The notes under the pieces: model-generated | What the model saw: the letters and a program-made list of their open reading frames with translations, nothing else | Told to the model about the DNA's origin: nothing | Databases searched by the model: none | Source: Sphingopyxis lindanitolerans | GTDB lineage: Bacteria > Pseudomonadota > Alphaproteobacteria > Sphingomonadales > Sphingomonadaceae | DNA: 64,000 nt | Assembly (NCBI RefSeq): GCF_002993885.1 | Contig: NZ_CM009578.1 | Span: forward strand, 2,874,009 to 2,938,008 | Direction of reading: 5' to 3' | Made by a program: the position numbers and the translations under genes | Shown: one piece after another, positions 1 through 64,000 of the stretch | Layout of the letters: each line of letters opens with the position of its first letter | Position numbering within the stretch: position 1 is the stretch's first letter

Positions 1-1
1 C

Positions 2-1195
2 GGCTTCCTCTCGACAATCCTCGGCGCGCTGTCCGAAATCCCGCGCGAGCAGCCGATTCGCGAGAATGTCGAGGCAATCGAGGGCATGTCGCGCCGTATC
101 CGCCGCATGCAACATATCGTCGACGCGATGAAGGTCGAGGTGGAGGAACAGGTGGCGGCGCTGTTCGGCACCACCTTTTTCCTCGACACGCCGACCGCGG
201 CGAGGCTGCGGAAATGGCGCGCCAGGGCGCAGGATCAGGCGGCGGTCCGCGCGGGTTTCGCCTTTGCGCCCTATGGTCACGTCAAACTGTCGGCGATCGT
301 CGAGGAATTGGTCGGCGTCGTCGATCGGCTGTCGCCCCCCGAAGGCGATATCCACCGTCGCAATCGGCGGGCCGCGATCTGGGACGAGGCGCGCGCGCGC
401 GGGCTCGACCGGCTCTCGGGCCGCCGCGGCGCGGGGGCGAGCGACGATGCGGTGGTCTTTTTCCGCAGCCACGACCTCGGCTTTCGTATCCGCCGTCTGC
501 GCTTCTTAGCGCGCGAGCTCGACCGCGTGGTCGAGGCAAAGCGCGACACACGCGATCCGGCGTGCGACGCGATGCGCGAGGCGATCTTCACCGCGCTCGG
601 CGTCTATCTCGAGCGCCAGAATGACAGCTGGCTTGCCAGCATCGACGTGGCCGCCGACGCCGATGCGGGACAATGGCTCGACGGCATCGCGGCGCACCGC
701 GACCTGATCCACGCCGACGAGGAAGCCGACGCGCTCGTCGCCGACGCGCTCGGCGGCCTGCCCAAGGACGACCGGCGCACTTTGCTCCTCGCCTATCTCG
801 GCTATCCTTTCTACGACATCGCGACGCTGCCGCTGCTCCAGGGCGAGGGGTTCGACGAGTTCGACCCGATCAAGATCGACCGCATCTCCCCGTCCGACGC
901 GACCGCGATTCGCACCGGCGGCGCGGCGGCGATGCTCAAGGGGGTCGAGTTCAACAGCTTCGGCGCCTTCTTCAGCCGCGCCTATCGCGAGAATGACTAT
1001 CTTTGGGGGCGCCTCCACGGCGCCGACCGGCTGATCGACATCGTATCGAGCAGCGTAACGGGCGAGCGCGCCATGCCCGCCGACGAACTGGCGGTGATCA
1101 AGCGGCGCGCGTTCCACGCGATCCTTGATGAGGAGGAGGATCGGCTACCGAAGGTGAAGGCGCTGATCGACGAATTGAGGGACGAGATCGGCTAA
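2..1195 (+). CDS. Patatin-related protein, C-terminal part (cut by window edge)
   Basis: The frame is open from base 2 with no start needed, so this is the 3' part of a longer gene. The fragment is about 397 residues and ends with TAA at 1195. It resembles the C-terminal half of the large patatin-related proteins (DUF3376 type), notably the stretch NDYLWGRLHGADRLID near the end. In that family the N-terminal half carries the patatin serine hydrolase (lipid acyl hydrolase) site, which would lie outside this window and cannot be checked. The visible part is largely helical and charged and shows no signal peptide or membrane segment. It converges on dnaJ, with a perfect hairpin between them. Confidence 0.7.
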   Translation, partial: GFLSTILGALSEIPREQPIRENVEAIEGMSRRIRRMQHIVDAMKVEVEEQVAALFGTTFFLDTPTAARLRKWRARAQDQAAVRAGFAFAPYGHVKLSAIVEELVGVVDRLSPPEGDIHRRNRRAAIWDEARARGLDRLSGRRGAGASDDAVVFFRSHDLGFRIRRLRFLARELDRVVEAKRDTRDPACDAMREAIFTALGVYLERQNDSWLASIDVAADADAGQWLDGIAAHRDLIHADEEADALVADALGGLPKDDRRTLLLAYLGYPFYDIATLPLLQGEGFDEFDPIKIDRISPSDATAIRTGGAAAMLKGVEFNSFGAFFSRAYRENDYLWGRLHGADRLIDIVSSSVTGERAMPADELAVIKRRAFHAILDEEEDRLPKVKALIDELRDEIG

Positions 1196-1201
1196 ACCTC
1201 T

Positions 1202-1229
1202 CGTCGCCCCCGCGCAGGCGGGGGCGACG
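1202..1229. terminator. Hairpin between convergent patatin-related gene and dnaJ
   Basis: A perfect 12-bp stem (CGTCGCCCCCGC) closes on a GCAG loop. It lies 6 bases after one stop codon and 6 bases before the other, so it could terminate both transcripts. There is no T-run, and similar hairpins occur at 22708-22734 and 47551-47577, so it also belongs to a short repeat family. Confidence 0.55.
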
Positions 1230-1235
1230 GACAGC

Positions 1236-2363
1236 TCACTCCGTCAGATCGTCCCACATTTCCTTGATGCGCCCGAAAAAGCCCTGGCTCGCGGGGCATT
1301 CGTCGCCGGTTTCGGTCTCGCGGAACTCCGCAAGCAGCTCTTTCTGGCGCGCGCTCAGCTTCGTCGGCGTCTCGACATCGACCTGAACGACAAGGTCTCC
1401 GTGGCCGCGGCCGTTGAGTACGGGCATGCCCGCGCCGCGCTGGCGAAGCTGCTTGCCCGACTGGATGCCGACAGGAATATTGATCTCGTGCCCCTTGCGG
1501 TCGAGTCCGGGGATGGTGATGCACCCGCCGAGCGCGGCGGTGGTGAAGCTGATCGGCGCGCGGGTGAACAGCGTCGTGCCTTCGCGCTCGAAAACCTTGT
1601 GCCGCGCCATGTGGAGAAAGATGTAGAGGTCGCCCGGCGCGGCGCCGCGCGCACCGCTCTCGCCCTCGCCCGACAGGCGGATGCGGGTGCCTTCGTCGAC
1701 CCCCGGCGGGATGGTGACGGTCAGCGTCTTGCGCCGATCGACGCGGCCTTCGCCGTGACAATTGTTGCAGGGGTCGGCGATCACCTCGCCCGCGCCCTGG
1801 CAGGTCGGGCAGGTGCGCTCGACCATGAAAAAGCCTTGCTGCGCGCGCACCTTGCCGTGACCGGCGCAGGTCGAGCAGCGGTTGGTGTTGGTGCCGGGCT
1901 TCGCGCCCGACCCGTCGCACGCCTCGCAGCGCGCGGCGACGTCGACCTGGATGTCGCGCGAGCAGCCGGTGAAGGCGTCCTCAAGCCGGATTTCCATGTC
2001 GTAGCGCAGGTCGGCGCCGCGGGCGGGACCGCGCTGTTGCTGCCGCCCGCCGAAGGCCGACCCAAAGATCGATTCGAAAATATCGCCAATGTCGCCGAAA
2101 TCACCATTGCCGCCGCCACTAAAACCGCCGGCGCCGTTGACGCCATCCTTGCCGAAGCGGTCATAGGCGGCGCGTTTCTGCGGGTCGCGCAGGCAGTCAT
2201 AGGCTTCGCTGATCGCCTTGAAGCGCGCTTCGCTGTCGTGACACCCCGGATTCTTGTCGGGGTGATATTGCATCGCCAGCTTGCGGTAACTCGCTTTGAG
2301 CGCCGCATTGTCGGCGGTGCGCTCGACTTCGAGCAATTCGTAATAATCGATGTCGAGCGACAT
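1236..2363 (-). CDS. dnaJ: Chaperone protein DnaJ
   Basis: Type I Hsp40 co-chaperone of 375 residues that stimulates the DnaK ATPase and delivers unfolded clients. Seen in order: an N-terminal J domain with the HPD tripeptide (YHPDKNPG), a Gly-rich linker with GGFSGGGNG, a zinc-finger region with four CxxCxGxG repeats (CEACDGSG, CSTCAGHG, CPTCQGAG, CNNCHGEG), then the C-terminal substrate-binding domains. The start at 2363 is chosen because the J domain begins at once (MSLDIDYYELLEV) and AGGGG lies 4-8 bases upstream; an ATG 24 bases earlier adds only unrelated residues. It lies downstream of dnaK on the same strand, and the 122-bp gap holds a palindromic repeat. Confidence 0.96.
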   Translation of the reverse strand: MSLDIDYYELLEVERTADNAALKASYRKLAMQYHPDKNPGCHDSEARFKAISEAYDCLRDPQKRAAYDRFGKDGVNGAGGFSGGGNGDFGDIGDIFESIFGSAFGGRQQQRGPARGADLRYDMEIRLEDAFTGCSRDIQVDVAARCEACDGSGAKPGTNTNRCSTCAGHGKVRAQQGFFMVERTCPTCQGAGEVIADPCNNCHGEGRVDRRKTLTVTIPPGVDEGTRIRLSGEGESGARGAAPGDLYIFLHMARHKVFEREGTTLFTRAPISFTTAALGGCITIPGLDRKGHEINIPVGIQSGKQLRQRGAGMPVLNGRGHGDLVVQVDVETPTKLSARQKELLAEFRETETGDECPASQGFFGRIKEMWDDLTE

Positions 2364-2391
2364 GATGCCCCTAACCTCGCTTCCCATAACC

Positions 2392-2469
2392 GCCCGTCCC
2401 GAGCCTGTCGAAGGCCCGTTCTTTCCCGAAGGAAGAAGGTCGGTGCTTCGACAGGCTCAACACGAGCGG
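2392..2469. repeat. Palindromic repeat between dnaK and dnaJ (CTTCGACAGGCTCA family)
   Basis: Two inverted arms (GAGCCTGTCGAAG at about 2401-2413 and CTTCGACAGGCTC at about 2446-2458) flank a smaller hairpin, TTCTTTCCCGAAGGAAGAA. This is the same family as the element inside mtaB at 46283-46366. In the dnaK-dnaJ transcript it would fold into a long stem and could affect relative dnaJ expression or mRNA stability. Confidence 0.8.
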
Positions 2470-2485
2470 CATAGGGATGAGAGCC

Positions 2486-4405
<1,920 letters not shown>

Positions 4406-4473
4406 GGGTATTTTTGTCCTTGTTGCTTCATTCGGCGCTCTGAAACGGCGCGCCGTGCGTTGATTTGATGGGG

Positions 4474-4504
4474 GCGATATAGGTGCGCTTTGCCTTGGCA
4501 CAAG
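4474..4504 (-). promoter_or_regulatory. Predicted sigma32 (RpoH) promoter of dnaK
   Basis: Reading the minus strand, CTTG (4504-4501) is followed by 17 bases and then CCTATATCG (from 4483). This fits the alphaproteobacterial heat-shock pattern CTTG-N17/18-CYTATnT. It leaves a 5' leader of roughly 60-65 bases before the dnaK ATG. Confidence 0.65.
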
Positions 4505-4562
4505 GGTTTTGACGGCTTATCTGGGGTGCAAGAATTGACGCATTTCGGGAGTCCCAAGCATC

Positions 4563-5087
4563 ATGAAGCCCTTTGCCATAGCCGCCATAGCCGCCACAGC
4601 GCTCAGCTTGACCGCGTGCGAGAAGAATCTGGGCGCGGGGCAGCCGCTCAACGTCGTCGCGGGTTATATCCAGATGGGGGCGACTCCCGACAGCCCCGCG
4701 GCAGGCTATTTCACCGTCGAGGGCGGCCCGCGCGACGTCGAACTGGTCGCGGTGACCGCCGATCTCGCGCAGCGGGTCGAGATGCACGAAAGCGTCAAGG
4801 AAAACGGCATCGTGACGATGAAGCCGCTTGCCCGCGCCGCCGTCCCGGCAAAGGGCAAGCTCGAATTCAAGCCGGGTGGCAAGCATCTGATGATCTGGCA
4901 TATCAACGGCGCCGCGGTGCGCGCGGGCAAGCTGCCGATGGCCTTCGTCTTCACCAACAATGACAATGAACGCATCCTGTTCGACCTGCCGATCAAGCCG
5001 GCGCCGACCGCCGACGGTGCCGACGGCGGCATGACGATGGATCATGGCGCGATGGATCATGGATCGGCCGACGCGGCAAAGAAATAA
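4563..5087 (+). CDS. PCu(A)C-type periplasmic copper chaperone lipoprotein
   Basis: A 174-residue exported protein. Residues 1-19 form a lipoprotein signal with lipobox LTAC (Cys19). The PCu(A)C copper site is visible as MHESVKENGIVTM followed about 20 residues later by HLMIW, which fits the H-x10-M-x21-H-x-M ligand pattern. The family delivers Cu(I) in the periplasm, typically to the CuA site of cytochrome oxidase. The C-terminus adds a second Met/His-rich stretch (MTMDHGAMDHG), a likely extra copper-binding tail. It is divergent from dnaK and followed by a palindromic repeat. Confidence 0.88.
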   Translation: MKPFAIAAIAATALSLTACEKNLGAGQPLNVVAGYIQMGATPDSPAAGYFTVEGGPRDVELVAVTADLAQRVEMHESVKENGIVTMKPLARAAVPAKGKLEFKPGGKHLMIWHINGAAVRAGKLPMAFVFTNNDNERILFDLPIKPAPTADGADGGMTMDHGAMDHGSADAAKK

Positions 5088-5105
5088 GGGTGGTACCCGC
5101 CTCTT

Positions 5106-5233
5106 CGTCATTGCGAGCCCTTCGACTGTCTTGCAGGCGCTCGGGACACATTAAGCGAAGCCATCCAGGCTGGTTCCCGCCCGCTCTGGCCCGCTCTGGA
5201 TCGCCGCGTCGCCTTTGGCTCCTCGCAATGACG
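5106..5233. repeat. Palindromic repeat with CGTCATTGCGAG ends
   Basis: The outer ends CGTCATTGCGAG (5106-5117) and CTCGCAATGACG (5222-5233) are exact inverted copies. Inside are partly paired stretches (GAAGCCATCCAG against CTCTGGATCGCCGCGTCGCC). This is a familiar intergenic repeat type in alphaproteobacteria. It ends 8 bases before the next start codon, so that gene's ribosome-binding region (GGGG) sits at its edge. Confidence 0.8.
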
Positions 5234-5241
5234 GGGTCTTG

Positions 5242-5766
5242 ATGCCGCGCCCGTCGCGCCCCCTGACCGAGGGAGAAATCGTGCTCGCCCGGACCGTGTT
5301 CGGCGCCGCGATCGACTATGCGCGCGTGCGGGTGTGCCACTATAAATGGATATTCTTCCAGCCGCGCCGGATCGTCATGGCGCCGATGGGCGACCTGCAT
5401 TTCCACCCCAGGGGCGGCGTCTATTGCGACGATTTCGCCTGTCCGGTCGGCGGCCGGGCCGAGGAGCTCAAGGCGAAGGGGCTGTTCCTTCACGAGATGA
5501 CCCACGTCTGGCAGGCGCAGCAGCGCGGACGCTGGTATCTGGTGCTGATGCGGCACCCCTTCGCGACCTATGATTACAGTCTGAAGCCGGGCTGGCCGCT
5601 CGCCCGCTACGGGCTTGAGCAGCAGGCGGAGATCGTGCGCCATTATTGGCTGCTCACACAGGGCGTGACGATCGGCGGCGCCGCCGATGTCGGAGCCTAT
5701 CGGGCGATTCTTCCCCCCGAATGGGAAAAATCCGCGTTTTCTAAATCGTCCGGTGATTCCGCCTGA
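5242..5766 (+). CDS. Small HEMTH-motif protein, metallopeptidase-like
   Basis: A 174-residue soluble protein with no signal peptide. It carries LFLHEMTHVWQ at about residues 90-100, an HExxH zinc-binding motif, and later a Tyr/His-rich stretch (EQQAEIVRHYW) that might supply the third ligand. This suggests a zinc peptidase fold, but no close family or substrate can be named. The start is set at 5242 because an alternative 27 bases upstream lies inside the adjoining repeat, and GGGG precedes 5242. It converges on the minus-strand gene at 5793. Confidence 0.6.
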   Translation: MPRPSRPLTEGEIVLARTVFGAAIDYARVRVCHYKWIFFQPRRIVMAPMGDLHFHPRGGVYCDDFACPVGGRAEELKAKGLFLHEMTHVWQAQQRGRWYLVLMRHPFATYDYSLKPGWPLARYGLEQQAEIVRHYWLLTQGVTIGGAADVGAYRAILPPEWEKSAFSKSSGDSA

Positions 5767-5792
5767 TTGGAAAACGCCAGGCGGTCACCGAT

Positions 5793-6326
5793 CTATCGTG
5801 GACCCGCGACGAAGGTGTTTTGCGACGCGAGGATCTTCCATTCGCCGTTTCGCCTTTGCACGACATGCTTGAGGCGCGTTCTCACCACGCCGTTCGGCGC
5901 TCCGGGCGGCGGCGGCGAGAAGCCACTTGCCGCCGTGTCGATATCGACGATGAACAGGTCGGCGGTCAGGAACTGAACCCTGCGAACCTGCGCCGTCATA
6001 TGTGTGTCCCGGGCCGGTCCTTTCCACAGGTCGACGTGGGTCTGGATGATCGCCGCCCGGCCGGACCAGACCTGCCCCGACGGATCGACCAACTCCGCAT
6101 CGTCCCAATAGGCGTCGCCATAGGCTTTGCCATCGCGCCGATTCCAGCTTTCGGCGAATTGTGCCGCCAGATGGTCGGCCGCCGTTTGTTGCTCGCCGTT
6201 TGCCGCCGCATCTCGGGCCGATGCGCTCGGCGGCGATGCGTCCGGCGTCGGCGCCCCGGCCTGCGCCGCACCGCACAGAGTGACAAGGCCGATGGCGACC
6301 AGGCTGACGAGGGCGCGGTGCTTCAT
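5793..6326 (-). CDS. Exported SnoaL-like (DUF4440/SgcJ type) protein
   Basis: About 177 residues. A Sec signal peptide (MKHRALVSLVAIGLVTLCGA, cleaved after AQA) is followed by an Ala/Pro-rich linker and an NTF2-like domain. The usual features of that domain are visible: FAESWNRRDGKAYGDAYWDDAELVDP, here quoted only as landmarks FAESWNRRD and DDAELVDP, then GRAAI and a final WKILASQNT strand. These cone-shaped domains bind small ligands, and no specific reaction can be assigned. Two ATGs are adjacent; the second (6326) is better spaced from GGAG. It is divergent from rmuC. Confidence 0.65.
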   Translation of the reverse strand: MKHRALVSLVAIGLVTLCGAAQAGAPTPDASPPSASARDAAANGEQQTAADHLAAQFAESWNRRDGKAYGDAYWDDAELVDPSGQVWSGRAAIIQTHVDLWKGPARDTHMTAQVRRVQFLTADLFIVDIDTAASGFSPPPPGAPNGVVRTRLKHVVQRRNGEWKILASQNTFVAGPR

Positions 6327-6502
6327 CATTTTCTCCGATCGGATTTGGCAACCCGTCAACGGGCGACTCGGGATGATAGTATCGGCCATCGAGCCCTTTT
6401 TACCATCGTGATATGACGGCCCCCGGCCTTATGCGCCGGTTTGGCCGCCGATGGACAAATAGCGGGTAGCCAGACGGGCGCTGTTCGTCCTATGTTCCGG
6501 GC

Positions 6503-7846
6503 ATGAACGCCATGCCGCTGCTCGCCGCCTTCGTCGCCCTGTTTCTCGGGGGCCTGATTGGCTGGCTGTTCGCCGGGCGGCAGGCGGGGGCGCTCAAGGC
6601 CGAGCGCGACGGATTGTCCGATCGGTTCAAGGTCGCGGTGACCGACCTTGCGGCCGAGGCCGAAGCGCGCAAGGCCGCCGACATCCGGCTGGCCGCGCTG
6701 CTCGCCGAGCAGACGGCGCGCGATGCGGCGCACGAAGCGCAGATCGCGCAACTCAAGGAGGCGCAGGCGGCGCTCACCGCACAGTTCCGCGAGGTCGGGC
6801 AAGTGATGCTCGGCGAGGCGCAAAAGGCCTTTCTCGAACGCGCCGACGCGCGCTTTCGCCAGAGCGAGGAAAGCGCGGGGCAGAATCTGAAGGCGTTGCT
6901 TACCCCCGTCCACGACCGATTGCAGAAATATGAAGACGCGGTCGGCAAGGTCGAGGCGGAACGCCAGAACGCGTTCGGGCTGCTCCACGGGCAGATCGCC
7001 GCGATGCGCGAAGGCACCGAGCGCGTGTCGAGTGAGGCGGCGAAGCTCGTCAATGCGCTGCGCAACGCGCCCAAGGCGCGCGGCCGCTGGGGCGAACAGC
7101 AGCTTCGCAACGTCCTCGAAAGCTGCGGGCTTTCGGAACATGCCGATTTCCAGACCGAGGTCAGCGTCGCCGACGGTGATGGCGGGCGACTGCGCCCCGA
7201 CGTGGTGGTGAAGGTGCCCGGCGGGCAGAACCTCGTCATCGACGCCAAGGTTTCGCTGAACGCCTATCAGGATGCGTTCGGCGCGGTCGACGAGGGCGAG
7301 AAGGCGGTGCATCTCGCGGCGCACGCCGCGGCGATGAAGACGCACGTCAATCTGCTCGGCGCCAAATCCTATTGGAACCAGTTCGACGACACCCCCGACT
7401 TTGTCGTGATGTTCGTCCCCGGCGAGCATTTCCTTGCCGCGGCGCTCGACCAGGACCACGAGCTTTGGGATTATGCGTTCGAGCGCAAGGTGCTGCTCGC
7501 AACGCCGACCAACCTGATCGCGATCGCGCGCACCGTTGCGGCGGTGTGGCGACAGGAAAAGCTCGCCGGGCAGGCGCGCGAGATCGCGATGCTGGGCAAG
7601 GAGCTTTACGCGCGCATGTCGGTGATGGGATCGCATATCGCGCGGGTCGGCAAGAATCTCGACCAGGCGACGGGGGCCTATAATGCCTTCGTCGGCAGCT
7701 TCGAATCGCAGGTGCTGACGCAGGCCAAGCGCTTCGAGGCGCTCGACGTCGAGACGGGGGACCGCGAAATTCCGGCGCTCCCCGTCGCCGAACAGGCTGC
7801 GCGCCCGCTCGCCAAGCTTTCGGGCACGAGCGGCGCGAACGACTAG
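6503..7846 (+). CDS. rmuC: DNA recombination protein RmuC
   Basis: A 447-residue RmuC-family protein. One N-terminal membrane helix (residues 2-22) is followed by a long coiled coil (about 25-170, rich in Ala, Glu, Lys and Arg). The conserved nuclease-like domain follows, with KARGRWGEQQLRNVLE, RPDVVVKVPGGQNLVIDAKVSLNAY (landmark DAKVSLNAY) and FVPGEHFLAAAL. The family limits DNA inversions and rearrangements between short repeats, probably by acting on abnormal DNA structures. The TAG stop overlaps the convergent next gene by 4 bases (CTAG). Confidence 0.93.
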   Translation: MNAMPLLAAFVALFLGGLIGWLFAGRQAGALKAERDGLSDRFKVAVTDLAAEAEARKAADIRLAALLAEQTARDAAHEAQIAQLKEAQAALTAQFREVGQVMLGEAQKAFLERADARFRQSEESAGQNLKALLTPVHDRLQKYEDAVGKVEAERQNAFGLLHGQIAAMREGTERVSSEAAKLVNALRNAPKARGRWGEQQLRNVLESCGLSEHADFQTEVSVADGDGGRLRPDVVVKVPGGQNLVIDAKVSLNAYQDAFGAVDEGEKAVHLAAHAAAMKTHVNLLGAKSYWNQFDDTPDFVVMFVPGEHFLAAALDQDHELWDYAFERKVLLATPTNLIAIARTVAAVWRQEKLAGQAREIAMLGKELYARMSVMGSHIARVGKNLDQATGAYNAFVGSFESQVLTQAKRFEALDVETGDREIPALPVAEQAARPLAKLSGTSGAND

Positions 7847-8556
7847 ATCGCGCGCCTCAACACCGCCGTTTGTCCATTGGTGCCGGTAATTTCCATCGTA
7901 CCGTCGCTTGGAAAGCCGATGCTGACCGGCGTCGCCATCAGGCTGAAGAACGCCCGTTCCTGATCCATTCCCGCGCCCGGGCACGCCATCTTGGTCGCCA
8001 TCAGCGGCCCTGCGGTCAGCGCCCGGCCGTCGGCGGTATAGCCGCCCGAAAAGCGGTTGCACCCCGCGCTGCCGCTGAGGCGCGTGCCGTCGAACGCCAG
8101 CGAGGTCGGCCGGTCGGGCGCGACGGGCGCCCCGCCGATCGACACGAAGGTCCAGTTCGACCCCGCGAGCGTGTCGGGCGGCAGAATCGCGCCGCCGCAG
8201 CCCTGCACAGTCTTGCCGTCGGCAGTGACGCGCACCGTGTCGGCATAGCGGCGGTCGCTCATCCCGTCGCTGCACGCGCGATGCTCGATGGCGACCGACA
8301 GCCGGCCGGTGGCATAGGTCTGGCCGTTCGCTGCCGACGTCGCGCCGGGGTTCGGCACCGCGATCTTCGTCTCGCCATAGTCGCCGGCATAGGACAGCCG
8401 CTCGGGCGTGATCTCGAGCGTCCAGCCGGGCTCGGTGCCGACCGCCATATAGGCGGCGGCTGGCGCGGGCTTTTCGCCGGGGGCCTGCGGGGTGCCCGAA
8501 GCGGCGCAGCCGGCAAGGACCAGCGGCAGGGCGATGAGGGGGAGGATGCGTGTCAC
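7843..8556 (-). CDS. META-domain (HslJ-like) lipoprotein with COG3650-type N-terminal domain
   Basis: A 237-residue envelope lipoprotein with signal and lipobox LAGC (Cys16). Residues about 35-115 look like the COG3650 domain (GTEPGWTLEITPE, then ACSDGMSDRRYADTV). Residues about 130-235 form a META/HslJ domain (LAGSNWTFVSI, GSAGCNRFSGGYT, MACPGAGMDQERAFF). META domains are linked to envelope stress or heat-shock responses, and molecular function is unknown. It overlaps the end of rmuC by 4 bases in convergent orientation. Confidence 0.8.
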   Translation of the reverse strand: MTRILPLIALPLVLAGCAASGTPQAPGEKPAPAAAYMAVGTEPGWTLEITPERLSYAGDYGETKIAVPNPGATSAANGQTYATGRLSVAIEHRACSDGMSDRRYADTVRVTADGKTVQGCGGAILPPDTLAGSNWTFVSIGGAPVAPDRPTSLAFDGTRLSGSAGCNRFSGGYTADGRALTAGPLMATKMACPGAGMDQERAFFSLMATPVSIGFPSDGTMEITGTNGQTAVLRRAI

Positions 8557-8646
8557 AACAAAGCCTTTCGTTCGACGTCACCCGGATATTGCTCCGGTAT
8601 GACGAGATTGTCGAAGCCGCCGTTAAGCGCCCGCGAATGGCCGCGC

Positions 8647-8676
8647 GCTGAACGGCCTCGCCAACCGCCGTTCAGC
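8647..8676 (-). terminator. Hairpin at the 3' end of the SpoU methyltransferase gene
   Basis: Perfect 10-bp inverted arms, GCTGAACGGC and GCCGTTCAGC, with a 10-base loop. The arm nearer the gene covers its stop codon. There is no T-run, so this may be an mRNA 3'-end stabiliser rather than a strong intrinsic terminator. Confidence 0.45.
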
Positions 8677-9484
8677 TTCGCCGCTGGTTCAGCACCTCAT
8701 AGGCCATCACCGCCGCCGCAACCGCGGCGTTCAGGCTGTCGGCCTTGCCCATCATCGGCATCTTCACCCGCACATCGGCGGCCGCGGCATAGTCGGCGGG
8801 CAGGCCCTGCGATTCGTTGCCGATCAGGATAAAGGTCGGCGCGGCATAGCGCACCGCCTGATAATCCTGCGTGTCGCCGCCGAGCCAGGTCGCGACGAGT
8901 TCGCCCGGTCCGCCGCGCAGCCAAGGCAGGAACTCGTCCCAGCGCGCCTGCACGAGCCGCTGGGTGAAGATCGCCCCCATGCTCGCGCGCACCGCCTCGA
9001 CCGCATAGGGATCGGTGCAGTCATCGAGCAGGATCAGCCCGCCCGCGCCGACCGCGTCGCCGGTGCGCAGCATCGTGCCGAGATTGCCGGGGTCGCGCGG
9101 CCGCTCGGCGACGAGCCAGATCGGCGCGGCGGCGCGATCGAGGTCGGCGAGGCGCGTCTTCGGCTCGGCGTAAATGCCGACGATCGTCTGCGGATTATCC
9201 TTGCCCGACAATTTGGACAGGATCGCGGGCGTGGTGTCGATCACCTCCCCCCCGCTGGCGAGGGTCGCCTCGACCAGCGCTTTCGCGAGCGGATGGCCCG
9301 CACCTTCGTCGGCAAGAAACAGCCAGTGCGGCAGCACCCCCGCCTCGCGCGCTTCGGTGGCGATACGCAGCCCTTCGGCGAGGAACAGCCCCTCGGCGCG
9401 CCGGTGCCGTTTCTCGCGCAGCAGGCGCATCCGCTTGACCAGCGGATTGGAGAAGCTTTCGATGCGGCTGCGATGGGCGGTCAT
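8672..9484 (-). CDS. SpoU/TrmH-family RNA 2'-O-methyltransferase
   Basis: A 270-residue SPOUT methyltransferase. An N-terminal substrate-binding domain (SRIESFSNPLVKRMRLLREK) precedes the knotted catalytic domain. All three SpoU motifs are seen: ERPRDPGNLGTMLRTGDAVG, ILIGNESQGLP and VKMPMMGKADSLNAAVAAAV. It should methylate ribose 2'-OH in rRNA or tRNA with SAM; the exact nucleotide cannot be told. The start at 9484 lies 4 bases after the ptsH stop, so it is the last gene of the hprK-rapZ-PTS run. A longer in-frame extension would only overlap ptsH. Confidence 0.9.
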   Translation of the reverse strand: MTAHRSRIESFSNPLVKRMRLLREKRHRRAEGLFLAEGLRIATEAREAGVLPHWLFLADEGAGHPLAKALVEATLASGGEVIDTTPAILSKLSGKDNPQTIVGIYAEPKTRLADLDRAAAPIWLVAERPRDPGNLGTMLRTGDAVGAGGLILLDDCTDPYAVEAVRASMGAIFTQRLVQARWDEFLPWLRGGPGELVATWLGGDTQDYQAVRYAAPTFILIGNESQGLPADYAAAADVRVKMPMMGKADSLNAAVAAAVMAYEVLNQRRS

Positions 9485-9488
9485 GCCC

Positions 9489-9767
9489 TCAATCCTCGCC
9501 GAAACTGTCCTTGACCAGCCCGACGAGCTTGAGCAGCGCCGCGTCGGCGCCGTCGCCCTTCGTGTGGATCGTGATGCTGTCGCCTTTCGCGGCGCCAAGC
9601 ATCATCAGCCCCATGATCGACGTGCCGTTGACGCGGCTGCCGCCTTTTTCGACTTCGACGCTGACGGTCTCGGGCAGGCGGCTGACGAAGGTCACGAACT
9701 TGGCGCTCGCGCGGGCGTGCAGCCCGCGCTGGTTGGTGATCTCGACCGTTTCGCTATTTTCGTTCAT
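9489..9767 (-). CDS. ptsH: Phosphocarrier protein HPr (regulatory PTS)
   Basis: A 92-residue HPr. The phosphoryl-accepting histidine is His17 in NQRGLHARA. The serine equivalent to the kinase-regulated Ser46 lies in NGTSIMGLMML (Ser50). It passes phosphate from enzyme I to the EIIA encoded just upstream. No sugar permease is present nearby, so the role is probably regulatory. It overlaps the EIIA gene by 4 bases (ATGA), implying translational coupling, and has the HPr kinase gene two genes upstream. Confidence 0.95.
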   Translation of the reverse strand: MNENSETVEITNQRGLHARASAKFVTFVSRLPETVSVEVEKGGSRVNGTSIMGLMMLGAAKGDSITIHTKGDGADAALLKLVGLVKDSFGED

Positions 9768-10192
9768 GGCCCCACTCCCAGCATCTCTGACGCGACGGAG
9801 ATATATTTCTGGCCCGCTTCCTTGGCCGCGATCACCGCGGCGCGCAGGTCCATCGCCTTGCGCGCGCTTTCGAGGCGGATCAGCATCGGCAGGTTCACCC
9901 CCGCGATCACTTCGGTCCGCCCATGTTCGAGCAGGCTGATCGCGAGGTTCGACGGCGTGCCGCCGAACAGGTCGGTCAGCATGATCACGCCGCGGCCCGC
10001 GTCGACCTTGCGGATCGCGTCGGCGATTTCCTTGCGGCGCATTTCCATATTGTCGTTGGGGCCGATGCACACGGTGGCGATCGCGCGCTGCGGGCCGACG
10101 ACATGCTCCATCGCGGTGACCATTTCCTCGGCGAGGCGGCCGTGGGTGACGAGGACCATTCCCAGCAGCGGCAATGCTTTATCGACGGCCAT
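9764..10192 (-). CDS. PTS EIIA component, mannose family
   Basis: A 142-residue EIIA-Man domain. The active histidine is His17 in LVTHGRLAEEM, and the family-typical GGTPSNLA loop and NLPMLIRL are present. No IIB, IIC or IID genes occur here, so it likely serves as a phosphorylation sensor rather than a sugar transporter. The ATG at 10192 is preferred; a TTG 9 bases earlier sits only 3 bases from AAGGG. It follows rapZ by 14 bases and overlaps ptsH. Confidence 0.92.
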   Translation of the reverse strand: MAVDKALPLLGMVLVTHGRLAEEMVTAMEHVVGPQRAIATVCIGPNDNMEMRRKEIADAIRKVDAGRGVIMLTDLFGGTPSNLAISLLEHGRTEVIAGVNLPMLIRLESARKAMDLRAAVIAAKEAGQKYISVASEMLGVGP

Positions 10193-10206
10193 GAAATGCA
10201 AGACCC

Positions 10207-11148
10207 TTATGCTTGTCCAGCGCCGGCGGAAGATGCGGGCGGGGGCCTGCCCTCAAGCCCATCTTGCGGGGCGGAGTCAAGGTTGCGGTGGGTCAGGGTC
10301 GGTTCATGGCCCGCTGCGCGTAGCGTTTGGGCAACACGGTTCGCGACGTGGACCGAGCGGTGCCGCCCGCCGGTGCAGCCAAAGGCGATGGTGACATAGC
10401 TTTTGCCCTCGGCGCGATACCGCGGCAGCAAGGTCAGCAACAGGCGCTCGATCTGCGCGACGCTGTCCTCATAGGCGGGGTCGGCCATGACATAGGCGGC
10501 GACATCGGGGTCGAGCCCGGTGCCGGGGCGCAGCGCCGTGTCCCAGTGCGGATTGCGCAGATAGCGCATGTCGAACACCAAATCGGCGTTGCGCGGCAGC
10601 CCGCGCGCAAAGCCAAAGCTCAATATGTTGAGCACCGGTTCGCCCTCTCCGCTGTCGCCGAAGCGCTGGCGCACCTCCTGCTGCAGGTCGTTGCTCGAAT
10701 AGTTGGTGGTGTCGACGACATGCTCGGCCCAGCGGCGCAGCGGCTCCATCAGTTCGCGTTCGCGCGCGATGCCGTCGGCGGCGGGGCGGTCCTCGGCCAG
10801 CGGATGGCGGCGGCGCGTTTCGGAAAAGCGGCGCTCGAGTTCGGCACCCGCGCAGTCGAGGAACAATGTCTGGATATCGCGGCCGCCGCCCTCGCGCAGA
10901 TCCTTGATCCGCTTGACCAGCCGCGCGGGTTTGAAACCGCGGCTGCGGCTGTCGATCCCGACCGCGATCGGACGACTGGCTTCGCTGCGTTTCGCGGGCG
11001 CGTCGATCAGCGCCTCGAGCAGCGCGAGCGGCAGATTGTCCACGACCTCCCAGCCCAGATCCTCGAGCACCTTGAGTACGGTCGACTTGCCAGCGCCCGA
11101 GAGGCCGGTCACCAGGAGCAGGCGCGGCTCGGCGGCGGCGCTACTCAT
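10207..11148 (-). CDS. rapZ: RNase adapter RapZ (YvcJ/YhbJ family nucleotide-binding protein)
   Basis: A 313-residue protein with Walker A GLSGAGKS at residues 15-22, a Walker-B-like FLDC segment, VVDTTN and the C-terminal signature [11 protein letters not shown]. In enterobacteria RapZ binds small RNAs and controls GlmS; in alphaproteobacteria it sits, as here, next to hprK and PTS genes and its target is less clear. The start at 11148 overlaps the hprK stop by 4 bases (ATGA). The C-terminal tail after the signature is unusually long, polar and proline-rich. Confidence 0.93.
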
Positions 11149-11591
11149 CGTTCGGGCGCCAGGCGTTCGAGCGCGAGCAATATCTTGATCGGCGCCGACG
11201 CCTCGAACGCCGAGAGCAGCAGCGCCGGCAACGGATGGCCGGCCACCATCTCGACCTGATTCACCGACGGCATGCGGTCGTAACGGTCGGTCAATCGCAC
11301 CGCGAGCGCCAGCGGCACCGGCGCGGTCCACGGCTTGTCGACGATCCCGATCCCGCGCACCTCCAGCTTGCCGGCGAGGGTTTCGGGCGGGCGGCACCAC
11401 AGCCGCTCGCGGTCATACCAGATGTCGCAGCGATCGTCGGCGACGAGCCGCGCGCCGCGGTCGATGAGACGGAGCGCGAGGTCGGACTTGCCTTGTCCCG
11501 CATTGCCGAGAATCAGCACGCCGCCGCTGCCCGCCGCAACGCAGCTTGCATGGATATTCTGGATCTCGGGCTTGGTCCGGCTCGGAAACAT
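11145..11591 (-). CDS. hprK: HPr kinase/phosphorylase, short alphaproteobacterial form
   Basis: At 148 residues this is only the C-terminal catalytic domain of the roughly 310-residue Gram-positive enzyme, as is usual in alphaproteobacteria. Walker A is GNAGQGKS (residues 29-36), followed by [17 protein letters not shown] and the IGIVDKP-type segment. It is expected to phosphorylate the regulatory serine of the HPr made three genes downstream, tying PTS phosphorylation state to carbon metabolism. It lies 106 bases downstream of chvG. Confidence 0.9.
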
Positions 11592-11697
11592 CAGCGGGGC
11601 TTACCGGCGACGAAGCGGGGCCGCAAGGCGGCAAACCGTTTTGGGCGGGCGAGGGCAACGGATTCGCGTGAACCCTTTTTCCCGAACGCCCGCACCC

Positions 11698-13305
11698 TTA
11701 CCCCTCCGCTTCATGCCCCTCGCGTGCAGGGAGGGTGATCAGCAGGCTGGCACCGCGCTGGCCATCGTCGCGGTCGCGGGCGGAGATCGTTCCCGAATGC
11801 CCCTCGATGATCGTCCGCGCGATCGCGAGGCCCAGCCCGCTGTGGCGGCCGAACGCCTCGCCATTGGGCCGCTCGCTGTGAAAGCGGCGGAAGATTGCCT
11901 CGCGCTGCGCAGGGTCGATGCCCGGACCGTCGTCGTCGACGCGGATATGAACTTCATCGCCCAGCCGCGTCGCGGCGATGCAGACGAGGCCGGATTGGGG
12001 GGAGAAGCTGATGGCATTGTCGATGACATTGTCGATCGCGCGTTCGAGCCGGTGTCCGTCGCCCATCACCAAAGTCGTGCCCTTGCGCGGCCGGGCGAAG
12101 GCGACGCGCGGCCGCGGTCCGTCCTGTCCGGCGCGCGCGGCGCGGCCCGCGAGCATCGATTCGATCATCAGCCCGATATCGATCGGCTCGAACAGGGTGC
12201 GCGACAATTGCGCGTCGATCCGGCTCGCGTCGCTGATATCGGTGACCAGCCGGTCGAGCCGCCGCACATCCTCGTCGGCGATGGCGAGCAATTGCGCGCG
12301 CTGCGCGTCGGTCGTGCCGCGCCCCAGCCCCTCGATTGCCGAACGGACCGAGGCGATCGGATTCTTGAGCTCGTGCGTCACGTCGGCGGCGAAATGCTCG
12401 CCCGCGTCGATGCGTTCGCGAAGCGCCTGCGTCATGTCGGACAGCGCGCGGGCGAGGGTGCCGATCTCGTCGCGGCGGCTCGGCAGGCGCGGGACGACGA
12501 CCTCGCGCGCGCGTCCCAGCCGCACCCGCACTGCGGCGCGCGCCAGCTTGCGCAACGGGCGGACGATCGTGCGCGCGAGGAAAAGCGACAGCAGCACCGA
12601 GGCGATCAGCACCATCGCGACGACGACCGCGAGGCGGAAGCGCTCGGCGCGCACCGTCTTGGTGATGTCGCGCGCGTTGAGCGTCATCAGCATCACCTCG
12701 GGCGTGTCGAGGTCGACGATGCGCGTCGCGCTGAGCAGCGGAGTGCGTTCGGGGGCATAGCGAAAACGGCTCGCTGCCTCGCCGGTCTTCATCGCCTCGA
12801 CGACTTCGGGCCAGGCGGTGCCCTGGTCGACCCGCGGTTCCTCGAAATCGGGATAGGCGGGGGCGCCGACGATCCAGTCGATCCCGCGGTCCATCGCGCG
12901 CGCGGCGTCGCGCTTCCACGGCTGAAGCTCGGGATCGCGCAGCGTATAGGTCGGCGGCGCGTGCGCGAAGCTGTCGTCGATCTTGCGGCCGCCCGCGTCG
13001 TAGAAGCGTAGCCGCGACTCGGTCGCGCGGGTGAATTCGCCGATCAGGTGGTGGCGTTGGTCGGGCCGCGCCGCCTCGAGCGCTTCGTCGAGCTGCGCGA
13101 GCTGGTCGCCCATCACCTCCATCCGCGTATCGATGAGGCGGCTGCGATAGGTGTCGAGATAGAAGAAGCCGCCGCCGAACAATATGATGGCCAGGATATT
13201 GACCGCCAGGATGCGCGTCGTCAGCGACCAGCGCGCCGACCAGACGAGCGGCGCCTCCTCCTGTTCGGCGATGCTCCCTTCGGGCCGTTTGGAATCAGCC
13301 GTCAT
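11698..13305 (-). CDS. chvG: Membrane sensor histidine kinase ChvG/ExoS type
   Basis: A 535-residue kinase with two membrane helices (about residues 29-50 and 250-275) enclosing a periplasmic sensor domain. Next come HAMP, a HisKA region with [16 protein letters not shown] (phospho-acceptor His) and an HATPase domain ([27 protein letters not shown]). ChvG homologues sense acidity or envelope stress and phosphorylate ChvI. The start at 13305 overlaps the end of chvI by 11 bases. Position between chvI and hprK, opposite pckA, is the standard alphaproteobacterial arrangement. Confidence 0.9.
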
Positions 13306-14005
13306 CGGAGAAGCGGTATCCGGCGCCATAGAGAGTCGCGATCGCGTCGAAATCGGGATCGACTTCGCGGAACTTGCGCCGCAGGCGCTTGATGTGGCTG
13401 TCGATCGTGCGGTCGTCGATATAGACATCGTCCTGATAGGCCGCGTCCATTAACTGGTTGCGGCTGCGCACGATGCCGGGGCGCGAGGCGAGCGTTTCGA
13501 GGATCAGGAATTCGGTGACGGTCAGCGTGACGTCCTTGCCGTCCCAGCCGACCTTGTGGCGCGCCGGGTCCATGCTGAGCCGACCGCGCGTGATCGGTTC
13601 GGCGACGGGCTCGTCATCCTCGTTCGGGGGCGAGCGGTTCAGCTCGACGCGGCGCAGGATTGCGCGGATGCGCGCAATCACCAGGCGCTGCGAAAAGGGT
13701 TTGGCGATATAATCGTCGGCGCCCATCGCAAGGCCGAGCGCCTCGTCGATCTCGTCATCCTTGCTGGTCAGGAAGATGACGGGAAGCTGGCTTTTCTCGC
13801 GGAGGCGCCGCAGCAACTCAAGCCCGTCCATCCGCGGCATCTTGATGTCGAACACCGCCAGGTCGGGCGGATTGTCGATCAGCGGCTTCAGCGCCGCCTC
13901 GCCGTCCGAATAGACGCGCGTGACGAACCCCTCGGCTTGCAGCGCGATCGACAGGGATTGCAGGATGTTGCGGTCGTCGTCGACCAGCGCGATGGTTGCC
14001 GTCAT
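13295..14005 (-). CDS. chvI: Response regulator ChvI type (OmpR family)
   Basis: A 236-residue two-domain regulator. The receiver has an acidic pocket at residues 9-11, phospho-acceptor Asp53 ([11 protein letters not shown]) and the switch lysine in AKPF. The C-terminal winged helix is of OmpR/PhoB type ([33 protein letters not shown]). The start at 14005 has GGAAAGAG 2-9 bases upstream. It is divergent from pckA across 250 bp, and by homology it may control that gene and the hprK run. Confidence 0.93.
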
Positions 14006-14254
14006 GCTCTTTCCATTGGGCGGACCCTGGTCGCCCAACTAGCCGATCTGCCGCCCAGCGACAACTGCGCACGGCTGGCCCGCGATTCCGCCTATAATCT
14101 TTTGACCTCGCCCCGCATCCTCGCTAACGCGACCGGGATTTCGGAATCGGCGCCCTGTCGGCACCCCATGTTCATGCGGGCCCATCGCTTTCGCATGACA
14201 TGTCCTGCATACCTATGCGAAAGGGGCTGACGGGACAGAGGAAAGGCGAAGACA

Positions 14255-15856
14255 ATGACGAAGCTTGTGATCGGCACCGACACCGTCGAGACAAAGGCGG
14301 ATGTGGCCGAAAACTGGGGCACCGCGCGACTGGTCGAGGATGCGCTGCGCCACGACGAAGGCTTGCTCGCCAAGGATGGCCCGCTCGTCGTCGCGACCGG
14401 CAAGCACACCGGCCGCAGCGCCAAGGACAAGTTCATCGTCCAGGATGATGAGACTCGCGACACCATCTGGTGGGGCAAGACCAATGTGGCGATGACTCCC
14501 GATCATTTCGCGACCTTGAAGGCCGATTTTCTCGCACATCTGGGCGGCCGCGATCGCCTGTATCGCCAGCAATTGTTCGGCGGCTCGCAGCCCGAACATC
14601 GCGTGCAGGTCCAGATCGTCACCGAATTTGCGTGGCACAGCCAGTTCATCCGCACCCTGCTGGTGCGCCCGACGGCCGACGAACTGGCGGCGTTCGCCAG
14701 CGAATATACGATCATCGACCTGCCGAGCTTCCGCGCCGATCCCGCGCGGCACGGCACGCGCAGCGAAACCGTCGTCGCGGTCAATTTCGCCGAAAAGCTC
14801 GTGCTGATCGGCGGCACCGCCTATGCCGGCGAGATGAAGAAGTCGGTGTTCGGCATCCTCAACTATCTGCTCCCCGTCGATGGCGTGATGCCGATGCACT
14901 GTTCGGCGAACATCGGTCCCGACGGCGACACGGCGGTCTTTTTCGGGCTGTCGGGCACCGGCAAGACGACGCTGTCGGCCGACGCTTCGCGCACGCTGAT
15001 CGGCGATGACGAACATGGCTGGTCGGACACCGCGGTCTTCAATTTCGAGGGCGGCTGCTATGCCAAGATGATTCGGCTGTCCGAAGAGGCCGAGCCCGAA
15101 ATCTATGCGACCACCCGTCGTTTCGGCACCGTGCTCGAAAATGTCGTGATCGACTCCGATACGCGCGCGCTCGACCTCGACGACAACAGCCTCGCCGAAA
15201 ACACCCGCGGCGCCTATCCGATCGACTTCATCCCCAATGCGTCGGAAGCGAATATGGGGCCGGTGCCGCGCACCGTCATCATGCTGACCGCCGACGCCTT
15301 CGGCGTGCTGCCCCCGATCGCCAAGCTGACACCCGACCAGGCGATGTATCATTTCCTGTCGGGCTATACGGCAAAGGTCGCGGGGACCGAGATCGGCGTG
15401 ACCGAGCCCGAGGCGACCTTCTCGACCTGTTTCGGCGCGCCCTTCATGCCGCGCCATCCGTCGGTCTATGGCAACCTGCTGAAAGAACGCATCGCCAAGG
15501 GCGGCGTCCAGTGCTGGCTCGTCAACACCGGTTGGACCGGCGGCATGGCGACGATGGACGGGATCAAGCGGATGCCGATCAAGGCGACGCGCGCGCTCTT
15601 GAACGCCGCGCTCGACGGCAGCCTGAACGATGCCGAGTTCCGCAAGGATGCGAATTTCGGCTTTCTCGTTCCGGTCGCGGTGCCGGGGGTCGATGCGGCG
15701 CTGCTCGACCCGCGCGAGGCATGGGCCGACCGCCAAGCCTATGACCGCACCGCCGAGGCGCTGGTGCAGCAATTCATCGACAATTTCGCGCAGTTCGCGG
15801 ACCATGTCGACGAAGGCGTCCGCCAGGCCGCCCCGCAGGCGCCCGTCGCGGCCTGA
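14255..15856 (+). CDS. pckA: Phosphoenolpyruvate carboxykinase (ATP)
   Basis: A 533-residue ATP-dependent PEP carboxykinase that converts oxaloacetate to PEP, the gateway to gluconeogenesis. The kinase loop [13 protein letters not shown] and metal/nucleotide motif [10 protein letters not shown] are intact, as are the substrate residues in [12 protein letters not shown] and the NTGWTGG loop. Start ATG 14255 follows AGGAAAGG. Divergence from chvI-chvG-hprK is conserved in alphaproteobacteria and suggests shared control in the 249-bp intergenic region, where I see no further gene. Confidence 0.97.
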
Positions 15857-15889
15857 TCCGGCCCGATCAGGTCCGGGGTGGCGCTGGGT

Positions 15890-16825
15890 TCAAAGCGCCA
15901 TCCCAGGAGTCCAGCCGCTTTTCGCCAGGAACGCCGCGGGGTCCGTCATTTCGATGATCGCCTTGATCGCTGCGGCCTTGTCGGGCGCGCGGTCGTAGTA
16001 GCTTTTGACGATGCGATAACCGACCCAATAGCCAAGATCGCCCGGCCAGCCGTCGGTGCCCCGCTGGTTGTACAGCCAGCGCGAATCGAGCGCCCGACCG
16101 TCTTTTTCGGCGAGGAAGGCGGTTTCGAGTTCCTTTTCGCGCCCCTTCGCCCACTGGTGGAGGAGGGGGTAGGCGACCGATCCCGTCATCTGTTCGGCGA
16201 CAAATTCGGCCGCGCCCTCACCTAGCGCGGCGTGCAACACCGTTTCGTCCCTGTCCTCCACTTGCGCCAGCGGCTGCTGTACATGGACATATTCGTGGGC
16301 AATGACATGGACGAAACGATCCTCGTCGTCGGCTTCGATGAACTTCGCCATGCACAGCGATTCGAGTCCGATATAGAGGCCCTTGGCATTCGCCGTTCCG
16401 GCGGTCGTCGCGCGGCCGATCGCGATGGTGATCGGCGGGAATTTCGCTTGCGGATATAGCGCCGCGAGCCGGTCGGTCGCGGCGACGAGCCGCGGCCGGA
16501 TCGCGCCGAGCTTGGCGGCGCAGCCGCGTGCGGCCTGAAAGACGTCGGGCTTGTCGCGGAGTGCCTTGGCCAGCCGTTCGGGGGTGATCCGCCGCATTCT
16601 CATGAATTCGATCAGCCCCGGCGACGCGCCGGCCAGATAGCGCGCCGCAAGCGTATCGGGTGCGGCCGCGAGCGCCGGATCATCATAGAGCTTGAAAAAG
16701 CGGTCGACGTCCGAGGTGACGATCGTGACATGGGTGCCGTCGGCCGGCGGCGTCGCGGGATCGGCCGCATGTGCGGGCGCACCCGCGACGAGCAGGGCGA
16801 CGAACGCGCCGACCAGACGTTTCAT
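15890..16825 (-). CDS. Exported DUF2268-like putative zinc protease
   Basis: A 311-residue protein with a signal peptide (MKRLVGAFVALLVAGAPAHA). The zinc motif is HVIAHEYVHVQQ (HExxH) at about residues 197-208, with a downstream Glu in GEGAAEFVAEQ as a likely third ligand. This fits the predicted zinc-dependent proteases with DUF2268. Its start codon overlaps the stop of the DUF885 gene upstream by 4 bases, so the two exported peptidase-like proteins form an operon. Substrate unknown. Confidence 0.72.
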   Translation of the reverse strand: MKRLVGAFVALLVAGAPAHAADPATPPADGTHVTIVTSDVDRFFKLYDDPALAAAPDTLAARYLAGASPGLIEFMRMRRITPERLAKALRDKPDVFQAARGCAAKLGAIRPRLVAATDRLAALYPQAKFPPITIAIGRATTAGTANAKGLYIGLESLCMAKFIEADDEDRFVHVIAHEYVHVQQPLAQVEDRDETVLHAALGEGAAEFVAEQMTGSVAYPLLHQWAKGREKELETAFLAEKDGRALDSRWLYNQRGTDGWPGDLGYWVGYRIVKSYYDRAPDKAAAIKAIIEMTDPAAFLAKSGWTPGMAL

Positions 16826-18666
16826 GCCGCCGCCCCCGCGATATAGGCATCGACATTCTGCGCCAGCACGTCGAGCGGGACGTTGCCGCCCTTGACCACA
16901 ATATCGTCGAAATCGCGCAGGTCGTATTTTGCGCCAAGCGCTGCCTCGGCCCGGTCGCGCTGGCGGACGATCTCGCTGTGGCCGACCTTGTAACCGCACG
17001 CCTGGCCGACCCAGCTACAATAGCGATCGACCTCGCTCGCGACTTCGATCGGGTTCGAGCCATTTTCCTTGACGAAGAAATCGACCCCCTGTTCGCGCGT
17101 CCAGCGCTTGGCGTGGAGGCCGGTGTCGACGACGAGGCGGCAGGCGCGGAAGGCGAGTGACTGGAGATAGCCGAGGCGCCCGACCTCGAAATCATCATAG
17201 AGGCCCAGCTCATCGGCAAGTTGTTCGGCGTAGAGCGCCCACCCTTCCGAATAGGCGTTGAACGCCAGCATCGTGCGGATCAGCGGCATCTGGTTCGCAT
17301 ATTCGCCCTGCCAGACATGCCCCGGAATCGCCTCGTGCATCGCCAGATCAGGCAGTGAATATTTGCTGTGGAGGTCGGTGGTGCGCAGATTGATCCAGAA
17401 ACGGCCGGGGGTGCTGCCGTCGATCGACCCCGCGCCGCCATAGGCCGCGGGCGCGCCGGGCTCCTCGGCCAGCGGCAGCCGCTTCACCTCGACATTGCCC
17501 TTTACCAAGGTGCGAAAGGCGCGCGGCAATTGCGCGCGAATCTTGCCGAGCCAGGTCTGGATATAGGCGACGATCTCGGCGCGGCCCTGGTCGTTGTCGG
17601 GGAATTTGAAACGCGGATCCTGCGCCAGCGCATTCATCCGGTCGCCGACCGAGCCCTGAGTATAGCCGAGTTTCTTCAGGATCGGGTCCATCCGGCCGTG
17701 CAGTTCGGCGAGTTGGTCGCGGCCCATCGCATGGACCTCGTCGGGGGTCATGCGCGTCGTCGTCGAGGCGCGCAGCGCCCAGGCGTAAAATTCATCGCCG
17801 TGCGGGCGCGCCCACATGCCCGCGTCCATCACCGCCTTCGGCCGCTGTGCCTTCAGCTCGGCGAGTTGGCGTTCGAGCGCCGCCGCGACCGGGCCTTGGA
17901 CGATCTTTGCCGAGCGCGCATTCCAGTCGCCCGCGATCTTTGCCTCGCCGGTGCGGCGGACCAGGCTGTCGACCATCCCGCCGCCCGCTTTCGCGTCAGC
18001 GAGGGTCGCCTCCATCTGCTTGACCGCCTTGTCGATCAGGAAGCCGGGGGCGATCAGGCCTTGCCCGGCGGCGGCTTTCAGCCGCTCGGTCTCGCCATCG
18101 AGCACGCCGGGGAAGGCGTTGAGGCGCGACAGATAGGCCTCTGCATCGGCTGGCGTCCTGACCGGGTGGTCGCTGTCGAGGAATTTGGGGATGTCGAGAT
18201 AGGCGCCGACATTCTGGATCACGACATAGGGTGTGTTGCGCCAGCCGCCGACCGCGACGTCGCCATAGGGCTGCGCGAAGCCGTCGAGCGCGACGCTGTA
18301 GGCGCTGTCGACGACCGCCAGGCTGGTGCGCGTCTTGTGGTCGAGCCCCGCTTTGCCGACAGCGCGAACGCGGACAAGGTCGGCCTTCAGCGTGTCGGCG
18401 ACCGCGGTCATCCCCGCCGCCGACCGATCACCGAGTTGTCCGCGCATCGCGGCGCGGTCGCCGGTGTCGATGCCGAGCGCGGTCGCGCCTTCGGGCGAGA
18501 GGGCAAGCAGATGATCGGCGACCGATGCGAGCAGCGCGCCGGCTTCATCCTGCGGCGGCGCCTGCAGCGCGGCGGCCGGGCGGGTGAGGGCGGCCCCTGC
18601 GGCGCCCGCACCCAGAGTGGCGAGCGTCTGGCGACGGCTGACGGGGGTGGAAAGCGGATGATGCAC
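16822..18666 (-). CDS. DUF885 family protein, Tat-exported putative peptidase
   Basis: A 614-residue protein. A twin-arginine signal (SRRQTLATLGAGAAGAAL) starts at residue 10. The DUF885 hallmark is MHEAIPGHVWQ, an HExxxxH metal-binding stretch found in this metallocarboxypeptidase-like family, and later AYSEGWALYAEQL matches family members closely. The proposed start is GTG at 18666, since no ATG lies before the Tat motif and GGGAG is suitably placed. The product should be periplasmic. It is translationally coupled to the DUF2268-like gene. Confidence 0.82.
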   Translation of the reverse strand: MHHPLSTPVSRRQTLATLGAGAAGAALTRPAAALQAPPQDEAGALLASVADHLLALSPEGATALGIDTGDRAAMRGQLGDRSAAGMTAVADTLKADLVRVRAVGKAGLDHKTRTSLAVVDSAYSVALDGFAQPYGDVAVGGWRNTPYVVIQNVGAYLDIPKFLDSDHPVRTPADAEAYLSRLNAFPGVLDGETERLKAAAGQGLIAPGFLIDKAVKQMEATLADAKAGGGMVDSLVRRTGEAKIAGDWNARSAKIVQGPVAAALERQLAELKAQRPKAVMDAGMWARPHGDEFYAWALRASTTTRMTPDEVHAMGRDQLAELHGRMDPILKKLGYTQGSVGDRMNALAQDPRFKFPDNDQGRAEIVAYIQTWLGKIRAQLPRAFRTLVKGNVEVKRLPLAEEPGAPAAYGGAGSIDGSTPGRFWINLRTTDLHSKYSLPDLAMHEAIPGHVWQGEYANQMPLIRTMLAFNAYSEGWALYAEQLADELGLYDDFEVGRLGYLQSLAFRACRLVVDTGLHAKRWTREQGVDFFVKENGSNPIEVASEVDRYCSWVGQACGYKVGHSEIVRQRDRAEAALGAKYDLRDFDDIVVKGGNVPLDVLAQNVDAYIAGAAA

Positions 18667-18748
18667 GGACGGACTCCCTGGCGACTTCGTTTCTTGTGAA
18701 ACCTGTCTAGGGAGCGCGGCGCGGTGCGGTCAATGCCCACCCGTAATA

Positions 18749-18872
18749 AGCCCCTCCTCTTAGGGGAAGGGTTGGGGTGGGGCTCGCGGTCTTGCGCCAG
18801 GCCGATGGCCCCACCCGCTGCGACCAGGGGACAAATCCCCAAGTCTCACCGCCCTCCCTTGAAGGGGAGGGC
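18749..18872. repeat. Pair of CCCCTCCC/GGGAGGGG hairpins
   Basis: A degraded hairpin, CCCCTCCTCTTAGGGGAAGG, at about 18751-18770 and a strong one, GCCCTCCCTTGAAGGGGAGG (to 18872), face each other about 80 bases apart. They belong to the family seen singly at 56446-56473 and 60346-60371. The second hairpin could act as a terminator for the minus-strand gene that ends at 18883. Confidence 0.65.
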
Positions 18873-18882
18873 GAAGTCAGGA

Positions 18883-19278
18883 TCAGTCGGTCAGGTCGAC
18901 GGGCACCTTGCCGCCGTTTGCGGCGAGTTCGCGCATCACCGCCTTGTGCAGCCAGATGTTCATCTCGGCGCTGCCGTCGAGCGCGCCGGTATAGCCGAGT
19001 TCCTGTGCGAGCGATTTGCGGTTGTCGAGGCTCGAATCGATGCCGAGCAGCTTCATCAGGTCGACGATCGAGGTGCGCCAGTTGAGCGCCTGGCCGGCCT
19101 TGGCCGCCTCGGCGGTGAGGATGGCGTCGACATCGACGGGCGCCGCGGCGGCGGTCGCCATCGCGCTGGTCGCGGCGTCGAGTGCGGCGCCGATGGGGCT
19201 GGGCGCCGCCGGGGCGGCGGGCTCTGCCGCTTGGGCCTTGCCGAAAATCGCGTCCTTGATCTTGCCGAAAATACTCAT
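18883..19278 (-). CDS. DUF3597 domain protein
   Basis: A 131-residue cytoplasmic protein. An amphipathic N-terminus (MSIFGKIKDAIFGKA) and an Ala/Pro-rich linker lead to a compact C-terminal domain containing LNWRTSIVDLMKLLGIDS, RKSLAQELGY and NIWLHKAVMRELAANGG. These match DUF3597, a peptidoglycan-binding-like or hydrolase-associated domain of unknown role that resembles LysM neighbours in other genomes. The start at 19278 has GGGAG about 8 bases upstream. It stands alone on the minus strand. Confidence 0.75.
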   Translation of the reverse strand: MSIFGKIKDAIFGKAQAAEPAAPAAPSPIGAALDAATSAMATAAAAPVDVDAILTAEAAKAGQALNWRTSIVDLMKLLGIDSSLDNRKSLAQELGYTGALDGSAEMNIWLHKAVMRELAANGGKVPVDLTD

Positions 19279-19470
19279 CGATTGACTCCCACTGGATGAA
19301 GCGCCCGCGCCCGCGCGTCGATTTCGGACGGGCGAGTCGCATGGTCGCAGGATGGACCTAGGCATCTGAAAATGACAGTGAAATGAAGGCCTGCTCCTTC
19401 ACCCGCCGCCTGCTATAACGGGCGGGCATCGGGGCGGTTCCCTCCGCGCCCGCAGAGGGAGATTTGAGGC

Positions 19471-20067
19471 ATGAATCTGACCGACATCCTGGCGCAGGCC
19501 GGCGGCATCGAAGCGATGGCGAGCCAGTTGGGCGTGCCGCCCGCGGTCGCGAAGCAGGGCGCCGAAGCGCTGCTGCCCGCGATCCTCGGCGGCTTCAAGA
19601 AACAGGCGACGGGCGCCGAAGCGGGAGCTGGTGGGCTTGGCGGCCTCGGCGGACTGCTCGGCCAGCTCGGCGGTGGCGGATTGCTCGACGCGGTGCTCGC
19701 GCCGCAGCCGACTCCGGTCGGTCAGGGCAATGATGTGCTCGGCCAGATTTTCGGGTCGAAGGACGTCAGCCGCACCGTCGCCGACCATGCCGCGGGGCAG
19801 ACGGGCCTCGATTCGGGCCTGCTCAAGCAGATGCTGCCGATCCTCGCGATGATGGTCGCGGGCTATATGGCAAAGCAGGGCGGCGGCCAGGCGCAGGGCG
19901 GGAGCGGCGGCCTCGGCGGCCTGCTGGGCAGCCTGCTCGGCGGCGGCGGCGGTGCGTCCGGCGGGCTGGGCGGAGGCTTGGGCGGGCTGGGCAAGATGCT
20001 CGACATGGACGGCGATGGCAATCCGCTCGACGACATCATCGGCATGGCGGGGAAACTCAGGGGGTAG
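19471..20067 (+). CDS. DUF937 domain protein, Gly-rich
   Basis: A 198-residue protein with N-terminal DUF937-like helices (MNLTDILAQAGGIEAMASQL, then LPAILGGFKKQA). A Gly/Leu-rich low-complexity region at about residues 50-75 and 140-175 flanks a helical core (GLDSGLLKQMLPILAMMVAG). The C-terminus carries an EF-hand-like acidic loop, DMDGDGNPLDD, which could bind calcium. There is no signal peptide. Function unknown; the family often occurs as YidB-like proteins. Confidence 0.72.
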   Translation: MNLTDILAQAGGIEAMASQLGVPPAVAKQGAEALLPAILGGFKKQATGAEAGAGGLGGLGGLLGQLGGGGLLDAVLAPQPTPVGQGNDVLGQIFGSKDVSRTVADHAAGQTGLDSGLLKQMLPILAMMVAGYMAKQGGGQAQGGSGGLGGLLGSLLGGGGGASGGLGGGLGGLGKMLDMDGDGNPLDDIIGMAGKLRG

Positions 20068-20091
20068 GCAACTTCCAAAAGGAGTATCGTG

Positions 20092-20174
20092 CGTCCCCGC
20101 GAAGGCGGGGACCCCTCTCCTGCCGGTTCGACATAGCGCCGGTCGGAGATGGACCCCCGCCTTCGCGGGGGAAC
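20092..20174. repeat. Palindromic repeat, CCCCGCGAAGGCGGGG family
   Basis: The arms GTCCCCGCGAAGGCGGGGAC and its partner CCCCCGCCTTCGCGGGGGAA (ending 20173) pair along their length and are themselves internally palindromic. A second copy is at 62804-62889. It lies between convergent genes. Confidence 0.85.
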
Positions 20175-20203
20175 ACAGCTTTTTAAGCGGCGATCATAGT
20201 GAC

Positions 20204-20812
20204 CTATGCCGCCATCAGGCGGATATTCTCGCGAAAATCCTCGTCGCCGCAAATCCGGCCGCGCATGGGGGTGACGGCATTGCTGCCGTCACCATCGCCC
20301 TCTTCGAACAGCGCGCACGCCGCCGCGCCGCCGCGCGCGACGCTGTGACGCTGCGCTACCTGGCCGGTCGGCTTGAACCCCAGCTTGCGCAGCACCGCGC
20401 CCGAGGCGGGGTTATCGATGAAATGGGCCGCGCCGAGCCGGGGCAGGTTCATCGCGCGCGCGATGCGAACGAGCTGGCGCCCCGCCTCGGTCGCGAAGCC
20501 GAGGCCCCAATAGGGCCGCGCGATCCAATAGCCGAGTTCGAGGTCGCGCCCCCGATCATCATCCTGACTCGGCGCAATGCCGCAGCCGCCGACGAGGCGC
20601 GGGGCGCCGCCGGTGCGTGCGAAGATCAGAAAGCGCGGCTGGTTCGGATCGACGGGCAGACTCAGGAATTGTTGCGCTTCGGCCTCGCCATAAGGCCAGG
20701 GCGCGCGCGACAGATTGCGCACGACCGCTTCCTCACCGATCGCACGGGTGAGCGCGGGGGCGTCTTCCTGCCAGCCGGGCCGCAGCAACAATCTTTCGGT
20801 ACGCGCGAACAT
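20204..20812 (-). CDS. GNAT-family N-acetyltransferase (RimJ/RimL-like)
   Basis: A 202-residue acetyltransferase. It starts FARTERLLLRPGWQEDAPAL, typical of RimJ/RimL-type GNATs. The acetyl-CoA-binding region is WGLGFATEAGRQLV, preceded by LELGYWIARPYWG, and NPASGAVLRKLGFKPTG follows. The substrate (protein N-terminus or small amine) cannot be told. The start at 20812 has GGGAG about 7 bases upstream; longer extensions lack similarity. Confidence 0.85.
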   Translation of the reverse strand: MFARTERLLLRPGWQEDAPALTRAIGEEAVVRNLSRAPWPYGEAEAQQFLSLPVDPNQPRFLIFARTGGAPRLVGGCGIAPSQDDDRGRDLELGYWIARPYWGLGFATEAGRQLVRIARAMNLPRLGAAHFIDNPASGAVLRKLGFKPTGQVAQRHSVARGGAAACALFEEGDGDGSNAVTPMRGRICGDEDFRENIRLMAA

Positions 20813-20933
20813 GTCTTTACTCCCAATGCCTGTCGCCCTGGCGCCAGATGGTGACGCTTTGACGACAGCGATGTGTGGAGGGAGATGGATGGCCCCATTT
20901 TCGCGCCTGCCCGCCAGCGCGGGGATTCCAGAC

Positions 20934-20974
20934 AAGAAAAAAGGGAGTCCGGGGGTGACCCGTCTCCCTCTTTT
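20934..20974 (-). terminator. Terminator of the rplU-rpmA operon
   Basis: On the minus strand a stem built from GGGAG/CTCCC with an inner GGGT/ACCC pairing is followed by TTTTTTCTT. The plus strand also ends in CTTTT, so it may work in both directions. It lies about 80 bases past the rpmA stop. Confidence 0.7.
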
Positions 20975-21049
20975 CGAACTTTGTTTCCGCGTCGGCGGAA
21001 AGGACCGTTCCGGGTCATCCCTTGATGGGCGACCCGTACAAGGTCGCCT

Positions 21050-21319
21050 TTATTCGGCGGCTTCCGCCATGGCATCGACCGACACATATTTGCGGCCGAG
21101 CTTGCCATCATGGAATCGGACGTGGCCGTCGGTGGTGGCGAACAGCGTGTGGTCCTTGCCCATGCCGACGTTGACGCCCGGATAGACTTTGGTGCCGCGC
21201 TGGCGCACGATGATGTTGCCGCCGATCACTTCCTGACCGCCGAACTTTTTCACGCCAAGGCGCTTGGCTTGCGAGTCGCGACCGTTGCGCGACGAACCGC
21301 CTGCTTTCTTATGTGCCAT
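21050..21319 (-). CDS. rpmA: 50S ribosomal protein L27
   Basis: An 89-residue L27 beginning [20 protein letters not shown], the conserved N-terminus that reaches the peptidyl-transferase centre, followed by [10 protein letters not shown] and GKDHTLFA. It lies 48 bases downstream of rplU, the near-universal L21-L27 pair. Confidence 0.98.
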
Positions 21320-21367
21320 GACCTAAACTCCTTACTTCGTTCCGGGGGCCGAGCCGCGTTGCCGCGC

Positions 21368-21859
21368 TCAGGCTTCCTTCTTGGGGGCCGCCTTCTTGGC
21401 GGCGGGCTTCTTTTCGGCGGTTTCAGCCTTGGGGGCTTCGGCCTTGGGCGCGGCGGCCTTTTTCGGCGCAGCAGCCTTCTTCTCGGCGACCGGAGCGGCA
21501 GCGGCTTCTTCGGCCTTCGGGGCCGGAGCGGCGGCTTCCTTCTTCGGCGCGGCCTTCTTGGCGTCGCCGACGGCAAGGATGCGCAGCAGCGTCAGCGACT
21601 GGCGGTGACCGTTGCGGCGGCGATAATTGTGCCGACGGCGCTTCTTGAAGACGATGACCTTTTCGCCGCGGGTCTGGGCGATGATCTCGGCCGAAACGGC
21701 CAGACCCTTCGCATCCTTCACCTCGCCGCCGTCGCCGGCCAGCAGGACGTCGCCCAGCGACACGGTGTCGCCGGCCTCACCCTCGATCTTCTCGACGGCG
21801 ATCTTGTCTCCGGCGGCAACGCGATACTGCTTTCCGCCCGTGCGCACGATTGCGAACAT
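21368..21859 (-). CDS. rplU: 50S ribosomal protein L21 with Lys/Ala-rich C-terminal tail
   Basis: A 163-residue L21. Residues 1-103 are the normal fold ([18 protein letters not shown], then [23 protein letters not shown] basic segment, quoted here as [17 protein letters not shown]). Residues about 104-163 form a low-complexity extension of [13 protein letters not shown] and KKAAPKKEA repeats, rich in Lys and Ala. E. coli L21 is 103 residues, so the tail adds roughly half again. Such tails occur in alphaproteobacterial L21 and resemble histone-like Lys/Ala/Pro repeats. It is first in rplU-rpmA. Confidence 0.96.
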
Positions 21860-22184
21860 GGTCTTCCATCCAATCAGAAACTAGAACACCCGCGCTGCCG
21901 GTCACCCGCCAAAGCAGGCGAATTTTCCGGCAAGCGGGAAAGACCGCGCCACTAGCGTTCCGTGCGCACGCTGTCAACCGCATCTTTCCGTGCTTTTTGC
22001 TGCTTTTTTACGCTTTGGCGAGAATCGGCTCCAGCCTGCGGTCCCGCCCCGCCTCGCCTTTCGGGATCGATGATCGGGAGCGCGAGGCAGCGCGGCGAGG
22101 CGGTGGCGGCCTCCGGCGCGCGCCGGAGGTGAATGGCACCGATTCGGCACTTGCTGCAAGGCGTGCGGCCCCATATCAGGAGCC
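21860..22184. other. Intergenic region with divergent promoters, no gene seen
   Basis: This 325-bp region lies between rplU (minus) and a lipoprotein gene (plus). It holds a perfect 18-bp palindrome, CTCCGGCGCGCGCCGGAG, at about 22112-22129 and T-rich DNA near 22000 that suits the rplU promoter. No convincing small reading frame or RNA was recognised. Confidence 0.5.
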
Positions 22185-22703
22185 ATGTTGAAGCGCGCCC
22201 CTCTTTTCCTGTCCGCCGTCATCGCCCTTTCGCTGTCCGCCTGCGCGGGGGGTGTCGGCGGCGCAGCGGCGCCATCGCTCGCCCACCGGCCGGTCGAGGG
22301 ACGATTCAACGTCGCGCCGCCCACGGTCGTCGTCACGCCGCCGGGGCCGCTGCCCGCCGACCTTGTCGGGCGTCTCGCGCGCTGGGAATCGGATGCCGCC
22401 GCCGCGCAGCAGGCCTTCGCCGCCGCGCGCGGCGGCACCGCGGCGCTTGTCGCCGCCGCCGCCGGTGCGCCGGTCGCCAGCGAACGCTGGGTCGTCGCGC
22501 AGCAGGCGATCTCGCGCCTGATCGCGGCGCGTGCGCCACTGACCGGGGCGCTCGCCGATATCGACCGTCTCTACCTCGACCGCAGCATCGACGCGGTGGT
22601 CGACGGGCTTCCCGACATCTACGCGCTGCGCGACCGGCTCGCCGATACGGCATCGACGCAGGACGCGGTCATCGAGGCATTGAGTCGGCAATTGCCGGAA
22701 TGA
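22185..22703 (+). CDS. Hypothetical lipoprotein
   Basis: A 172-residue protein with a lipoprotein signal; LSLSAC places the acylated Cys at residue 20. The rest is mostly alpha-helical and Ala-rich, with a helix pair around WESDAAAAQQAFAAARGG and ERWVVAQQAISRLIAARAPL. This gives the appearance of a small helical bundle. No known family is recognised. It converges on pspF, and whether it belongs to the envelope-stress response cannot be inferred from position alone. Confidence 0.6.
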   Translation: MLKRAPLFLSAVIALSLSACAGGVGGAAAPSLAHRPVEGRFNVAPPTVVVTPPGPLPADLVGRLARWESDAAAAQQAFAAARGGTAALVAAAAGAPVASERWVVAQQAISRLIAARAPLTGALADIDRLYLDRSIDAVVDGLPDIYALRDRLADTASTQDAVIEALSRQLPE

Positions 22704-22707
22704 TTCC

Positions 22708-22734
22708 CGTCGCCCCGCCTTTGCGGGAGCGACG
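22708..22734. terminator. Hairpin between convergent lipoprotein gene and pspF
   Basis: An imperfect hairpin (CGTCGCCCCGC against GCGGGAGCGACG) of the same type as 1202-1229. It lies 4 bases after one stop codon and 5 before the other. Confidence 0.45.
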
Positions 22735-22739
22735 CACCA

Positions 22740-23753
22740 TCAATTCAGCCCATGTTTCTTCAGCGCGTGGCGAATCTGGTCATAGCTCAGCCCCAGCGCC
22801 TCGGCGGCGATCTTCTGGTTGTAGCGGCAGCGCGCCATCGTGTCGGCGAGGATCTGTTTTTCATAGCCGTCGACCGCGGCGCGCAGGTCGCTGACTGCGC
22901 CCGACGGCGGCGCGACCGGGACGGTTTCGGTCATCGCGGCGGGCTCGACGGGCGCAGCGGGTTTGCTACCTGCCGGCTGCCACGGGCTTGCGAAGGGGTC
23001 GAAGGTCAACGCATCGACCGGCCGCTCGGGATCGGCCCAGCGATAGATGGCGCGCTCGATGACGTTGCGCAGTTCGCGGACATTCCCCGGCCAGTCGTGC
23101 CCCTCCATCGCCGCGAGCGCGCGCGGGCCGAAGCCCGGCCACTCATCCCAGCCGAGCACTGCCGCCATGCGCTGCCCGAAATAGGTGGCGAGCACCTCGA
23201 TGTCGCCTTCGCGCGCGCGCAAGGGGGGGAGGGTGATGACCTCGAACGACAGCCGGTCGAGCAGGTCGGCGCGAAAGCGGTTCTGTGCGACCAGCGCGGG
23301 CAGATGCTCGTTGGTCGCGGCGACGATGCGGACGTCGACGCGCACCGGGCGCGAGGCGCCGACGCGCGTGATCTCGCCATATTCGACCGCGCGCAGCAGC
23401 CGCTCCTGCGCGCCCGATGACATCGTCGCCAACTCGTCGAGGAACAAAGTGCCGCCGTCGGCCTCCTCGAAGCGGCCGGCGCGGCTGCGCGTCGCGCCGG
23501 TGAAGGCGCCCGCCTCGTGCCCGAACAATTCGGCCTCGATCAGCGTTTCGGGCATCGCGGCGCAGTTCAGGATGACATAGGGCTTGTCCCAGCGCGCCGA
23601 CAGGCGATGGAGGCGTTCGGCGATCAACTCCTTGCCGGTGCCGCGCTCGCCGATGACGAGGACCGGTCGATCGAGCGTCGCCGCCTGGCTCGCGCGCTCG
23701 ACCGCGTCCTGAAAGGTCGCCGACTGGCCGATGAACTGCGTTTCGCGCTCCAT
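22740..23753 (-). CDS. pspF: Sigma54-dependent activator PspF
   Basis: A 337-residue enhancer-binding protein with no receiver domain, as in PspF. The AAA+ domain spans about residues 5-240, with Walker A GERGTGKE, sigma54-contact loop GAFTGA (ELFGHEAGAFTGATRSRAGR, shown as landmark GAFTGATRSR), Walker B TLFLDEL and arginine-finger region NRFRADLLDRLSF. A Fis-type HTH closes the protein (NQKIAAEALGLSYDQIRHAL). The ATG at 23753 is preferred over a TTG six bases earlier. It is divergent from the psp operon, which it should activate unless held by PspA. Confidence 0.92.
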   Translation of the reverse strand: MERETQFIGQSATFQDAVERASQAATLDRPVLVIGERGTGKELIAERLHRLSARWDKPYVILNCAAMPETLIEAELFGHEAGAFTGATRSRAGRFEEADGGTLFLDELATMSSGAQERLLRAVEYGEITRVGASRPVRVDVRIVAATNEHLPALVAQNRFRADLLDRLSFEVITLPPLRAREGDIEVLATYFGQRMAAVLGWDEWPGFGPRALAAMEGHDWPGNVRELRNVIERAIYRWADPERPVDALTFDPFASPWQPAGSKPAAPVEPAAMTETVPVAPPSGAVSDLRAAVDGYEKQILADTMARCRYNQKIAAEALGLSYDQIRHALKKHGLN

Positions 23754-23781
23754 TCCCAATTATTGGCAAAATTTCCCGCTG

Positions 23782-23796
23782 ATTGGCAAGCCAAAT
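23782..23796. promoter_or_regulatory. Candidate PspF upstream activating site
   Basis: ATTGGCAAGCCAAAT is a near-perfect palindrome about 58-72 bp upstream of the -24 element. A second TTGGCAAAAT copy lies about 20 bp further up. Placement between pspF and the sigma54 promoter fits an enhancer that would also autoregulate pspF. Confidence 0.45.
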
Positions 23797-23852
23797 CGGC
23801 GCAAAATTGCATTTGCGTGTGAAGTTACGCGCTTTTCCGCCGCTTTCAGCAA

Positions 23853-23869
23853 TTGGCACGCTTCCTGCA
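23853..23869 (+). promoter_or_regulatory. Sigma54 (-24/-12) promoter of the psp operon
   Basis: TTGGCACGCTTCCTGCA carries GG at 23855-23856 and GC at 23867-23868, separated by exactly 10 bases, matching TGGCACG-N4-TTGCA closely. Transcription should begin near 23880, about 50 bases before the first small gene. Confidence 0.82.
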
Positions 23870-23929
23870 AAGTATCCAACGAGCCGGTGCAAAGCGCGCC
23901 GGTGCAGCGAAAAACAGGAAGGTTGATCC

Positions 23930-24070
23930 ATGAAGACGCATTTTGCCCAGGCCGCCACTTTCGCGCTCAGCGCGCTTGGAGCGCTGGCCATCGTCGTCGG
24001 CGTGATCGACCAGCCGAAGCTCGGTTACGATGCCGCTGCAGTTACCCCGGCGGTCAGCCAATTGGTCTGA
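23930..24070 (+). CDS. 46-residue membrane peptide, first gene of psp operon
   Basis: A short frame of 46 codons plus TGA, starting ATG 23930 with a strong AGGAAGG 6 bases upstream. The protein has one hydrophobic helix (about residues 8-25, FALSALGALAIVVGVI) and a short Ala/Val-rich tail, YDAAAVTPAVSQLV. It lies between the sigma54 promoter and pspA, so it should be induced with them. No family is recognised. It could be a small inner-membrane peptide or a leader whose translation affects the hairpins just downstream. Confidence 0.6.
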   Translation: MKTHFAQAATFALSALGALAIVVGVIDQPKLGYDAAAVTPAVSQLV

Positions 24071-24120
24071 CCGGCACGCTGGTGCCGGGGCACTCTCCCC
24101 CCTTGCCCCGCCCCGGCACC
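24071..24120 (+). promoter_or_regulatory. Two mutually exclusive hairpins before pspA
   Basis: CCGGCAC (24071-24077) can pair with GTGCCGG (24082-24088), right after the stop codon of the small gene. Alternatively GGTGCCGGGG (24081-24090) pairs perfectly with CCCCGGCACC (24111-24120), a 10-bp stem followed by AGCATTTTC. The two folds share bases, so only one can form. This looks like an attenuator or a processing/stability element. Confidence 0.5.
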
Positions 24121-24159
24121 AGCATTTTCAGGACCGAAGTTTTCGACAGGAGTTTTCAA

Positions 24160-24822
24160 ATGGGTATTTTCTCTCGCACCCGCGACATCATCGCCGCCAA
24201 CGTCACCGACTTGCTCGACCGTGCGGAAGATCCCGAAAAGATGATCCGCCAGATCATCTTCGAAATGAACGAGACGCTCGTCGAAGTCCGCGCCTCCGCC
24301 GCGCGCACGATCGCGGACCAGAAGGAAATGCGCCGCCACATCGCCAAGCTCGAAAGCCTGCAGGACAGCTGGAAGGAAAAGGCCGAACTCGCGCTGTCGA
24401 AGGACCGCGAAGACCTCGCCACCGCCGCGCTCGTCGAAAAGCAGAAGGCCGGCGACATGGCCGAAAAGCTGAAGGCCGAGATCGCCGTCCTCGACGACGC
24501 GCTCAAGGGCTATGAGAATGACATCGCCAAGCTGCAGAAGAAGCTCAGCGAAGCCCGCGCGCGCCAGTCGAGCGTCGTCAACCGCCTCGAGAGCGCCGAA
24601 AATCGCTACAAGCTGCGCGAGATGACCAACGGCGACCGCGTCGAGGATGCTTTCTCGCGTTTCGAAATCCTCGAACGCCGCGTCGACGAAGCCGAAGGCC
24701 GCGCCGATGCGCTGGGCCTCGGCTACAAAAAGTCGCTCGACGAGGAAATCGCCGAGCTGCAGTCCGCCGACAAGGTCGCCGACGAACTCGCCGCGCTGAA
24801 AGCTGCGCAGGCCAAGAAGTAA
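24160..24822 (+). CDS. pspA: Phage shock protein A
   Basis: A 220-residue PspA/IM30 (ESCRT-III-like) protein. It has an N-terminal amphipathic helix (MGIFSRTRDIIAANVTDLL) for membrane binding, then long coiled coils through residue 200, with the family segment AEDPEKMIRQIIFEMNETL. It protects stressed inner membrane and inhibits PspF in the resting state. The start at 24160 is preceded by ACAGGAG. It is the second gene after the sigma54 promoter, with pspB 12 bases downstream. Confidence 0.95.
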   Translation: MGIFSRTRDIIAANVTDLLDRAEDPEKMIRQIIFEMNETLVEVRASAARTIADQKEMRRHIAKLESLQDSWKEKAELALSKDREDLATAALVEKQKAGDMAEKLKAEIAVLDDALKGYENDIAKLQKKLSEARARQSSVVNRLESAENRYKLREMTNGDRVEDAFSRFEILERRVDEAEGRADALGLGYKKSLDEEIAELQSADKVADELAALKAAQAKK

Positions 24823-24834
24823 GGAGCCGGACCG

Positions 24835-25110
24835 ATGGAAGAGATCATCATCGTCCCGATCGTCATCGGCACCCTCTTCCTCGGTCTGCCCTGGCTGATC
24901 CTCCACTACATCACCAAGTGGAAACAGGCCAAGACGCTGACCGGAGAGGACGAGCAACTGCTCGACGAACTATATGATACGGCGCGCCGGCTCGAAAACC
25001 GCCTGCACACCGTCGAACGCATCATCAGCGCCGACCATCCCGATTTCCGCCCTGCGGTGCGGAGCGATGAAGACCTGGCGCAGCTCGAAAATACAAGCAG
25101 GAGGAATTGA
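24835..25110 (+). CDS. pspB: PspB-like envelope stress membrane protein
   Basis: A 91-residue protein with one N-terminal membrane helix (about residues 5-24, VPIVIGTLFLGLPWLILHYI), the short basic link KWKQAK, then a helix GEDEQLLDELYDTARRLENR ending VERIISADHPDFRP. This follows the PspB plan: membrane anchor plus a cytoplasmic leucine-zipper helix that relays stress with PspC. It starts 12 bases after pspA and ends one base before pspC. Confidence 0.88.
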   Translation: MEEIIIVPIVIGTLFLGLPWLILHYITKWKQAKTLTGEDEQLLDELYDTARRLENRLHTVERIISADHPDFRPAVRSDEDLAQLENTSRRN

Positions 25111-25111
25111 G

Positions 25112-25492
25112 ATGTCTGCCAGCCGCACCAAATTCTATCTCGACAAGCAGAACGCCAAATGGAGCGGCGTGTGCGCGGGGATCGCGGACTATAGCGGGAT
25201 CGACGTCCTCTGGGTGCGCGTCGGCGCGGTCCTCCTGACCTTGATGGGTGGCTTCCCCTGGACGCTGGTCGCTTACTGGATGGTCGCCTGGATGGGAACG
25301 CCCAAGCCTTTCGCCCTCTATGGCTCGAACGAGGAAGCCAAGTTCTGGCAGGGCGTGCGCTCGAATCCCAGCGCCTCGACCCGCGACATTCGCTCGCGCT
25401 TTCGCGACATCGACCGCCGGCTCGCCGACATCGAACAATATTATACCAGCCACAACCGCCGCCTCGCCGACGAGATCGACGCGCTGCGCTGA
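25112..25492 (+). CDS. pspC: Envelope stress protein PspC
   Basis: A 126-residue PspC-domain protein. The family pattern is KFYLDKQNAKWSGVCAGIAD (N-terminus), then YSGIDVLWVRVGAVLLTL and a membrane helix through about residue 62 (WTLVAYWMVAWM). The C-terminal third is helical and ends RRLADEIDALR, which closely resembles the C-termini of the small proteins encoded downstream. The start at 25112 is set by an excellent AGGAGG. It should sense membrane stress with PspB and release PspF from PspA. Confidence 0.9.
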   Translation: MSASRTKFYLDKQNAKWSGVCAGIADYSGIDVLWVRVGAVLLTLMGGFPWTLVAYWMVAWMGTPKPFALYGSNEEAKFWQGVRSNPSASTRDIRSRFRDIDRRLADIEQYYTSHNRRLADEIDALR

Positions 25493-25539
25493 TCGGGCCG
25501 GTGATCGGACGCGCGGAAACGCAACAGGGAGAAGAGACC

Positions 25540-25839
25540 ATGAATTTCGGAGGCCCCCTTTTTGTCCTGACCATCGTCGCGCTGTCGATCGGCGGCTGGA
25601 TGTTCACAACCTGGATTCGCGCCAAGCACGGCTATCCGGTCGAGAATGAATGGGGCGGCACGGTTCATCGAACCGACCCCGACGCTGATCGAAAAATTGC
25701 GCTGCTGACCGACGACAACGCCAAACTCGCGGGCCAGATCGGCCGACTGGAAGAGCGCATCGCGGTGCTCGAACGCATCGCGACCGAAGAAGGCGGGCGA
25801 GCCGCACAGCTCGCCGACCAGATCGACCGCCTGCGCTGA
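25540..25839 (+). CDS. PspB-like small membrane coiled-coil protein 1
   Basis: A 99-residue protein: membrane helix at about residues 6-25, then FTTWIRAKHGYP (22-33), a short polar linker and a coiled coil at 50-99. The core LEERIAVLERIAT (70-82) and the ending LADQIDRLR recur in the next genes. The plan (one TM plus a cytoplasmic zipper) equals PspB. The start at 25540 has AGGGAG about 10 bases upstream. No named family; I infer a paralogue of the PspB-type adaptor, co-transcribed with pspABC (47-base gap after pspC). Confidence 0.72.
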   Translation: MNFGGPLFVLTIVALSIGGWMFTTWIRAKHGYPVENEWGGTVHRTDPDADRKIALLTDDNAKLAGQIGRLEERIAVLERIATEEGGRAAQLADQIDRLR

Positions 25840-25852
25840 TAAGGAAAAGATC

Positions 25853-26170
25853 ATGAACCTCGATATTCTGACCACCATCGCTCCCGTCATCGCCATCATC
25901 GGCGTGGCCGGGGTCGTCGGCTGGGTCTTCACTACCTGGCTGCGGATCAAGAACGGTTATCCGCTCGACGGCGCCTGGGGGCAGGCGGTCTATCCCAAGA
26001 CCAGCGACGAAACGGTGGAGCGCGTCAAGCTGATAAGCCAGGAAAATGCCCAGCTGCGCGCCGAACTCGGCTCGGTCAAGGATCGCCTCGCGGTGATCGA
26101 GCGTATCGTCACCGACGACAGCAACCGGCTGAGCCACGAGATCGAGGCGCTGCGGCGCCCGGCGAACTGA
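25853..26170 (+). CDS. PspB-like small membrane coiled-coil protein 2
   Basis: A 105-residue protein. A membrane helix at about residues 6-28 is followed by FTTWLRIKNGYP (26-37), which differs from protein 1 by three residues. An aromatic/Pro linker (WGQAVYPKT) leads to a coiled coil at 55-102 containing KDRLAVIERIVT and ending LSHEIEALR. Together with the gene before it, it looks like the most recent duplication in the set. The gap between them is 13 bases and the RBS is AAGGAAAAG. Confidence 0.72.
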   Translation: MNLDILTTIAPVIAIIGVAGVVGWVFTTWLRIKNGYPLDGAWGQAVYPKTSDETVERVKLISQENAQLRAELGSVKDRLAVIERIVTDDSNRLSHEIEALRRPAN

Positions 26171-26183
26171 GGAGGCCCGCGCC

Positions 26184-26435
26184 ATGGAAAACATGCTCTA
26201 CGCGCTGATCCCGCTCGCTCCGTTCATCGTCGCCGGCCTCTGGATCTGGACCCGCCATCAGCGCAAGATGCTCGACAAGCAGTCGGAGATGACCGCCGAA
26301 AAGGCCGCGCAATATGCGGCGCACACCGAACGGCTGGAGGAACGCGTCCGCGTCCTCGAACGCATCGCCACCGACCGCGGCGTCGACCTGGCCGACGAAA
26401 TCGAAAAGCTGCGCGATACGCCGCCGCTCAACTGA
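26184..26435 (+). CDS. PspB-like small membrane coiled-coil protein 3
   Basis: An 83-residue protein with a membrane helix at about residues 4-22 (LYALIPLAPFIVAGLWIW), the basic stop-transfer TRHQRKML, and a coiled coil from about 35 to 77. The shared core is LEERVRVLERIAT (51-63), ending LADEIEKLR. Of the set it is closest in size and shape to classical PspB. It lies 13 bases after gene 2, with GAGGAGG as RBS. Confidence 0.72.
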   Translation: MENMLYALIPLAPFIVAGLWIWTRHQRKMLDKQSEMTAEKAAQYAAHTERLEERVRVLERIATDRGVDLADEIEKLRDTPPLN

Positions 26436-26469
26436 ACAACGGCAAGACAGACCGAAAGGATACCTCCCC

Positions 26470-26739
26470 ATGAACCCATTTGAAATGGTCATCGGCATCG
26501 TCCTGATCGTGACGATCGGCAGCGTCGTTCGCGCCCGATATGGTGTGCGCCGGGACCCTCACGGCCGGGACTATGTCGTCAGCAGTCCTGGGGACGCCGC
26601 CGAGACCAAGGCGCTGCAGGCCGAAATCCGCGCGCTCAAGGAGCGTATCCAGGTGCTCGAACGCATCGCCACCGACAGCAACCGGGCGGCCAGCCTCGAC
26701 GAAGAGATCGAGAAGCTGCGCGACCGGTCCGTTCCCTGA
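26470..26739 (+). CDS. PspB-like small membrane coiled-coil protein 4
   Basis: An 89-residue protein: membrane helix at about residues 5-20 (EMVIGIVLIVTIGSVV), a basic/polar loop (RARYGVRRDPHGRDY) and a coiled coil at 44-85 with LKERIQVLERIAT (56-68), ending LDEEIEKLR. The core is identical at most positions to proteins 1 and 3. The start ATG at 26470 follows AAAGGATACC. The spacing after gene 3 is 34 bases. Confidence 0.7.
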   Translation: MNPFEMVIGIVLIVTIGSVVRARYGVRRDPHGRDYVVSSPGDAAETKALQAEIRALKERIQVLERIATDSNRAASLDEEIEKLRDRSVP

Positions 26740-26765
26740 GACCCTGACGAAGAAGGAGCCGATTC

Positions 26766-27020
26766 ATGGGCACCATGACGTCTGACCTCGCTACCGACCT
26801 GATCATGGCCGCGGTCGCGCTGAGCGCGCTGGCCATCATCAGCCTTGTGGCGCTGCGTGGCTGGCGCGACTGGATCCAGCTCAAGCGCGAGGAGCTGGCC
26901 GCCGGCCATGGCGCCGCGCAGGATCCCACCGTGCCGCACGCCGGATCGCGGATCGAGATCGCCGACCTCAAGGAACGGCTGCGCAAGCTGGAAGCCATCG
27001 CGGCCGGGGTCGATCTCTGA
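26766..27020 (+). CDS. PspB-like small membrane protein 5 (diverged)
   Basis: An 84-residue protein. The membrane helix lies deeper (about residues 11-31, DLIMAAVALSALAIISLVAL), followed by a basic amphipathic stretch (RGWRDWIQLKREEL) and a short terminal coil. LKERLRKLEAIAA (68-80) corresponds to the LxERxxVxERIxT core of its neighbours but has lost the ERI triad and the following helix. It is the last gene of the run, with AAGGAG before the start and a GC hairpin after the stop. Confidence 0.65.
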   Translation: MGTMTSDLATDLIMAAVALSALAIISLVALRGWRDWIQLKREELAAGHGAAQDPTVPHAGSRIEIADLKERLRKLEAIAAGVDL

Positions 27021-27050
27021 CGTAGGTCTTGATCCCGGCCGACCAACCCG

Positions 27051-27070
27051 CCGGGGCGAAAATGCCCCGG
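27051..27070. terminator. Hairpin closing the psp operon
   Basis: CCGGGGC and GCCCCGG enclose the loop GAAAAT, 30 bases after the last psp-linked stop and 11 bases before the end of the convergent gene. There is no T-run, so its strength as a terminator is uncertain. Confidence 0.5.
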
Positions 27071-27081
27071 CCGATCAGCGG

Positions 27082-27408
27082 TCAGCCCTTGCAGGCCTGC
27101 TTGGTCTTGTTGCCCGCCAGCGAGCAATCATAGGTCACCGTCTTGCCATTGCTCAGCCTGGCCTTGACCATGCGGCCGCCCGACCGGGTGGTCGAGGCAC
27201 GCGCCGGCGTCGCCGCCAATTTGGCCCTGGTCGCGGGCTTCGCCTGGCTATGCGCTGCGGGCTTGGCCGTGAGTTTGGTTGTGGGCTTCGCCGCAGGCTT
27301 GACGGCGGACTTGGTGGTGGTTGTGGTCGGCGATGATGCGAAAACCGGGGCGGTGATCATCATGGTCGATGCAAGACCAAGGCCGACGAGGGTACGAAAG
27401 CGTGCCAT
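27082..27408 (-). CDS. Exported Lys/Ala/Thr-rich small protein
   Basis: A 108-residue protein with a signal peptide (MARFRTLVGLGLASTMM, cleaved near VFA). A low-complexity region of TTTTTK and KPAAKP-type repeats spans about residues 27-75. The conserved-looking C-terminus, MVKARLSNGKTVTYDCSLAG, ends NKTKQACKG with two cysteines that could form a disulfide. The ATG at 27408 is chosen because GGAG lies 8 bases upstream; a GTG 9 bases earlier overlaps that GGAG. Function unknown. Confidence 0.6.
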   Translation of the reverse strand: MARFRTLVGLGLASTMMITAPVFASSPTTTTTKSAVKPAAKPTTKLTAKPAAHSQAKPATRAKLAATPARASTTRSGGRMVKARLSNGKTVTYDCSLAGNKTKQACKG

Positions 27409-27634
27409 ATTCTTCACTCCAAAGGTCCGAATCCGGACATGATCGATCGTCCTGGCGAAACCGGAAGAATGTCACACCGCGAACAGCCTCTCTTTGCACC
27501 TCGCCGCCCGGCCGGGGCGTGGCGGAGCCGTGACAATGTCGTAATGCGCGCGCCGCGTCAGGCGCGCCAAGGCGGTCGTGGGCGCCGCCGCCGGGGTCTT
27601 TCAACTTGGCGCCAAACATGCGAGGGGCGCAGCT

Positions 27635-28045
27635 ATGCGCAGTCTCGACGACATTTTCGATGAATATGATTTTCTCGACGGCGACGATCGCTATCGCCTG
27701 CTGATCGAGCTCGGCCGCACGCTCGAGCCGATGCCCGACGCGCTCAAGACCGCCGCGACGCTCGTGCGCGGCTGCTCGGCTAGCGTCTGGGTCTATCCGG
27801 TGCCGCAGGGCGATGGCCGGCTGCACTTCCTCGCCGACAGCAATGCCGCGATCACCAAGGGGATCGTCGCGCTCGTCCTTTCCGCAGTTCAGGACAGGCC
27901 GGCGGCCGCGGTCGCCGCTATGGACATCGCCGCCGCGCTCGCGCCCTTCGACCTCACGCGCCAGCTTTCGTCGAACCGCACGCAGGGCGTCCCCAACATG
28001 ATCGCACTGGTCCAGGAGACCGCCCGGCGTATCGCCGACGGCTGA
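27635..28045 (+). CDS. sufE: Cysteine desulfuration protein SufE
   Basis: A 136-residue SufE. It accepts persulfide sulfur from a SufS-type desulfurase on the conserved cysteine, Cys47 in LVRGCSASVWV, for Fe-S cluster assembly. The family fold landmarks YRLLIELGRTLEPMPDALK (N-terminal) and the Arg-rich SSNRTQGVPNMI end are present. The start at 27635 follows GAGGGG; a longer extension has no similarity. No other suf genes are adjacent. Confidence 0.9.
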   Translation: MRSLDDIFDEYDFLDGDDRYRLLIELGRTLEPMPDALKTAATLVRGCSASVWVYPVPQGDGRLHFLADSNAAITKGIVALVLSAVQDRPAAAVAAMDIAAALAPFDLTRQLSSNRTQGVPNMIALVQETARRIADG

Positions 28046-28081
28046 TGCCGAGCCGACTTTCGATAGGGCGTGTCGGAACAG

Positions 28082-28257
28082 GTTTCGCGCAGAGATCGCA
28101 GAGAGTCCACGCGGAGAAGGCCGAGCGGCCGTGAAGCGGCTTTCGGCCTGCGACATTGCGACGGGTCGCGCCACTGGAATGGAAAGGGGCCTGTCGGCTC
28201 CGAACTGGCTCCTCCGCGTCTCCGCGTGAAGCCTATTCTCTGCGCCTCTGCGCGCAT
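28082..28257. repeat. Long palindromic repeat, CGCAGAG/CTCTGCG family
   Basis: The left arm GTTTCGCGCAGAGATCGCAG continues to CCACGCGGAGAAGG (28120). It faces a right arm, from CCTCCGCGTCTCCGCGTGAA (28211) to CTCTGCGCCTCTGCGCG. The same family forms the outer arms at 62743-62938. It occupies much of the 507-bp gene-free stretch after sufE. Confidence 0.75.
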
Positions 28258-28310
28258 TTTCATGCTTGCTGACGGAACATCCGTTCACGACCGAAAGATG
28301 ATCTCCATTC

Positions 28311-28360
28311 CTCGTCACCCTGTCTGCGGCAATGGCCTCGCTGTTTCAGGGTCCATGGCC
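28311..28360. repeat. Degenerate half of the GTTTCAGGGTCCATGGCC repeat
   Basis: CTCGTCACCCTG followed by GTTTCAGGGTCCATGGCC resembles one arm of the complete element at 34183-34292. The partner arm is missing. The rest of the gene-free stretch from 28258 to 28496 holds no feature I can support. Confidence 0.45.
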
Positions 28361-28496
28361 GGCCCTCGAAGGAAGCACAGCGGCAACCGGAAACTCAGGC
28401 CATGAATGCCGAAACGAGTTCAGCATGCCGAAGTTGTCGGGTGCCGGTACATCCTCGAAACCCTCTGTGCGTTTGCAAACGACATTATCGCCAAAG

Positions 28497-28533
28497 AAAA
28501 AGGGCGCGGGAGTTGCCTCCCGCGCCCTTTTCT
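28497..28533. terminator. Strong bidirectional terminator
   Basis: A perfect 12-bp stem, AGGGCGCGGGAG/CTCCCGCGCCCT (28501-28512 and 28517-28528), with a 4-base loop. It is followed by TTTTCTT on the plus strand and by TTTTCTTT on the minus strand. It ends the TonB receptor transcript. Confidence 0.88.
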
Positions 28534-28552
28534 TGCCGTCTGTCGCCGGAGC

Positions 28553-31069
28553 TTAGAAGCCGACGGTCAGCGTGCCGCTGATCGTGCGCGGGGCGCCGAT
28601 CTGGGCGTTGGGCGCCGACGAACCCTGGGTCAGCGACGAGGTGTAGCGACCGACATAAAGCTTGTCGAACAGGTTGTAGACGTTGACCTGGAAATAGGTC
28701 TGGTCGTTGAGGCCGAGGAATTCGAGCCCCAACCGCGCGTCGAGATTGACCAGCCAATAGCCATTGGTCTTCGCCGGATAGACCTCGGTCCCACCAAAGA
28801 TGACGGGCGTGTTGGTATCGTAGAGATAGCGCCCGCCGGTATGCTTGGCGGTGAGGCCGAGTTCGACCGGACCCAGCGTGCCGCGCGCCGAGGCGCCATA
28901 GGTATATGCAGGAGCGCCGGCTTCGCGCTTGCCCGCCGTCAGGGTGAAGATCGGATCGCCGATCGCTGCACAGTCCGGACCAACGACTTTGCATTCGCCT
29001 GACTGGACATCATCCTTGATCTTCGACTTCAGATACGACCCGAAGACATAGAGCGAGAGTTCGCGCATCGGCTGCCACGCGATGCTGCCATCGATGCCAT
29101 ATTTGTCGACGCGGCCGAGATTGCGGTAGAGGTTGCGATCGGTTTCCGGATCGTAGGCTGAGGCCAGGCGGTTGTCATATTTGGTGAACCAGCCCGACAC
29201 CTGCGCCTGAATCTGGCTGGTGCGATAGCGCACGCCCAAGTCGAAGTTGTCGGTGGTTTCGGGCTCGGGGCGCGCCGACGGCGTGTTCGGCGCAAAGAAG
29301 AACGCGTTGTAGAGCGCGTCGGTGCCAGGAACCTGGAGGCCCTTCGAATAGTTGGCGAAAATCGACATCCGATTGTTCGGCTTGAACAACAAGCCGACGT
29401 TCGGCAGCACGTCGTCATATTTCAGCACCCGCTGCTGCGGGCCCTGCACCGTCGGGTTGGCGGCGGCGTAGACGGTGTTGCGCGGATCGCCCTTGCCGAA
29501 GCAATCGACGAAGCCCGTGTCGCTGGTGGTGAAGCAATAATTGTTAAGATCGCGCTTGAAGAAGGGAGCGCGGATGCCGATCGTCGCAACCAGCGCGCCG
29601 TCGATGAATTCGCCGCGATATTCGCCCGAAACCTGGCTCAGGATCGCATAGGACAGGCGATCGCGCTTTTGCAGCACGGCGCCGGTGACGTCGCTCTGCG
29701 GATCGTCCATCGGGAAGACGTCGAAGGGCTCGCCGTTGAACTGAAGCAGCCCGACCTGGCCGGTCTGGCGGTGGCGCGCGCGGTCATAAGTGAAACCGAC
29801 GCGGACCGTGTGCGCTTCGTTGATGTCCCAGCGCAGGTTGGCGATCACGCCGTAACGGTCGGTGCGCGTCTGGCTGGGTGCGAGCATCGACACTTCGTCG
29901 AGCAGGTCGCCGTCGCCGTTGAGGTCCATGCCGAAATAGGGGCGCCCACCGATATAGCCCGACAGCCCGTTGTTCAGACGTTCGCGCGCATTGACCGTGC
30001 CGCCGCCATTGGCCTTCACATATTGGTAGCTGGGATCGACGGTCAGGACGATGCCGTCGGTCAGGGTGAAGCGCGACGCGCCGCGGATGTTGCCGGTGTT
30101 CGACGGGTTGTACCGACGATCGAACTCGGTGCCGCAGCCGTTGGTCAGGTCGTCGTCGCCCGGTGTCGCCGTCTGGCTGACGGTGCACGGATAGTTGATG
30201 TCATATTCGCGCTCGTCGTTGTTGAGCGGGAAACGGTCGCCCGAACCCGATCCGACGTCGCGGTTCGGGTCGAGGCGCAGCGGCACCGAACCGAAGAAAT
30301 TGTTGCGGTTGATGTTATAATGGCCCGCGACCGAGACGAAGTCGCCATCGGCGCCGATCGGCTGATAGAGGCGCGCGTTGAACTGTTTCTTGCGGACGCG
30401 GCCATAATTGTTGAACGGATTGTCGTTCGACGCGCTCGATGCCGAAAGGAAGGCGCGGGTGCCGAACGGCGTGAATTCGCCGGTGTTGATGAGGCCGAAG
30501 ACGCGGAAGAATTTGAACTCGCCGGCCGAGCCCGACACCTTGACGCCGAAATCTTCGGTCGGGACGATCGTGCGATAATTGACCGTCGAACCCGTTGCGG
30601 CGGCGGTCGGGCTGTCGACGTCGGTGGTGCCGAGGTTGACGTTGACCTGCTCGATCAGCTCAGGGTCGAGCTGCTGGTTCGAATAGATGGCATAGTTGCC
30701 CGAATCGTTGAGCGGCACACCGTCGAAGGTCAGGCTGATGCGATCTTCCGAAAAGCCGCGGATCGACAGCTGGCCGCCCGACGAACCATAGGCGTCGTTG
30801 TTGGTGAAGACGACGCCGGGGACGAGGTTGATGGTGTCGAGGATCGTCTGTCCGGGGTTCTGGTGCGCGATCACTTCCTGACCGAGGACCGATTTCGCCT
30901 TCGACGTGTCGGGCGACTGGATGCCGGCAACGTCGGTTGCGCGCGATCCGGTGACGACGATGTCGTTCTCGAAATCGACCGAGCCCGTCGACTGGGCAAA
31001 GGCAGGCGTGGAAAGCAGCGCGACCGGAATCAGCGCCGCGCTGGCGGCAAGCGTGTGACGGAATTTCAT
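28553..31069 (-). CDS. TonB-dependent outer membrane receptor
   Basis: An 838-residue receptor with a signal peptide (MKFRHTLAASAALIPVALL, cleaved after FAQ) and a plug domain at about residues 35-165 (DIVVTGSRATDVAG as TonB-box-like start, GQTILDTINLVPGVVF, LSIRGFSEDRISLTFDGVPL). A large 22-strand barrel follows and ends in a C-terminal Phe (GTLTVGF). The YNLFDKLYVGRY stretch is typical of receptor C-termini. The ligand is unknown; no transport genes lie beside it. Its upstream region holds a tandem CTGTCACAATCG repeat. Several internal Cys pairs sit in extracellular loops. Confidence 0.9.
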   Translation of the reverse strand: MKFRHTLAASAALIPVALLSTPAFAQSTGSVDFENDIVVTGSRATDVAGIQSPDTSKAKSVLGQEVIAHQNPGQTILDTINLVPGVVFTNNDAYGSSGGQLSIRGFSEDRISLTFDGVPLNDSGNYAIYSNQQLDPELIEQVNVNLGTTDVDSPTAAATGSTVNYRTIVPTEDFGVKVSGSAGEFKFFRVFGLINTGEFTPFGTRAFLSASSASNDNPFNNYGRVRKKQFNARLYQPIGADGDFVSVAGHYNINRNNFFGSVPLRLDPNRDVGSGSGDRFPLNNDEREYDINYPCTVSQTATPGDDDLTNGCGTEFDRRYNPSNTGNIRGASRFTLTDGIVLTVDPSYQYVKANGGGTVNARERLNNGLSGYIGGRPYFGMDLNGDGDLLDEVSMLAPSQTRTDRYGVIANLRWDINEAHTVRVGFTYDRARHRQTGQVGLLQFNGEPFDVFPMDDPQSDVTGAVLQKRDRLSYAILSQVSGEYRGEFIDGALVATIGIRAPFFKRDLNNYCFTTSDTGFVDCFGKGDPRNTVYAAANPTVQGPQQRVLKYDDVLPNVGLLFKPNNRMSIFANYSKGLQVPGTDALYNAFFFAPNTPSARPEPETTDNFDLGVRYRTSQIQAQVSGWFTKYDNRLASAYDPETDRNLYRNLGRVDKYGIDGSIAWQPMRELSLYVFGSYLKSKIKDDVQSGECKVVGPDCAAIGDPIFTLTAGKREAGAPAYTYGASARGTLGPVELGLTAKHTGGRYLYDTNTPVIFGGTEVYPAKTNGYWLVNLDARLGLEFLGLNDQTYFQVNVYNLFDKLYVGRYTSSLTQGSSAPNAQIGAPRTISGTLTVGF

Positions 31070-31157
31070 GTCAGGATGTCCCCTTGGTGGTACAATCGGC
31101 AGTTGCGCAACGTGGGCGCAGCTGACCTGCGAGCGCCCCTGAAGCCCGCATGTGGCA

Positions 31158-31181
31158 CGATTGTGACAGCGATTGTGACAG
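31158..31181 (-). promoter_or_regulatory. Tandem 12-mer upstream of TonB receptor, Pho-box-like
   Basis: On the minus strand CTGTCACAATCG occurs twice head to tail without a gap, about 90-112 bases before the receptor ATG. The half-site CTGTCAC matches the PhoB repeat, but the period is 12 bp, not the usual 11. Another regulator is possible. Confidence 0.45.
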
Positions 31182-31305
31182 TGCAAGCCGCGCTTGGGCG
31201 CCGGGCCAGGCAGCGGGCGAAAAAGCGCGAATTTGCGTCGGCCCGCCAAACTTATCCACAAGCGTCGATGCGTTTTTTCGAGCAACTGTTGCTGCAATGC
31301 AACAA

Positions 31306-31344
31306 AAAGGGGCGCCGCGCATTGCGCGCGGCACCCCGCTTTTG
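31306..31344. terminator. Terminator after clpX, probably bidirectional
   Basis: GGGGCGCCGCGC and GCGCGGCACCCC form a GC-rich stem with one mismatch. On the minus strand it is followed by TTTTTGTTG and on the plus strand by GCTTTTG. The remaining DNA up to the TonB receptor holds its promoter; the 311-bp stretch contains no gene. Confidence 0.75.
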
Positions 31345-31380
31345 TTCAGAATAGGCGGCGCGACTCAGGCGCTTGGGCGA

Positions 31381-32652
<1,272 letters not shown>

Positions 32653-32819
32653 AAATATTCCTCTGGCGGGCGCAAAAGGCGCGCTGCCGCCCTTATCCTA
32701 ACCCCCGGCCACCCAATTACAATATGGCAATTGGGTGACATGGGTGCAATGTTCCGCCTAGCGCCAAGGCGCCAAACGGGTGTCAACAAACGCGGTTACC
32801 GGGGTGTGGGTGCCGACAC

Positions 32820-33470
32820 TCAGGGCGTCGGGCCTTCGCCGATTTCCTTGGGCGATTCGTCGCCCGGCAGCGCGGGGCGACGGTCGTAGACATGATCGAC
32901 GAGGCCGAAGGCCTTGGCTTCGTCGGCCTCGAGAAAGGTGTCGCGGTCCATCGCCTTTTCGATCTCTTTCAGCGGCTTGCCGGTATATTGAACATAAAGG
33001 TCGTTCATCCGCTTGCGGATGCGCAGGATTTCCCTGGCCTGGATCTCGATGTCCGACGCCATGCCGCGCGCACCGCCCGACGGCTGGTGGACCATGACGC
33101 GCGCATTGGTCAGCGCGACGCGCATCCCGGGTTCGCCCGCGGCGAGCAGGAAGCTGCCCATCGAGGCCGCCTGGCCGATGCACACGGTGCCGACGCGCGG
33201 GCGGATATATTGCATCGTATCGTGGATCGCCATGCCCGCGGTGACGACGCCGCCCGGCGAGTTGATATACATATAGATGTCCTTCTTCGGATTTTCCGAT
33301 TCGAGGAACAGCAATTGGGCGGTGATCAGCGAGGCCATATTATCCTCGACCTCGCCGGTGACGAAGACGATCCGTTCGCGCAGCAGACGCGAGAAAATGT
33401 CGAAGCTGCGTTCGCCGCGGCTCGTCTGCTCGACGACGACGGGAACCAGGGCGGCGAGCGGGTCGATCAT
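32820..33470 (-). CDS. clpP: ATP-dependent Clp protease proteolytic subunit ClpP
   Basis: A 216-residue serine peptidase with the complete triad: Ser103 ([10 protein letters not shown]), His128 ([10 protein letters not shown]) and Asp177 (MDRDTFLEA). The N-terminus ([20 protein letters not shown]) matches alphaproteobacterial ClpP. It forms the double heptamer that degrades proteins fed by ClpX or ClpA. Upstream on the minus strand is a CTTGAAA motif that may belong to a heat-shock promoter. Confidence 0.98.
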
Positions 33471-33536
33471 GCGGATTTTGTCCTTACGTTTATCGGGTTG
33501 CTGCGCCGAGGACCGGCGGGCTGCCCCTCCAGCGCC

Positions 33537-33567
33537 CTACATCGTCGCCCGCGCGAAGGGTTTCAAG
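33537..33567 (-). promoter_or_regulatory. Possible sigma32 promoter of clpP
   Basis: On the minus strand CTTGAAA (33567-33561) is a perfect heat-shock -35. The -10 expected 17-19 bases later reads GACGATGTAGGG, a poor match to CYTATnT. Offered only because clpP is commonly heat-induced. Confidence 0.35.
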
Positions 33568-34120
33568 GGGGCAATATCAGCGCGGCGCCACTTCTCGCGT
33601 CGCGCGCCTTCCTCCTCGGGACTATCGGCCCTTAAGGCCACAAAGGCCCCGCACGCGGGCATCGAATTTGTGTCCTTTGGGGCTTTAAGGCGAGCCCCTC
33701 GACAAGCACGGGCGGCGGGAGCGGTGTTTCAAAGAGCGGGCCGGAAGGTTGGCATGGCGGAGTCATGGTGGACAGCGATTGTTGCGGATGGAGCAGGGGC
33801 GGCTTGGGGGTGGAAATCTGCCCTGCCGTCTTTCGTCATCGCGGCCTGGATCGGGGGCTGGCCGGCGCAAGGAGCGCGTGGTCATGTCCAAAGTTCAGGA
33901 AAGTTCAGCCTCTTGCATCCCCGATCCGGGCCCCGCGGCGTGCTGAACGCGCTCAGCCCGCCTCGCCGTGGCCGCACCCGTAAGCTGGACCGCCATCGCT
34001 TTATCCACCAAATGAAAGAGCCGGATAAACGCTGGCATAGCCGGATAATGTAGGAAAGACCTATTTGAAGCCGATGCCTGGCTTGGGGTGGGAAGCGGCC
34101 GTTGAAGGATGGCGCTGATG
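33568..34120. other. Gene-free stretch between clpP and fdxA
   Basis: Most of the 917-bp gap lies here. It holds a partial inverted repeat (CCTTAAGGCCACAAAGGCCC near 33632 against GGGGCTTTAAGG near 33681). A run at 33754-33940 could encode a short hydrophobic peptide, but it has no ribosome-binding site and no family resemblance. I read it as decayed or non-coding DNA. Confidence 0.45.
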
Positions 34121-34146
34121 TCTCCTCCCGCCTGCGGGAGGGGAGA
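34121..34146. repeat. CTCCTCCCGC/GCGGGAGGGGAG hairpin
   Basis: A near-perfect palindrome (CTCCTCCCGCCTGCGGGAGG, then GGAGAG) similar to the element at 43796-43823. It has no adjacent stop codon, so it is not a gene terminator here. Confidence 0.6.
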
Positions 34147-34182
34147 GCAGCCGTCCGCAATCAGTCGATTGCAGTCTTTAAA

Positions 34183-34292
34183 CCTCGTCATGCTGAACTT
34201 GTTTCAGCATCCATGGCCTGCGTTCGCGTCCAGCGCCGCGCTGAATGAGGCGTCCGGCCATGGACCCTGAAACAAGTTCAGGGTGACGAGGA
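34183..34292. repeat. Complete palindromic repeat, AACTTGTTTCAG / CTGAAACAAGTT family
   Basis: CCTCGTCATGCTGAACTTGT (left) and ACAAGTTCAGGGTGACGAGG (right) are inverted copies. Both arms contain a smaller palindrome and CCATGG, and they enclose about 40 bases. A typical sphingomonad intergenic element. Confidence 0.85.
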
Positions 34293-34330
34293 TGGATGGG
34301 GCGGCTATCGGTCGAAAGCCGTCTTTGCCA

Positions 34331-34363
34331 CAAAAAGAAAAGGGGCGGGAATGACCCGCCCCC
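34331..34363 (-). terminator. Terminator of fdxA
   Basis: GGGGCGGG and CCCGCCCC form an 8-bp stem with a 5-base loop. On the minus strand it is followed by TTTTCTTTTTG. It lies 25 bases after the fdxA stop. Confidence 0.85.
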
Positions 34364-34387
34364 ATCGTTCGTATCGGTCCCCGCGAC

Positions 34388-34726
34388 TCAGTCGCCTTCG
34401 CCGGGCTCCACCGAGAAGAATTTCTCATATTTCCCCTCGACGCCCTTATACTCGTCGGCGTCGGCAGGGCTGTCCTTCTTGACCGTGATGTTCGGCCATT
34501 CGGCGCTGAACTTGTTGTTCACTTCCAGCCATTTCTCAAGACCGCTTTCGGTGTCGGGCAGGATCGCCTCGGCGGGGCATTCGGGTTCGCACACGCCGCA
34601 GTCGATGCATTCGCTGGGATTGATGACGAGCATATTCTCGCCCTCATAGAAGCAGTCGACGGGACAGACCTCGACGCAGTCCATATATTTGCACCGGATG
34701 CAGGCGTCGGTGACGACATAGGTCAT
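34388..34726 (-). CDS. fdxA: 7Fe ferredoxin FdxA
   Basis: A 112-residue ferredoxin with nine cysteines in the first 50 residues (Cys9, 12, 17, 21, 25, 40, 43, 46, 50). They are arranged for one [3Fe-4S] and one [4Fe-4S] cluster, followed by the long C-terminal extension typical of FdxA. The landmark is [12 protein letters not shown]. It is an electron carrier in the cytoplasm. In many alphaproteobacteria it sits in helicase-S4-fdxA-carD; here the first three are present but the next gene is clpP, not carD. Confidence 0.95.
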
Positions 34727-34896
34727 GGATAGCGGCTCCCTTTCGCGGCGGCGGCGGGCCGCCGGACATTCATTGGCTCGCCTCTAAGCCGCGCCAACGC
34801 GATGCGTCAACGCAAAGTGTCAGTTGCGAATCACTTTCATTGCGTAGCCGACAGCGCGCGCGTTCGCGCGACAGCTTTTCCTGCGGCATCGATAGC

Positions 34897-35196
34897 TCAA
34901 CTGGTGATGGTGGGCGTTTCGGCTTCGAGCCGACGATAGCAGGCTTGCGCCTCGGGCGCCGGGCCGCGGCGCGGCGGCAGCGAAAGGAGGCGGATCACCT
35001 CGATCCGCTCGCCGACCGGCAGCACCAATGTCGCGCCCGCGTGAACCGCGGCCGAGGCGCGGGTGACGCGCCGTCCGTCGAGCCGGATATGCCCCGCGGC
35101 GACCATCGCCTGGGCCAGGCCGCGCGAGCGTGCGAAGCGCAGATACCAGAGCAGCTTGTCGAGCCGGATGCTTCCTGCGGCGCCGGGACTCGCCAT
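34897..35196 (-). CDS. S4-domain RNA-binding protein (Hsp15-like)
   Basis: A 99-residue basic protein with an S4 domain at about residues 11-58 (IRLDKLLWYLRFARSRGLAQ, then GHIRLDGRRVT). This is like Hsp15, which rescues stalled 50S subunits carrying nascent chains. The start at 35196 lies 10 bases after the helicase stop; the ATG overlapping that stop is out of frame. Pairing with the SUV3-like helicase suggests an RNA or ribosome quality-control role. Confidence 0.85.
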   Translation of the reverse strand: MASPGAAGSIRLDKLLWYLRFARSRGLAQAMVAAGHIRLDGRRVTRASAAVHAGATLVLPVGERIEVIRLLSLPPRRGPAPEAQACYRRLEAETPTITS

Positions 35197-35206
35197 CAGC
35201 GCGCCA

Positions 35207-37990
35207 TCAATCCTTGCCAGCCTCGGCCAACATCGCGGCGAGCCCGGCGAAGGGGCTGGTGGGCGAAGGGCCGCGACGCTGGGGACGCTCGGCGCGCGGT
35301 GGGCGGGCGCCGCTATCGGGCGTCGTCGGCGGCTTGGCCGGTTGGCCGCGCCGACCCTTGCCTTGCTTGTCCTGCCTAGCGGGCGGGCGGGCGCGCTCGC
35401 CGGGGGCGGCCGACCGCGCTGCCGCGGCGTCCTTCCCGTTCGGCTGGCCTTGCTTGCGGCGCGCGCGCCGGTCGGCGCTCTTGAGGCCCGACCAGCGCCA
35501 GCGTTGCAGTATCGGGTCGCCGACGCCGCGAAACCCGAAGCTGCCGAGCAGCGCGCGCCGCGTCTCGTCGTCGAGGCCGAGCGAGGTGGCGAGCGCGGGG
35601 TCGATCGCAAAGCCCGGCGGCGGCGCGGCGTGGACGTCTTCGCCCGGCCCGTCCAGATGCGCCGCCGACCCGCCGACGACGGGCGAGGTCGGCGGCGCCG
35701 CGGCCTGGATGCGCGCGGCATGCGCCTGGCGCGCGAGCTTCTCCGCCATGTCGATGCGCAGCCAGCCCGATGCGCAGCGGCGGAAACCGGCGATCCGCAG
35801 CCCGGTGTGATGGCCCGTCTTTTGCAGCACCGCGCCCTGCGGCGGCAGCGCCGGAACCACCTCGCCCTGCTGCGCGGCGAGCAGCGCGGCGCGCCAACGC
35901 ACCGCCTCTGGCTTCAGGAGCTGGTGATGGAAGATGTCGAGCGAGCCGATGGTGAGGCCGAGCTTGCGGAGTTGCGGCCGTTCCTCGGGCGTCATCGCGG
36001 CGAGCTGCGCTTCGACCGCGGCGCGCGGGCTCGTGCCGCCGCCATCGACGAGCGCGGCGAGCAGCGCGCGGACGCGCGGCGGGGTGAACAGGTCGCCCGC
36101 CGCTTCGCCCATCGCCGCCAGCGGCGCGGCGTGGCGCGCGAGTTGCTGCGCGACGAAGGCCTGCAACCGTTCGGCGATCGCCTGCACCTGCGGCGGCTCG
36201 AAGCGGCGCAGCGATGCGTCGATCTGGATCGCGGGCTGGACCAGCGTCGGTCCGCGCGCCAGCGTGGCGACGACATGACCGTGCCAGGCAAGGCGCGGCG
36301 GCGCGCCCGCCTCGCTGATCAGCGCCAGCGCCTGATCCTCGCCCGCCGCGAGTGCTGCGGCGCGGCGCGTCAATTCGCCGCGCAGATGCTTTTCGGCGGC
36401 GGCGAGGAGCATCTTGTGGTCGCTCGCGCGCGCCTGCGCGTCGACCTTGAACTGAAACCCATGGAGCGTGCCGATCGGCTCGCCATCGACCGCGACGGTG
36501 CCGTCGGCGGCGACCGCGACGGGCAGCGCGGTGTGGCGCTGGCCCGCATCGCGGAGCAGCAGCGCGAGCCGCCGGTCGACGAAGCGCTGCGCGAGCGCGG
36601 CGTGCAGCGCGTCCGACAGGCGCGATTCGAGATCCTGCGTCCGCTCGGTCCAGCCGGCGCCGCCGGCGATCCAGTCGCCGCGCTGGGCGATGAAGCAGAG
36701 GGTGCGGACGGCGGCGATTCGGCTCGCGAGCTGGTCGATGTCGCCGTCGGTGTCGTCGAGCCGCGCAAGGCGCCGCGCGAACCAGTCGGGGTCGACCATC
36801 CCGTCACCGCTCGTGCGCCATTGCCAAAGCTTGAAGACGGTGCGGCTATGATGTTCGGCGCCGAGCTGCTCGAAATCGGGAAGCCCGCAGGCATCCCACA
36901 ATCGGGCGACCGCTTCGGGCTCCGCCCCGCGCATCCGCACCTCCATGTCGCCCGCGAGATGCTTGAGCACCGCGATGTCGACCGCTTCGGGCGCAGGGCG
37001 CAGGCCGGGCTTCGTCGGCGGCTGCGCGAGGTCGGCGAGCAGCGTGTCGAGACTGTCGTGGCGCGGGTTGGGTTCGCGCCAGAACAGGCTGGCGAGCGGC
37101 GGGAAATGATGCCCCTCGATCGCAGCGATTTCCTCGGGCGTGAAGCCGCCCTGCGGGGTGCCGACGGTGCCGAAGCTGCCGTCCTGCTGATGCCGCCCGG
37201 CGCGCCCCGCGATCTGCGCCATTTCGGAAATGGTCAGGCGGCGCAGGCGGCGGCCGTCGAATTTCTGCAAGGACGCGAAGGCGACGTGCTGGACGTCGAG
37301 GTTGAGCCCCATGCCGATCGCGTCGGTGGCGACGAGATAGTCGACCTCGCCCGCTTCGAACATCGCGACCTGCGCGTTGCGGGTCTTGGGGCTCAAGGCG
37401 CCCATCACCACCGCGGCGCCGCCCGAAAAGCGGCGCAGCATCTCGGCGATTGCATAGACTTCCTCGGCCGAGAAAGCGACGATCGCCGAGCGTTTGGGCA
37501 GCCGCGACAGTTTTGTTGTGCCGGCATAGCTCAAGGTCGAAAAGCGCGGGCGGGTGATGATTTCGGCCTCGGGCACCAGGTCGCGGACAAGGCCGCGCAG
37601 GCTCGCCGAGCCGAGGATCATCGTCTCCTCGCGGCCGCGCGCGCGCAGCAGCCGGTCGGTAAAGACATGGCCGCGTTCGGGGTCGGCGCCAAGCTGCGCT
37701 TCGTCGATGCCGACGAAGGCGACGTCGCGCGCCAAGGGCAGCGCTTCCATCGTCCCCAGCAGGTAACGCGCCGTGGGCGGCATGATCCGTTCCTCGCCGG
37801 TCACCAGCGCGACCTGCGCCGACCCTTTCATCGCGACGACGCGGTCATAGACCTCACGCGCGAGCAGGCGCAGCGGAAAGCCGATCATCCCGCTCGAATG
37901 GGCGGTCAGACGCTCGACCGCCAAATGGGTTTTGCCGGTGTTGGTGGGGCCAAGGACGGCCTTGACCGGGCTGGAAGAAAATGCCGTCAT
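35207..37990 (-). CDS. SUV3-like RNA/DNA helicase with long C-terminal extension
   Basis: A 927-residue superfamily 2 helicase. Motifs seen: Walker A LGPTNTGKT (about residues 14-22), Walker B as FVGIDEAQL, then LGSASLRG, ATDAIGMGLNLDV and the QIAGRAGRH motif VI. This combination is typical of SUV3, the mitochondrial RNA helicase, and of its alphaproteobacterial relatives. Residues about 330-830 have no recognised domain. The last 100 or so are basic and low-complexity (Arg, Lys, Pro, Gln), likely RNA-binding. The start at 37990 precedes the helicase core by only a few residues. Confidence 0.85.
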   Translation of the reverse strand: MTAFSSSPVKAVLGPTNTGKTHLAVERLTAHSSGMIGFPLRLLAREVYDRVVAMKGSAQVALVTGEERIMPPTARYLLGTMEALPLARDVAFVGIDEAQLGADPERGHVFTDRLLRARGREETMILGSASLRGLVRDLVPEAEIITRPRFSTLSYAGTTKLSRLPKRSAIVAFSAEEVYAIAEMLRRFSGGAAVVMGALSPKTRNAQVAMFEAGEVDYLVATDAIGMGLNLDVQHVAFASLQKFDGRRLRRLTISEMAQIAGRAGRHQQDGSFGTVGTPQGGFTPEEIAAIEGHHFPPLASLFWREPNPRHDSLDTLLADLAQPPTKPGLRPAPEAVDIAVLKHLAGDMEVRMRGAEPEAVARLWDACGLPDFEQLGAEHHSRTVFKLWQWRTSGDGMVDPDWFARRLARLDDTDGDIDQLASRIAAVRTLCFIAQRGDWIAGGAGWTERTQDLESRLSDALHAALAQRFVDRRLALLLRDAGQRHTALPVAVAADGTVAVDGEPIGTLHGFQFKVDAQARASDHKMLLAAAEKHLRGELTRRAAALAAGEDQALALISEAGAPPRLAWHGHVVATLARGPTLVQPAIQIDASLRRFEPPQVQAIAERLQAFVAQQLARHAAPLAAMGEAAGDLFTPPRVRALLAALVDGGGTSPRAAVEAQLAAMTPEERPQLRKLGLTIGSLDIFHHQLLKPEAVRWRAALLAAQQGEVVPALPPQGAVLQKTGHHTGLRIAGFRRCASGWLRIDMAEKLARQAHAARIQAAAPPTSPVVGGSAAHLDGPGEDVHAAPPPGFAIDPALATSLGLDDETRRALLGSFGFRGVGDPILQRWRWSGLKSADRRARRKQGQPNGKDAAAARSAAPGERARPPARQDKQGKGRRGQPAKPPTTPDSGARPPRAERPQRRGPSPTSPFAGLAAMLAEAGKD

Positions 37991-38239
37991 CGTCTTTATC
38001 CCACGCTGGCATGGACCTGCGCGCCGCGCAACAGCGGATCGACGAAGGGCCAACTTTATCCCTCCCTTTGAGGGAGGAAGGCGGGACGGCACGATCAATC
38101 CCGCGCTCCGCACGGTCCGCCGCAAGCCGGGCGCCGCCAAGTGCCGTTAAATTGACTTTAACGGCCTTTGTTTACAGACCGGCGGTCGAAAATATCATTC
38201 GACGGCCGGGTCGGGAGGCCCGTCGAACGGGGGTTGCTT

Positions 38240-39811
38240 TTGTTCCAGCGTCACGAACCCATCGCGGGGATGTCCGGCAATGCGGCCGCCCTGACGATGT
38301 CGCAGGCGATCGGCCTGCGGCGGGCGGACGCTGCGCCCGAACCGGCGCCGTCGTGGCGCGACCGGCTCGCGCTGCTCGATCTCGTCCCCGATCTTGGCGA
38401 CAATATCGGCTCGGGGGAATGGTGGCGCGGCCTCGCGACGCTGACTCTGCTGTGCGCCGCCGCGATTTCGACCTTCCCCGGCGTAAAGCCGCTCGAACTG
38501 CCCGCGCCGGCGCTCGATGCCGCCGATTTCACCGAAGCGCGCGCGCAGATGATCGTGCCGCTCGCATTCGGCGGCGACACCGGCCGCCACATGGCGGCGA
38601 CCGACGCGGTGCGGCCGCTCGCCCAGACCCCCGAACGGCCGCAGATCGAACTCACCGCGACGCTCGGCGCAGGCGACAGCTTTGCCCGTGTTCTCGAACG
38701 CTCGGGTGTCGGCAGCGATGATGCGCAGGCGCTCGCGAGCCAGGTGGCGAGCGCGGTGCCGCTGACCGACATCGCGCCGGGCACGCGGATCGACCTGATC
38801 CTCGGCCGCCGCGCCGCGCGCACCATGCCGCGTCCGGTCGATGCGCTTGCGATGCGCGCGCGCTTCGACCTTCGGATCGAGATGGAGCGGATCGACGGGC
38901 GGCTGGTGATGCGCCGTATCCCGATCGCGGTCGATGCGACGCCGCTGCGCATTCGCGGCCGCGTCGGCGACAGCCTCTATCGCTCGGCGCGCGCCGCGGG
39001 CGCCTCGCCTGAAACGATCCAGGCCTATCTGCGCGTGATCGGCCGCCAGCTTTCGGTCGCCAGCGATATCCGCGCGAGCGACGAGTTCGACATCATCGTC
39101 GATCATCGCCGCGCCGAAACGGGTGAGAGCGAGACGGGCAAATTGCTCTATGCCGGGCTCGTCAGGGGCGGAAAGCCCAAGCTGTCGATGATCGAATGGA
39201 ATGTCGACGGCCGTCTCCAGTGGTTCGAGGCGTCGGGCGCCGGCGAGCAGCGCAGCGGCCTGGTGCGTCCAACGAATGGCCGTATCACTTCGCCCTTCGG
39301 GATGCGCCGCCACCCGATCCTCGGCTATGTGCGGATGCATCGCGGCATCGACATGGGCGGCGGTTACGGCGGCCCCGTCTTCGCGGTCACCGACGGCGTC
39401 GTGCAGATCGCGGGCCGCACCGGCGGCTATGGCAATTATGTGAAGCTCAGTCACGGCGGCGGGCTCGGCACCGGCTATGGGCATATGAGCCGCATCGCGG
39501 TGCGTCCCGGCCAGCATGTCTCGCGCGGGCAGGTGATCGGCTATATCGGATCGAGCGGTCTTTCGACCGGCCCGCATCTTCACTATGAAGTCTATCGCAA
39601 CGGCGTCGCGATCAACCCGCTGTCGGTGGCCTTCGTCACCCGCGCCCGGCTGGAGGGCAAGGCGCTCGCCGACTTCCGCGCGCGCATCCGCCAACTCACC
39701 GCGATCACGCCCGGCGCGGCGCTCGCGCCGGTTGCGGTAAAGTCGGTCGAAGGCCCGCAGCTCGGCTCGCTTGCCGATGTGGCGTCGAAGCGCGTGGGCG
39801 AGGGGATTTGA
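38240..39811 (+). CDS. M23-family peptidoglycan endopeptidase, membrane anchored
   Basis: About 523 residues. A single membrane helix near residues 65-80 (LATLTLLCAAAISTF) is followed by a periplasmic region with OapA/LysM-like features (GDSLYRSARAAGASPETIQA) and a C-terminal M23 (LytM) domain. The zinc ligands are in MRRHPILGYVRMHRGIDMGG (His and Asp) and GPHLHYEV. It should cut peptide cross-links or activate amidases. The start is uncertain: TTG 38240 (MFQRHEP) has GGGGG at good spacing, while ATG 38270 is the alternative. Confidence 0.87.
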   Translation: MFQRHEPIAGMSGNAAALTMSQAIGLRRADAAPEPAPSWRDRLALLDLVPDLGDNIGSGEWWRGLATLTLLCAAAISTFPGVKPLELPAPALDAADFTEARAQMIVPLAFGGDTGRHMAATDAVRPLAQTPERPQIELTATLGAGDSFARVLERSGVGSDDAQALASQVASAVPLTDIAPGTRIDLILGRRAARTMPRPVDALAMRARFDLRIEMERIDGRLVMRRIPIAVDATPLRIRGRVGDSLYRSARAAGASPETIQAYLRVIGRQLSVASDIRASDEFDIIVDHRRAETGESETGKLLYAGLVRGGKPKLSMIEWNVDGRLQWFEASGAGEQRSGLVRPTNGRITSPFGMRRHPILGYVRMHRGIDMGGGYGGPVFAVTDGVVQIAGRTGGYGNYVKLSHGGGLGTGYGHMSRIAVRPGQHVSRGQVIGYIGSSGLSTGPHLHYEVYRNGVAINPLSVAFVTRARLEGKALADFRARIRQLTAITPGAALAPVAVKSVEGPQLGSLADVASKRVGEGI

Positions 39812-39840
39812 CGGTTCCGTTTAAAGGACTCCTCTAAATT

Positions 39841-39921
39841 CCGTTCGTGTCGAGCGAAGTCGAGACACCCCAAGCGCAACGCCGAACCCATTGGCATCTC
39901 GACTTCGCTCGATGCGAACGG
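39841..39921. repeat. Palindromic repeat, TCGAGCGAAGTCGAGA family
   Basis: CCGTTCGTGTCGAGCGAAGT (left, from 39841) and ACTTCGCTCGATGCGAACGG (right, ending 39921) are inverted copies about 25 bases apart. This separates the M23 gene from hemB and excludes the longer hemB start. Confidence 0.85.
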
Positions 39922-39989
39922 ACAATGTGCTGCCCTTGGGCGGCCAATATCCATTTGCCCTCGCGTATCGCGCCGCTATGCACACGGGC

Positions 39990-40988
39990 ATGACTCACGC
40001 CCCCTTTCCCGACCTGCGCCTGCGCCGCAGCCGCCGCACCGGCTGGAGCCGCGCGATGGTGCGCGAGCATCATCTGACCCCGTCGAACCTGATCTGGCCG
40101 CTGTTCGTCTGCGCGGGATCGGGGAGCGAAGAACCGATCGCGAGCCTGCCCGGCGTATCGCGCTGGTCGGTCGACCTGCTCGTCGAGCGCGCGAAGGACG
40201 CGGTGGCGGCGGGCATCCCCTGCCTCGCGCTCTTTCCCTATACCGAGGCGGGGCGCCGCAGCGAGGATGGCGCCGAGGCGCTCAATCCCGATAATCTGAT
40301 GTGCCGCGCCACCGCGGCGATCAAGCAGGCGCTCGGCGACGACATCGGCGTCCTCACCGACGTCGCGCTCGACCCCTATACCAGCCACGGGCAGGACGGG
40401 CTGGTCGACGAGGCGGGCTATGTCCTCAACGACGAGACGGTCGAGGTGCTGGTGGGTCAGGCGCTCAATCAGGCGCGCGCGGGCGCCGACATCATCGCGC
40501 CGAGCGACATGATGGACGGCCGCGTCGGCGCGATCCGCGAGGCGCTGGAGATCGAGGGCTTCGGTCAGGTCCAGATCATGAGCTATGCCGCCAAATATGC
40601 CTCGGCCTTCTATGGCCCGTTCCGCGACGCAGTCGGCTCGCGCGGGCTGTTGAAAGGCAACAAGAAAACCTATCAGATGGACCCCGCCAATGTCGAAGAG
40701 GCGCTGCGCGAGGTCGAGGCGGATCTCGCCGAGGGCGCCGACAGCGTGATGGTCAAGCCGGGGCTTCCCTATCTCGACGTGGTGCGCGCGGTGAAGGATC
40801 ATTTCGCGGTGCCGGTCTACGCCTATCAGGTGTCGGGCGAATATGCGATGATCGAGGCGGCGGCGGCGGCCGGTGCGGGCGACCGCGACGCGCTCGTCCT
40901 CGAAACCCTGCTTGCCTTCCGCCGCGCCGGTGCCTCGGGAGTGCTCACCTATCACGCGCTCCATGCGGCCCGGCTGCTGAACGGCTAA
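39990..40988 (+). CDS. hemB: Delta-aminolevulinic acid dehydratase (porphobilinogen synthase)
   Basis: A 332-residue HemB that joins two 5-aminolevulinates to porphobilinogen in heme synthesis. Schiff-base lysines lie in SYAAKYASAFYGPF and VMVKPGLPYLD. The cysteine-rich zinc loop is replaced by an Asp/Ala type (LTDVALDPYTSHGQDG), so a magnesium-dependent form is expected. The start is taken at 39990; 39978 is possible, and anything earlier enters the repeat. Its TAA overlaps the next gene's ATG by one base (TAATG). Confidence 0.95.
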   Translation: MTHAPFPDLRLRRSRRTGWSRAMVREHHLTPSNLIWPLFVCAGSGSEEPIASLPGVSRWSVDLLVERAKDAVAAGIPCLALFPYTEAGRRSEDGAEALNPDNLMCRATAAIKQALGDDIGVLTDVALDPYTSHGQDGLVDEAGYVLNDETVEVLVGQALNQARAGADIIAPSDMMDGRVGAIREALEIEGFGQVQIMSYAAKYASAFYGPFRDAVGSRGLLKGNKKTYQMDPANVEEALREVEADLAEGADSVMVKPGLPYLDVVRAVKDHFAVPVYAYQVSGEYAMIEAAAAAGAGDRDALVLETLLAFRRAGASGVLTYHALHAARLLNG

Positions 40989-43240
40989 TGGCGTCAACCC
41001 CGCGGCGCTGGCTGTTCGTGCTGACGATCCTCGTCGGCAGCTTCCTGTTGTTCCAGGTCCAGCCGATGGTCGCGCGCATGGTGTTGCCGCGCCTCGGCGG
41101 CGCGCCCGCCGTGTGGAACAGCGCGATGCTCGTCTATCAGGCGCTGCTGCTCGGCGGCTATGCCTATGCGCATTGGCTCGGCCGGTTCGAGGTGCGGCGC
41201 CAGGCGATGATCCACGTCGCGCTGCTGCTCGCCGCGGTGCTGTGGCTGCCGATCGGCATCGCCAATATCGCGCCGCCCGCGCCGGGGCAGGAGGCATTGT
41301 GGGTGCCGTTGCTGCTGCTCGCCTCGATCGGGCCGGTCTTTTTCGCGGTGTCGGCGCAGGCGCCGCTGATGCAGCGCTGGTTCGCCGCCGACACCCGCGC
41401 GGGCGATCCCTATTATCTCTATGCCGCCTCGAACCTCGGCAGCTTTGCCGGGCTGATCAGCTATCCGGCGCTCGTCGAGCCGGCGATGCCGCTCGCGACG
41501 CAAAGCTGGGGTTGGAGCGCGGGCTATGGCCTGCTCGTGTTGCTCGTCGCGGCGAGCGCGGCGGCGCGCTGGCACGCCCATGCCGCGCCCGAGCAAATCA
41601 GCGCCGAGCCGCCGCCGTCGCGCCGCCGCCAGTTGCACTGGCTGCTGCTCGCGGCGGTGCCGTCGGGGCTGATGCTGTCGACGACGACGCATCTCACCAC
41701 CGATATCGTCGCGATGCCCTTGCTGTGGGTGCTGCCGCTCGGCCTCTATCTTTTGAGCTTCGTCATCGCCTTTTCGACCGCCGAGCGGTTGACCCAGGTC
41801 TTCACCACCATCGCCCCGGCGGTGCTGCTGTCGGTCGGCGGTCTGTCGCTGCTCAGCACCGGCGGCGGGACGATGCTCGTCGCGATCGCCGCGCTCGCGA
41901 TGCTGTTCGTCGTCGCGACCGCGCTCCACGGCTATCTTTATCATCTGCGGCCCGCGCCGGGGCATCTGACGCTCTTCTATCTCGTCATGTCGGCGGGCGG
42001 AGTGCTCGGCGGGCTGTTCGCCGCGCTGATCGCGCCGCTGATATTCGACTGGGTTTACGAGCATCCGCTGCTCGTCCTCGCGGCGGCGATGCTGCTGCCG
42101 CTTCCGGCGCTGTTGCCATGGGATAGATGGCTGAAGCTGTCGCCGCGCCGGGCGCGGGTCGTCGTTGCCTTGCTGGTCGCGGTCGCGATCTTCGCCTGCT
42201 GGAAGATGGCGGGCGAATGGGCGGGCCGCATCGAGGGACAGGTCGCGGCCTGGGCCGTCATCATTTTCGTCATCGGCCTGCTCGTCATCGGCTGGCGCTG
42301 GGCCTTTGTGGCCGTCCTAGCCTTGCTGATGCTCGGCATCGGCGGGTGGAGCACGCTTCAGGAAAGCTTCACCGGCGACCGCGTCCGCAGCTATTTCGGT
42401 GTCTATACGGTGACCGACTACCCGGACGAGCATCAGCGCCGCCTCGCTCACGGCACCACGCTGCACGGGTTGCAGCGCACCGATGCGCCGCATCAGTTCG
42501 AACCGACCACCTATTATGGCCACCAGTCGGGGGTCGGCCTGGCGCTCGACAAGGCCGAAGCGCTCGCCGGGCCGAACGCCGCGGTCGGGCTCGTTGGTCT
42601 CGGCGCGGGAACCTTGTCCTGCTATCGTCGGCCGGGACAGCGCTGGACGATCTTCGAGATCGACCCCGCGATGGCCCGCATCGCGCGCGATCCGTCGAAG
42701 TTCACGTTCCTCGATCATTGCGCGCCCGACGCGCCGATCGTGATCGGCGACGCGCGCCTGCAGATCGCCAAGCTGCCGCCGGCGCAGTTCGACATATTGG
42801 TGATCGACGCCTTTTCGTCCGATGCGATCCCGCTGCATCTGCTGACCGCCGAAGCGATCGGAATCTATGCGCGCGCGCTGAGACCGGGCGGCATCCTGCT
42901 GATCCATATCTCGAACCGCTTCTTCGCGCTCGAACCCGTGCTGTCGGCCGAGGCAAAGGCGCGCGGCTGGGCGGCGGCGATCCGCATCGACTCGCGGCCC
43001 GACGAGGCCGATGACCATGCCATCGTCGGCGGATTGACCGGGTCCAACTGGGTGGCGCTGACGGCGACGTCCGAACGCCTGCGGCAATTGACGGGTGACT
43101 TGAAACCGCGCGAGGATGCGCCGGGCGACGGCGTCTGGGTGCCGCTTCAGCAGCGCCCGGGTTTCGAGCGCTGGACCGACGATTATGCCTCGACTCTTCC
43201 CGTGCTCCTGTGGGGCCATCTGATCGGACAAAGCAAATGA
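40988..43240 (+). CDS. Fused MFS-like membrane / spermidine-synthase-like protein
   Basis: A 750-residue protein. About residues 5-460 contain many membrane helices of the transporter-like part. The soluble C-terminal domain (about 500-700) is spermidine-synthase-like, with the SAM-binding loop GLVGLGAGTLSCY, acidic FEIDP and the DILVIDAFSSDAIPLHLLT segment. The family is widespread but its reaction is unproven; release of a polyamine or related product through the membrane part is a guess. Overlap with hemB (1 base) and the carbonic anhydrase gene (4 bases) indicates one operon. Confidence 0.85.
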   Translation: MASTPRRWLFVLTILVGSFLLFQVQPMVARMVLPRLGGAPAVWNSAMLVYQALLLGGYAYAHWLGRFEVRRQAMIHVALLLAAVLWLPIGIANIAPPAPGQEALWVPLLLLASIGPVFFAVSAQAPLMQRWFAADTRAGDPYYLYAASNLGSFAGLISYPALVEPAMPLATQSWGWSAGYGLLVLLVAASAAARWHAHAAPEQISAEPPPSRRRQLHWLLLAAVPSGLMLSTTTHLTTDIVAMPLLWVLPLGLYLLSFVIAFSTAERLTQVFTTIAPAVLLSVGGLSLLSTGGGTMLVAIAALAMLFVVATALHGYLYHLRPAPGHLTLFYLVMSAGGVLGGLFAALIAPLIFDWVYEHPLLVLAAAMLLPLPALLPWDRWLKLSPRRARVVVALLVAVAIFACWKMAGEWAGRIEGQVAAWAVIIFVIGLLVIGWRWAFVAVLALLMLGIGGWSTLQESFTGDRVRSYFGVYTVTDYPDEHQRRLAHGTTLHGLQRTDAPHQFEPTTYYGHQSGVGLALDKAEALAGPNAAVGLVGLGAGTLSCYRRPGQRWTIFEIDPAMARIARDPSKFTFLDHCAPDAPIVIGDARLQIAKLPPAQFDILVIDAFSSDAIPLHLLTAEAIGIYARALRPGGILLIHISNRFFALEPVLSAEAKARGWAAAIRIDSRPDEADDHAIVGGLTGSNWVALTATSERLRQLTGDLKPREDAPGDGVWVPLQQRPGFERWTDDYASTLPVLLWGHLIGQSK

Positions 43241-43791
43241 CCTATAAGGATGTCAGCATCATCGCGGTGAACGGCAAGGCGCCGCGGATCGACCCTAGCG
43301 CCTTCATCGCGCCGGGGTGCCGGATCATCGGCGACGTGACGATCGGGCCCGACGTCAGCATCTGGTATAATTGCGTGCTGCGCGCCGACGTCAGCCGCAT
43401 CGTTGTCGGCGCGCGGTCGAACATCCAGGACGGCAGCATCGTCCATTGCGACGGCCCGATGCCGCACCGGCCCGAAGGCTTTCCGACGCTCATCGGCGAG
43501 GATGTGCTGGTCGGCCATATGGCGATGGTCCACGGCTGCACGCTGGCCGACCGCGCTTTCGTGGGGCTGAAGGCGACGGTGATGAACGGCTGCCGCATCG
43601 GCAGCGACGCGATGCTCGCCGCGGGCGCGCTGCTGACCGAGAATAAGGAGATTCCGTCGCGCGAACTATGGGCGGGCGCCCCCGCGCGGCGCGTGCGCGA
43701 CATCGACGAGGGGCAGGCGGCGGGAATGCAACTCGGCGTCCAGCATTATGTGCTGAACGGCCGCATGCACAAGGCGGCGGTGGAGGGCTGA
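43237..43791 (+). CDS. Gamma-class carbonic anhydrase family protein
   Basis: A 184-residue left-handed beta-helix protein built from hexapeptide repeats (for example VTIGPDVSIWYN, VVGARSNIQDGS). Zinc-ligand histidines appear in SIVHCDGP and VGHMAMVHGC, the pattern of gamma-carbonic anhydrases such as YrdA/CaiE-type proteins. It may hydrate CO2 or act as an acyltransferase-like relative. The start at 43237 overlaps the previous stop by 4 bases (ATGA). Confidence 0.88.
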   Translation: MTYKDVSIIAVNGKAPRIDPSAFIAPGCRIIGDVTIGPDVSIWYNCVLRADVSRIVVGARSNIQDGSIVHCDGPMPHRPEGFPTLIGEDVLVGHMAMVHGCTLADRAFVGLKATVMNGCRIGSDAMLAAGALLTENKEIPSRELWAGAPARRVRDIDEGQAAGMQLGVQHYVLNGRMHKAAVEG

Positions 43792-43795
43792 ACCT

Positions 43796-43823
43796 TCTCC
43801 CCTCCCGCAGGCGGGAGGGGAGA
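43796..43823. terminator. Hairpin between convergent carbonic anhydrase gene and yciB
   Basis: TCTCCCCTCCCGC and GCGGGAGGGGAGA are perfect inverted arms with AG between them. They start 4 bases after one stop codon and touch the other. The plus strand continues TCAATTTTCTT, a weak T-run. Confidence 0.65.
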
Positions 43824-44480
43824 TCAATTTTCTTCCGGCACCGCGAGGCCGTTCTTCAGCATCACCGGCACCTGCGTCAGCGTGAAGAGGAAGGAGAGGG
43901 CGGTGACGCCCCAGACCTTGATCGTCAGCCATGTGTCGAAGCTCATCCGCCCGGCCTGGATCAGTTCGTACATGATGTGGTTGGCGATGCCGAGCGCGGC
44001 GAAAAACAGCCCCCAGTTGCGCGACAGCGCCAGCCAGCCCCTGTCGGTCAGTCCGTCGAGCGCCGATTGCAGCAGATATTTGAGCATCGGCCGCTTCAGC
44101 GCCCAGCCGCCGAGCAGCAGCGCGGCGAAGGCGGCGTAGATGATCGTCGGCTTCATCACGATGAAGCGTTCGTCGTGGAACCAGACGGTCAGCGCGCCGA
44201 AGCCGAGGACGAGGATGCCCGACATCCACAGCATCGGTGAAATCCGCCCGAGCTTCCATTTCGACACGATCATCGCGATGACGATCGCGACCATGAAGGC
44301 GAGCGTGCCCTTGATCGCGCCGGTCGTCGCGGCAAAGGCGCCGCTGCCGCCCGAGGAAAGCTTATAGGTCAGGAAGAAGATCAGCAGCGGGCCGAAATCG
44401 ATCGCGAAATTCAGCCAGCCATGTTTGGCGGGCGGCGGCGCGGGGACGGCCTCGGGGCCGGTGGGAAGCAGGTCGCTCAT
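43824..44480 (-). CDS. yciB: Inner membrane septation protein A family (YciB/IspZ)
   Basis: A 218-residue protein with about five or six membrane helices (for example FAIDFGPLLIFFLTYKL, TIIYAAFAALLLGGW). The family segment SRNWGLFFAALGIANHIMYE precedes a C-terminal membrane pair. YciB affects cell-envelope integrity and division in other bacteria. Its start overlaps the ftsY stop by 4 bases. Confidence 0.9.
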   Translation of the reverse strand: MSDLLPTGPEAVPAPPPAKHGWLNFAIDFGPLLIFFLTYKLSSGGSGAFAATTGAIKGTLAFMVAIVIAMIVSKWKLGRISPMLWMSGILVLGFGALTVWFHDERFIVMKPTIIYAAFAALLLGGWALKRPMLKYLLQSALDGLTDRGWLALSRNWGLFFAALGIANHIMYELIQAGRMSFDTWLTIKVWGVTALSFLFTLTQVPVMLKNGLAVPEEN

Positions 44481-45403
44481 CGAATGTTTCCGGCTATGAT
44501 GCCCGCGATCTCGTCGGCGTCGAAGGGGCGAAGGTCGCCCAACGTCTCGCCGATGCCGATCGCGTGGATGGGAAGGCCATGGCGCTCGGCCGCGGCGACG
44601 AGGACGCCGCCGCGGGCGGTGCCGTCGAGTTTGGTCATGACGAGGCCGGTGACCCCGGCGACTTCGCGGAACACGTCGATCTGCGACAGCGCATTCTGTC
44701 CGGTCGTCGCGTCGAGGACGAGCACCACGTCGTGCGGCGCCGCGGGGTTGAGGCGGCCGAGGACGCGCTTGATCTTGGCCAGCTCGTCCATCAGTTCGCG
44801 CTTGTTCTGGAGCCGCCCGGCGGTGTCGACGATCAGCACGTCGATGCCGGTCGCGGTCGCCTGTTTGACTGCGTCGAACACGATCCCGGCGCTGTCGCCG
44901 CCTTCGGGCCCCGCCATGATCGGCACGCCCAGCCGTTCGGCCCAGATCTTGAGCTGGCCGATCGCGGCGGCGCGGAAGGTGTCGCCCGCGACCAGCATCA
45001 CGCCATAATCCTGTTCCTGGAACAGGTGCGCCAGCTTGGCGATGGTGGTGGTCTTGCCCGATCCGTTGACCCCGATCACCAATATCACCTGCGGACGCGG
45101 AAAGGCATCGATCTCGAGCGGTTCGGCGACGGGGCGCAGCACCGCGGCGATTTCCTCGGCGACGAGCAAGCGCAACTCGTCGATGCCGTTCGCGGCGATG
45201 TCGCGGCGCTGGGACAGGCGGTCGCGGATGCGCGCGGCCATCACCGGGCCAAGGTCGGCGGTGATCAGCGCTTCCTCGATCCGGTCGAGATCGGCGTCGT
45301 CGAGTCGCGACTTGCCGGTGAGCCCCGACAGATTCTCGCCGAGCCGTTCCGACGTGCGCTTGAGGCCGCCGAGCAGCCGTTCGCTCCAGCTGACGCCGCT
45401 CAT
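44477..45403 (-). CDS. ftsY: Signal recognition particle receptor FtsY
   Basis: A 308-residue SRP GTPase with a short N-terminus rather than the long acidic A domain of E. coli. NG-domain motifs: G1 GVNGSGKTTT, DTFRAAA, VDTAGR, TKLDGTARGG and GIGETLGDL. It docks ribosome-SRP complexes at the inner membrane with Ffh, encoded at 49462. It is part of the chain dapF-mtaB-ftsY-yciB with 4-base ATGA overlaps at each join. Confidence 0.97.
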   Translation of the reverse strand: MSGVSWSERLLGGLKRTSERLGENLSGLTGKSRLDDADLDRIEEALITADLGPVMAARIRDRLSQRRDIAANGIDELRLLVAEEIAAVLRPVAEPLEIDAFPRPQVILVIGVNGSGKTTTIAKLAHLFQEQDYGVMLVAGDTFRAAAIGQLKIWAERLGVPIMAGPEGGDSAGIVFDAVKQATATGIDVLIVDTAGRLQNKRELMDELAKIKRVLGRLNPAAPHDVVLVLDATTGQNALSQIDVFREVAGVTGLVMTKLDGTARGGVLVAAAERHGLPIHAIGIGETLGDLRPFDADEIAGIIAGNIR

Positions 45404-46692
45404 GCCGCGATCATCCGATCGCCGTCGCGGCCGATCAAGCGAACCGGAACGATGCTGCCGGGTTCGGCGGGTGCGATCCGTGTCAGCGGCGCGAAATTTT
45501 CCGCATGGCCGGTCAGGCCGTCGCGCTCGACGAGCATCGCGGCGCGGCTTCCCACCTGCGCATCGAGCCAGCTTTGGCGGCGCGCTGCATTGGCCTCGCG
45601 CAACATCGCGGCGCGGGTCCGCGCGACGGCGCGGCCGACCTGCGGCATGCGCGCGGCGGGGGTTCCGGCGCGCGGGCTGTAAGGAAAGATATGGCCGAAG
45701 ACGATGTCGCAATCGTCGATCAGGGCCAGCGAATTGGCAAACATGGTCTCATCCTCGGTGGGAAATCCGGCGATCAGGTCGGCGCCGATCGCGAGTCCGG
45801 GTCGCGCGGCCTTCAGTCGTTCGGTCAGGCGGACGGCGTCGGCGCGGCGGTGGCGGCGCTTCATGCGCGCGAGGATCATGTCGTCGCCCGCCTGCAGCGA
45901 AAGGTGGACATGCGGCATCACGCGCGCTTCCTGGGTCAGCAGCGCGAACAGGGCGTCGTCGATGCGGCCGGGGTCGAGCGACGAGAGGCGCAGGCGCTCG
46001 ATCGGCAGCGCGAGCAGCGCCTCGACCAGCGCGGCGAGGCTTGTCCCGCTGTCGTCGCCATAGCTGGCGAGATCGACCCCGGTCAGGATGATTTCGCGCT
46101 GGCCGCGGTCGATCGCGGTGCGCGCGGCGCCCAGCACCGCTTCGATGGTGGCGGAACGCGCCGTCCCGCGCGCCATCACCGTCGCGCAGAAGGTGCAGCT
46201 ATGCGAGCAGCCGGTCTGCACGCCGAGGAAGGCGCGGGCGTGGTCGGCGCCCGAGAGGGCGGGGGTGTAAGAAGAGGAAGAACGGCCCTTCGACAAGCTC
46301 AGGGCGAACGGGTCAGGGAGGGAGTGTTCCTCTATTCCCGTTCGTGCTGAGCTTGTCGAAGCACCGTCCCTTTCTTCGGCACGATAACTCCCGGCCAGCC
46401 CCTTCGCATCATTCGCCACCACTCGCGCACCCATCGCCGCGAAGCGCTCGGCTTCCAGCTCCGCCGCGCAGCCGGTCACCACGACGTCGGCCCCCGGCCG
46501 CTCGCGCAAGCTCCGGCGCACCGCCTGGCGGGCCTGCCGCACGGCTTCGTCGGTCACCGCGCAGCTATTGAAGACGATCGTATCACGCGCCCCGGCTTCG
46601 CGAACCGCGGCGCGGACCGCCTCGCCCTCGGCGATATTGAGTCGGCAGCCGAAATTGACGACCGCTTGCCGGTCGGCGACGAGAGGGTTCAT
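45400..46692 (-). CDS. mtaB: tRNA t6A37 methylthiotransferase MtaB, with palindromic insert
   Basis: A 430-residue radical-SAM methylthiotransferase that makes ms2t6A37 in tRNA. N-terminal cluster cysteines lie in NFGCRLN, NSCAVT and VTGCAAE; the radical-SAM motif is GCSHSCTFC (CxxxCxxC). The C-terminal part continues to a TRAM-like end. Between the two domains about 35 residues (roughly 107-142, DGASTSSARTGIEEH and DPFALSLSKGRSSSS) are encoded by a palindromic repeat element inserted in frame. Reading frame and motifs are intact. It overlaps both neighbours by 4 bases. Confidence 0.92.
   Translation of the reverse strand: MNPLVADRQAVVNFGCRLNIAEGEAVRAAVREAGARDTIVFNSCAVTDEAVRQARQAVRRSLRERPGADVVVTGCAAELEAERFAAMGARVVANDAKGLAGSYRAEERDGASTSSARTGIEEHSLPDPFALSLSKGRSSSSYTPALSGADHARAFLGVQTGCSHSCTFCATVMARGTARSATIEAVLGAARTAIDRGQREIILTGVDLASYGDDSGTSLAALVEALLALPIERLRLSSLDPGRIDDALFALLTQEARVMPHVHLSLQAGDDMILARMKRRHRRADAVRLTERLKAARPGLAIGADLIAGFPTEDETMFANSLALIDDCDIVFGHIFPYSPRAGTPAARMPQVGRAVARTRAAMLREANAARRQSWLDAQVGSRAAMLVERDGLTGHAENFAPLTRIAPAEPGSIVPVRLIGRDGDRMIAA
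46283..46366. repeat. Palindromic element inside the mtaB coding sequence
   Basis: Two 30-base inverted arms (left 46283-46312, right 46337-46366) with cores CTTCGACAAGCTCAG and CTGAGCTTGTCGAAG enclose 24 bases. It is read through in frame by mtaB, giving the stretch FALSLSKGRSSSS. The same family lies between dnaK and dnaJ. Confidence 0.9.
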
Positions 46693-47495
46693 CCGAAGCG
46701 CGCCCAATCGGTTTCGCCGTCGAAGACGCGCGTCGCGGCGCCGCTCATCACGATCGGTTCGCCCGGCGCCCAGCGGATGATCAGGTCGCCGCCGGGCAGC
46801 GACACGGTGACCGGCGAGGCGACGAGCCCGGCGCGGATCGCCGCGACCGCGGTCGCGCAGGCGCCGGTGCCGCAGGCCTGCGTCAGGCCGACGCCGCGCT
46901 CCCAGACGCGAAGCTGAAGCTGGTTCTCGCCGTCGAGGCTCGCGACATTGACGTTGACGCGCTCGGGGAACAGCGGGTCGCTCTCGATCCGCGGGCCGAG
47001 TTCGGCGAGCGGCACGGCATCGGCTTCGGGCACGAAGAAGATGATGTGCGGATTGCCGACATTGACCGCGGCGCCATGCTCCAGCTCGTCCCACGCGACG
47101 GGCATGTCGCGGGTGTCCATCGGCATCGCGAGTGGAATCGCCTCCCAGTCGAATGCGGGCTCGCCCAGCACCACCTCGGCGCCGCCGTCGGCGGGGGTGA
47201 CGCGCAGCATGCCGCCCAGCGTCTCGATCACCGCGGGTTTCGCCAGCAGTGTCGCGACGCAGCGGGTCGCATTGCCGCACGCCTCGACCTCACTACCGTC
47301 GGCGTTGAAGATACGCATCCGCACATCCGCCTTCACCGAGGGTTCGAGCAGGATGAGCTGGTCGCAGCCGATGCCGAACCGGCGATCGGCGATCGCATGC
47401 GCGCGCGCCGGGGTCATCGCGACCGCGGTCTCGCGCGCGTCGATGACGACGAAGTCGTTGCCCAGCCCGTGCATCTTGGTGAAGCGGTCCGCCAT
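46689..47495 (-). CDS. dapF: Diaminopimelate epimerase
   Basis: A 268-residue DapF converting LL- to meso-diaminopimelate for lysine and peptidoglycan. The two catalytic cysteines are in EACGNATRC and TQACGTGACA, with TKMHGLGNDFVVID at the N-terminus and NVGNPHIIFFV in the middle. The start is 47495, or an ATG 9 bases earlier. Neither has a clear ribosome-binding site. It is first in the dapF-mtaB-ftsY-yciB operon. Confidence 0.96.
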   Translation of the reverse strand: MADRFTKMHGLGNDFVVIDARETAVAMTPARAHAIADRRFGIGCDQLILLEPSVKADVRMRIFNADGSEVEACGNATRCVATLLAKPAVIETLGGMLRVTPADGGAEVVLGEPAFDWEAIPLAMPMDTRDMPVAWDELEHGAAVNVGNPHIIFFVPEADAVPLAELGPRIESDPLFPERVNVNVASLDGENQLQLRVWERGVGLTQACGTGACATAVAAIRAGLVASPVTVSLPGGDLIIRWAPGEPIVMSGAATRVFDGETDWARFG

Positions 47496-47550
47496 GGGGC
47501 GCATTTAGGGATGTGGGCGAGCGAAGTCTAGCGAGGCGTCGGAATGCGTC

Positions 47551-47577
47551 CGTCGCCCCGCGAAGGCGCGGGCGACG
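47551..47577. repeat. CGTCGCCCC/GGGCGACG hairpin
   Basis: An imperfect stem-loop of the 1202-1229 family. It lies between dapF (its upstream side) and the end of the GGDEF-EAL gene, where it could terminate transcripts. Confidence 0.5.
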
Positions 47578-47591
47578 GGGAAGGCGGGCGC

Positions 47592-49217
47592 TCAGGCAGA
47601 TTTGCGCAACGGTTCCTCGTCGGGCGTCAGGCTGCCGGGCAGCATCGGCGTCCGCAGCAGGCCGCGGTCGGCGAGCAGGCGGGCGGTGTCGTCGGTCGAT
47701 GCGGCGCGGCCATAATACCAGCCCTGCCCCTTCGAACAGCCGAGGCGGGTGAGTTCGATCGCGGTCGCTTCATCCTCGACCCCCTCGGCGGTGATCGGCA
47801 TCGCCAGGCTTTCGCCCAGCCGGACGATCGCGACGACGATCGCCAGCGCGTCGGGGCTGCCGCGCATCGCGGCGATGAAGCTGCGGTCGATCTTGATCCG
47901 GTCAAAGGGCAGCGCGCGCAGGTGCGACAACGAGCTGTAGCCGGTGCCGAAATCGTCGAGGCTCAAGGATACGCCCTGATTTTTGAGGCTGGTGACGATC
48001 GAGCGGACGAGCGGCAGATTCTCGAACAGCGAGCTTTCGGTGATTTCGACCTCGAGCTGGCTGGCCGGGAAACCCGTTTCGACGAGCAGCTTGGTCAGTT
48101 TCTGGCTGAACCAGGGATCCTTCAATTGTTGCGGCGAGATATTGACCGCGAGCACGATCGACGGATCCCAGCCCTTGGCGATCTCCATCGCGCGGCCGAT
48201 GACCTGGAGCGACAGTTCGCCGATCAGGCCGCTGTCCTCGGCGACCGGGATGAAGCGTTCGGGGGGGATCAGCCCATATTCGGGCGATTCCCAGCGCATC
48301 AGCATCTCGAAACCGACGAACCGGCCGGTCGCGATATCGACCTGCGGCTCGAAATAGGGGATGAACTCGCCGCGCGGCATGCCGTCGCGGATTCCCGTCT
48401 CGATCTGGTTGCGGACCTGGACCGCCATTTCCATGCCCTGTTCGAACCAGATATGGCGGTTCCGCCCCTCGTCCTTGCCGTGATACATGGCGATGTCGGC
48501 CTGGCGGACCATCGTTTCCATCGTCATGCTGGCGTCGGTGGCGAGCGAGATGCCGAGCGACGCGCCGACGCGGATCTGCTGCGAATCATGCGCGACCTTA
48601 TCCTCGAGCGCAGTGACCAGCGCCGCGGCGAGCGCGTCGATACTGGCGCGCGCGGCGGGCTCGAACGACAGCATCGCGACGAACTCGTCGCCGCCGAGCC
48701 GCGCCTTGGCGGCATTGGGCGGCAGCACGTCGCTGATACGCTCGGCCGCGACCTGCAGCACGCGATCGCCCGCCGCGTGACCGTGGATGTCGTTGACCGT
48801 CTTGAAATGATCGAGATCGAGCAGGAACAGGGCGACATGGCGTCCGTTCGAGGTGGCGTCGGCGATCAGCCGCTGGCCCTGGACGAGCAGCGCGCGCCGG
48901 TTGAGGAAGCCGGTGAGCGGGTCGGTGTCGGCAAGGTAGCGCGCGCGCTGTTCGGCCTCGGTCCGCTCGCGGATTTCGCGGTTGAGATCCTCGTAGCGGC
49001 GCCAGCCGAAGAGGAGGAGCGCGACATTCAGGATCAGCGCGACCGACAAGACTTTGTCGGGCCCGCCGCCGATGCCGACGAGGGTTTGCACGACCGACTG
49101 CATCACGCTGCCACCGGTGCCGACGAACAGCAGGATTCCCGCGACGACGATGCCGCCGGCGACGACGTCGCGGCGCGCATCCTCGCTTCGGTCGCGTGAC
49201 TTCGGCCATAATGTCAT
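47592..49217 (-). CDS. Membrane GGDEF-EAL protein (c-di-GMP turnover)
   Basis: A 541-residue protein with two N-terminal membrane helices (about residues 15-40 and 55-75). It has a short coil (NREIRERTEAEQRARYL), a GGDEF domain with an intact ARLGGDEFVAML, and an EAL domain whose signature reads FEMLMRW. The catalytic Glu and the DDFGTGYSS and ITAEGVEDE motifs are kept. Either activity is possible. There is no obvious inhibitory RxxD five residues before GGDEF. The start at 49217 is favoured by GGGGA 8 bases upstream; 49235 and 49244 are alternatives. Confidence 0.9.
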   Translation of the reverse strand: MTLWPKSRDRSEDARRDVVAGGIVVAGILLFVGTGGSVMQSVVQTLVGIGGGPDKVLSVALILNVALLLFGWRRYEDLNREIRERTEAEQRARYLADTDPLTGFLNRRALLVQGQRLIADATSNGRHVALFLLDLDHFKTVNDIHGHAAGDRVLQVAAERISDVLPPNAAKARLGGDEFVAMLSFEPAARASIDALAAALVTALEDKVAHDSQQIRVGASLGISLATDASMTMETMVRQADIAMYHGKDEGRNRHIWFEQGMEMAVQVRNQIETGIRDGMPRGEFIPYFEPQVDIATGRFVGFEMLMRWESPEYGLIPPERFIPVAEDSGLIGELSLQVIGRAMEIAKGWDPSIVLAVNISPQQLKDPWFSQKLTKLLVETGFPASQLEVEITESSLFENLPLVRSIVTSLKNQGVSLSLDDFGTGYSSLSHLRALPFDRIKIDRSFIAAMRGSPDALAIVVAIVRLGESLAMPITAEGVEDEATAIELTRLGCSKGQGWYYGRAASTDDTARLLADRGLLRTPMLPGSLTPDEEPLRKSA

Positions 49218-49461
49218 AGAGTCATTCCCCACCATCGCCGGCATATTGGCCGCGAGCGGTGAAATTTGCGTTAAGTGCGGGCGAAGCCGGACTTGCCTTT
49301 TGCCCCGCATTTGCGTAAAGGCCCCGCGTCCGGCGGCATCTTGCACCCGGGCACATACGACATCCGCGACGGAAAACCTGTCCACGGATACCGCTGGTTG
49401 GCGAGGTTTCGCTCACCGGCGTGTTTTGCGTTGCGGTCGTCAGAAGGGATTATTTGGGCGC

Positions 49462-50913
49462 ATGTTCGACAGTCTGAGCGATCGGCTTGGCGATGTTTTC
49501 GGAAAGCTCCGCGGCCGCGGTGCGCTGACCGAGGCCGACGTGCGCGCCGCGATGCGCGAAGTGCGAATCGCGCTGCTCGAAGCCGATGTTGCGCTGCCCG
49601 TGGTGCGCAGCTTCGTCGATCAGGTCACCGAACTTGCGGTCGGTCATAATGTCCTGCGGTCGGTCACCCCGGGCCAGCAGGTGGTCAAGATCGTCAGCGA
49701 CGCGCTGACCGAGATGCTCGGCTCCGAAACCGCCGAGCTCGACCTCAACGTCGCCCCGCCCGCGATCATCATGATGGTCGGCCTCCAGGGCTCGGGCAAG
49801 ACGACGACGACCGCGAAGATCGCCAAGCGGCTCAAGGAAAAAGAGCGCAAGAAGGTGCTGATGGCGTCGCTCGACGTCAATCGCCCCGCCGCGCAGGAAC
49901 AGCTCGCCGTCCTCGGCACGCAGATCGACGTCGCGACGCTGCCGATCGTCGCCGGGCAACAGCCGGTCGAGATCGCGCAGCGCGCCATGCAGGCGGCGAA
50001 GCTGCAGGGTTATGACGTGCTGATGCTCGACACCGCGGGCCGCCTCCACGTCGACCAGCAGTTGATGGACGAGATGCAGGCGGTGTCGCGCACGGCGAAC
50101 CCGGCCGAAACCCTGCTCGTCGTCGACAGCCTGACCGGCCAGGATGCGGTGCAGGTCGCGCAGCGCTTTACCGACCAGGTGCCGCTGACCGGCGTCGTGC
50201 TGACCCGCATGGACGGCGACGCGCGCGGCGGCGCCGCGCTGTCGATGCGCGCGGTCACCGGCAAGCCGATCAAGTTCGCAGGCACGGGCGAAAAGCTCGA
50301 CGGGCTCGAGCTTTTCCAGCCGTCGCGCATCGCCGGCCGCATCCTCGGCATGGGCGACGTCGTCAGCCTCGTCGAACGCGCCGCCGAGACCATCCAGGCT
50401 GAAGACGCCGAGGCGATGGCGAAGAAGATGGCGAAGGGGCAGTTCGACCTCGACGATCTTCGCACGCAATTGAACCAGATGCGCCGCATGGGCGGGATCG
50501 GCGCGCTCGCCGGGATGATCCCCGGGCTTAAAAAGGCGCAGGCGGCGATGGCCGACAGCGGCGCCAACGACAAGATGCTCGTCCACTTCGACGCGATCAT
50601 GGGCTCGATGACCCCCAAGGAGCGCGCGAAGCCCGAAATTCTGACCGCGAAGCGCAAGATTCGCATCGCCAACGGTTCGGGAACGACGGTGCAGCAGGTC
50701 AACCGGGTGCTCAAGATGCACCAGGAAATGTCCACCGCGATGAAGCGCATCCGCAAGATGGGCGGCCTCAAGGGGCTCGGCGCGCTGTTCGGCAAGGGCG
50801 GCGGCATTCCCGGCATGGGCGGCGGCGGAGGCGGTGGCCTTGGCGGGCTTCCCGGCCTCGGCGGCGGGGCGATCCCACCCGAACTCGCCAACTTGATGAA
50901 TAAAAAGAAATAA
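49462..50913 (+). CDS. ffh: Signal recognition particle protein Ffh
   Basis: A 483-residue SRP54 GTPase. The NG domain carries GLQGSGKTTTTAK, DVNRPAAQEQL, DTAGRLHVD, TRMDGDARGG and GTGEKLDGLE. The Met-rich M domain (about 325-440) binds 4.5S RNA (GTTVQQVNRVLKMHQEM). The C-terminus is unusually glycine-rich (GGGIPGMGGGGGGGLGG). It pairs with FtsY, encoded 4 kb away on the opposite strand. The start at 49462 matches the conserved MFDSLSDRLGDVF. It is followed by rpsP after 36 bases. Confidence 0.97.
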   Translation: MFDSLSDRLGDVFGKLRGRGALTEADVRAAMREVRIALLEADVALPVVRSFVDQVTELAVGHNVLRSVTPGQQVVKIVSDALTEMLGSETAELDLNVAPPAIIMMVGLQGSGKTTTTAKIAKRLKEKERKKVLMASLDVNRPAAQEQLAVLGTQIDVATLPIVAGQQPVEIAQRAMQAAKLQGYDVLMLDTAGRLHVDQQLMDEMQAVSRTANPAETLLVVDSLTGQDAVQVAQRFTDQVPLTGVVLTRMDGDARGGAALSMRAVTGKPIKFAGTGEKLDGLELFQPSRIAGRILGMGDVVSLVERAAETIQAEDAEAMAKKMAKGQFDLDDLRTQLNQMRRMGGIGALAGMIPGLKKAQAAMADSGANDKMLVHFDAIMGSMTPKERAKPEILTAKRKIRIANGSGTTVQQVNRVLKMHQEMSTAMKRIRKMGGLKGLGALFGKGGGIPGMGGGGGGGLGGLPGLGGGAIPPELANLMNKKK

Positions 50914-50949
50914 TTCGAACAATCACATTAGACCTAGAAGGAAAATATC

Positions 50950-51651
50950 ATGGCTACCTCCATTCGCCTTTCGCGCGGCGGTTCGAAAAAGCGCCCTTAT
51001 TACAAGATCGTCGTCGCCGATTCGCGCAGCCCGCGCGACGGCCGCTTCATCGAGCGCATCGGCAGCTACAACCCGCTGCTCGCCAAGGATAATCCCGAGC
51101 GCATCAAGCTCGACGCCGAGCGCGCCAAGCATTGGCTGAGCGTCGGCGCCCAGCCGAGCGACCGGGTCGCCCGCTTCCTCGACGCCGCCGGCGTCCAGGA
51201 ACGCGCCGCGCGCAACAACCCCAACAAGGCGGTCCCGGGCGAGAAGGCCAAGGAGCGCGCCGAAGAAAAGGCCCAGAAGCTGGCCGACGCCGAAGAAGCC
51301 GCAGCCGCTGCTGCCGCCGCTCCGGCGCCCGAACCCGAAGCGGTCGAAGAGACTGTTCCGGAAGTGGCAGTTGAAGAAGCGCCCGCCGAAGAAACCGTGG
51401 CCGAAGAAGCCGCGGCTCCCGAAGCTGCCGAGTCGGATGCGACCGGTTCGGTGAAGAGCGAAGCGACCGCCGAAGCGGTGGCCGAAGCCGTCGCCGACGA
51501 AGTTCCCGCCGCCGCGACCGCCGAAGACGCGACCGCGATCGCCGAGGAAGTCGCCGAAGGCGGTCCGGTGACCGAAGAAACCCCGGCCGAAGAAGCTGCG
51601 ACCGAAGAAGCCGCCGCTGAGGAAGCTGGCGAAGAAAAGGCCGAAGGCTAA
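50950..51651 (+). CDS. rpsP: 30S ribosomal protein S16 with long acidic tail
   Basis: A 233-residue S16, nearly three times the 82 of E. coli. Residues 1-90 are normal ([34 protein letters not shown]). The rest is an Ala/Glu/Pro/Val-rich, strongly acidic low-complexity tail (for example [20 protein letters not shown]). The frame and codon use run straight through, so the tail is real coding DNA. Acidic S16 tails occur in sphingomonads. It is the first gene of the rpsP-rimM pair, with AGAAGGAAA before the start. Confidence 0.96.
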
Positions 51652-51654
51652 GCC

Positions 51655-52164
51655 TTGGCCGACGCGAACCGCCCCGTCACTCTTGCCGCCATTGCCGGCG
51701 CGCATGGGGTGCGGGGCGAGGTGCGATTAAAATTGTTTGGCGAAGGCGCGGAGGCTCTCCGCGCCTTTTCCGTTTTCGACGCGGGCGGCCGCAAGCTGAC
51801 CTTGAAATCGGTGCGCCCGGCGAATCAGGGCGCGGTCGCCAGCTTTGCAGAGGTCGCCGATCGCAGCGCCGCCGAAGCGCTGCGCGGCACGGTGTTGACC
51901 ATCCCGCGCTCGGCGCTGCCGCCGCTCGCGGCGGGCGAATATTATCACCATGATCTGATCGGCTTGCCGTGCGTGTCGACCGACGGCGCGGCGATCGGGC
52001 ATGTCGCGGCGGTCGAGAATTTCGGTGCCGGCGACATTCTTGAGATCGAGAAGCCGTCCGAACCCGGCAAAGCGCCCAAACGCTTCATGGTGCCGATGAC
52101 CGCGCAGGCGGTGCCGGCGTGGGACGCCGATGGCGTGACGATCGACGCGGCGTTCGTCGAGTAG
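51655..52164 (+). CDS. rimM: 16S rRNA processing/maturation factor RimM
   Basis: A 169-residue RimM with an N-terminal RimM domain (LAAIAGAHGVRGEVRLKLF) and a C-terminal PRC-barrel (YYHHDLIGLPCVSTDG, VPMTAQAVPAWD). It assists 30S head assembly around S19. It starts with TTG at 51655, 3 bases after the rpsP stop, with AAGGC upstream. Normally trmD follows; here a convergent small gene, a LysR gene and vapBC intervene. Confidence 0.93.
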   Translation: MADANRPVTLAAIAGAHGVRGEVRLKLFGEGAEALRAFSVFDAGGRKLTLKSVRPANQGAVASFAEVADRSAAEALRGTVLTIPRSALPPLAAGEYYHHDLIGLPCVSTDGAAIGHVAAVENFGAGDILEIEKPSEPGKAPKRFMVPMTAQAVPAWDADGVTIDAAFVE

Positions 52165-52227
52165 GCGCCTGCCGGTCCCGATGCGGGTGAGGGACCACCG
52201 AAAGGGAACGGCAGACGCGGGCGCGGC

Positions 52228-52449
52228 TCAGCGAGGCTTTGCCGCGCGAACCCGGACGGGCCGACTCGCGGCGGGGCGATCGGGGAGCCTGGGCCGGAAA
52301 TAGACATCGGCGCCGGACGCATGGCTCGGCGTAACCGCTTCGACGAACTGGTCGGCTTTGCCGCGCAGCCACGCGAAGCCGCGATCGAGATCCGCGCTCA
52401 GGCGTTCGTGACCGTGGGTCCAGCCCCGCATGAAATATTCTTCCATCAT
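52228..52449 (-). CDS. Small hypothetical protein
   Basis: A 73-residue basic protein starting MMEEYFMRGWTHGHERLSAD with a strong AAAGGAG 7 bases upstream. It has an amphipathic helical first half and an Arg/Pro/Ala-rich tail (RPVRVRAAKPR). No family is recognised. It is divergent from the LysR-type gene 105 bases away, so it is the natural candidate target of that regulator. Confidence 0.55.
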   Translation of the reverse strand: MMEEYFMRGWTHGHERLSADLDRGFAWLRGKADQFVEAVTPSHASGADVYFRPRLPDRPAASRPVRVRAAKPR

Positions 52450-52528
52450 CGCTTTTCTCCTTTCTTTCGGGATGTCCTTCAAATGCGTCCCGGCCACCTG
52501 GAATGCCAACAAAAGCTTTGCGCTATAG

Positions 52529-52545
52529 TATAAGCTAAGCTTATA
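52529..52545. promoter_or_regulatory. Perfect palindrome upstream of LysR gene (candidate operator)
   Basis: TATAAGCTAAGCTTATA reads the same on both strands around a central A, 8 bases before the LysR-type ATG and 80 bases before the divergent gene. It has the A/T-flanked form of LysR-family sites and may overlap a -10. Confidence 0.6.
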
Positions 52546-52553
52546 TATTCCGC

Positions 52554-53471
52554 ATGTCGAAGCTACCGCCTCTCGCCGCCATTCGCGCCTTCGAGGCCGC
52601 CGCGCGGTTGCAGAATTTCTCGCGCGCGGCCGAAGAGCTTGGGCTCACGCAGGCCGCGGTGAGCTATCAAATCCGGCAATTGGAGACCCGTCTCGGCCGG
52701 TCGCTGTTCGTGCGTGAAAAGGGGCGAGTGCGGCTGTCCGAGACGGGGCAGCGGCTGCTCCCAGCGATAAGCGGAGCTTTCACTGCAATGGGTGACGCCT
52801 TCGCTGCGCTGACCAGCGACGATGCCGAGGTTCTGACGATCAGCGCCGCGATCACCTTTGGCGGCACCTGGCTCAGCGCGCGGATCGGGCGGTTCCAGTT
52901 GCGCTATCCCGACCTTGCGGTACGGTTGCTGATGTCTAACGACCTCGTCGATTTCGATGCCGCCAATGTCGATGTCGCGATCCGCACCGGCGCCGGGCGC
53001 TGGCCGGGATTGCGCGCCGACTTCCTGTTCCGCAGCCATGTGACGCCGATCTGCTCGCCCGCCTTTCGCGATACGAACGGTATCGAAAGGCCTGCCGATC
53101 TGCTCCATGTCGAGCGGCTGGCGCCGAATGATCCCTGGTGGGCGGGCTGGTTCGCCGCGGCGGGAATCGGCACGCCGCCGCCGCGCCGGCAGGGGATCGA
53201 ACTCGACAGCCAGCTTCAGGAGGCGATCGCGGCGCAGGGCGGTTTCGGGATTGCGCTGATGACGCCGCTGTTCTGGCGCCCCGAACTCGACAGCGGGCGC
53301 CTCGTGCGCCCGTTCGAGACCCTCTATCAGCCGGGGATGGCCAATTTTCTGGTCCACCCCGAAAACCGCGTCGGCGTCCGCAAGATCGAGCGTTTTCGCG
53401 AATGGCTGCACGAAGAGATGGCGATGGATCGCCAACTCGTTCCCGAGCCGCTGTGGGAGCCGCTGGCTTGA
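52554..53471 (+). CDS. LysR-family transcriptional regulator (GcvA-like)
   Basis: A 305-residue LTTR. The winged HTH is at residues 6-65 (LAAIRAFEAAARLQNFSRAA, GLTQAAVSYQIRQLETRLG). The substrate-binding domain follows and resembles the GcvA subgroup (VDVAIRTGAGRWPGL). The effector is unknown. It sits upstream of and in the same direction as vapB (45-base gap), with a palindrome just before its start, so it likely controls itself and the divergent small gene. Confidence 0.88.
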   Translation: MSKLPPLAAIRAFEAAARLQNFSRAAEELGLTQAAVSYQIRQLETRLGRSLFVREKGRVRLSETGQRLLPAISGAFTAMGDAFAALTSDDAEVLTISAAITFGGTWLSARIGRFQLRYPDLAVRLLMSNDLVDFDAANVDVAIRTGAGRWPGLRADFLFRSHVTPICSPAFRDTNGIERPADLLHVERLAPNDPWWAGWFAAAGIGTPPPRRQGIELDSQLQEAIAAQGGFGIALMTPLFWRPELDSGRLVRPFETLYQPGMANFLVHPENRVGVRKIERFREWLHEEMAMDRQLVPEPLWEPLA

Positions 53472-53485
53472 TTATCGCCGACGAT

Positions 53486-53506
53486 GTATATACATAATGT
53501 ATATAC
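53486..53506. promoter_or_regulatory. Paired GTATATAC sites before vapB (antitoxin operator)
   Basis: The 8-bp palindrome GTATATAC occurs at 53486-53493 and 53499-53506, 13 bp centre to centre. The whole stretch is itself nearly palindromic. AbrB-type antitoxins usually bind such sites to repress their own operon. It overlaps the likely -10. Confidence 0.65.
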
Positions 53507-53516
53507 GGAGATCGCC

Positions 53517-53804
53517 ATGACCAAGGAATATCGCGCCAAAGTGTTCAAATCGGGCAATTCGCTCGCGCTACGCCTGCCCAAGGCGCTGGGCATCGAGGAA
53601 GGAACCGAGATGATCGTCCGCGAGGAACGCGGCGAATATCGCTTCGAACCCGCCGACAAGCCCAGGGCGAAGATCGACGTCAGCGGCTTCGCCGGCAAGG
53701 CGCCCGGCCTGAAGCTGGCGCCGCGCGAGGATTTTGAAGAGCGTCCGAGCAGCATTGCTGCTCGCAAGGCGGCGGAAGCGGCCGAGGCGGTCAACAAAGC
53801 GTGA
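53517..53804 (+). CDS. vapB: VapB-type antitoxin, AbrB/MazE fold
   Basis: A 95-residue protein. The N-terminal SpoVT/AbrB domain is KVFKSGNSLALRLPKALGI (about residues 7-25), with EGTEMIVREERGEYRF closing the barrel. The C-terminal half is Ala/Lys/Pro-rich and probably wraps the toxin. The start at 53517 has GGAG 6 bases upstream. Its stop overlaps the toxin GTG start (GTGA), the usual arrangement for keeping antitoxin in excess. Confidence 0.88.
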   Translation: MTKEYRAKVFKSGNSLALRLPKALGIEEGTEMIVREERGEYRFEPADKPRAKIDVSGFAGKAPGLKLAPREDFEERPSSIAARKAAEAAEAVNKA

Positions 53805-54181
53805 TCCGCTATCTGATCGATGCTAACTCCGCCGTTTATGCCATGGACGTTGGACATGAGGCACTGACGACGCGGATCGCGGATTGCGCTCCCGGCGAAA
53901 TCGCCATTTCCGTCATCAGCTATGCCGAGGTTGCCTATGGCACTTACGTCGGCAAGCCGCCGCCGCCCACGATATTGGACGCTTTTGTGGCAGCCATTCC
54001 GCTCGTTCCCTTTGATGAACCAGCGGCGCGCGCCTATGCTAGGCTGCCTTTCAAGCGCGCCCGTTTCGACCGCCTGCTCGCCGCCCATGCGCTGAGTCTC
54101 GGAGTCACGATCATCACCAACAATGAAGCCGACTTCGCCGACGTGCCGGGTCTGGCGGTCGAAAATTGGACGCTGCCATGA
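53801..54181 (+). CDS. vapC: VapC-type PIN-domain toxin ribonuclease
   Basis: A 126-residue PIN domain. Acidic active-site residues are recognisable: Asp7 in [11 protein letters not shown], Glu43 in SYAEVAYG, Asp90 in [12 protein letters not shown], and the acidic residues in ITNNEADF. The family cuts tRNA or rRNA at specific sites to arrest translation. The start is GTG at 53801. Its TGA overlaps the trmD ATG by 4 bases, so toxin and tRNA methyltransferase translation should be coupled. Confidence 0.87.
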
Positions 54182-54915
54182 CCTTCATCACCGTCCCCCT
54201 GACGCTCTATCCCGACATGTTCCCCGGCCCGCTCGGGCACAGCATGGCGGGGCGGGCGCTCGAGGCCGGGGTTTGGTCGTGCGCGCCGGTGCAGATCCGC
54301 GATTTCGCGACCGACAAGCATCGCACGGTCGACGATACGCCCGCGGGCGGCGGCGCCGGGATGGTGCTCAAGGTCGATGTGCTGGCGGCCGCGATCGACC
54401 ATGCGGCGGCCGCCCATCCCGACCTTCCGATCCTCGCGATGACTCCGCGCGGAACCCCGATCACCCAGGCTCGCGTGCGCAACCTTTCGGTTGGTCCGGG
54501 GGCGATCATCCTCTGCGGGCGGTTCGAGGGTTTCGACGAGCGTATCTTCGACGCGCGCGCCATCGAACAGGTGTCGATGGGCGACATCATCCTGTCGGGC
54601 GGCGAGATGGGGGCGTTGCTGTTGCTCGACGCTTGCATTCGGCTGCTTCCCGGCGTAATGGGCGCGGCTTCTAGCGGCGACGACGAATCGTTCGAAAACG
54701 GTTTGCTCGAATATCCGCACTATACCCGACCAGCTAGCTGGGAAGGGCGCACGATCCCCGAAGTGCTGCGATCGGGGGATCATGCGAAGATCGCGGCCTG
54801 GCGGAAACAAGAGGCACAGGATCATACACGGTTACGCAGGCCGGACCTTTGGGAGCGTCATATCGATGCTCGGGACCGACCTGCCTCTGGCGCGCGGCGA
54901 AAAGAAAAGGACTAG
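54178..54915 (+). CDS. trmD: tRNA (guanine37-N1)-methyltransferase TrmD
   Basis: A 245-residue SPOUT-fold enzyme adding methyl to G37 N1. The trefoil-knot motifs are [12 protein letters not shown] and [15 protein letters not shown]; the PAGGGAGMV loop and [12 protein letters not shown] are as expected. The start is taken at ATG 54178, overlapping vapC by 4 bases; a TTG 12 bases upstream is less likely. Only 5 bases separate its stop from rplS. Being essential and placed behind a toxin gene makes its expression dependent on upstream promoters. Confidence 0.96.
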
Positions 54916-54920
54916 AGGAT

Positions 54921-55298
54921 ATGAACCTCATCCAGACGATCGAAGCCGAGGAAATTGCCAAGGCGGCCAAGACCATTCCGACCTTTCGTCCCGGCGACAC
55001 GCTGAAAGTCGGCGTGAAGGTGGTCGAAGGCGAACGTACTCGTGTGCAGAATTTCGAAGGCGTGTGCATCGCACGCTCGAACAAGGGCATGGGCTCCAAC
55101 TTCACCGTGCGCAAAATGTCGTTCGGCGAAGGTGTCGAGCGCGTGTTCCCGCTCTATTCGCCCAACATCGACAGCATTACCGTCATCCGCAAGGGTGCCG
55201 TGCGTCGTGCGAAGCTTTACTATCTTCGTGGCCGCACTGGTAAATCGGCGCGTATTGCGGAGCGCCGCGATTACCGGCCGGAAGCCAGCGAAGGCTAA
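54921..55298 (+). CDS. rplS: 50S ribosomal protein L19
   Basis: A 125-residue L19: [20 protein letters not shown], then [40 protein letters not shown] and [15 protein letters not shown]. It starts 5 bases after trmD with AGAGGA upstream. It is the last gene of the trmD-rplS unit, followed by a terminator. Confidence 0.98.
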
Positions 55299-55337
55299 GG
55301 AGAGCTTCTCTCACCCAAAGCCGAAACAGCTTTCCAA

Positions 55338-55377
55338 AACGACCGGTTCCGCCAACAGGCAGAGCCGGTCGTTTTTC
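55338..55377 (+). terminator. Intrinsic terminator after rplS
   Basis: AACGACCGG and CCGGTCGTT form a 9-bp stem with an 18-base loop, followed by TTTTCG. It is a clear rho-independent terminator separating rplS from asd. Confidence 0.88.
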
Positions 55378-55407
55378 GTTTCACCACATCGAAGGGCATA
55401 GAAAATC

Positions 55408-56433
55408 ATGGGTTATCGTATCGTTGTTGCTGGCGCGACGGGCAATGTCGGGCGCGAAGTGCTCGCCATCCTGATCGAGCGCGAATTCCCGATCGACGAA
55501 CTGGCCGCGGTCGCTTCGTCGCGCAGCCAGGGCACCGACGTGGAAATCGGCGACAGCGGCCGCACCGTCAAATGCCAGAATATCGACAATTTCGACTGGA
55601 CCGGCTGGGACATGGCGATTTTCGCGATCGGCAGCGACGCGACCGCGATCCACGCGCCAAAGGCGGCGGCGGCGGGCTGTGTCGTGATCGACAATTCGTC
55701 GCTCTATCGCATGGACCCCGACGTGCCGCTGATCGTGCCCGAGGTGAACCCCGATGCGATCGACGGTTATAAAAAGCGCAACATCATCGCGAACCCCAAC
55801 TGCTCGACCGCGCAGATGGTCGTCGCGCTGAAGCCGCTTCACGATGCCGCGACGATCAAGCGCGTCGTCGTCTCGACCTATCAGTCGGTGTCGGGCGCCG
55901 GCAAGTCGGGCATGGACGAACTGTGGAACCAGACGCGCCAGATCTTCGTCGGTGACGAAAAGGACATCCAGAAGTTCACCAAGCAGATCGCCTTCAACGT
56001 CATCCCGCACATCGACAAATTCCTCGACGATGGATCGACCAAGGAGGAATGGAAGATGGTCGTCGAGACCAAGAAGATCCTCGATCCCAAGATCAAGGTC
56101 ACCGCGACCTGCGTCCGCGTGCCCGTGTTCGTCGGGCATAGCGAGGCGATCAACATCGAGATGGAGGATGAACTGTCGGCCGAGGACGCGCAGCGCATCC
56201 TGCGCGAGGCGCCGGGCGTCGTGCTTCACGACAAGCGCGAGGACGGCGGCTATATCACTCCCGTCGAAGCCGTCGGCGACTTTGCGACCTTCATCAGCCG
56301 CGTCCGCGACGATCCGACGGTCGATAACGGCCTCAACCTCTGGTGCGTCAGCGACAACTTGCGCAAGGGCGCGGCGCTGAACGCGGTGCAGATCGCGGAA
56401 CTGCTGGGACGGCGGCATCTCAAGAAGGGGTGA
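55408..56433 (+). CDS. asd: Aspartate-semialdehyde dehydrogenase
   Basis: A 341-residue enzyme reducing aspartyl phosphate to the semialdehyde for lysine, threonine, methionine and diaminopimelate synthesis. NADP site: VVAGATGNVGREVLAIL. Catalytic Cys132 is in ANPNCSTAQMV; the later conserved His/Arg region is CVRVPVFVGHSEAINIE. It starts at ATG 55408 after GAAGGG about 12 bases upstream. A short hairpin repeat follows the stop. Confidence 0.96.
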   Translation: MGYRIVVAGATGNVGREVLAILIEREFPIDELAAVASSRSQGTDVEIGDSGRTVKCQNIDNFDWTGWDMAIFAIGSDATAIHAPKAAAAGCVVIDNSSLYRMDPDVPLIVPEVNPDAIDGYKKRNIIANPNCSTAQMVVALKPLHDAATIKRVVVSTYQSVSGAGKSGMDELWNQTRQIFVGDEKDIQKFTKQIAFNVIPHIDKFLDDGSTKEEWKMVVETKKILDPKIKVTATCVRVPVFVGHSEAINIEMEDELSAEDAQRILREAPGVVLHDKREDGGYITPVEAVGDFATFISRVRDDPTVDNGLNLWCVSDNLRKGAALNAVQIAELLGRRHLKKG

Positions 56434-56445
56434 GCCCCCACCCCA

Positions 56446-56473
56446 ACCCCTCCCCTGAAGGGGAGGGGCTTTA
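56446..56473. repeat. CCCCTCCCC/GGGGAGGGG hairpin after asd
   Basis: A 9-bp perfect stem with a 4-base loop (TGAA) followed by CTTT. It may terminate asd, and belongs to the family also seen at 18851-18872 and 60346-60371. Confidence 0.65.
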
Positions 56474-56504
56474 TGCGTCGGCGCAAATCGATATGAGAGG
56501 GGTG

Positions 56505-57284
56505 ATGAGCAGCCCCTTCGCCTTCACCCACGCGCTTTGCCGCGCGCCCGCCCCATCGGCGGTCAGGGGCCTGCGCGCCGAGGACGGCCCCGATCCCGAT
56601 TTCGCTGGCCTCGCCGCCGAGCACGCCGCCTATGTCGCGACGCTCCGCGACCTCGGCCTGTCGGTCGACGTGCTGCCGCCCCTCGACGATTTCCCCGATG
56701 CGCTGTTCACCGAGGATGTCGCGCTGACTTTTCCCGAAGGTGCGGTCCTGCTGCGTCCGGGCGCGCCGAGCCGGGCAGGCGAGGTCGAGCCTATGCGGGC
56801 GCCGCTCGCCGCGCGCCACGCGCGCCTGCTCGAAATGACGGGGCCGGGCCATGCCGACGGCGGCGACGTGCTGCGCCTCGCCGACCGTATGATCATCGGC
56901 CTGTCTGCTCGCACCGATCGCGCGGGCGCCGAGGAACTGGCGGCGCTGCTCGATACGCTCGGGCTTCGCGCCGAGATCGCCGAAACACCGCCCGGCGTGC
57001 TGCATTTCAAGACCGGCTGCGGGCTGATCGACGAGGCCAGTATCCTCGCCGTCCCTGCGCTCGCGGCCTGCCCCCAGTTCGCCGGACTGACGGTCGTCGA
57101 GACCCCGTCGGGCGAGGAAGCGGCTGCCAATTTGCTGCGCATCGGCGACACGATCCTGGTCGGCGCGCGCTGGTCCGCCACCCGCGCCTTGCTGTCCGCG
57201 CGCGGGATCGCCATCCGGCCGATGGCGACTGATCAGATCGCGCGCATCGACGCGGGGCTCAGTTGCATGTCGCTGCGCTGGTGA
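56505..57284 (+). CDS. Dimethylarginine dimethylaminohydrolase (DDAH) family protein
   Basis: A 259-residue pentein-fold amidinotransferase. The ending GLSCMSLRW matches the DDAH C-terminal active-site cysteine (Cys254). The acidic and His residues lie in DALFTEDVAL and GPGHADGGDVL, and LHFKTGCGLI resembles the LHLKTG stretch of bacterial DDAH. It would hydrolyse N-omega-methylated arginines to citrulline and methylamines. The start at 56505 is favoured by GAGAGG; an ATG 12 bases earlier lacks one. Confidence 0.85.
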   Translation: MSSPFAFTHALCRAPAPSAVRGLRAEDGPDPDFAGLAAEHAAYVATLRDLGLSVDVLPPLDDFPDALFTEDVALTFPEGAVLLRPGAPSRAGEVEPMRAPLAARHARLLEMTGPGHADGGDVLRLADRMIIGLSARTDRAGAEELAALLDTLGLRAEIAETPPGVLHFKTGCGLIDEASILAVPALAACPQFAGLTVVETPSGEEAAANLLRIGDTILVGARWSATRALLSARGIAIRPMATDQIARIDAGLSCMSLRW

Positions 57285-57309
57285 TCGGGAAGCAGGAAGG
57301 AGCCATGAG

Positions 57310-57786
57310 ATGACGCGCGAGATCAGGGGTGGTTGTCGCTGCGGTCAGCTTCGCTACCGTTTCGTTCAGGAGGGGCCGCTGCTCAACTATTGCTGCCACT
57401 GTCTCGACTGCCAGAAATCGACCGGCAGCGCCTTTGCCGATCAGCTGATCGTGATGACGGACAGCCTGTCGAGCGAGGGTCGGCGCGTCGAGCGCGCAAT
57501 GCCGCGCCCCGCGGGCGGCATATCGACGCACAGCTTTTGCCCCGATTGTTTCGGCCGCATCTACAATCTCAACAGCGAGCGGCCCGGCATGGCGATCGTG
57601 CGCGGCGGGACGCTCGACGATCCGTCGGAGCTCGATCCGTTCGCGCATATCTGGGTGCGCCGGAAGCGCGATTGGGTCGCGATCCCCGAGGGGGTTCCGG
57701 CTTTCGACGAGATGCCCGCTCCGGAACGCTTCATGGCGCTCGCGATGGCGCGCCGCGCCGCCGGTTCCCGGCCAAAGGACGTTTGA
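57310..57786 (+). CDS. GFA/CENP-V domain protein
   Basis: A 158-residue zinc-binding protein of the glutathione-dependent formaldehyde-activating (GFA) superfamily. The cysteine pattern is CRCGQLRY (residues 9-11), then CCHCLDCQK and SFCPDCFGRIY. These coordinate two zinc ions in the family. Actual reaction unknown; true Gfa activity is disputed for most members. It follows the DDAH gene by 25 bases, probably in one operon. Confidence 0.87.
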   Translation: MTREIRGGCRCGQLRYRFVQEGPLLNYCCHCLDCQKSTGSAFADQLIVMTDSLSSEGRRVERAMPRPAGGISTHSFCPDCFGRIYNLNSERPGMAIVRGGTLDDPSELDPFAHIWVRRKRDWVAIPEGVPAFDEMPAPERFMALAMARRAAGSRPKDV

Positions 57787-57829
57787 TCCGGGCATTTGAA
57801 CCGCGCGGACGGGGGTGGTAGGAAAGGCG

Positions 57830-58567
57830 ATGGTTGGCTTTCGCCCCTATGCGCCGCTCAATATCCCCAAACCCTTCGGCGAGGCTATCTGGATCGTCGA
57901 TGGACCCGAAATCCGCATGGATTATGGCCCGGCCTCGATCCCGTTTCCGACGCGGATGACGCTGGTGCGGCTGGGCGACGGACGCCTGTGGGTTCATTCG
58001 CCGATCGCGCCCGATGCCGCGCTGTTCGATGCGGTCGATGCGCTGGGCGAGGTTGCGTGGCTTATCGCCCCGAACAGCCTTCATTACTGGTTCGTCGCCG
58101 ACTGGCAGCAGCGCTATCCACAGGCGAGGACCGCCGCGGTGCCGGGGCTCGCTGAAAAGGCGAAGCGGTCCTTTCGCGTCGACGCGGTGCTCGACGGCGG
58201 CGGCGTGCCGTGGCCGCGCGAGGCGGTCGACGCGGCGCTCGTTCCCGGCACGTCGGTGACCGAAGCGGTCTTTTTCCACCGTGTGTCGCGCACCGCGATC
58301 CTGACCGACCTGATCGAGAATTTCGAGCCGCGGCGCGTTATCCATCCCTTCTATCGCTGGCTTGTCCGCCTCTCGGGCGCGGCGCATCCCGACGGCAAGG
58401 CGCCGATCGATCTTCGCCTGACCTTCTGGCCGAAACGGCGCGCGGTGCGCGCGGCGGTCCGGGCCATTCTGGACTGGGATTGTCGGCGCGTCGTGATGGC
58501 GCATGGCTTGCCCTATGTGGAAAATGGCAGCGACGAACTGCGCCGCGCGCTGCGCTGGGCAAGGTGA
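57830..58567 (+). CDS. DUF4336 domain protein
   Basis: A 245-residue soluble protein of the DUF4336 type, a metallo-beta-lactamase-like relative. Landmarks are IWIVDGPEIRMDYG, TRMTLVRLGDGRLWVHSP, LIAPNSLHYWFVADWQ and the C-terminal DCRRVVMAHGLP. The metal-ligand HxHxD motif of true hydrolases is not obvious (NSLHYWF), so activity is open. The start is ATG 57830 with AGGAAAGG upstream, not the GTG 15 bases earlier. It ends the run with GFA and DDAH. Confidence 0.75.
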   Translation: MVGFRPYAPLNIPKPFGEAIWIVDGPEIRMDYGPASIPFPTRMTLVRLGDGRLWVHSPIAPDAALFDAVDALGEVAWLIAPNSLHYWFVADWQQRYPQARTAAVPGLAEKAKRSFRVDAVLDGGGVPWPREAVDAALVPGTSVTEAVFFHRVSRTAILTDLIENFEPRRVIHPFYRWLVRLSGAAHPDGKAPIDLRLTFWPKRRAVRAAVRAILDWDCRRVVMAHGLPYVENGSDELRRALRWAR

Positions 58568-58610
58568 AGGGAGTCTTCGGCCGAAAGCGAAGTTCTTCGT
58601 CCCATAACGT

Positions 58611-58689
58611 CGTCATTCCCGCGAAAGCGGGAACCCAGTGTGGGGTCAGCCGACGCACGCTCTGGGTTCCCGCTTTCGCGGGAATGACG
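58611..58689. repeat. Palindromic repeat, ATTCCCGCGAAAGCGGGAA family
   Basis: Perfect 28-base inverted arms (58611-58638 and 58662-58689) start CGTCATTCCCGCGAAAGCGG and end at the mirrored CCGCTTTCGCGGGAATGACG. Each arm is also internally palindromic. It lies between convergent DUF4336 and emrB genes. Confidence 0.92.
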
Positions 58690-58735
58690 AAGAGGGGAAA
58701 GATCCGCTCTCCATCCTGTTCAGGACAGTGGCGCC

Positions 58736-60328
58736 CTAATGCCCCATGTCGGCCGCCGACGCCGTCGGCCCACCCGGTTTGGGTGGCCGCAACAGGATGA
58801 CGAGCGGGACCGAGGCAAGCGTCACCCACATCATTGCCCAGAAATTGTCGATATAGGCGATCATGGCGGCCTGCCGGTTGATCTCGGCATTGATGATCGC
58901 CATCACGCTGCCGCCAAGCTGGCCCAGCCGGTCGGAGGTCGAGGGATCGATCATCGATACCGAACCGCTGGTGATATGTGCGACCAGGTCTTCGTGGCTG
59001 GTCTGGGTGTTGGCACCGAGCAGCGTCGTGACGACCGAAATGCCGACCGAGGCACCGACGCTGCGGAACAGGTTGAGCAGGCTGGCACCGTCGGTGCGCC
59101 ACGCCGGACCCAGGGTCGCGAAGGCCACGGTGTTGAGCGGGATGAAAACCAGCCCCATGCCGAGCCCCTGGACAAGGCCGCTGACGACCACCGGCCACGC
59201 ACCCATCATCAGCGACCAGTGGCTCATCTGCCAAAGTGAATAGGCCGCGATCAGCAGGCCGGTGCCGACCAGCCAGCGCGCGTCGACCTTGCCGAGCAGC
59301 CGCCCGGCAACCGACATGCTGAGCAGGATACCGACGCCGCGCACCGCGAGCACCCAGCCGGTATCGATGACTGGCCAATCGAACAATCGCTGGAGCATCG
59401 GCGGCAGCAACGCCATCGACGAGAACATGACGATGCCGATCACGACCATGAAGCCCAGCGCGGTGACCAGGTTGCGGTCGGCGAGCATCCGGCGATCGAA
59501 CATCGTGTTGCGCGCGGTGAGGAGGTGGATGATGAACATCCACAGGCACGAGACCGAAACGCCGGTCTCGATCCAGATTTCGAGGCTGTCGAACCAATCC
59601 TTCTGCGCGCCGCGGTCGAGCATGAGCTGGAGCGAGGCGAGGCCGAGCGCGAGCATCGAGAAGCCGAAGAGATCGAACTTGCGGCTCTGCCGCCCCGTCG
59701 CGGGAAGCAGCGCCCACATCAGCGCGAAGGTCGCCGCGCCGACCGGCAGATTGACGTAAAAGACCCAGCGCCAGTTGGCCGATTCGGTCAGCCAGCCGCC
59801 GATGATCGGTCCCAGAATCGGCCCGACCATGATCCCCATGCCCCAGATCGACATCGCGCGCGCGTGACGTTCCGGCGGATTGATGTCGAGCATCACCGAC
59901 TGCGACAGGGGGCCGATGAAGGCGGCGCTGATCCCCTGGAGGAAACGAAAGAGCACCATCTCTTCCAGATTCTGCGCCGCGCCGCATGCCATCGAGGCGA
60001 TGATGAAGCCGACCACCGCGCCGAGGAACAGCGCGCGCCGGCCGATCCTGTCGGCGAGCCAGCCGGTGATCGGCATCGCGACCGCCGAGGCGATGATATA
60101 GCTCGTCAACACCCAATTCACCGTCTCGCTCGTCGCGCCGAGGCTCGACTGCATGTGCGGGATGGCGACGTTGGCGATCGTCGTGTCGAGAATCTGCATC
60201 ACCGACGCGCCCATGACCGCGACGGTCAAGAGGCCGCGATAGCGCACCTGTTCATGGAGCGGCCGGTCGGCATCGACGACCGTCGCCGCGGGCGCGGCGC
60301 GGCGACGGGGAAGGGCGCGGCTCGCCAT
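58736..60328 (-). CDS. emrB: DHA2-family MFS multidrug transporter (EmrB/QacA type)
   Basis: A 530-residue transporter with 14 predicted membrane helices. Motif A is GWLADRIGRRALFL. The helix-1 motif is MQILDTTIANVAIPHM, and motif C is IMVGPILGPIIGGWL. It works as an inner-membrane drug/proton antiporter with a membrane fusion protein, encoded just upstream (emrA). The start at 60328 excludes residues coded by the repeat in the 81-base gap. No TolC-type outer membrane partner is nearby. Confidence 0.93.
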   Translation of the reverse strand: MASRALPRRRAAPAATVVDADRPLHEQVRYRGLLTVAVMGASVMQILDTTIANVAIPHMQSSLGATSETVNWVLTSYIIASAVAMPITGWLADRIGRRALFLGAVVGFIIASMACGAAQNLEEMVLFRFLQGISAAFIGPLSQSVMLDINPPERHARAMSIWGMGIMVGPILGPIIGGWLTESANWRWVFYVNLPVGAATFALMWALLPATGRQSRKFDLFGFSMLALGLASLQLMLDRGAQKDWFDSLEIWIETGVSVSCLWMFIIHLLTARNTMFDRRMLADRNLVTALGFMVVIGIVMFSSMALLPPMLQRLFDWPVIDTGWVLAVRGVGILLSMSVAGRLLGKVDARWLVGTGLLIAAYSLWQMSHWSLMMGAWPVVVSGLVQGLGMGLVFIPLNTVAFATLGPAWRTDGASLLNLFRSVGASVGISVVTTLLGANTQTSHEDLVAHITSGSVSMIDPSTSDRLGQLGGSVMAIINAEINRQAAMIAYIDNFWAMMWVTLASVPLVILLRPPKPGGPTASAADMGH

Positions 60329-60345
60329 CAGTGGCGTCGCGTCTG

Positions 60346-60371
60346 CCCCTCTCCCCTGAAGGGGAGAGGGC
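60346..60371. repeat. CCCTCTCCCC/GGGGAGAGGG hairpin between emrA and emrB
   Basis: A perfect 10-bp stem with a TGAA loop lies within the operon. It may reduce or tune emrB expression relative to emrA. Same family as 56446-56473. Confidence 0.7.
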
Positions 60372-60409
60372 GATGGCGGGGAGATGCCTGGCACATCACC
60401 GGCGTCGGC

Positions 60410-61522
60410 TTACTTGCACCCGCCCGACGTGATCACTTTCACCTCGGTCGACAGGCCGGCGATCATCGGGCGGTTCGCGACCTCGTCGAAGGCGATGCGG
60501 ACGGGGACGCGCTGCGTCACCTTGACCCAGTTGCCGGTCGCATTCTGCGCCGGCAGCACCGAAAATTCGCTGCCCGTGCCAGCGCCGATCGTCTGGACAT
60601 GACCGCGCACGACCAGGCCTGGATAGGCGTCGAAGCGCATCTCGGCGCGCTGTCCCGCGCACATATGCGCCAGGTCGGTTTCCTTGAAATTGGCATCGAC
60701 CCACGGATGCGCGGTATCGACGAGCGTCACCGCGGGCAGCCCCGCGACCATCATCTGGCCGAGTTGCAGGCGATTCGATTCGGCGACGCGGCCGGCGCTC
60801 GGCGCGCGCACTTCGGTGCGGCCGAGATTGACCTCGGCCTGCGCGCGCTGGACCTTCGCCGCCTCGACCTGCGGATTGACGCCGCCGGCGCCGGTCGCGA
60901 GCTTGGCGCGCGCTTCGGCCGCGTCGGCGCGCGCCTGGCCCAGGCTGGCGCGGGCCTGCTCGACCGCATGCTTCGATGCGTCATAGGCGGCCTTGGTGGT
61001 GAAGCCCTTGTCCATCAGCGCCGCCTGCCGCGCGAAATTCGATTCGGCGAAACCGACCGCTTCCTGCGCCGCCCGGATGTCGACACTGGTCGAGGCGAGG
61101 CTGGCCGACAGATTGCCGACATCGACCTTGGCGGCGTCGATCGCGGCGCTCGCCTGCGCGACGGTCAGCGCATAGGGGTGGCCGTCGATACGAAACAGCA
61201 GCTGGTCCTTCTGCACCTCCTGCCCTTCGCGTACCGCGACCTCGGTGATCAGCCCGCCGACCTCGGCCGCGACCGACACCTTGTCCATCTGGACATAGGC
61301 GTTGTCGGTCGACACCGAGCCGCCGCTCGTCAGCCAATAGACGCCGCCCGCGATGGCGAGGAGGAGCGGAACCCCGAACATCAGCGCGCGGATGCGCCAC
61401 GATGGGGGCGCCCTGTCTTCGGCCTCGGGGGCCTCTGCGGCTGCCGGCACCGGGTCGGCCTTGGGCAGCGCGGTCGGTCGTGCGTCCTCGGCCTTGGGGC
61501 GGGAAGGGGAGAGCTGGTCCAT
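60410..61522 (-). CDS. emrA: HlyD-family membrane fusion protein (EmrA type)
   Basis: A 370-residue periplasmic adaptor. A short cytoplasmic tail is followed by a membrane helix at about residues 50-65 (LMFGVPLLLAIAGGVYWL). Then come a lipoyl/barrel-sandwich half (STDNAYVQMDKVSVAAEVGG), an alpha-hairpin rich in Ala/Gln, and the second half (VRAPSAGRVAESN). It links EmrB to an outer-membrane channel. The start at 61522 overlaps the marR stop by one base (TGATG). Confidence 0.92.
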   Translation of the reverse strand: MDQLSPSRPKAEDARPTALPKADPVPAAAEAPEAEDRAPPSWRIRALMFGVPLLLAIAGGVYWLTSGGSVSTDNAYVQMDKVSVAAEVGGLITEVAVREGQEVQKDQLLFRIDGHPYALTVAQASAAIDAAKVDVGNLSASLASTSVDIRAAQEAVGFAESNFARQAALMDKGFTTKAAYDASKHAVEQARASLGQARADAAEARAKLATGAGGVNPQVEAAKVQRAQAEVNLGRTEVRAPSAGRVAESNRLQLGQMMVAGLPAVTLVDTAHPWVDANFKETDLAHMCAGQRAEMRFDAYPGLVVRGHVQTIGAGTGSEFSVLPAQNATGNWVKVTQRVPVRIAFDEVANRPMIAGLSTEVKVITSGGCK

Positions 61523-61962
61523 CACAGGGCTTCTTTCAGGCATTCGCGGCGAGACAGATTGGCGCGCACCCGCTCGACGAGTAGGGCGAGTTGTTCGCGT
61601 TCGGCGGGGGTCAGCCCCTCGGTGGCTTCGTCATTCAGCACCTCGGCGGTGTGGCGCATCGAGTGGAGGAGGTCGCCCGCGCGCGTGGTCAGATAGAGCC
61701 GCCAGGCGCGCCGGTCGGTCGGGTCGGCGCGGCGTTCGACCAGCCTGGCCTCGACCAACCGGTCGATCATCCGCGACAGGGTGATCGGTTCGACCTCGAT
61801 CAGTTCGGCGAGCGGCCCCTGCCGGATTCCCTCGTGTCGCTTGAGATAGCTGATCAGCCGCCATTGCAGCGCGGTGATCCCGCTGCCCTTCGTGCGTGCG
61901 TTGAAGGCGCGGCGGTACAGCCGCGCACTATCGTTCAGCAGGAAGCCGATCGTCTCGTTCAT
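61522..61962 (-). CDS. MarR-family transcriptional repressor
   Basis: A 146-residue winged-helix regulator: ALQWRLISYLKRHEGIRQGP, EPITLSRMIDRLVEARLVER (recognition helix) and the wing RRADPTDRRAWRLYLT. It is the first gene of the marR-emrA-emrB operon. The start is ATG 61962 (MNETIGFLLND). A 20-bp palindrome lies 11-30 bases upstream, so it likely represses this operon and lifts on binding a drug or aromatic acid. Confidence 0.92.
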   Translation of the reverse strand: MNETIGFLLNDSARLYRRAFNARTKGSGITALQWRLISYLKRHEGIRQGPLAELIEVEPITLSRMIDRLVEARLVERRADPTDRRAWRLYLTTRAGDLLHSMRHTAEVLNDEATEGLTPAEREQLALLVERVRANLSRRECLKEAL

Positions 61963-61972
61963 GGCCGAGAAA

Positions 61973-61992
61973 ATAATAGCAGATGCTATTAT
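61973..61992. promoter_or_regulatory. Palindrome upstream of marR (candidate operator)
   Basis: ATAATAGCAGATGCTATTAT has two 9-bp inverted arms around GA and overlaps the AT-rich promoter area. A related half (TTCAATAGC) follows at about 61995-62003. Its place fits autorepression by the MarR protein. Confidence 0.7.
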
Positions 61993-62084
61993 ATTCAATA
62001 GCTACTTTGCTGCATCTGCGAAACATCTGATATGGTGCAAAATGTCCCGACGGCGCGCTTGCACCTTCCGGCATTTTTGGCACT

Positions 62085-62741
62085 ATGCATGCCATGACAT
62101 TGACCGCCGACCTCTTCTGGTCCTTTCGCTCGCCCTATTCCTATCTGGCGATTGGCCGCTACCGGGCGCTCGCGGCCAGCCATGAACTGACGATCAACCT
62201 GCGTCCGGTCTATCCGCTGGCGATCCGCCAGCCCGATTTCTTCGAGCGCAATCACCCGAACTGGCTGAGCTATACGATGCGTGACATGATCCGCGTCGCG
62301 CAATTCCATGGCATTCCGTTCGGGCCGCCGCGACCCGACCCGATCGTCCAGAATGTGACGACCCGCGCGATCGCCGCCGAGCAGCCCTATATCTATCGCC
62401 TGACGCGCCTCGGACAGGCAGCGTCGCGCCGCGGCAAGAGCCTGGGCTTCTGTCACGAGGTCGCACGGCTGATCTGGGGCGGCGCGCAGGACTGGCATCT
62501 CGGCGACCATCTCGCCGACGCCACCCGCCGCGCCGACCTCGACCTTGCCGAACTCGACGCCGAGGCGGTGGAGGATGCGGAATCGCTCGACACCGAAATC
62601 GCCGCCAATCAGGTGGCGCTCGAGATCGCGGGACATTGGGGCGTTCCGACCCTGGTCTTCGACGGCGAACCCTTCTTCGGGCAGGACCGCATCGAAATGG
62701 CGAAATGGCGCATGGAGCAAAAAGGGCTGCGGCCGCGATAG
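62085..62741 (+). CDS. DsbA-like thioredoxin-fold protein, HCCA isomerase family
   Basis: A 218-residue protein of the 2-hydroxychromene-2-carboxylate isomerase (kappa-GST) family. N-terminal DLFWSFRSPYSYLAIGRY has Ser in place of the CxxC of DsbA. The conserved cis-Pro loop and C-terminus are GVPTLVFDGEPFFGQDRIEM. It should use glutathione to isomerise aromatic or chromene compounds; the real substrate is unknown. The start is 62085 or 62094. It is divergent from marR. Confidence 0.85.
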   Translation: MHAMTLTADLFWSFRSPYSYLAIGRYRALAASHELTINLRPVYPLAIRQPDFFERNHPNWLSYTMRDMIRVAQFHGIPFGPPRPDPIVQNVTTRAIAAEQPYIYRLTRLGQAASRRGKSLGFCHEVARLIWGGAQDWHLGDHLADATRRADLDLAELDAEAVEDAESLDTEIAANQVALEIAGHWGVPTLVFDGEPFFGQDRIEMAKWRMEQKGLRPR

Positions 62742-62742
62742 C

Positions 62743-62938
62743 GGAATTTTCGCGCAGAGTTCGCGCAAAGGACGCAAAGAGCACGTAGAAATTAAAACCA
62801 CCATGTTCCCCCGCGAAGGCGGGGGTCCATCTCCGGTCGGTGCGAGGTAGAGCCAGCAGGAGATGGGTCCCCGCCTTCGCGGGGGAACATTTGGTTTTGA
62901 AATCTCCCCATCCTCTGCGGCCTCTGCGCGAAAATTCC
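62743..62938. repeat. CGCAGAG-family repeat holding a nested second repeat
   Basis: GGAATTTTCGCGCAGAG (62743-62759) and CTCTGCGCGAAAATTCC (62922-62938) are perfect 17-bp inverted ends. The interior carries the GCGAAGGCGGGG element at 62804-62889. This looks like one element inserted into another. The 5' end lies one base after the stop codon of the previous gene. Confidence 0.82.
62804..62889. repeat. Nested palindromic repeat, CCCCGCGAAGGCGGGG family
   Basis: TGTTCCCCCGCGAAGGCGGG and CCCGCCTTCGCGGGGGAACA form the arms. Flanking AAAACCA (about 62795) and TGGTTTT (about 62892) extend the symmetry. It is a copy of 20092-20174. Confidence 0.88.
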
Positions 62939-62978
62939 TGCATCTTGCCCTAACGCCGCATCCACGCATAAAGGCTTC

Positions 62979-63731
62979 ATGACTATCGAACCGCAATTTT
63001 TCGATGCGCGCGATGGCGTGCGGCTGGCGTGGCGCGAGATGGGCGAAGGCTTGCCACTTATCCTCCTTCACGGCCTGTTCTCGAATGCCGAGGTCAACTG
63101 GATCAAGTTCGGCACCGCCGCGCGCATCGCCGAGGCGGGCTATCGCGTCATCATGCCCGACCTGCGCATCCACGGATCGAGCGAAGCGCCGCACGAGCCC
63201 GACCATTATCCGCCCGACATATTGGTGCAGGATCTTCAGGATCTGGTCGCGCATCTGGGTCTTGCCGATTTCGACCTCGGCGGCTTTTCGCTCGGCGCGC
63301 GGACCAGCGTTCGCGCGGTGGTCGCGGGGATGCGGCCGCGGCGGCTGATCCTCGGCGGCATGGGGCTTGCGGGGCTGGCCGGCTGGGCAAAGCGCGGGCA
63401 ATTCTTCCAGCGCGTCATCGCCGACTATGACAGCGCGAAGCGTGGCGACGACATCTGGCTGTCGGTCCAGTTCATGAAGACGATGAAGATCGATCGCGTC
63501 GCGGCGCGCCTGCTGCTGGACAGCTTCACCGACACGGCGCCTGCCCTGCTGGATGCGCTGACGATGCCGGTGCTGGTCGTCTGCGGCGATCAGGACCAGG
63601 ACAATGGTTCGGCGGGCGAACTGGTCGCGGCGCTGGCCGATGCGCGGCTGGCGACCATCCCCGGCACCCATATGTCGAGCGTGACCCGGCCCGATCTGGG
63701 CGAGGCGATCGCGGCGTTCCTCACCGCTTGA
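62979..63731 (+). CDS. Alpha/beta hydrolase
   Basis: A 250-residue alpha/beta-hydrolase-fold protein with oxyanion motif LLHGLFSN (about residues 29-36) and nucleophile elbow GFSLG (Ser104). Acid Asp lies in VVCGDQDQDNG, and His in PGTHMSSVTRPD near the C-terminus, completing a triad. No signal peptide, so it is cytoplasmic. Substrate unknown (ester, lactone or similar). AAAGG lies 6 bases before the start. Confidence 0.87.
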   Translation: MTIEPQFFDARDGVRLAWREMGEGLPLILLHGLFSNAEVNWIKFGTAARIAEAGYRVIMPDLRIHGSSEAPHEPDHYPPDILVQDLQDLVAHLGLADFDLGGFSLGARTSVRAVVAGMRPRRLILGGMGLAGLAGWAKRGQFFQRVIADYDSAKRGDDIWLSVQFMKTMKIDRVAARLLLDSFTDTAPALLDALTMPVLVVCGDQDQDNGSAGELVAALADARLATIPGTHMSSVTRPDLGEAIAAFLTA

Positions 63732-63807
63732 CCCTGTCGGCCGCGCGGTCCAGATTATGCGCCATCGCGCCAGAGAGCGCACCCCTGTCCAAGAGGATCG
63801 CACCTTA

Positions 63808-64000
63808 ATGAAAGCCATGATTTCAACGCTGTCGCTGGCCCTTTCGCTCGCGGTGGCGGCCCCCGCCCTGGCGCAAGCGGCCCCCGCTGCCGCCCCCGCC
63901 CCCACGGCAGCCCCCACCGCGGCCGACGCCGATGCCTTCATCGCCGCGGTCGAGAAGGATCTGTTCGACTATACGGTCGAGGGCAGCCAGGTGAACTGGG
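63808..64000 (+). CDS. M2-family (ACE-like) metallopeptidase, N-terminal fragment
   Basis: Only the first 64 codons are inside the window. A signal peptide (MKAMISTLSLALSLAVAAPA, cleaved after LAQ) is followed by an Ala/Pro-rich linker and ADADAFIAAVEKDLFDYTVE, then GSQVNW. That opening is characteristic of bacterial M2 peptidyl-dipeptidases, but the HExxH site lies beyond the edge. The start at 63808 has AAGAGG about 12 bases upstream. Confidence 0.65.
   Translation, partial: MKAMISTLSLALSLAVAAPALAQAAPAAAPAPTAAPTAADADAFIAAVEKDLFDYTVEGSQVNW

Follow-up and report, generated by a model that had tools for sequence, protein, structure and literature searches.

A family-wide array of small predicted membrane zipper genes behind pspC in Sphingomonadaceae

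Described Psp systems and the Sphingopyxis locus

The Psp response is a textbook case of a membrane-stress system. It is unsettled in the field how damage is sensed, and PspA released, by PspB and PspC. PspB and PspC of Yersinia are joined in an inner-membrane complex, and PspC, through its cytoplasmic C-terminal domain, binds PspA in the on state, freeing PspF (PMC5596341, in the text covered); titles cited there refer to cytoplasmic PspB-PspC contacts that silence the response and to homo- and heterodimers. In Zymomonas mobilis, pspA, pspB, and pspC are up under ethanol or in xylose (PMC3495753, PMC8645129) and ZMO1062, named pspD, is induced with psp (PMC8645129); the covered parts of these accounts name ZMO1061-1065 only and leave genes behind pspC unmentioned. 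PspD, PspE, and PspG are gammaproteobacterial accessory proteins of the Psp regulon (PMC12440182, in part), and the array proteins are likened to them by role alone. PspB duplicates in the psp operon are the subject of one clause in Ravi et al. 2024 (PMC11237479), the covered text of which says nothing of an array, of classes and their order, of a zipper end in common, or of how such genes are distributed. These duplicates are possibly the same phenomenon as the array treated here. The accession behind the clause is presumably that of an Erythrobacter protein. In the literature searched, mostly outside subscription journals, no description of the array, its classes, their order, or the end shared with PspC was found.

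The locus was analyzed in a window (the whole stretch of DNA under study, 64 kb) of the 4.37-Mb genome of Sphingopyxis lindanitolerans. The divergent pspF is followed, on the opposite strand, by a sigma54 promoter-like site, a short leader ORF, pspA, pspB, pspC, and five small genes (Table 1). All four psp genes scored above the curated cut-offs of their models and the five array genes above none; in a profile search of Pfam and NCBIfam the latter were left unnamed. The initial annotation had described five genes of these lengths after pspC, all on one strand and mostly 13-47 bases apart. Coordinates and measured gaps agree with it (47, 13, 13, 34, and 26 bases, from pspC on). Each array gene has an ATG start with a purine-rich AGGA/GGAG-like site 5' of it, and GC3 was 0.75-0.88. 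In each protein, a single membrane helix at the N-terminus is followed by a C-terminal helix that carries a variant of LxERxxxLERI. The quoted cores (LEERIAVLERIAT, KDRLAVIERIVT, LEERVRVLERIAT, LKERIQVLERIAT, and LKERLRKLEAIAA) were read in the translations of g1-g5 as they had been given, as was the FTTWxRxKxGYP motif common to g1 and g2.

Table 1. Features of the psp locus in the window
Feature	Position	Strand	Description	Evidence
pspF	22740..23753	-	sigma54 activator, divergent	TIGR02974 465.8 bits (cut-off 443.55)
sigma54 site	23854-23869	+	-24/-12 promoter-like site TGGCACGCTTCCTGCA, TGGCAC-N5-CTGCA	conserved upstream of pspA
leader ORF	23930..24070	+	46 aa, hydrophobic, between sigma54 site and pspA	tblastn
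pspA	24160..24822	+		TIGR02977 271 bits (cut-off 242.95)
pspB	24835..25110	+		TIGR02976 91 bits (cut-off 51.7)
pspC	25112..25492	+	tail end RRLADEIDALR	TIGR02978 119.7 bits (cut-off 104)
array gene 1 (g1)	25540..25839	+	class A, 99 aa, TM + GYP linker + zipper	
array gene 2 (g2)	25853..26170	+	class B, 105 aa, TM + GYP linker + long helix	
array gene 3 (g3)	26184..26435	+	class C, 83 aa, most PspB-like of the five	PF06667 23.1 bits (cut-off 25.6), TIGR02976 25 bits (cut-off 51.7)
array gene 4 (g4)	26470..26739	+	class D, 89 aa, class found in most family loci (68/73)	
array gene 5 (g5)	26766..27020	+	class E, 84 aa, last wherever present, without LxxEIxxLR end	

The array had also been placed downstream of a single sigma54 promoter, and this is borne out in related loci. 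The site upstream of pspA was found with at most two mismatches in 81 of 99 loci (4.6 expected) and with at most one in 68 of them, and no site with at most one mismatch lay inside the array in any of 71 loci (0.8 expected).

Distribution, classes, and gene order in relatives

A PspC match was obtained in 75 of 79 Sphingomonadaceae genomes from 78 genera, and in 74 of them it was above the cut-off. The family sample used below consisted of 73 loci from 73 genera, leaving aside the window, one genome below the cut-off, and four without a match. Behind pspC, 72 of the 73 loci had one to eight array genes and 68 had two or more, so the array beside pspABC is more general than first noted. Counting coil-bearing genes only, the arrays comprised 303 genes in total: none in 1 locus, one in 4, two in 4, three in 13, four in 22, five in 16, six in 8, seven in 4, and eight in 1. 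The 231 spacers within arrays included 90 overlaps, 134 of 0-60 bases, and 7 that were longer. In the sole family locus without an array gene, the PspC tail still has RLAREIDALR near its end.

For relatives, start codons were picked by a script with a preference for starts that yield a TM helix; in a recount made without start choice, a hydrophobic segment was present in the open frame of 302 of the 303 genes. More K/R residues followed the TM than preceded it in 296 of 298 array proteins, which predicts a cytoplasmic C-terminus. The single N-terminal TM with a cytoplasmic C-terminus, as in PspB, is thus a predicted topology.

With iterated class profiles, 334 of 340 proteins were assigned to one of the five classes by more than 8 bits, a margin that is partly by construction because the profiles were seeded on the window genes. 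Class A was present in 34 of the 73 family loci, B in 52, C in 57, D in 68, and E in 61. The order of the classes was largely fixed: E stood last in all 61 loci having it (at most 27 in 2000 order shuffles), D was its immediate predecessor in 58 of 58, and A immediately preceded B in 22 of 27, the place of C varying with respect to A and B. In a tree of the 334 array proteins with 20 PspB and 20 PspC, classes B (support 0.94), E (0.95), and D (0.88, with one outsider) formed clades; 42 of 43 class A proteins fell inside a group of 101 (support 0.87), which, judged by its size, presumably holds A plus the 59 B; and class C was partly together (66 of 87) and not one clade. Deep branches are uncertain because the alignment has 88 columns. 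Since the classes are distinct and their order is conserved, we read the array from these sequences as an old, specialized set of five classes, not a burst of recent copies.

Outside the family, 30 loci from other families of Sphingomonadales were covered (20 with 4.5 kb downstream of pspC as a rule, 10 over 1.5 kb; 56 such genomes had a PspC match), and 25 had no array gene and five had one. Among the first 20, 16 had none, three loci of one sister family (f8) had a single class D gene, and one had a PspB-like gene; among the ten further loci, nine had none and one, again of f8, had a single gene. The single coil gene of f8 (L175, L181, L184, and L082) lay about 270-350 bases behind pspC; it was class D in all three assigned cases (267-351 bases), and no coil gene was seen behind pspC in f8 loci L178 and L084. 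This single gene is possibly the ancestral state of the array.

The class D profile matched at least 7 of 241 alphaproteobacterial genomes, the matches in many genomes coming from the best 22 candidates. Four were of the own family (the genome of the window included), one was an orphan pair, and two were weak. The orphan ORF pair, in a genome of another alphaproteobacterial family (G357; L280:3227-3421 and 3479-3709, minus strand), has a hydrophobic N-terminus and an ERxxVLE-like coil; its neighbors resemble dut and coaBC by eye, and visual inspection of the ORFs in the 7.5 kb around it showed no pspABC. In the search with class E, at least 7999 of the best 8000 candidates were homologues at E ≤ 0.001; among the 120 listed, the named ones were hypothetical, uncharacterized, or putative membrane proteins, and one was also named Phage shock protein B.

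Within Sphingopyxis, gene 1 was found in 34 of 35 genomes besides its own, the one lacking it being 85% complete, and its closest named relatives were also from Sphingopyxis. The A-B-C-D-E order was present in 60 of 79 named loci found through gene 1, a set that is biased towards class A because of how it was found and in which some contigs stop inside the array. When further copies were sought within the genome of the window, the class C profile returned g1-g4 plus one chance-level match (E 0.29), and a search with g1 and the class D profile each returned g1-g4.

The shared zipper and its likeness to PspB and PspC

Common ancestry of all five proteins, as first proposed, stands for classes A-D; class E is linked through C and D only. 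In BLASTP against a database of 8 proteins, run without low-complexity filter or composition correction, g1-g4 matched one another at E 7e-24 to 1.6e-6, and g5 was linked weakly, with its best match to g2 (E 0.008). Class profiles built from relatives gave 98.2-99.9% for every A-D pair, and the A-B and A-D alignments spanned most of their length. The class E profile gave 95% with C and with D, 15% with A, and 12.5% with B. As a control, the coiled coil of PspA gave at most 7.9% with any array class; for A-D, this control led us to reject the idea that unrelated coils had converged.

All five proteins had been called PspB-like, and in this simple form the identity was not supported. None of the window array genes reached a PspB cut-off; g3 came closest (Table 1) and was the only one to match PspB models at E < 0.001. 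Among 73 array proteins, PF06667 matched 8 and TIGR02976 matched 16 at E ≤ 0.01, the best E-values (5.1e-5 and 8.1e-8, respectively) implying, by comparison with g3, scores below the cut-offs, and the PspC model TIGR02978 matched 23. For the PspC domain PF04024, no match at E ≤ 1 was listed for any of the five array genes. The cut-offs of FtsL and DivIC were not reached either (g4, 13.3 bits with cut-off 50 and 10.5 bits with cut-off 28.9, respectively). In BLASTP, g1 and g2 matched PspC at 1e-4 and 2e-5, and PspB at 0.13 and with none listed; g3 matched PspC at 0.007 vs PspB at 0.028.

Two motifs, both worded after sight of the window, describe the zipper. The strict core pattern was found in 122 of 237 A-D and 55 of 61 E proteins, in 7 of 14 PspB from other families, and in none of 58 PspB and 73 PspC from the own family. 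The end motif LxxEI[DE]xLR was found in 199 of 237 A-D proteins (the strict form being missing from 38) and in 68 of 73 own-family PspC tails, and in none of 61 E, 72 PspB, and 20 + 10 other-family PspC; it occurred in 2 of 3783 control ORFs, a set that excludes ORFs matched by the coil profile. Because the motifs recall PspB and PspC, respectively, the A-D coil can be read as a core of PspB type that ends in the manner of PspC. The own-family PspC tail itself reads, by its motif, as departing from the tails of sister families in the same direction as the array end; this contrast is one clade vs others, and thus perhaps one event.

When profiles were drawn from the same loci (for PspB, from 65 of 80), the PspC tail was matched more strongly than PspB by class B (96 vs 61%), D (91 vs 55%), and, to a lesser degree, C (88 vs 75%), and equally by A (93 vs 92%). 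Class E matched neither (PspB 0.4%, PspC 0.3%, PspC tail 0.1%). Own-family PspB matched the PspC tail at 3% and whole PspC at 30%, and the former value would count against a simple common origin. PspC scores of the first coil profile were inflated because PspC tails had entered its training, and an array-only coil profile was taken as the fair one. Its median scores were highest for other-family PspB (15.8 bits, n = 14), followed by own-family PspC (9.2, n = 73), own-family PspB (8.6, n = 58), and other-family PspC (1.4, n = 20). Serial duplication, the origin first suggested, fits these results; the ancestry may draw on pspB, on pspC, or on pieces of both genes, and a simply PspB-type adaptor as ancestor is not supported.

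The array proteins resemble PspB (PF06667, TIGR02976) in the single N-terminal TM, the predicted C-in orientation, the ERxxxLE-type coil, and the shared operon, the array lying beside pspA and pspC with the sigma54 site upstream and pspF divergent. Unlike PspB, they score below the family cut-offs, carry GYP and WG in the linker of A and B and the extra end in most A-D, and are present, next to a true PspB, in several classes per genome. Their C-terminal helix is possibly related to the tail helix of PspC (TIGR02978), the end motif of which is found in A-D within Sphingomonadaceae; unlike PspC, which has two TMs (PMC11237479, in the text covered), they have one predicted TM and lack a PF04024 match.

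The heptad pattern of class C was weak (0.50 vs 0.42 shuffled). Structure models consisted of helices only. For gene 2, AlphaFold2 gave helices at 3-34 and 50-101 with block means of 84-93 pLDDT over residues 61-100 (overall mean pLDDT 76, pTM 0.33), and the second model had a mean pLDDT of 56. Six solved-structure matches for class C (E 0.003-0.38, the best being potassium channels) were taken as chance; the same search with PspC gave no match.

Possible roles of the array and features upstream of pspA

We favor, with some reservation, a family-wide extension of the Psp operon in which the array proteins, through their zippers, partner with PspC, with PspB, or among themselves and so hold or tune PspA at the stressed membrane. 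The five classes would be single-pass inner-membrane proteins with the C-terminus predicted inside, the cytoplasmic zipper of A-D combining a core like that of PspB (LxERxxxLERI) with an end like that of PspC (LxxEI[DE]xLR). When PspF fires the sigma54 promoter, the array proteins would probably be made alongside PspA, PspB, and PspC, and their zippers would probably pair with PspC, PspB, and one another. PspA would thereby gain several partners for docking or release at the membrane in place of one PspB-PspC pair. Class E, with its truncated zipper and constant final position, may serve as a cap or in recruitment. Having a PspC-like tail on a single anchor, and genes that follow pspC and lack their own sigma54 site, the array proteins would be further partners in the exchange of PspA. 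Co-transcription, pairing, and PspA docking are what we infer here; the computed results cover the relatedness of A-D by homology, gene layout and class order, conservation and selection, the promoter site, and predicted topology.

On this reading, the array suggests that a well-known membrane-stress system grew a set of extra, predicted adaptor proteins in this family. Extra parts with a similar zipper, a conserved order, and an end matching the PspC tail would be a natural experiment on the residues that govern partner choice. A stronger form is conceivable, though doubtful: the hetero-zippers of A-D and a co-adapted PspC tail would build an ordered docking platform for PspA, with E as its cap and a composition tuned by lineage (0 to 8 genes across the 73 loci). 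If such a combinatorial scaffold were real, the two-part PspB-PspC switch would have been replaced by a multi-part one in Sphingomonadaceae.

It is unlikely, by our estimate, that the array proteins are structural effectors which stabilize the stressed membrane or another envelope machine and do not regulate PspA or PspF. The position of the genes at the 3' side of the operon and their varying number would suit such a role, and Yersinia PspB and PspC themselves protect from secretin toxicity (PMC3467454, in the text covered). Faster evolution would suit it as well. Median dN/dS against the window was 0.15 for A, 0.30 for B, 0.45 for C, 0.28 for D, and 0.17 for E, vs 0.06, 0.04, and 0.06 for pspA, pspB, and pspC; the sample was 22 of 44 close loci, mostly Sphingopyxis, and the values are not independent because each locus was compared against the window. 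The highest single value was 0.92 (class C). The array genes thus look real and constrained, yet freer to change than pspABC. The match between the A-D zipper end and the own-family PspC tail points instead to pairing with Psp partners, although an effector role is still compatible with it.

Plain duplicates of PspB acting as interchangeable subunits are less probable again. The predicted topology, the TIGR02976 matches, and the higher array-only profile scores of other-family PspB than of PspC speak for such duplicates. They are opposed by the sub-cut-off scores of the window genes and, as the best E-values imply, of the 73 array proteins, by the larger number of matches to the PspC model, by the end motif that no PspB carried, and by a conserved class order, which interchangeable copies would not be expected to keep. 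Very improbable overall, and already against the evidence for A-D, is an operon shared by unrelated small membrane proteins with converged coiled coils: spurious coil matches among the 73 proteins at E ≤ 0.01 (bZIP 7, ZapB 3, FtsL 2) and the low values of class E with A and B would fit it, and possibly so for class E, but the A-D profile values relative to the PspA control, the long A-B and A-D alignments, and the conserved order stand against it.

Upstream of pspA, the 46-aa leader ORF was picked up by tblastn, at E up to 1, in 52 of 179 loci, and of these 52 loci 6 fall within the 100 loci L086-L185. When ten loci were scanned for a hydrophobic ORF at the leader position, six had one ending in LA, one had one ending otherwise, and three had none. 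The Zymomonas pspD gene, ZMO1062, might be its counterpart. A palindrome, TTGGCAAGCCAA, was read in the sequence at 23783-23794, about 60 bases upstream of the sigma54 site, and by its position is a candidate PspF site.
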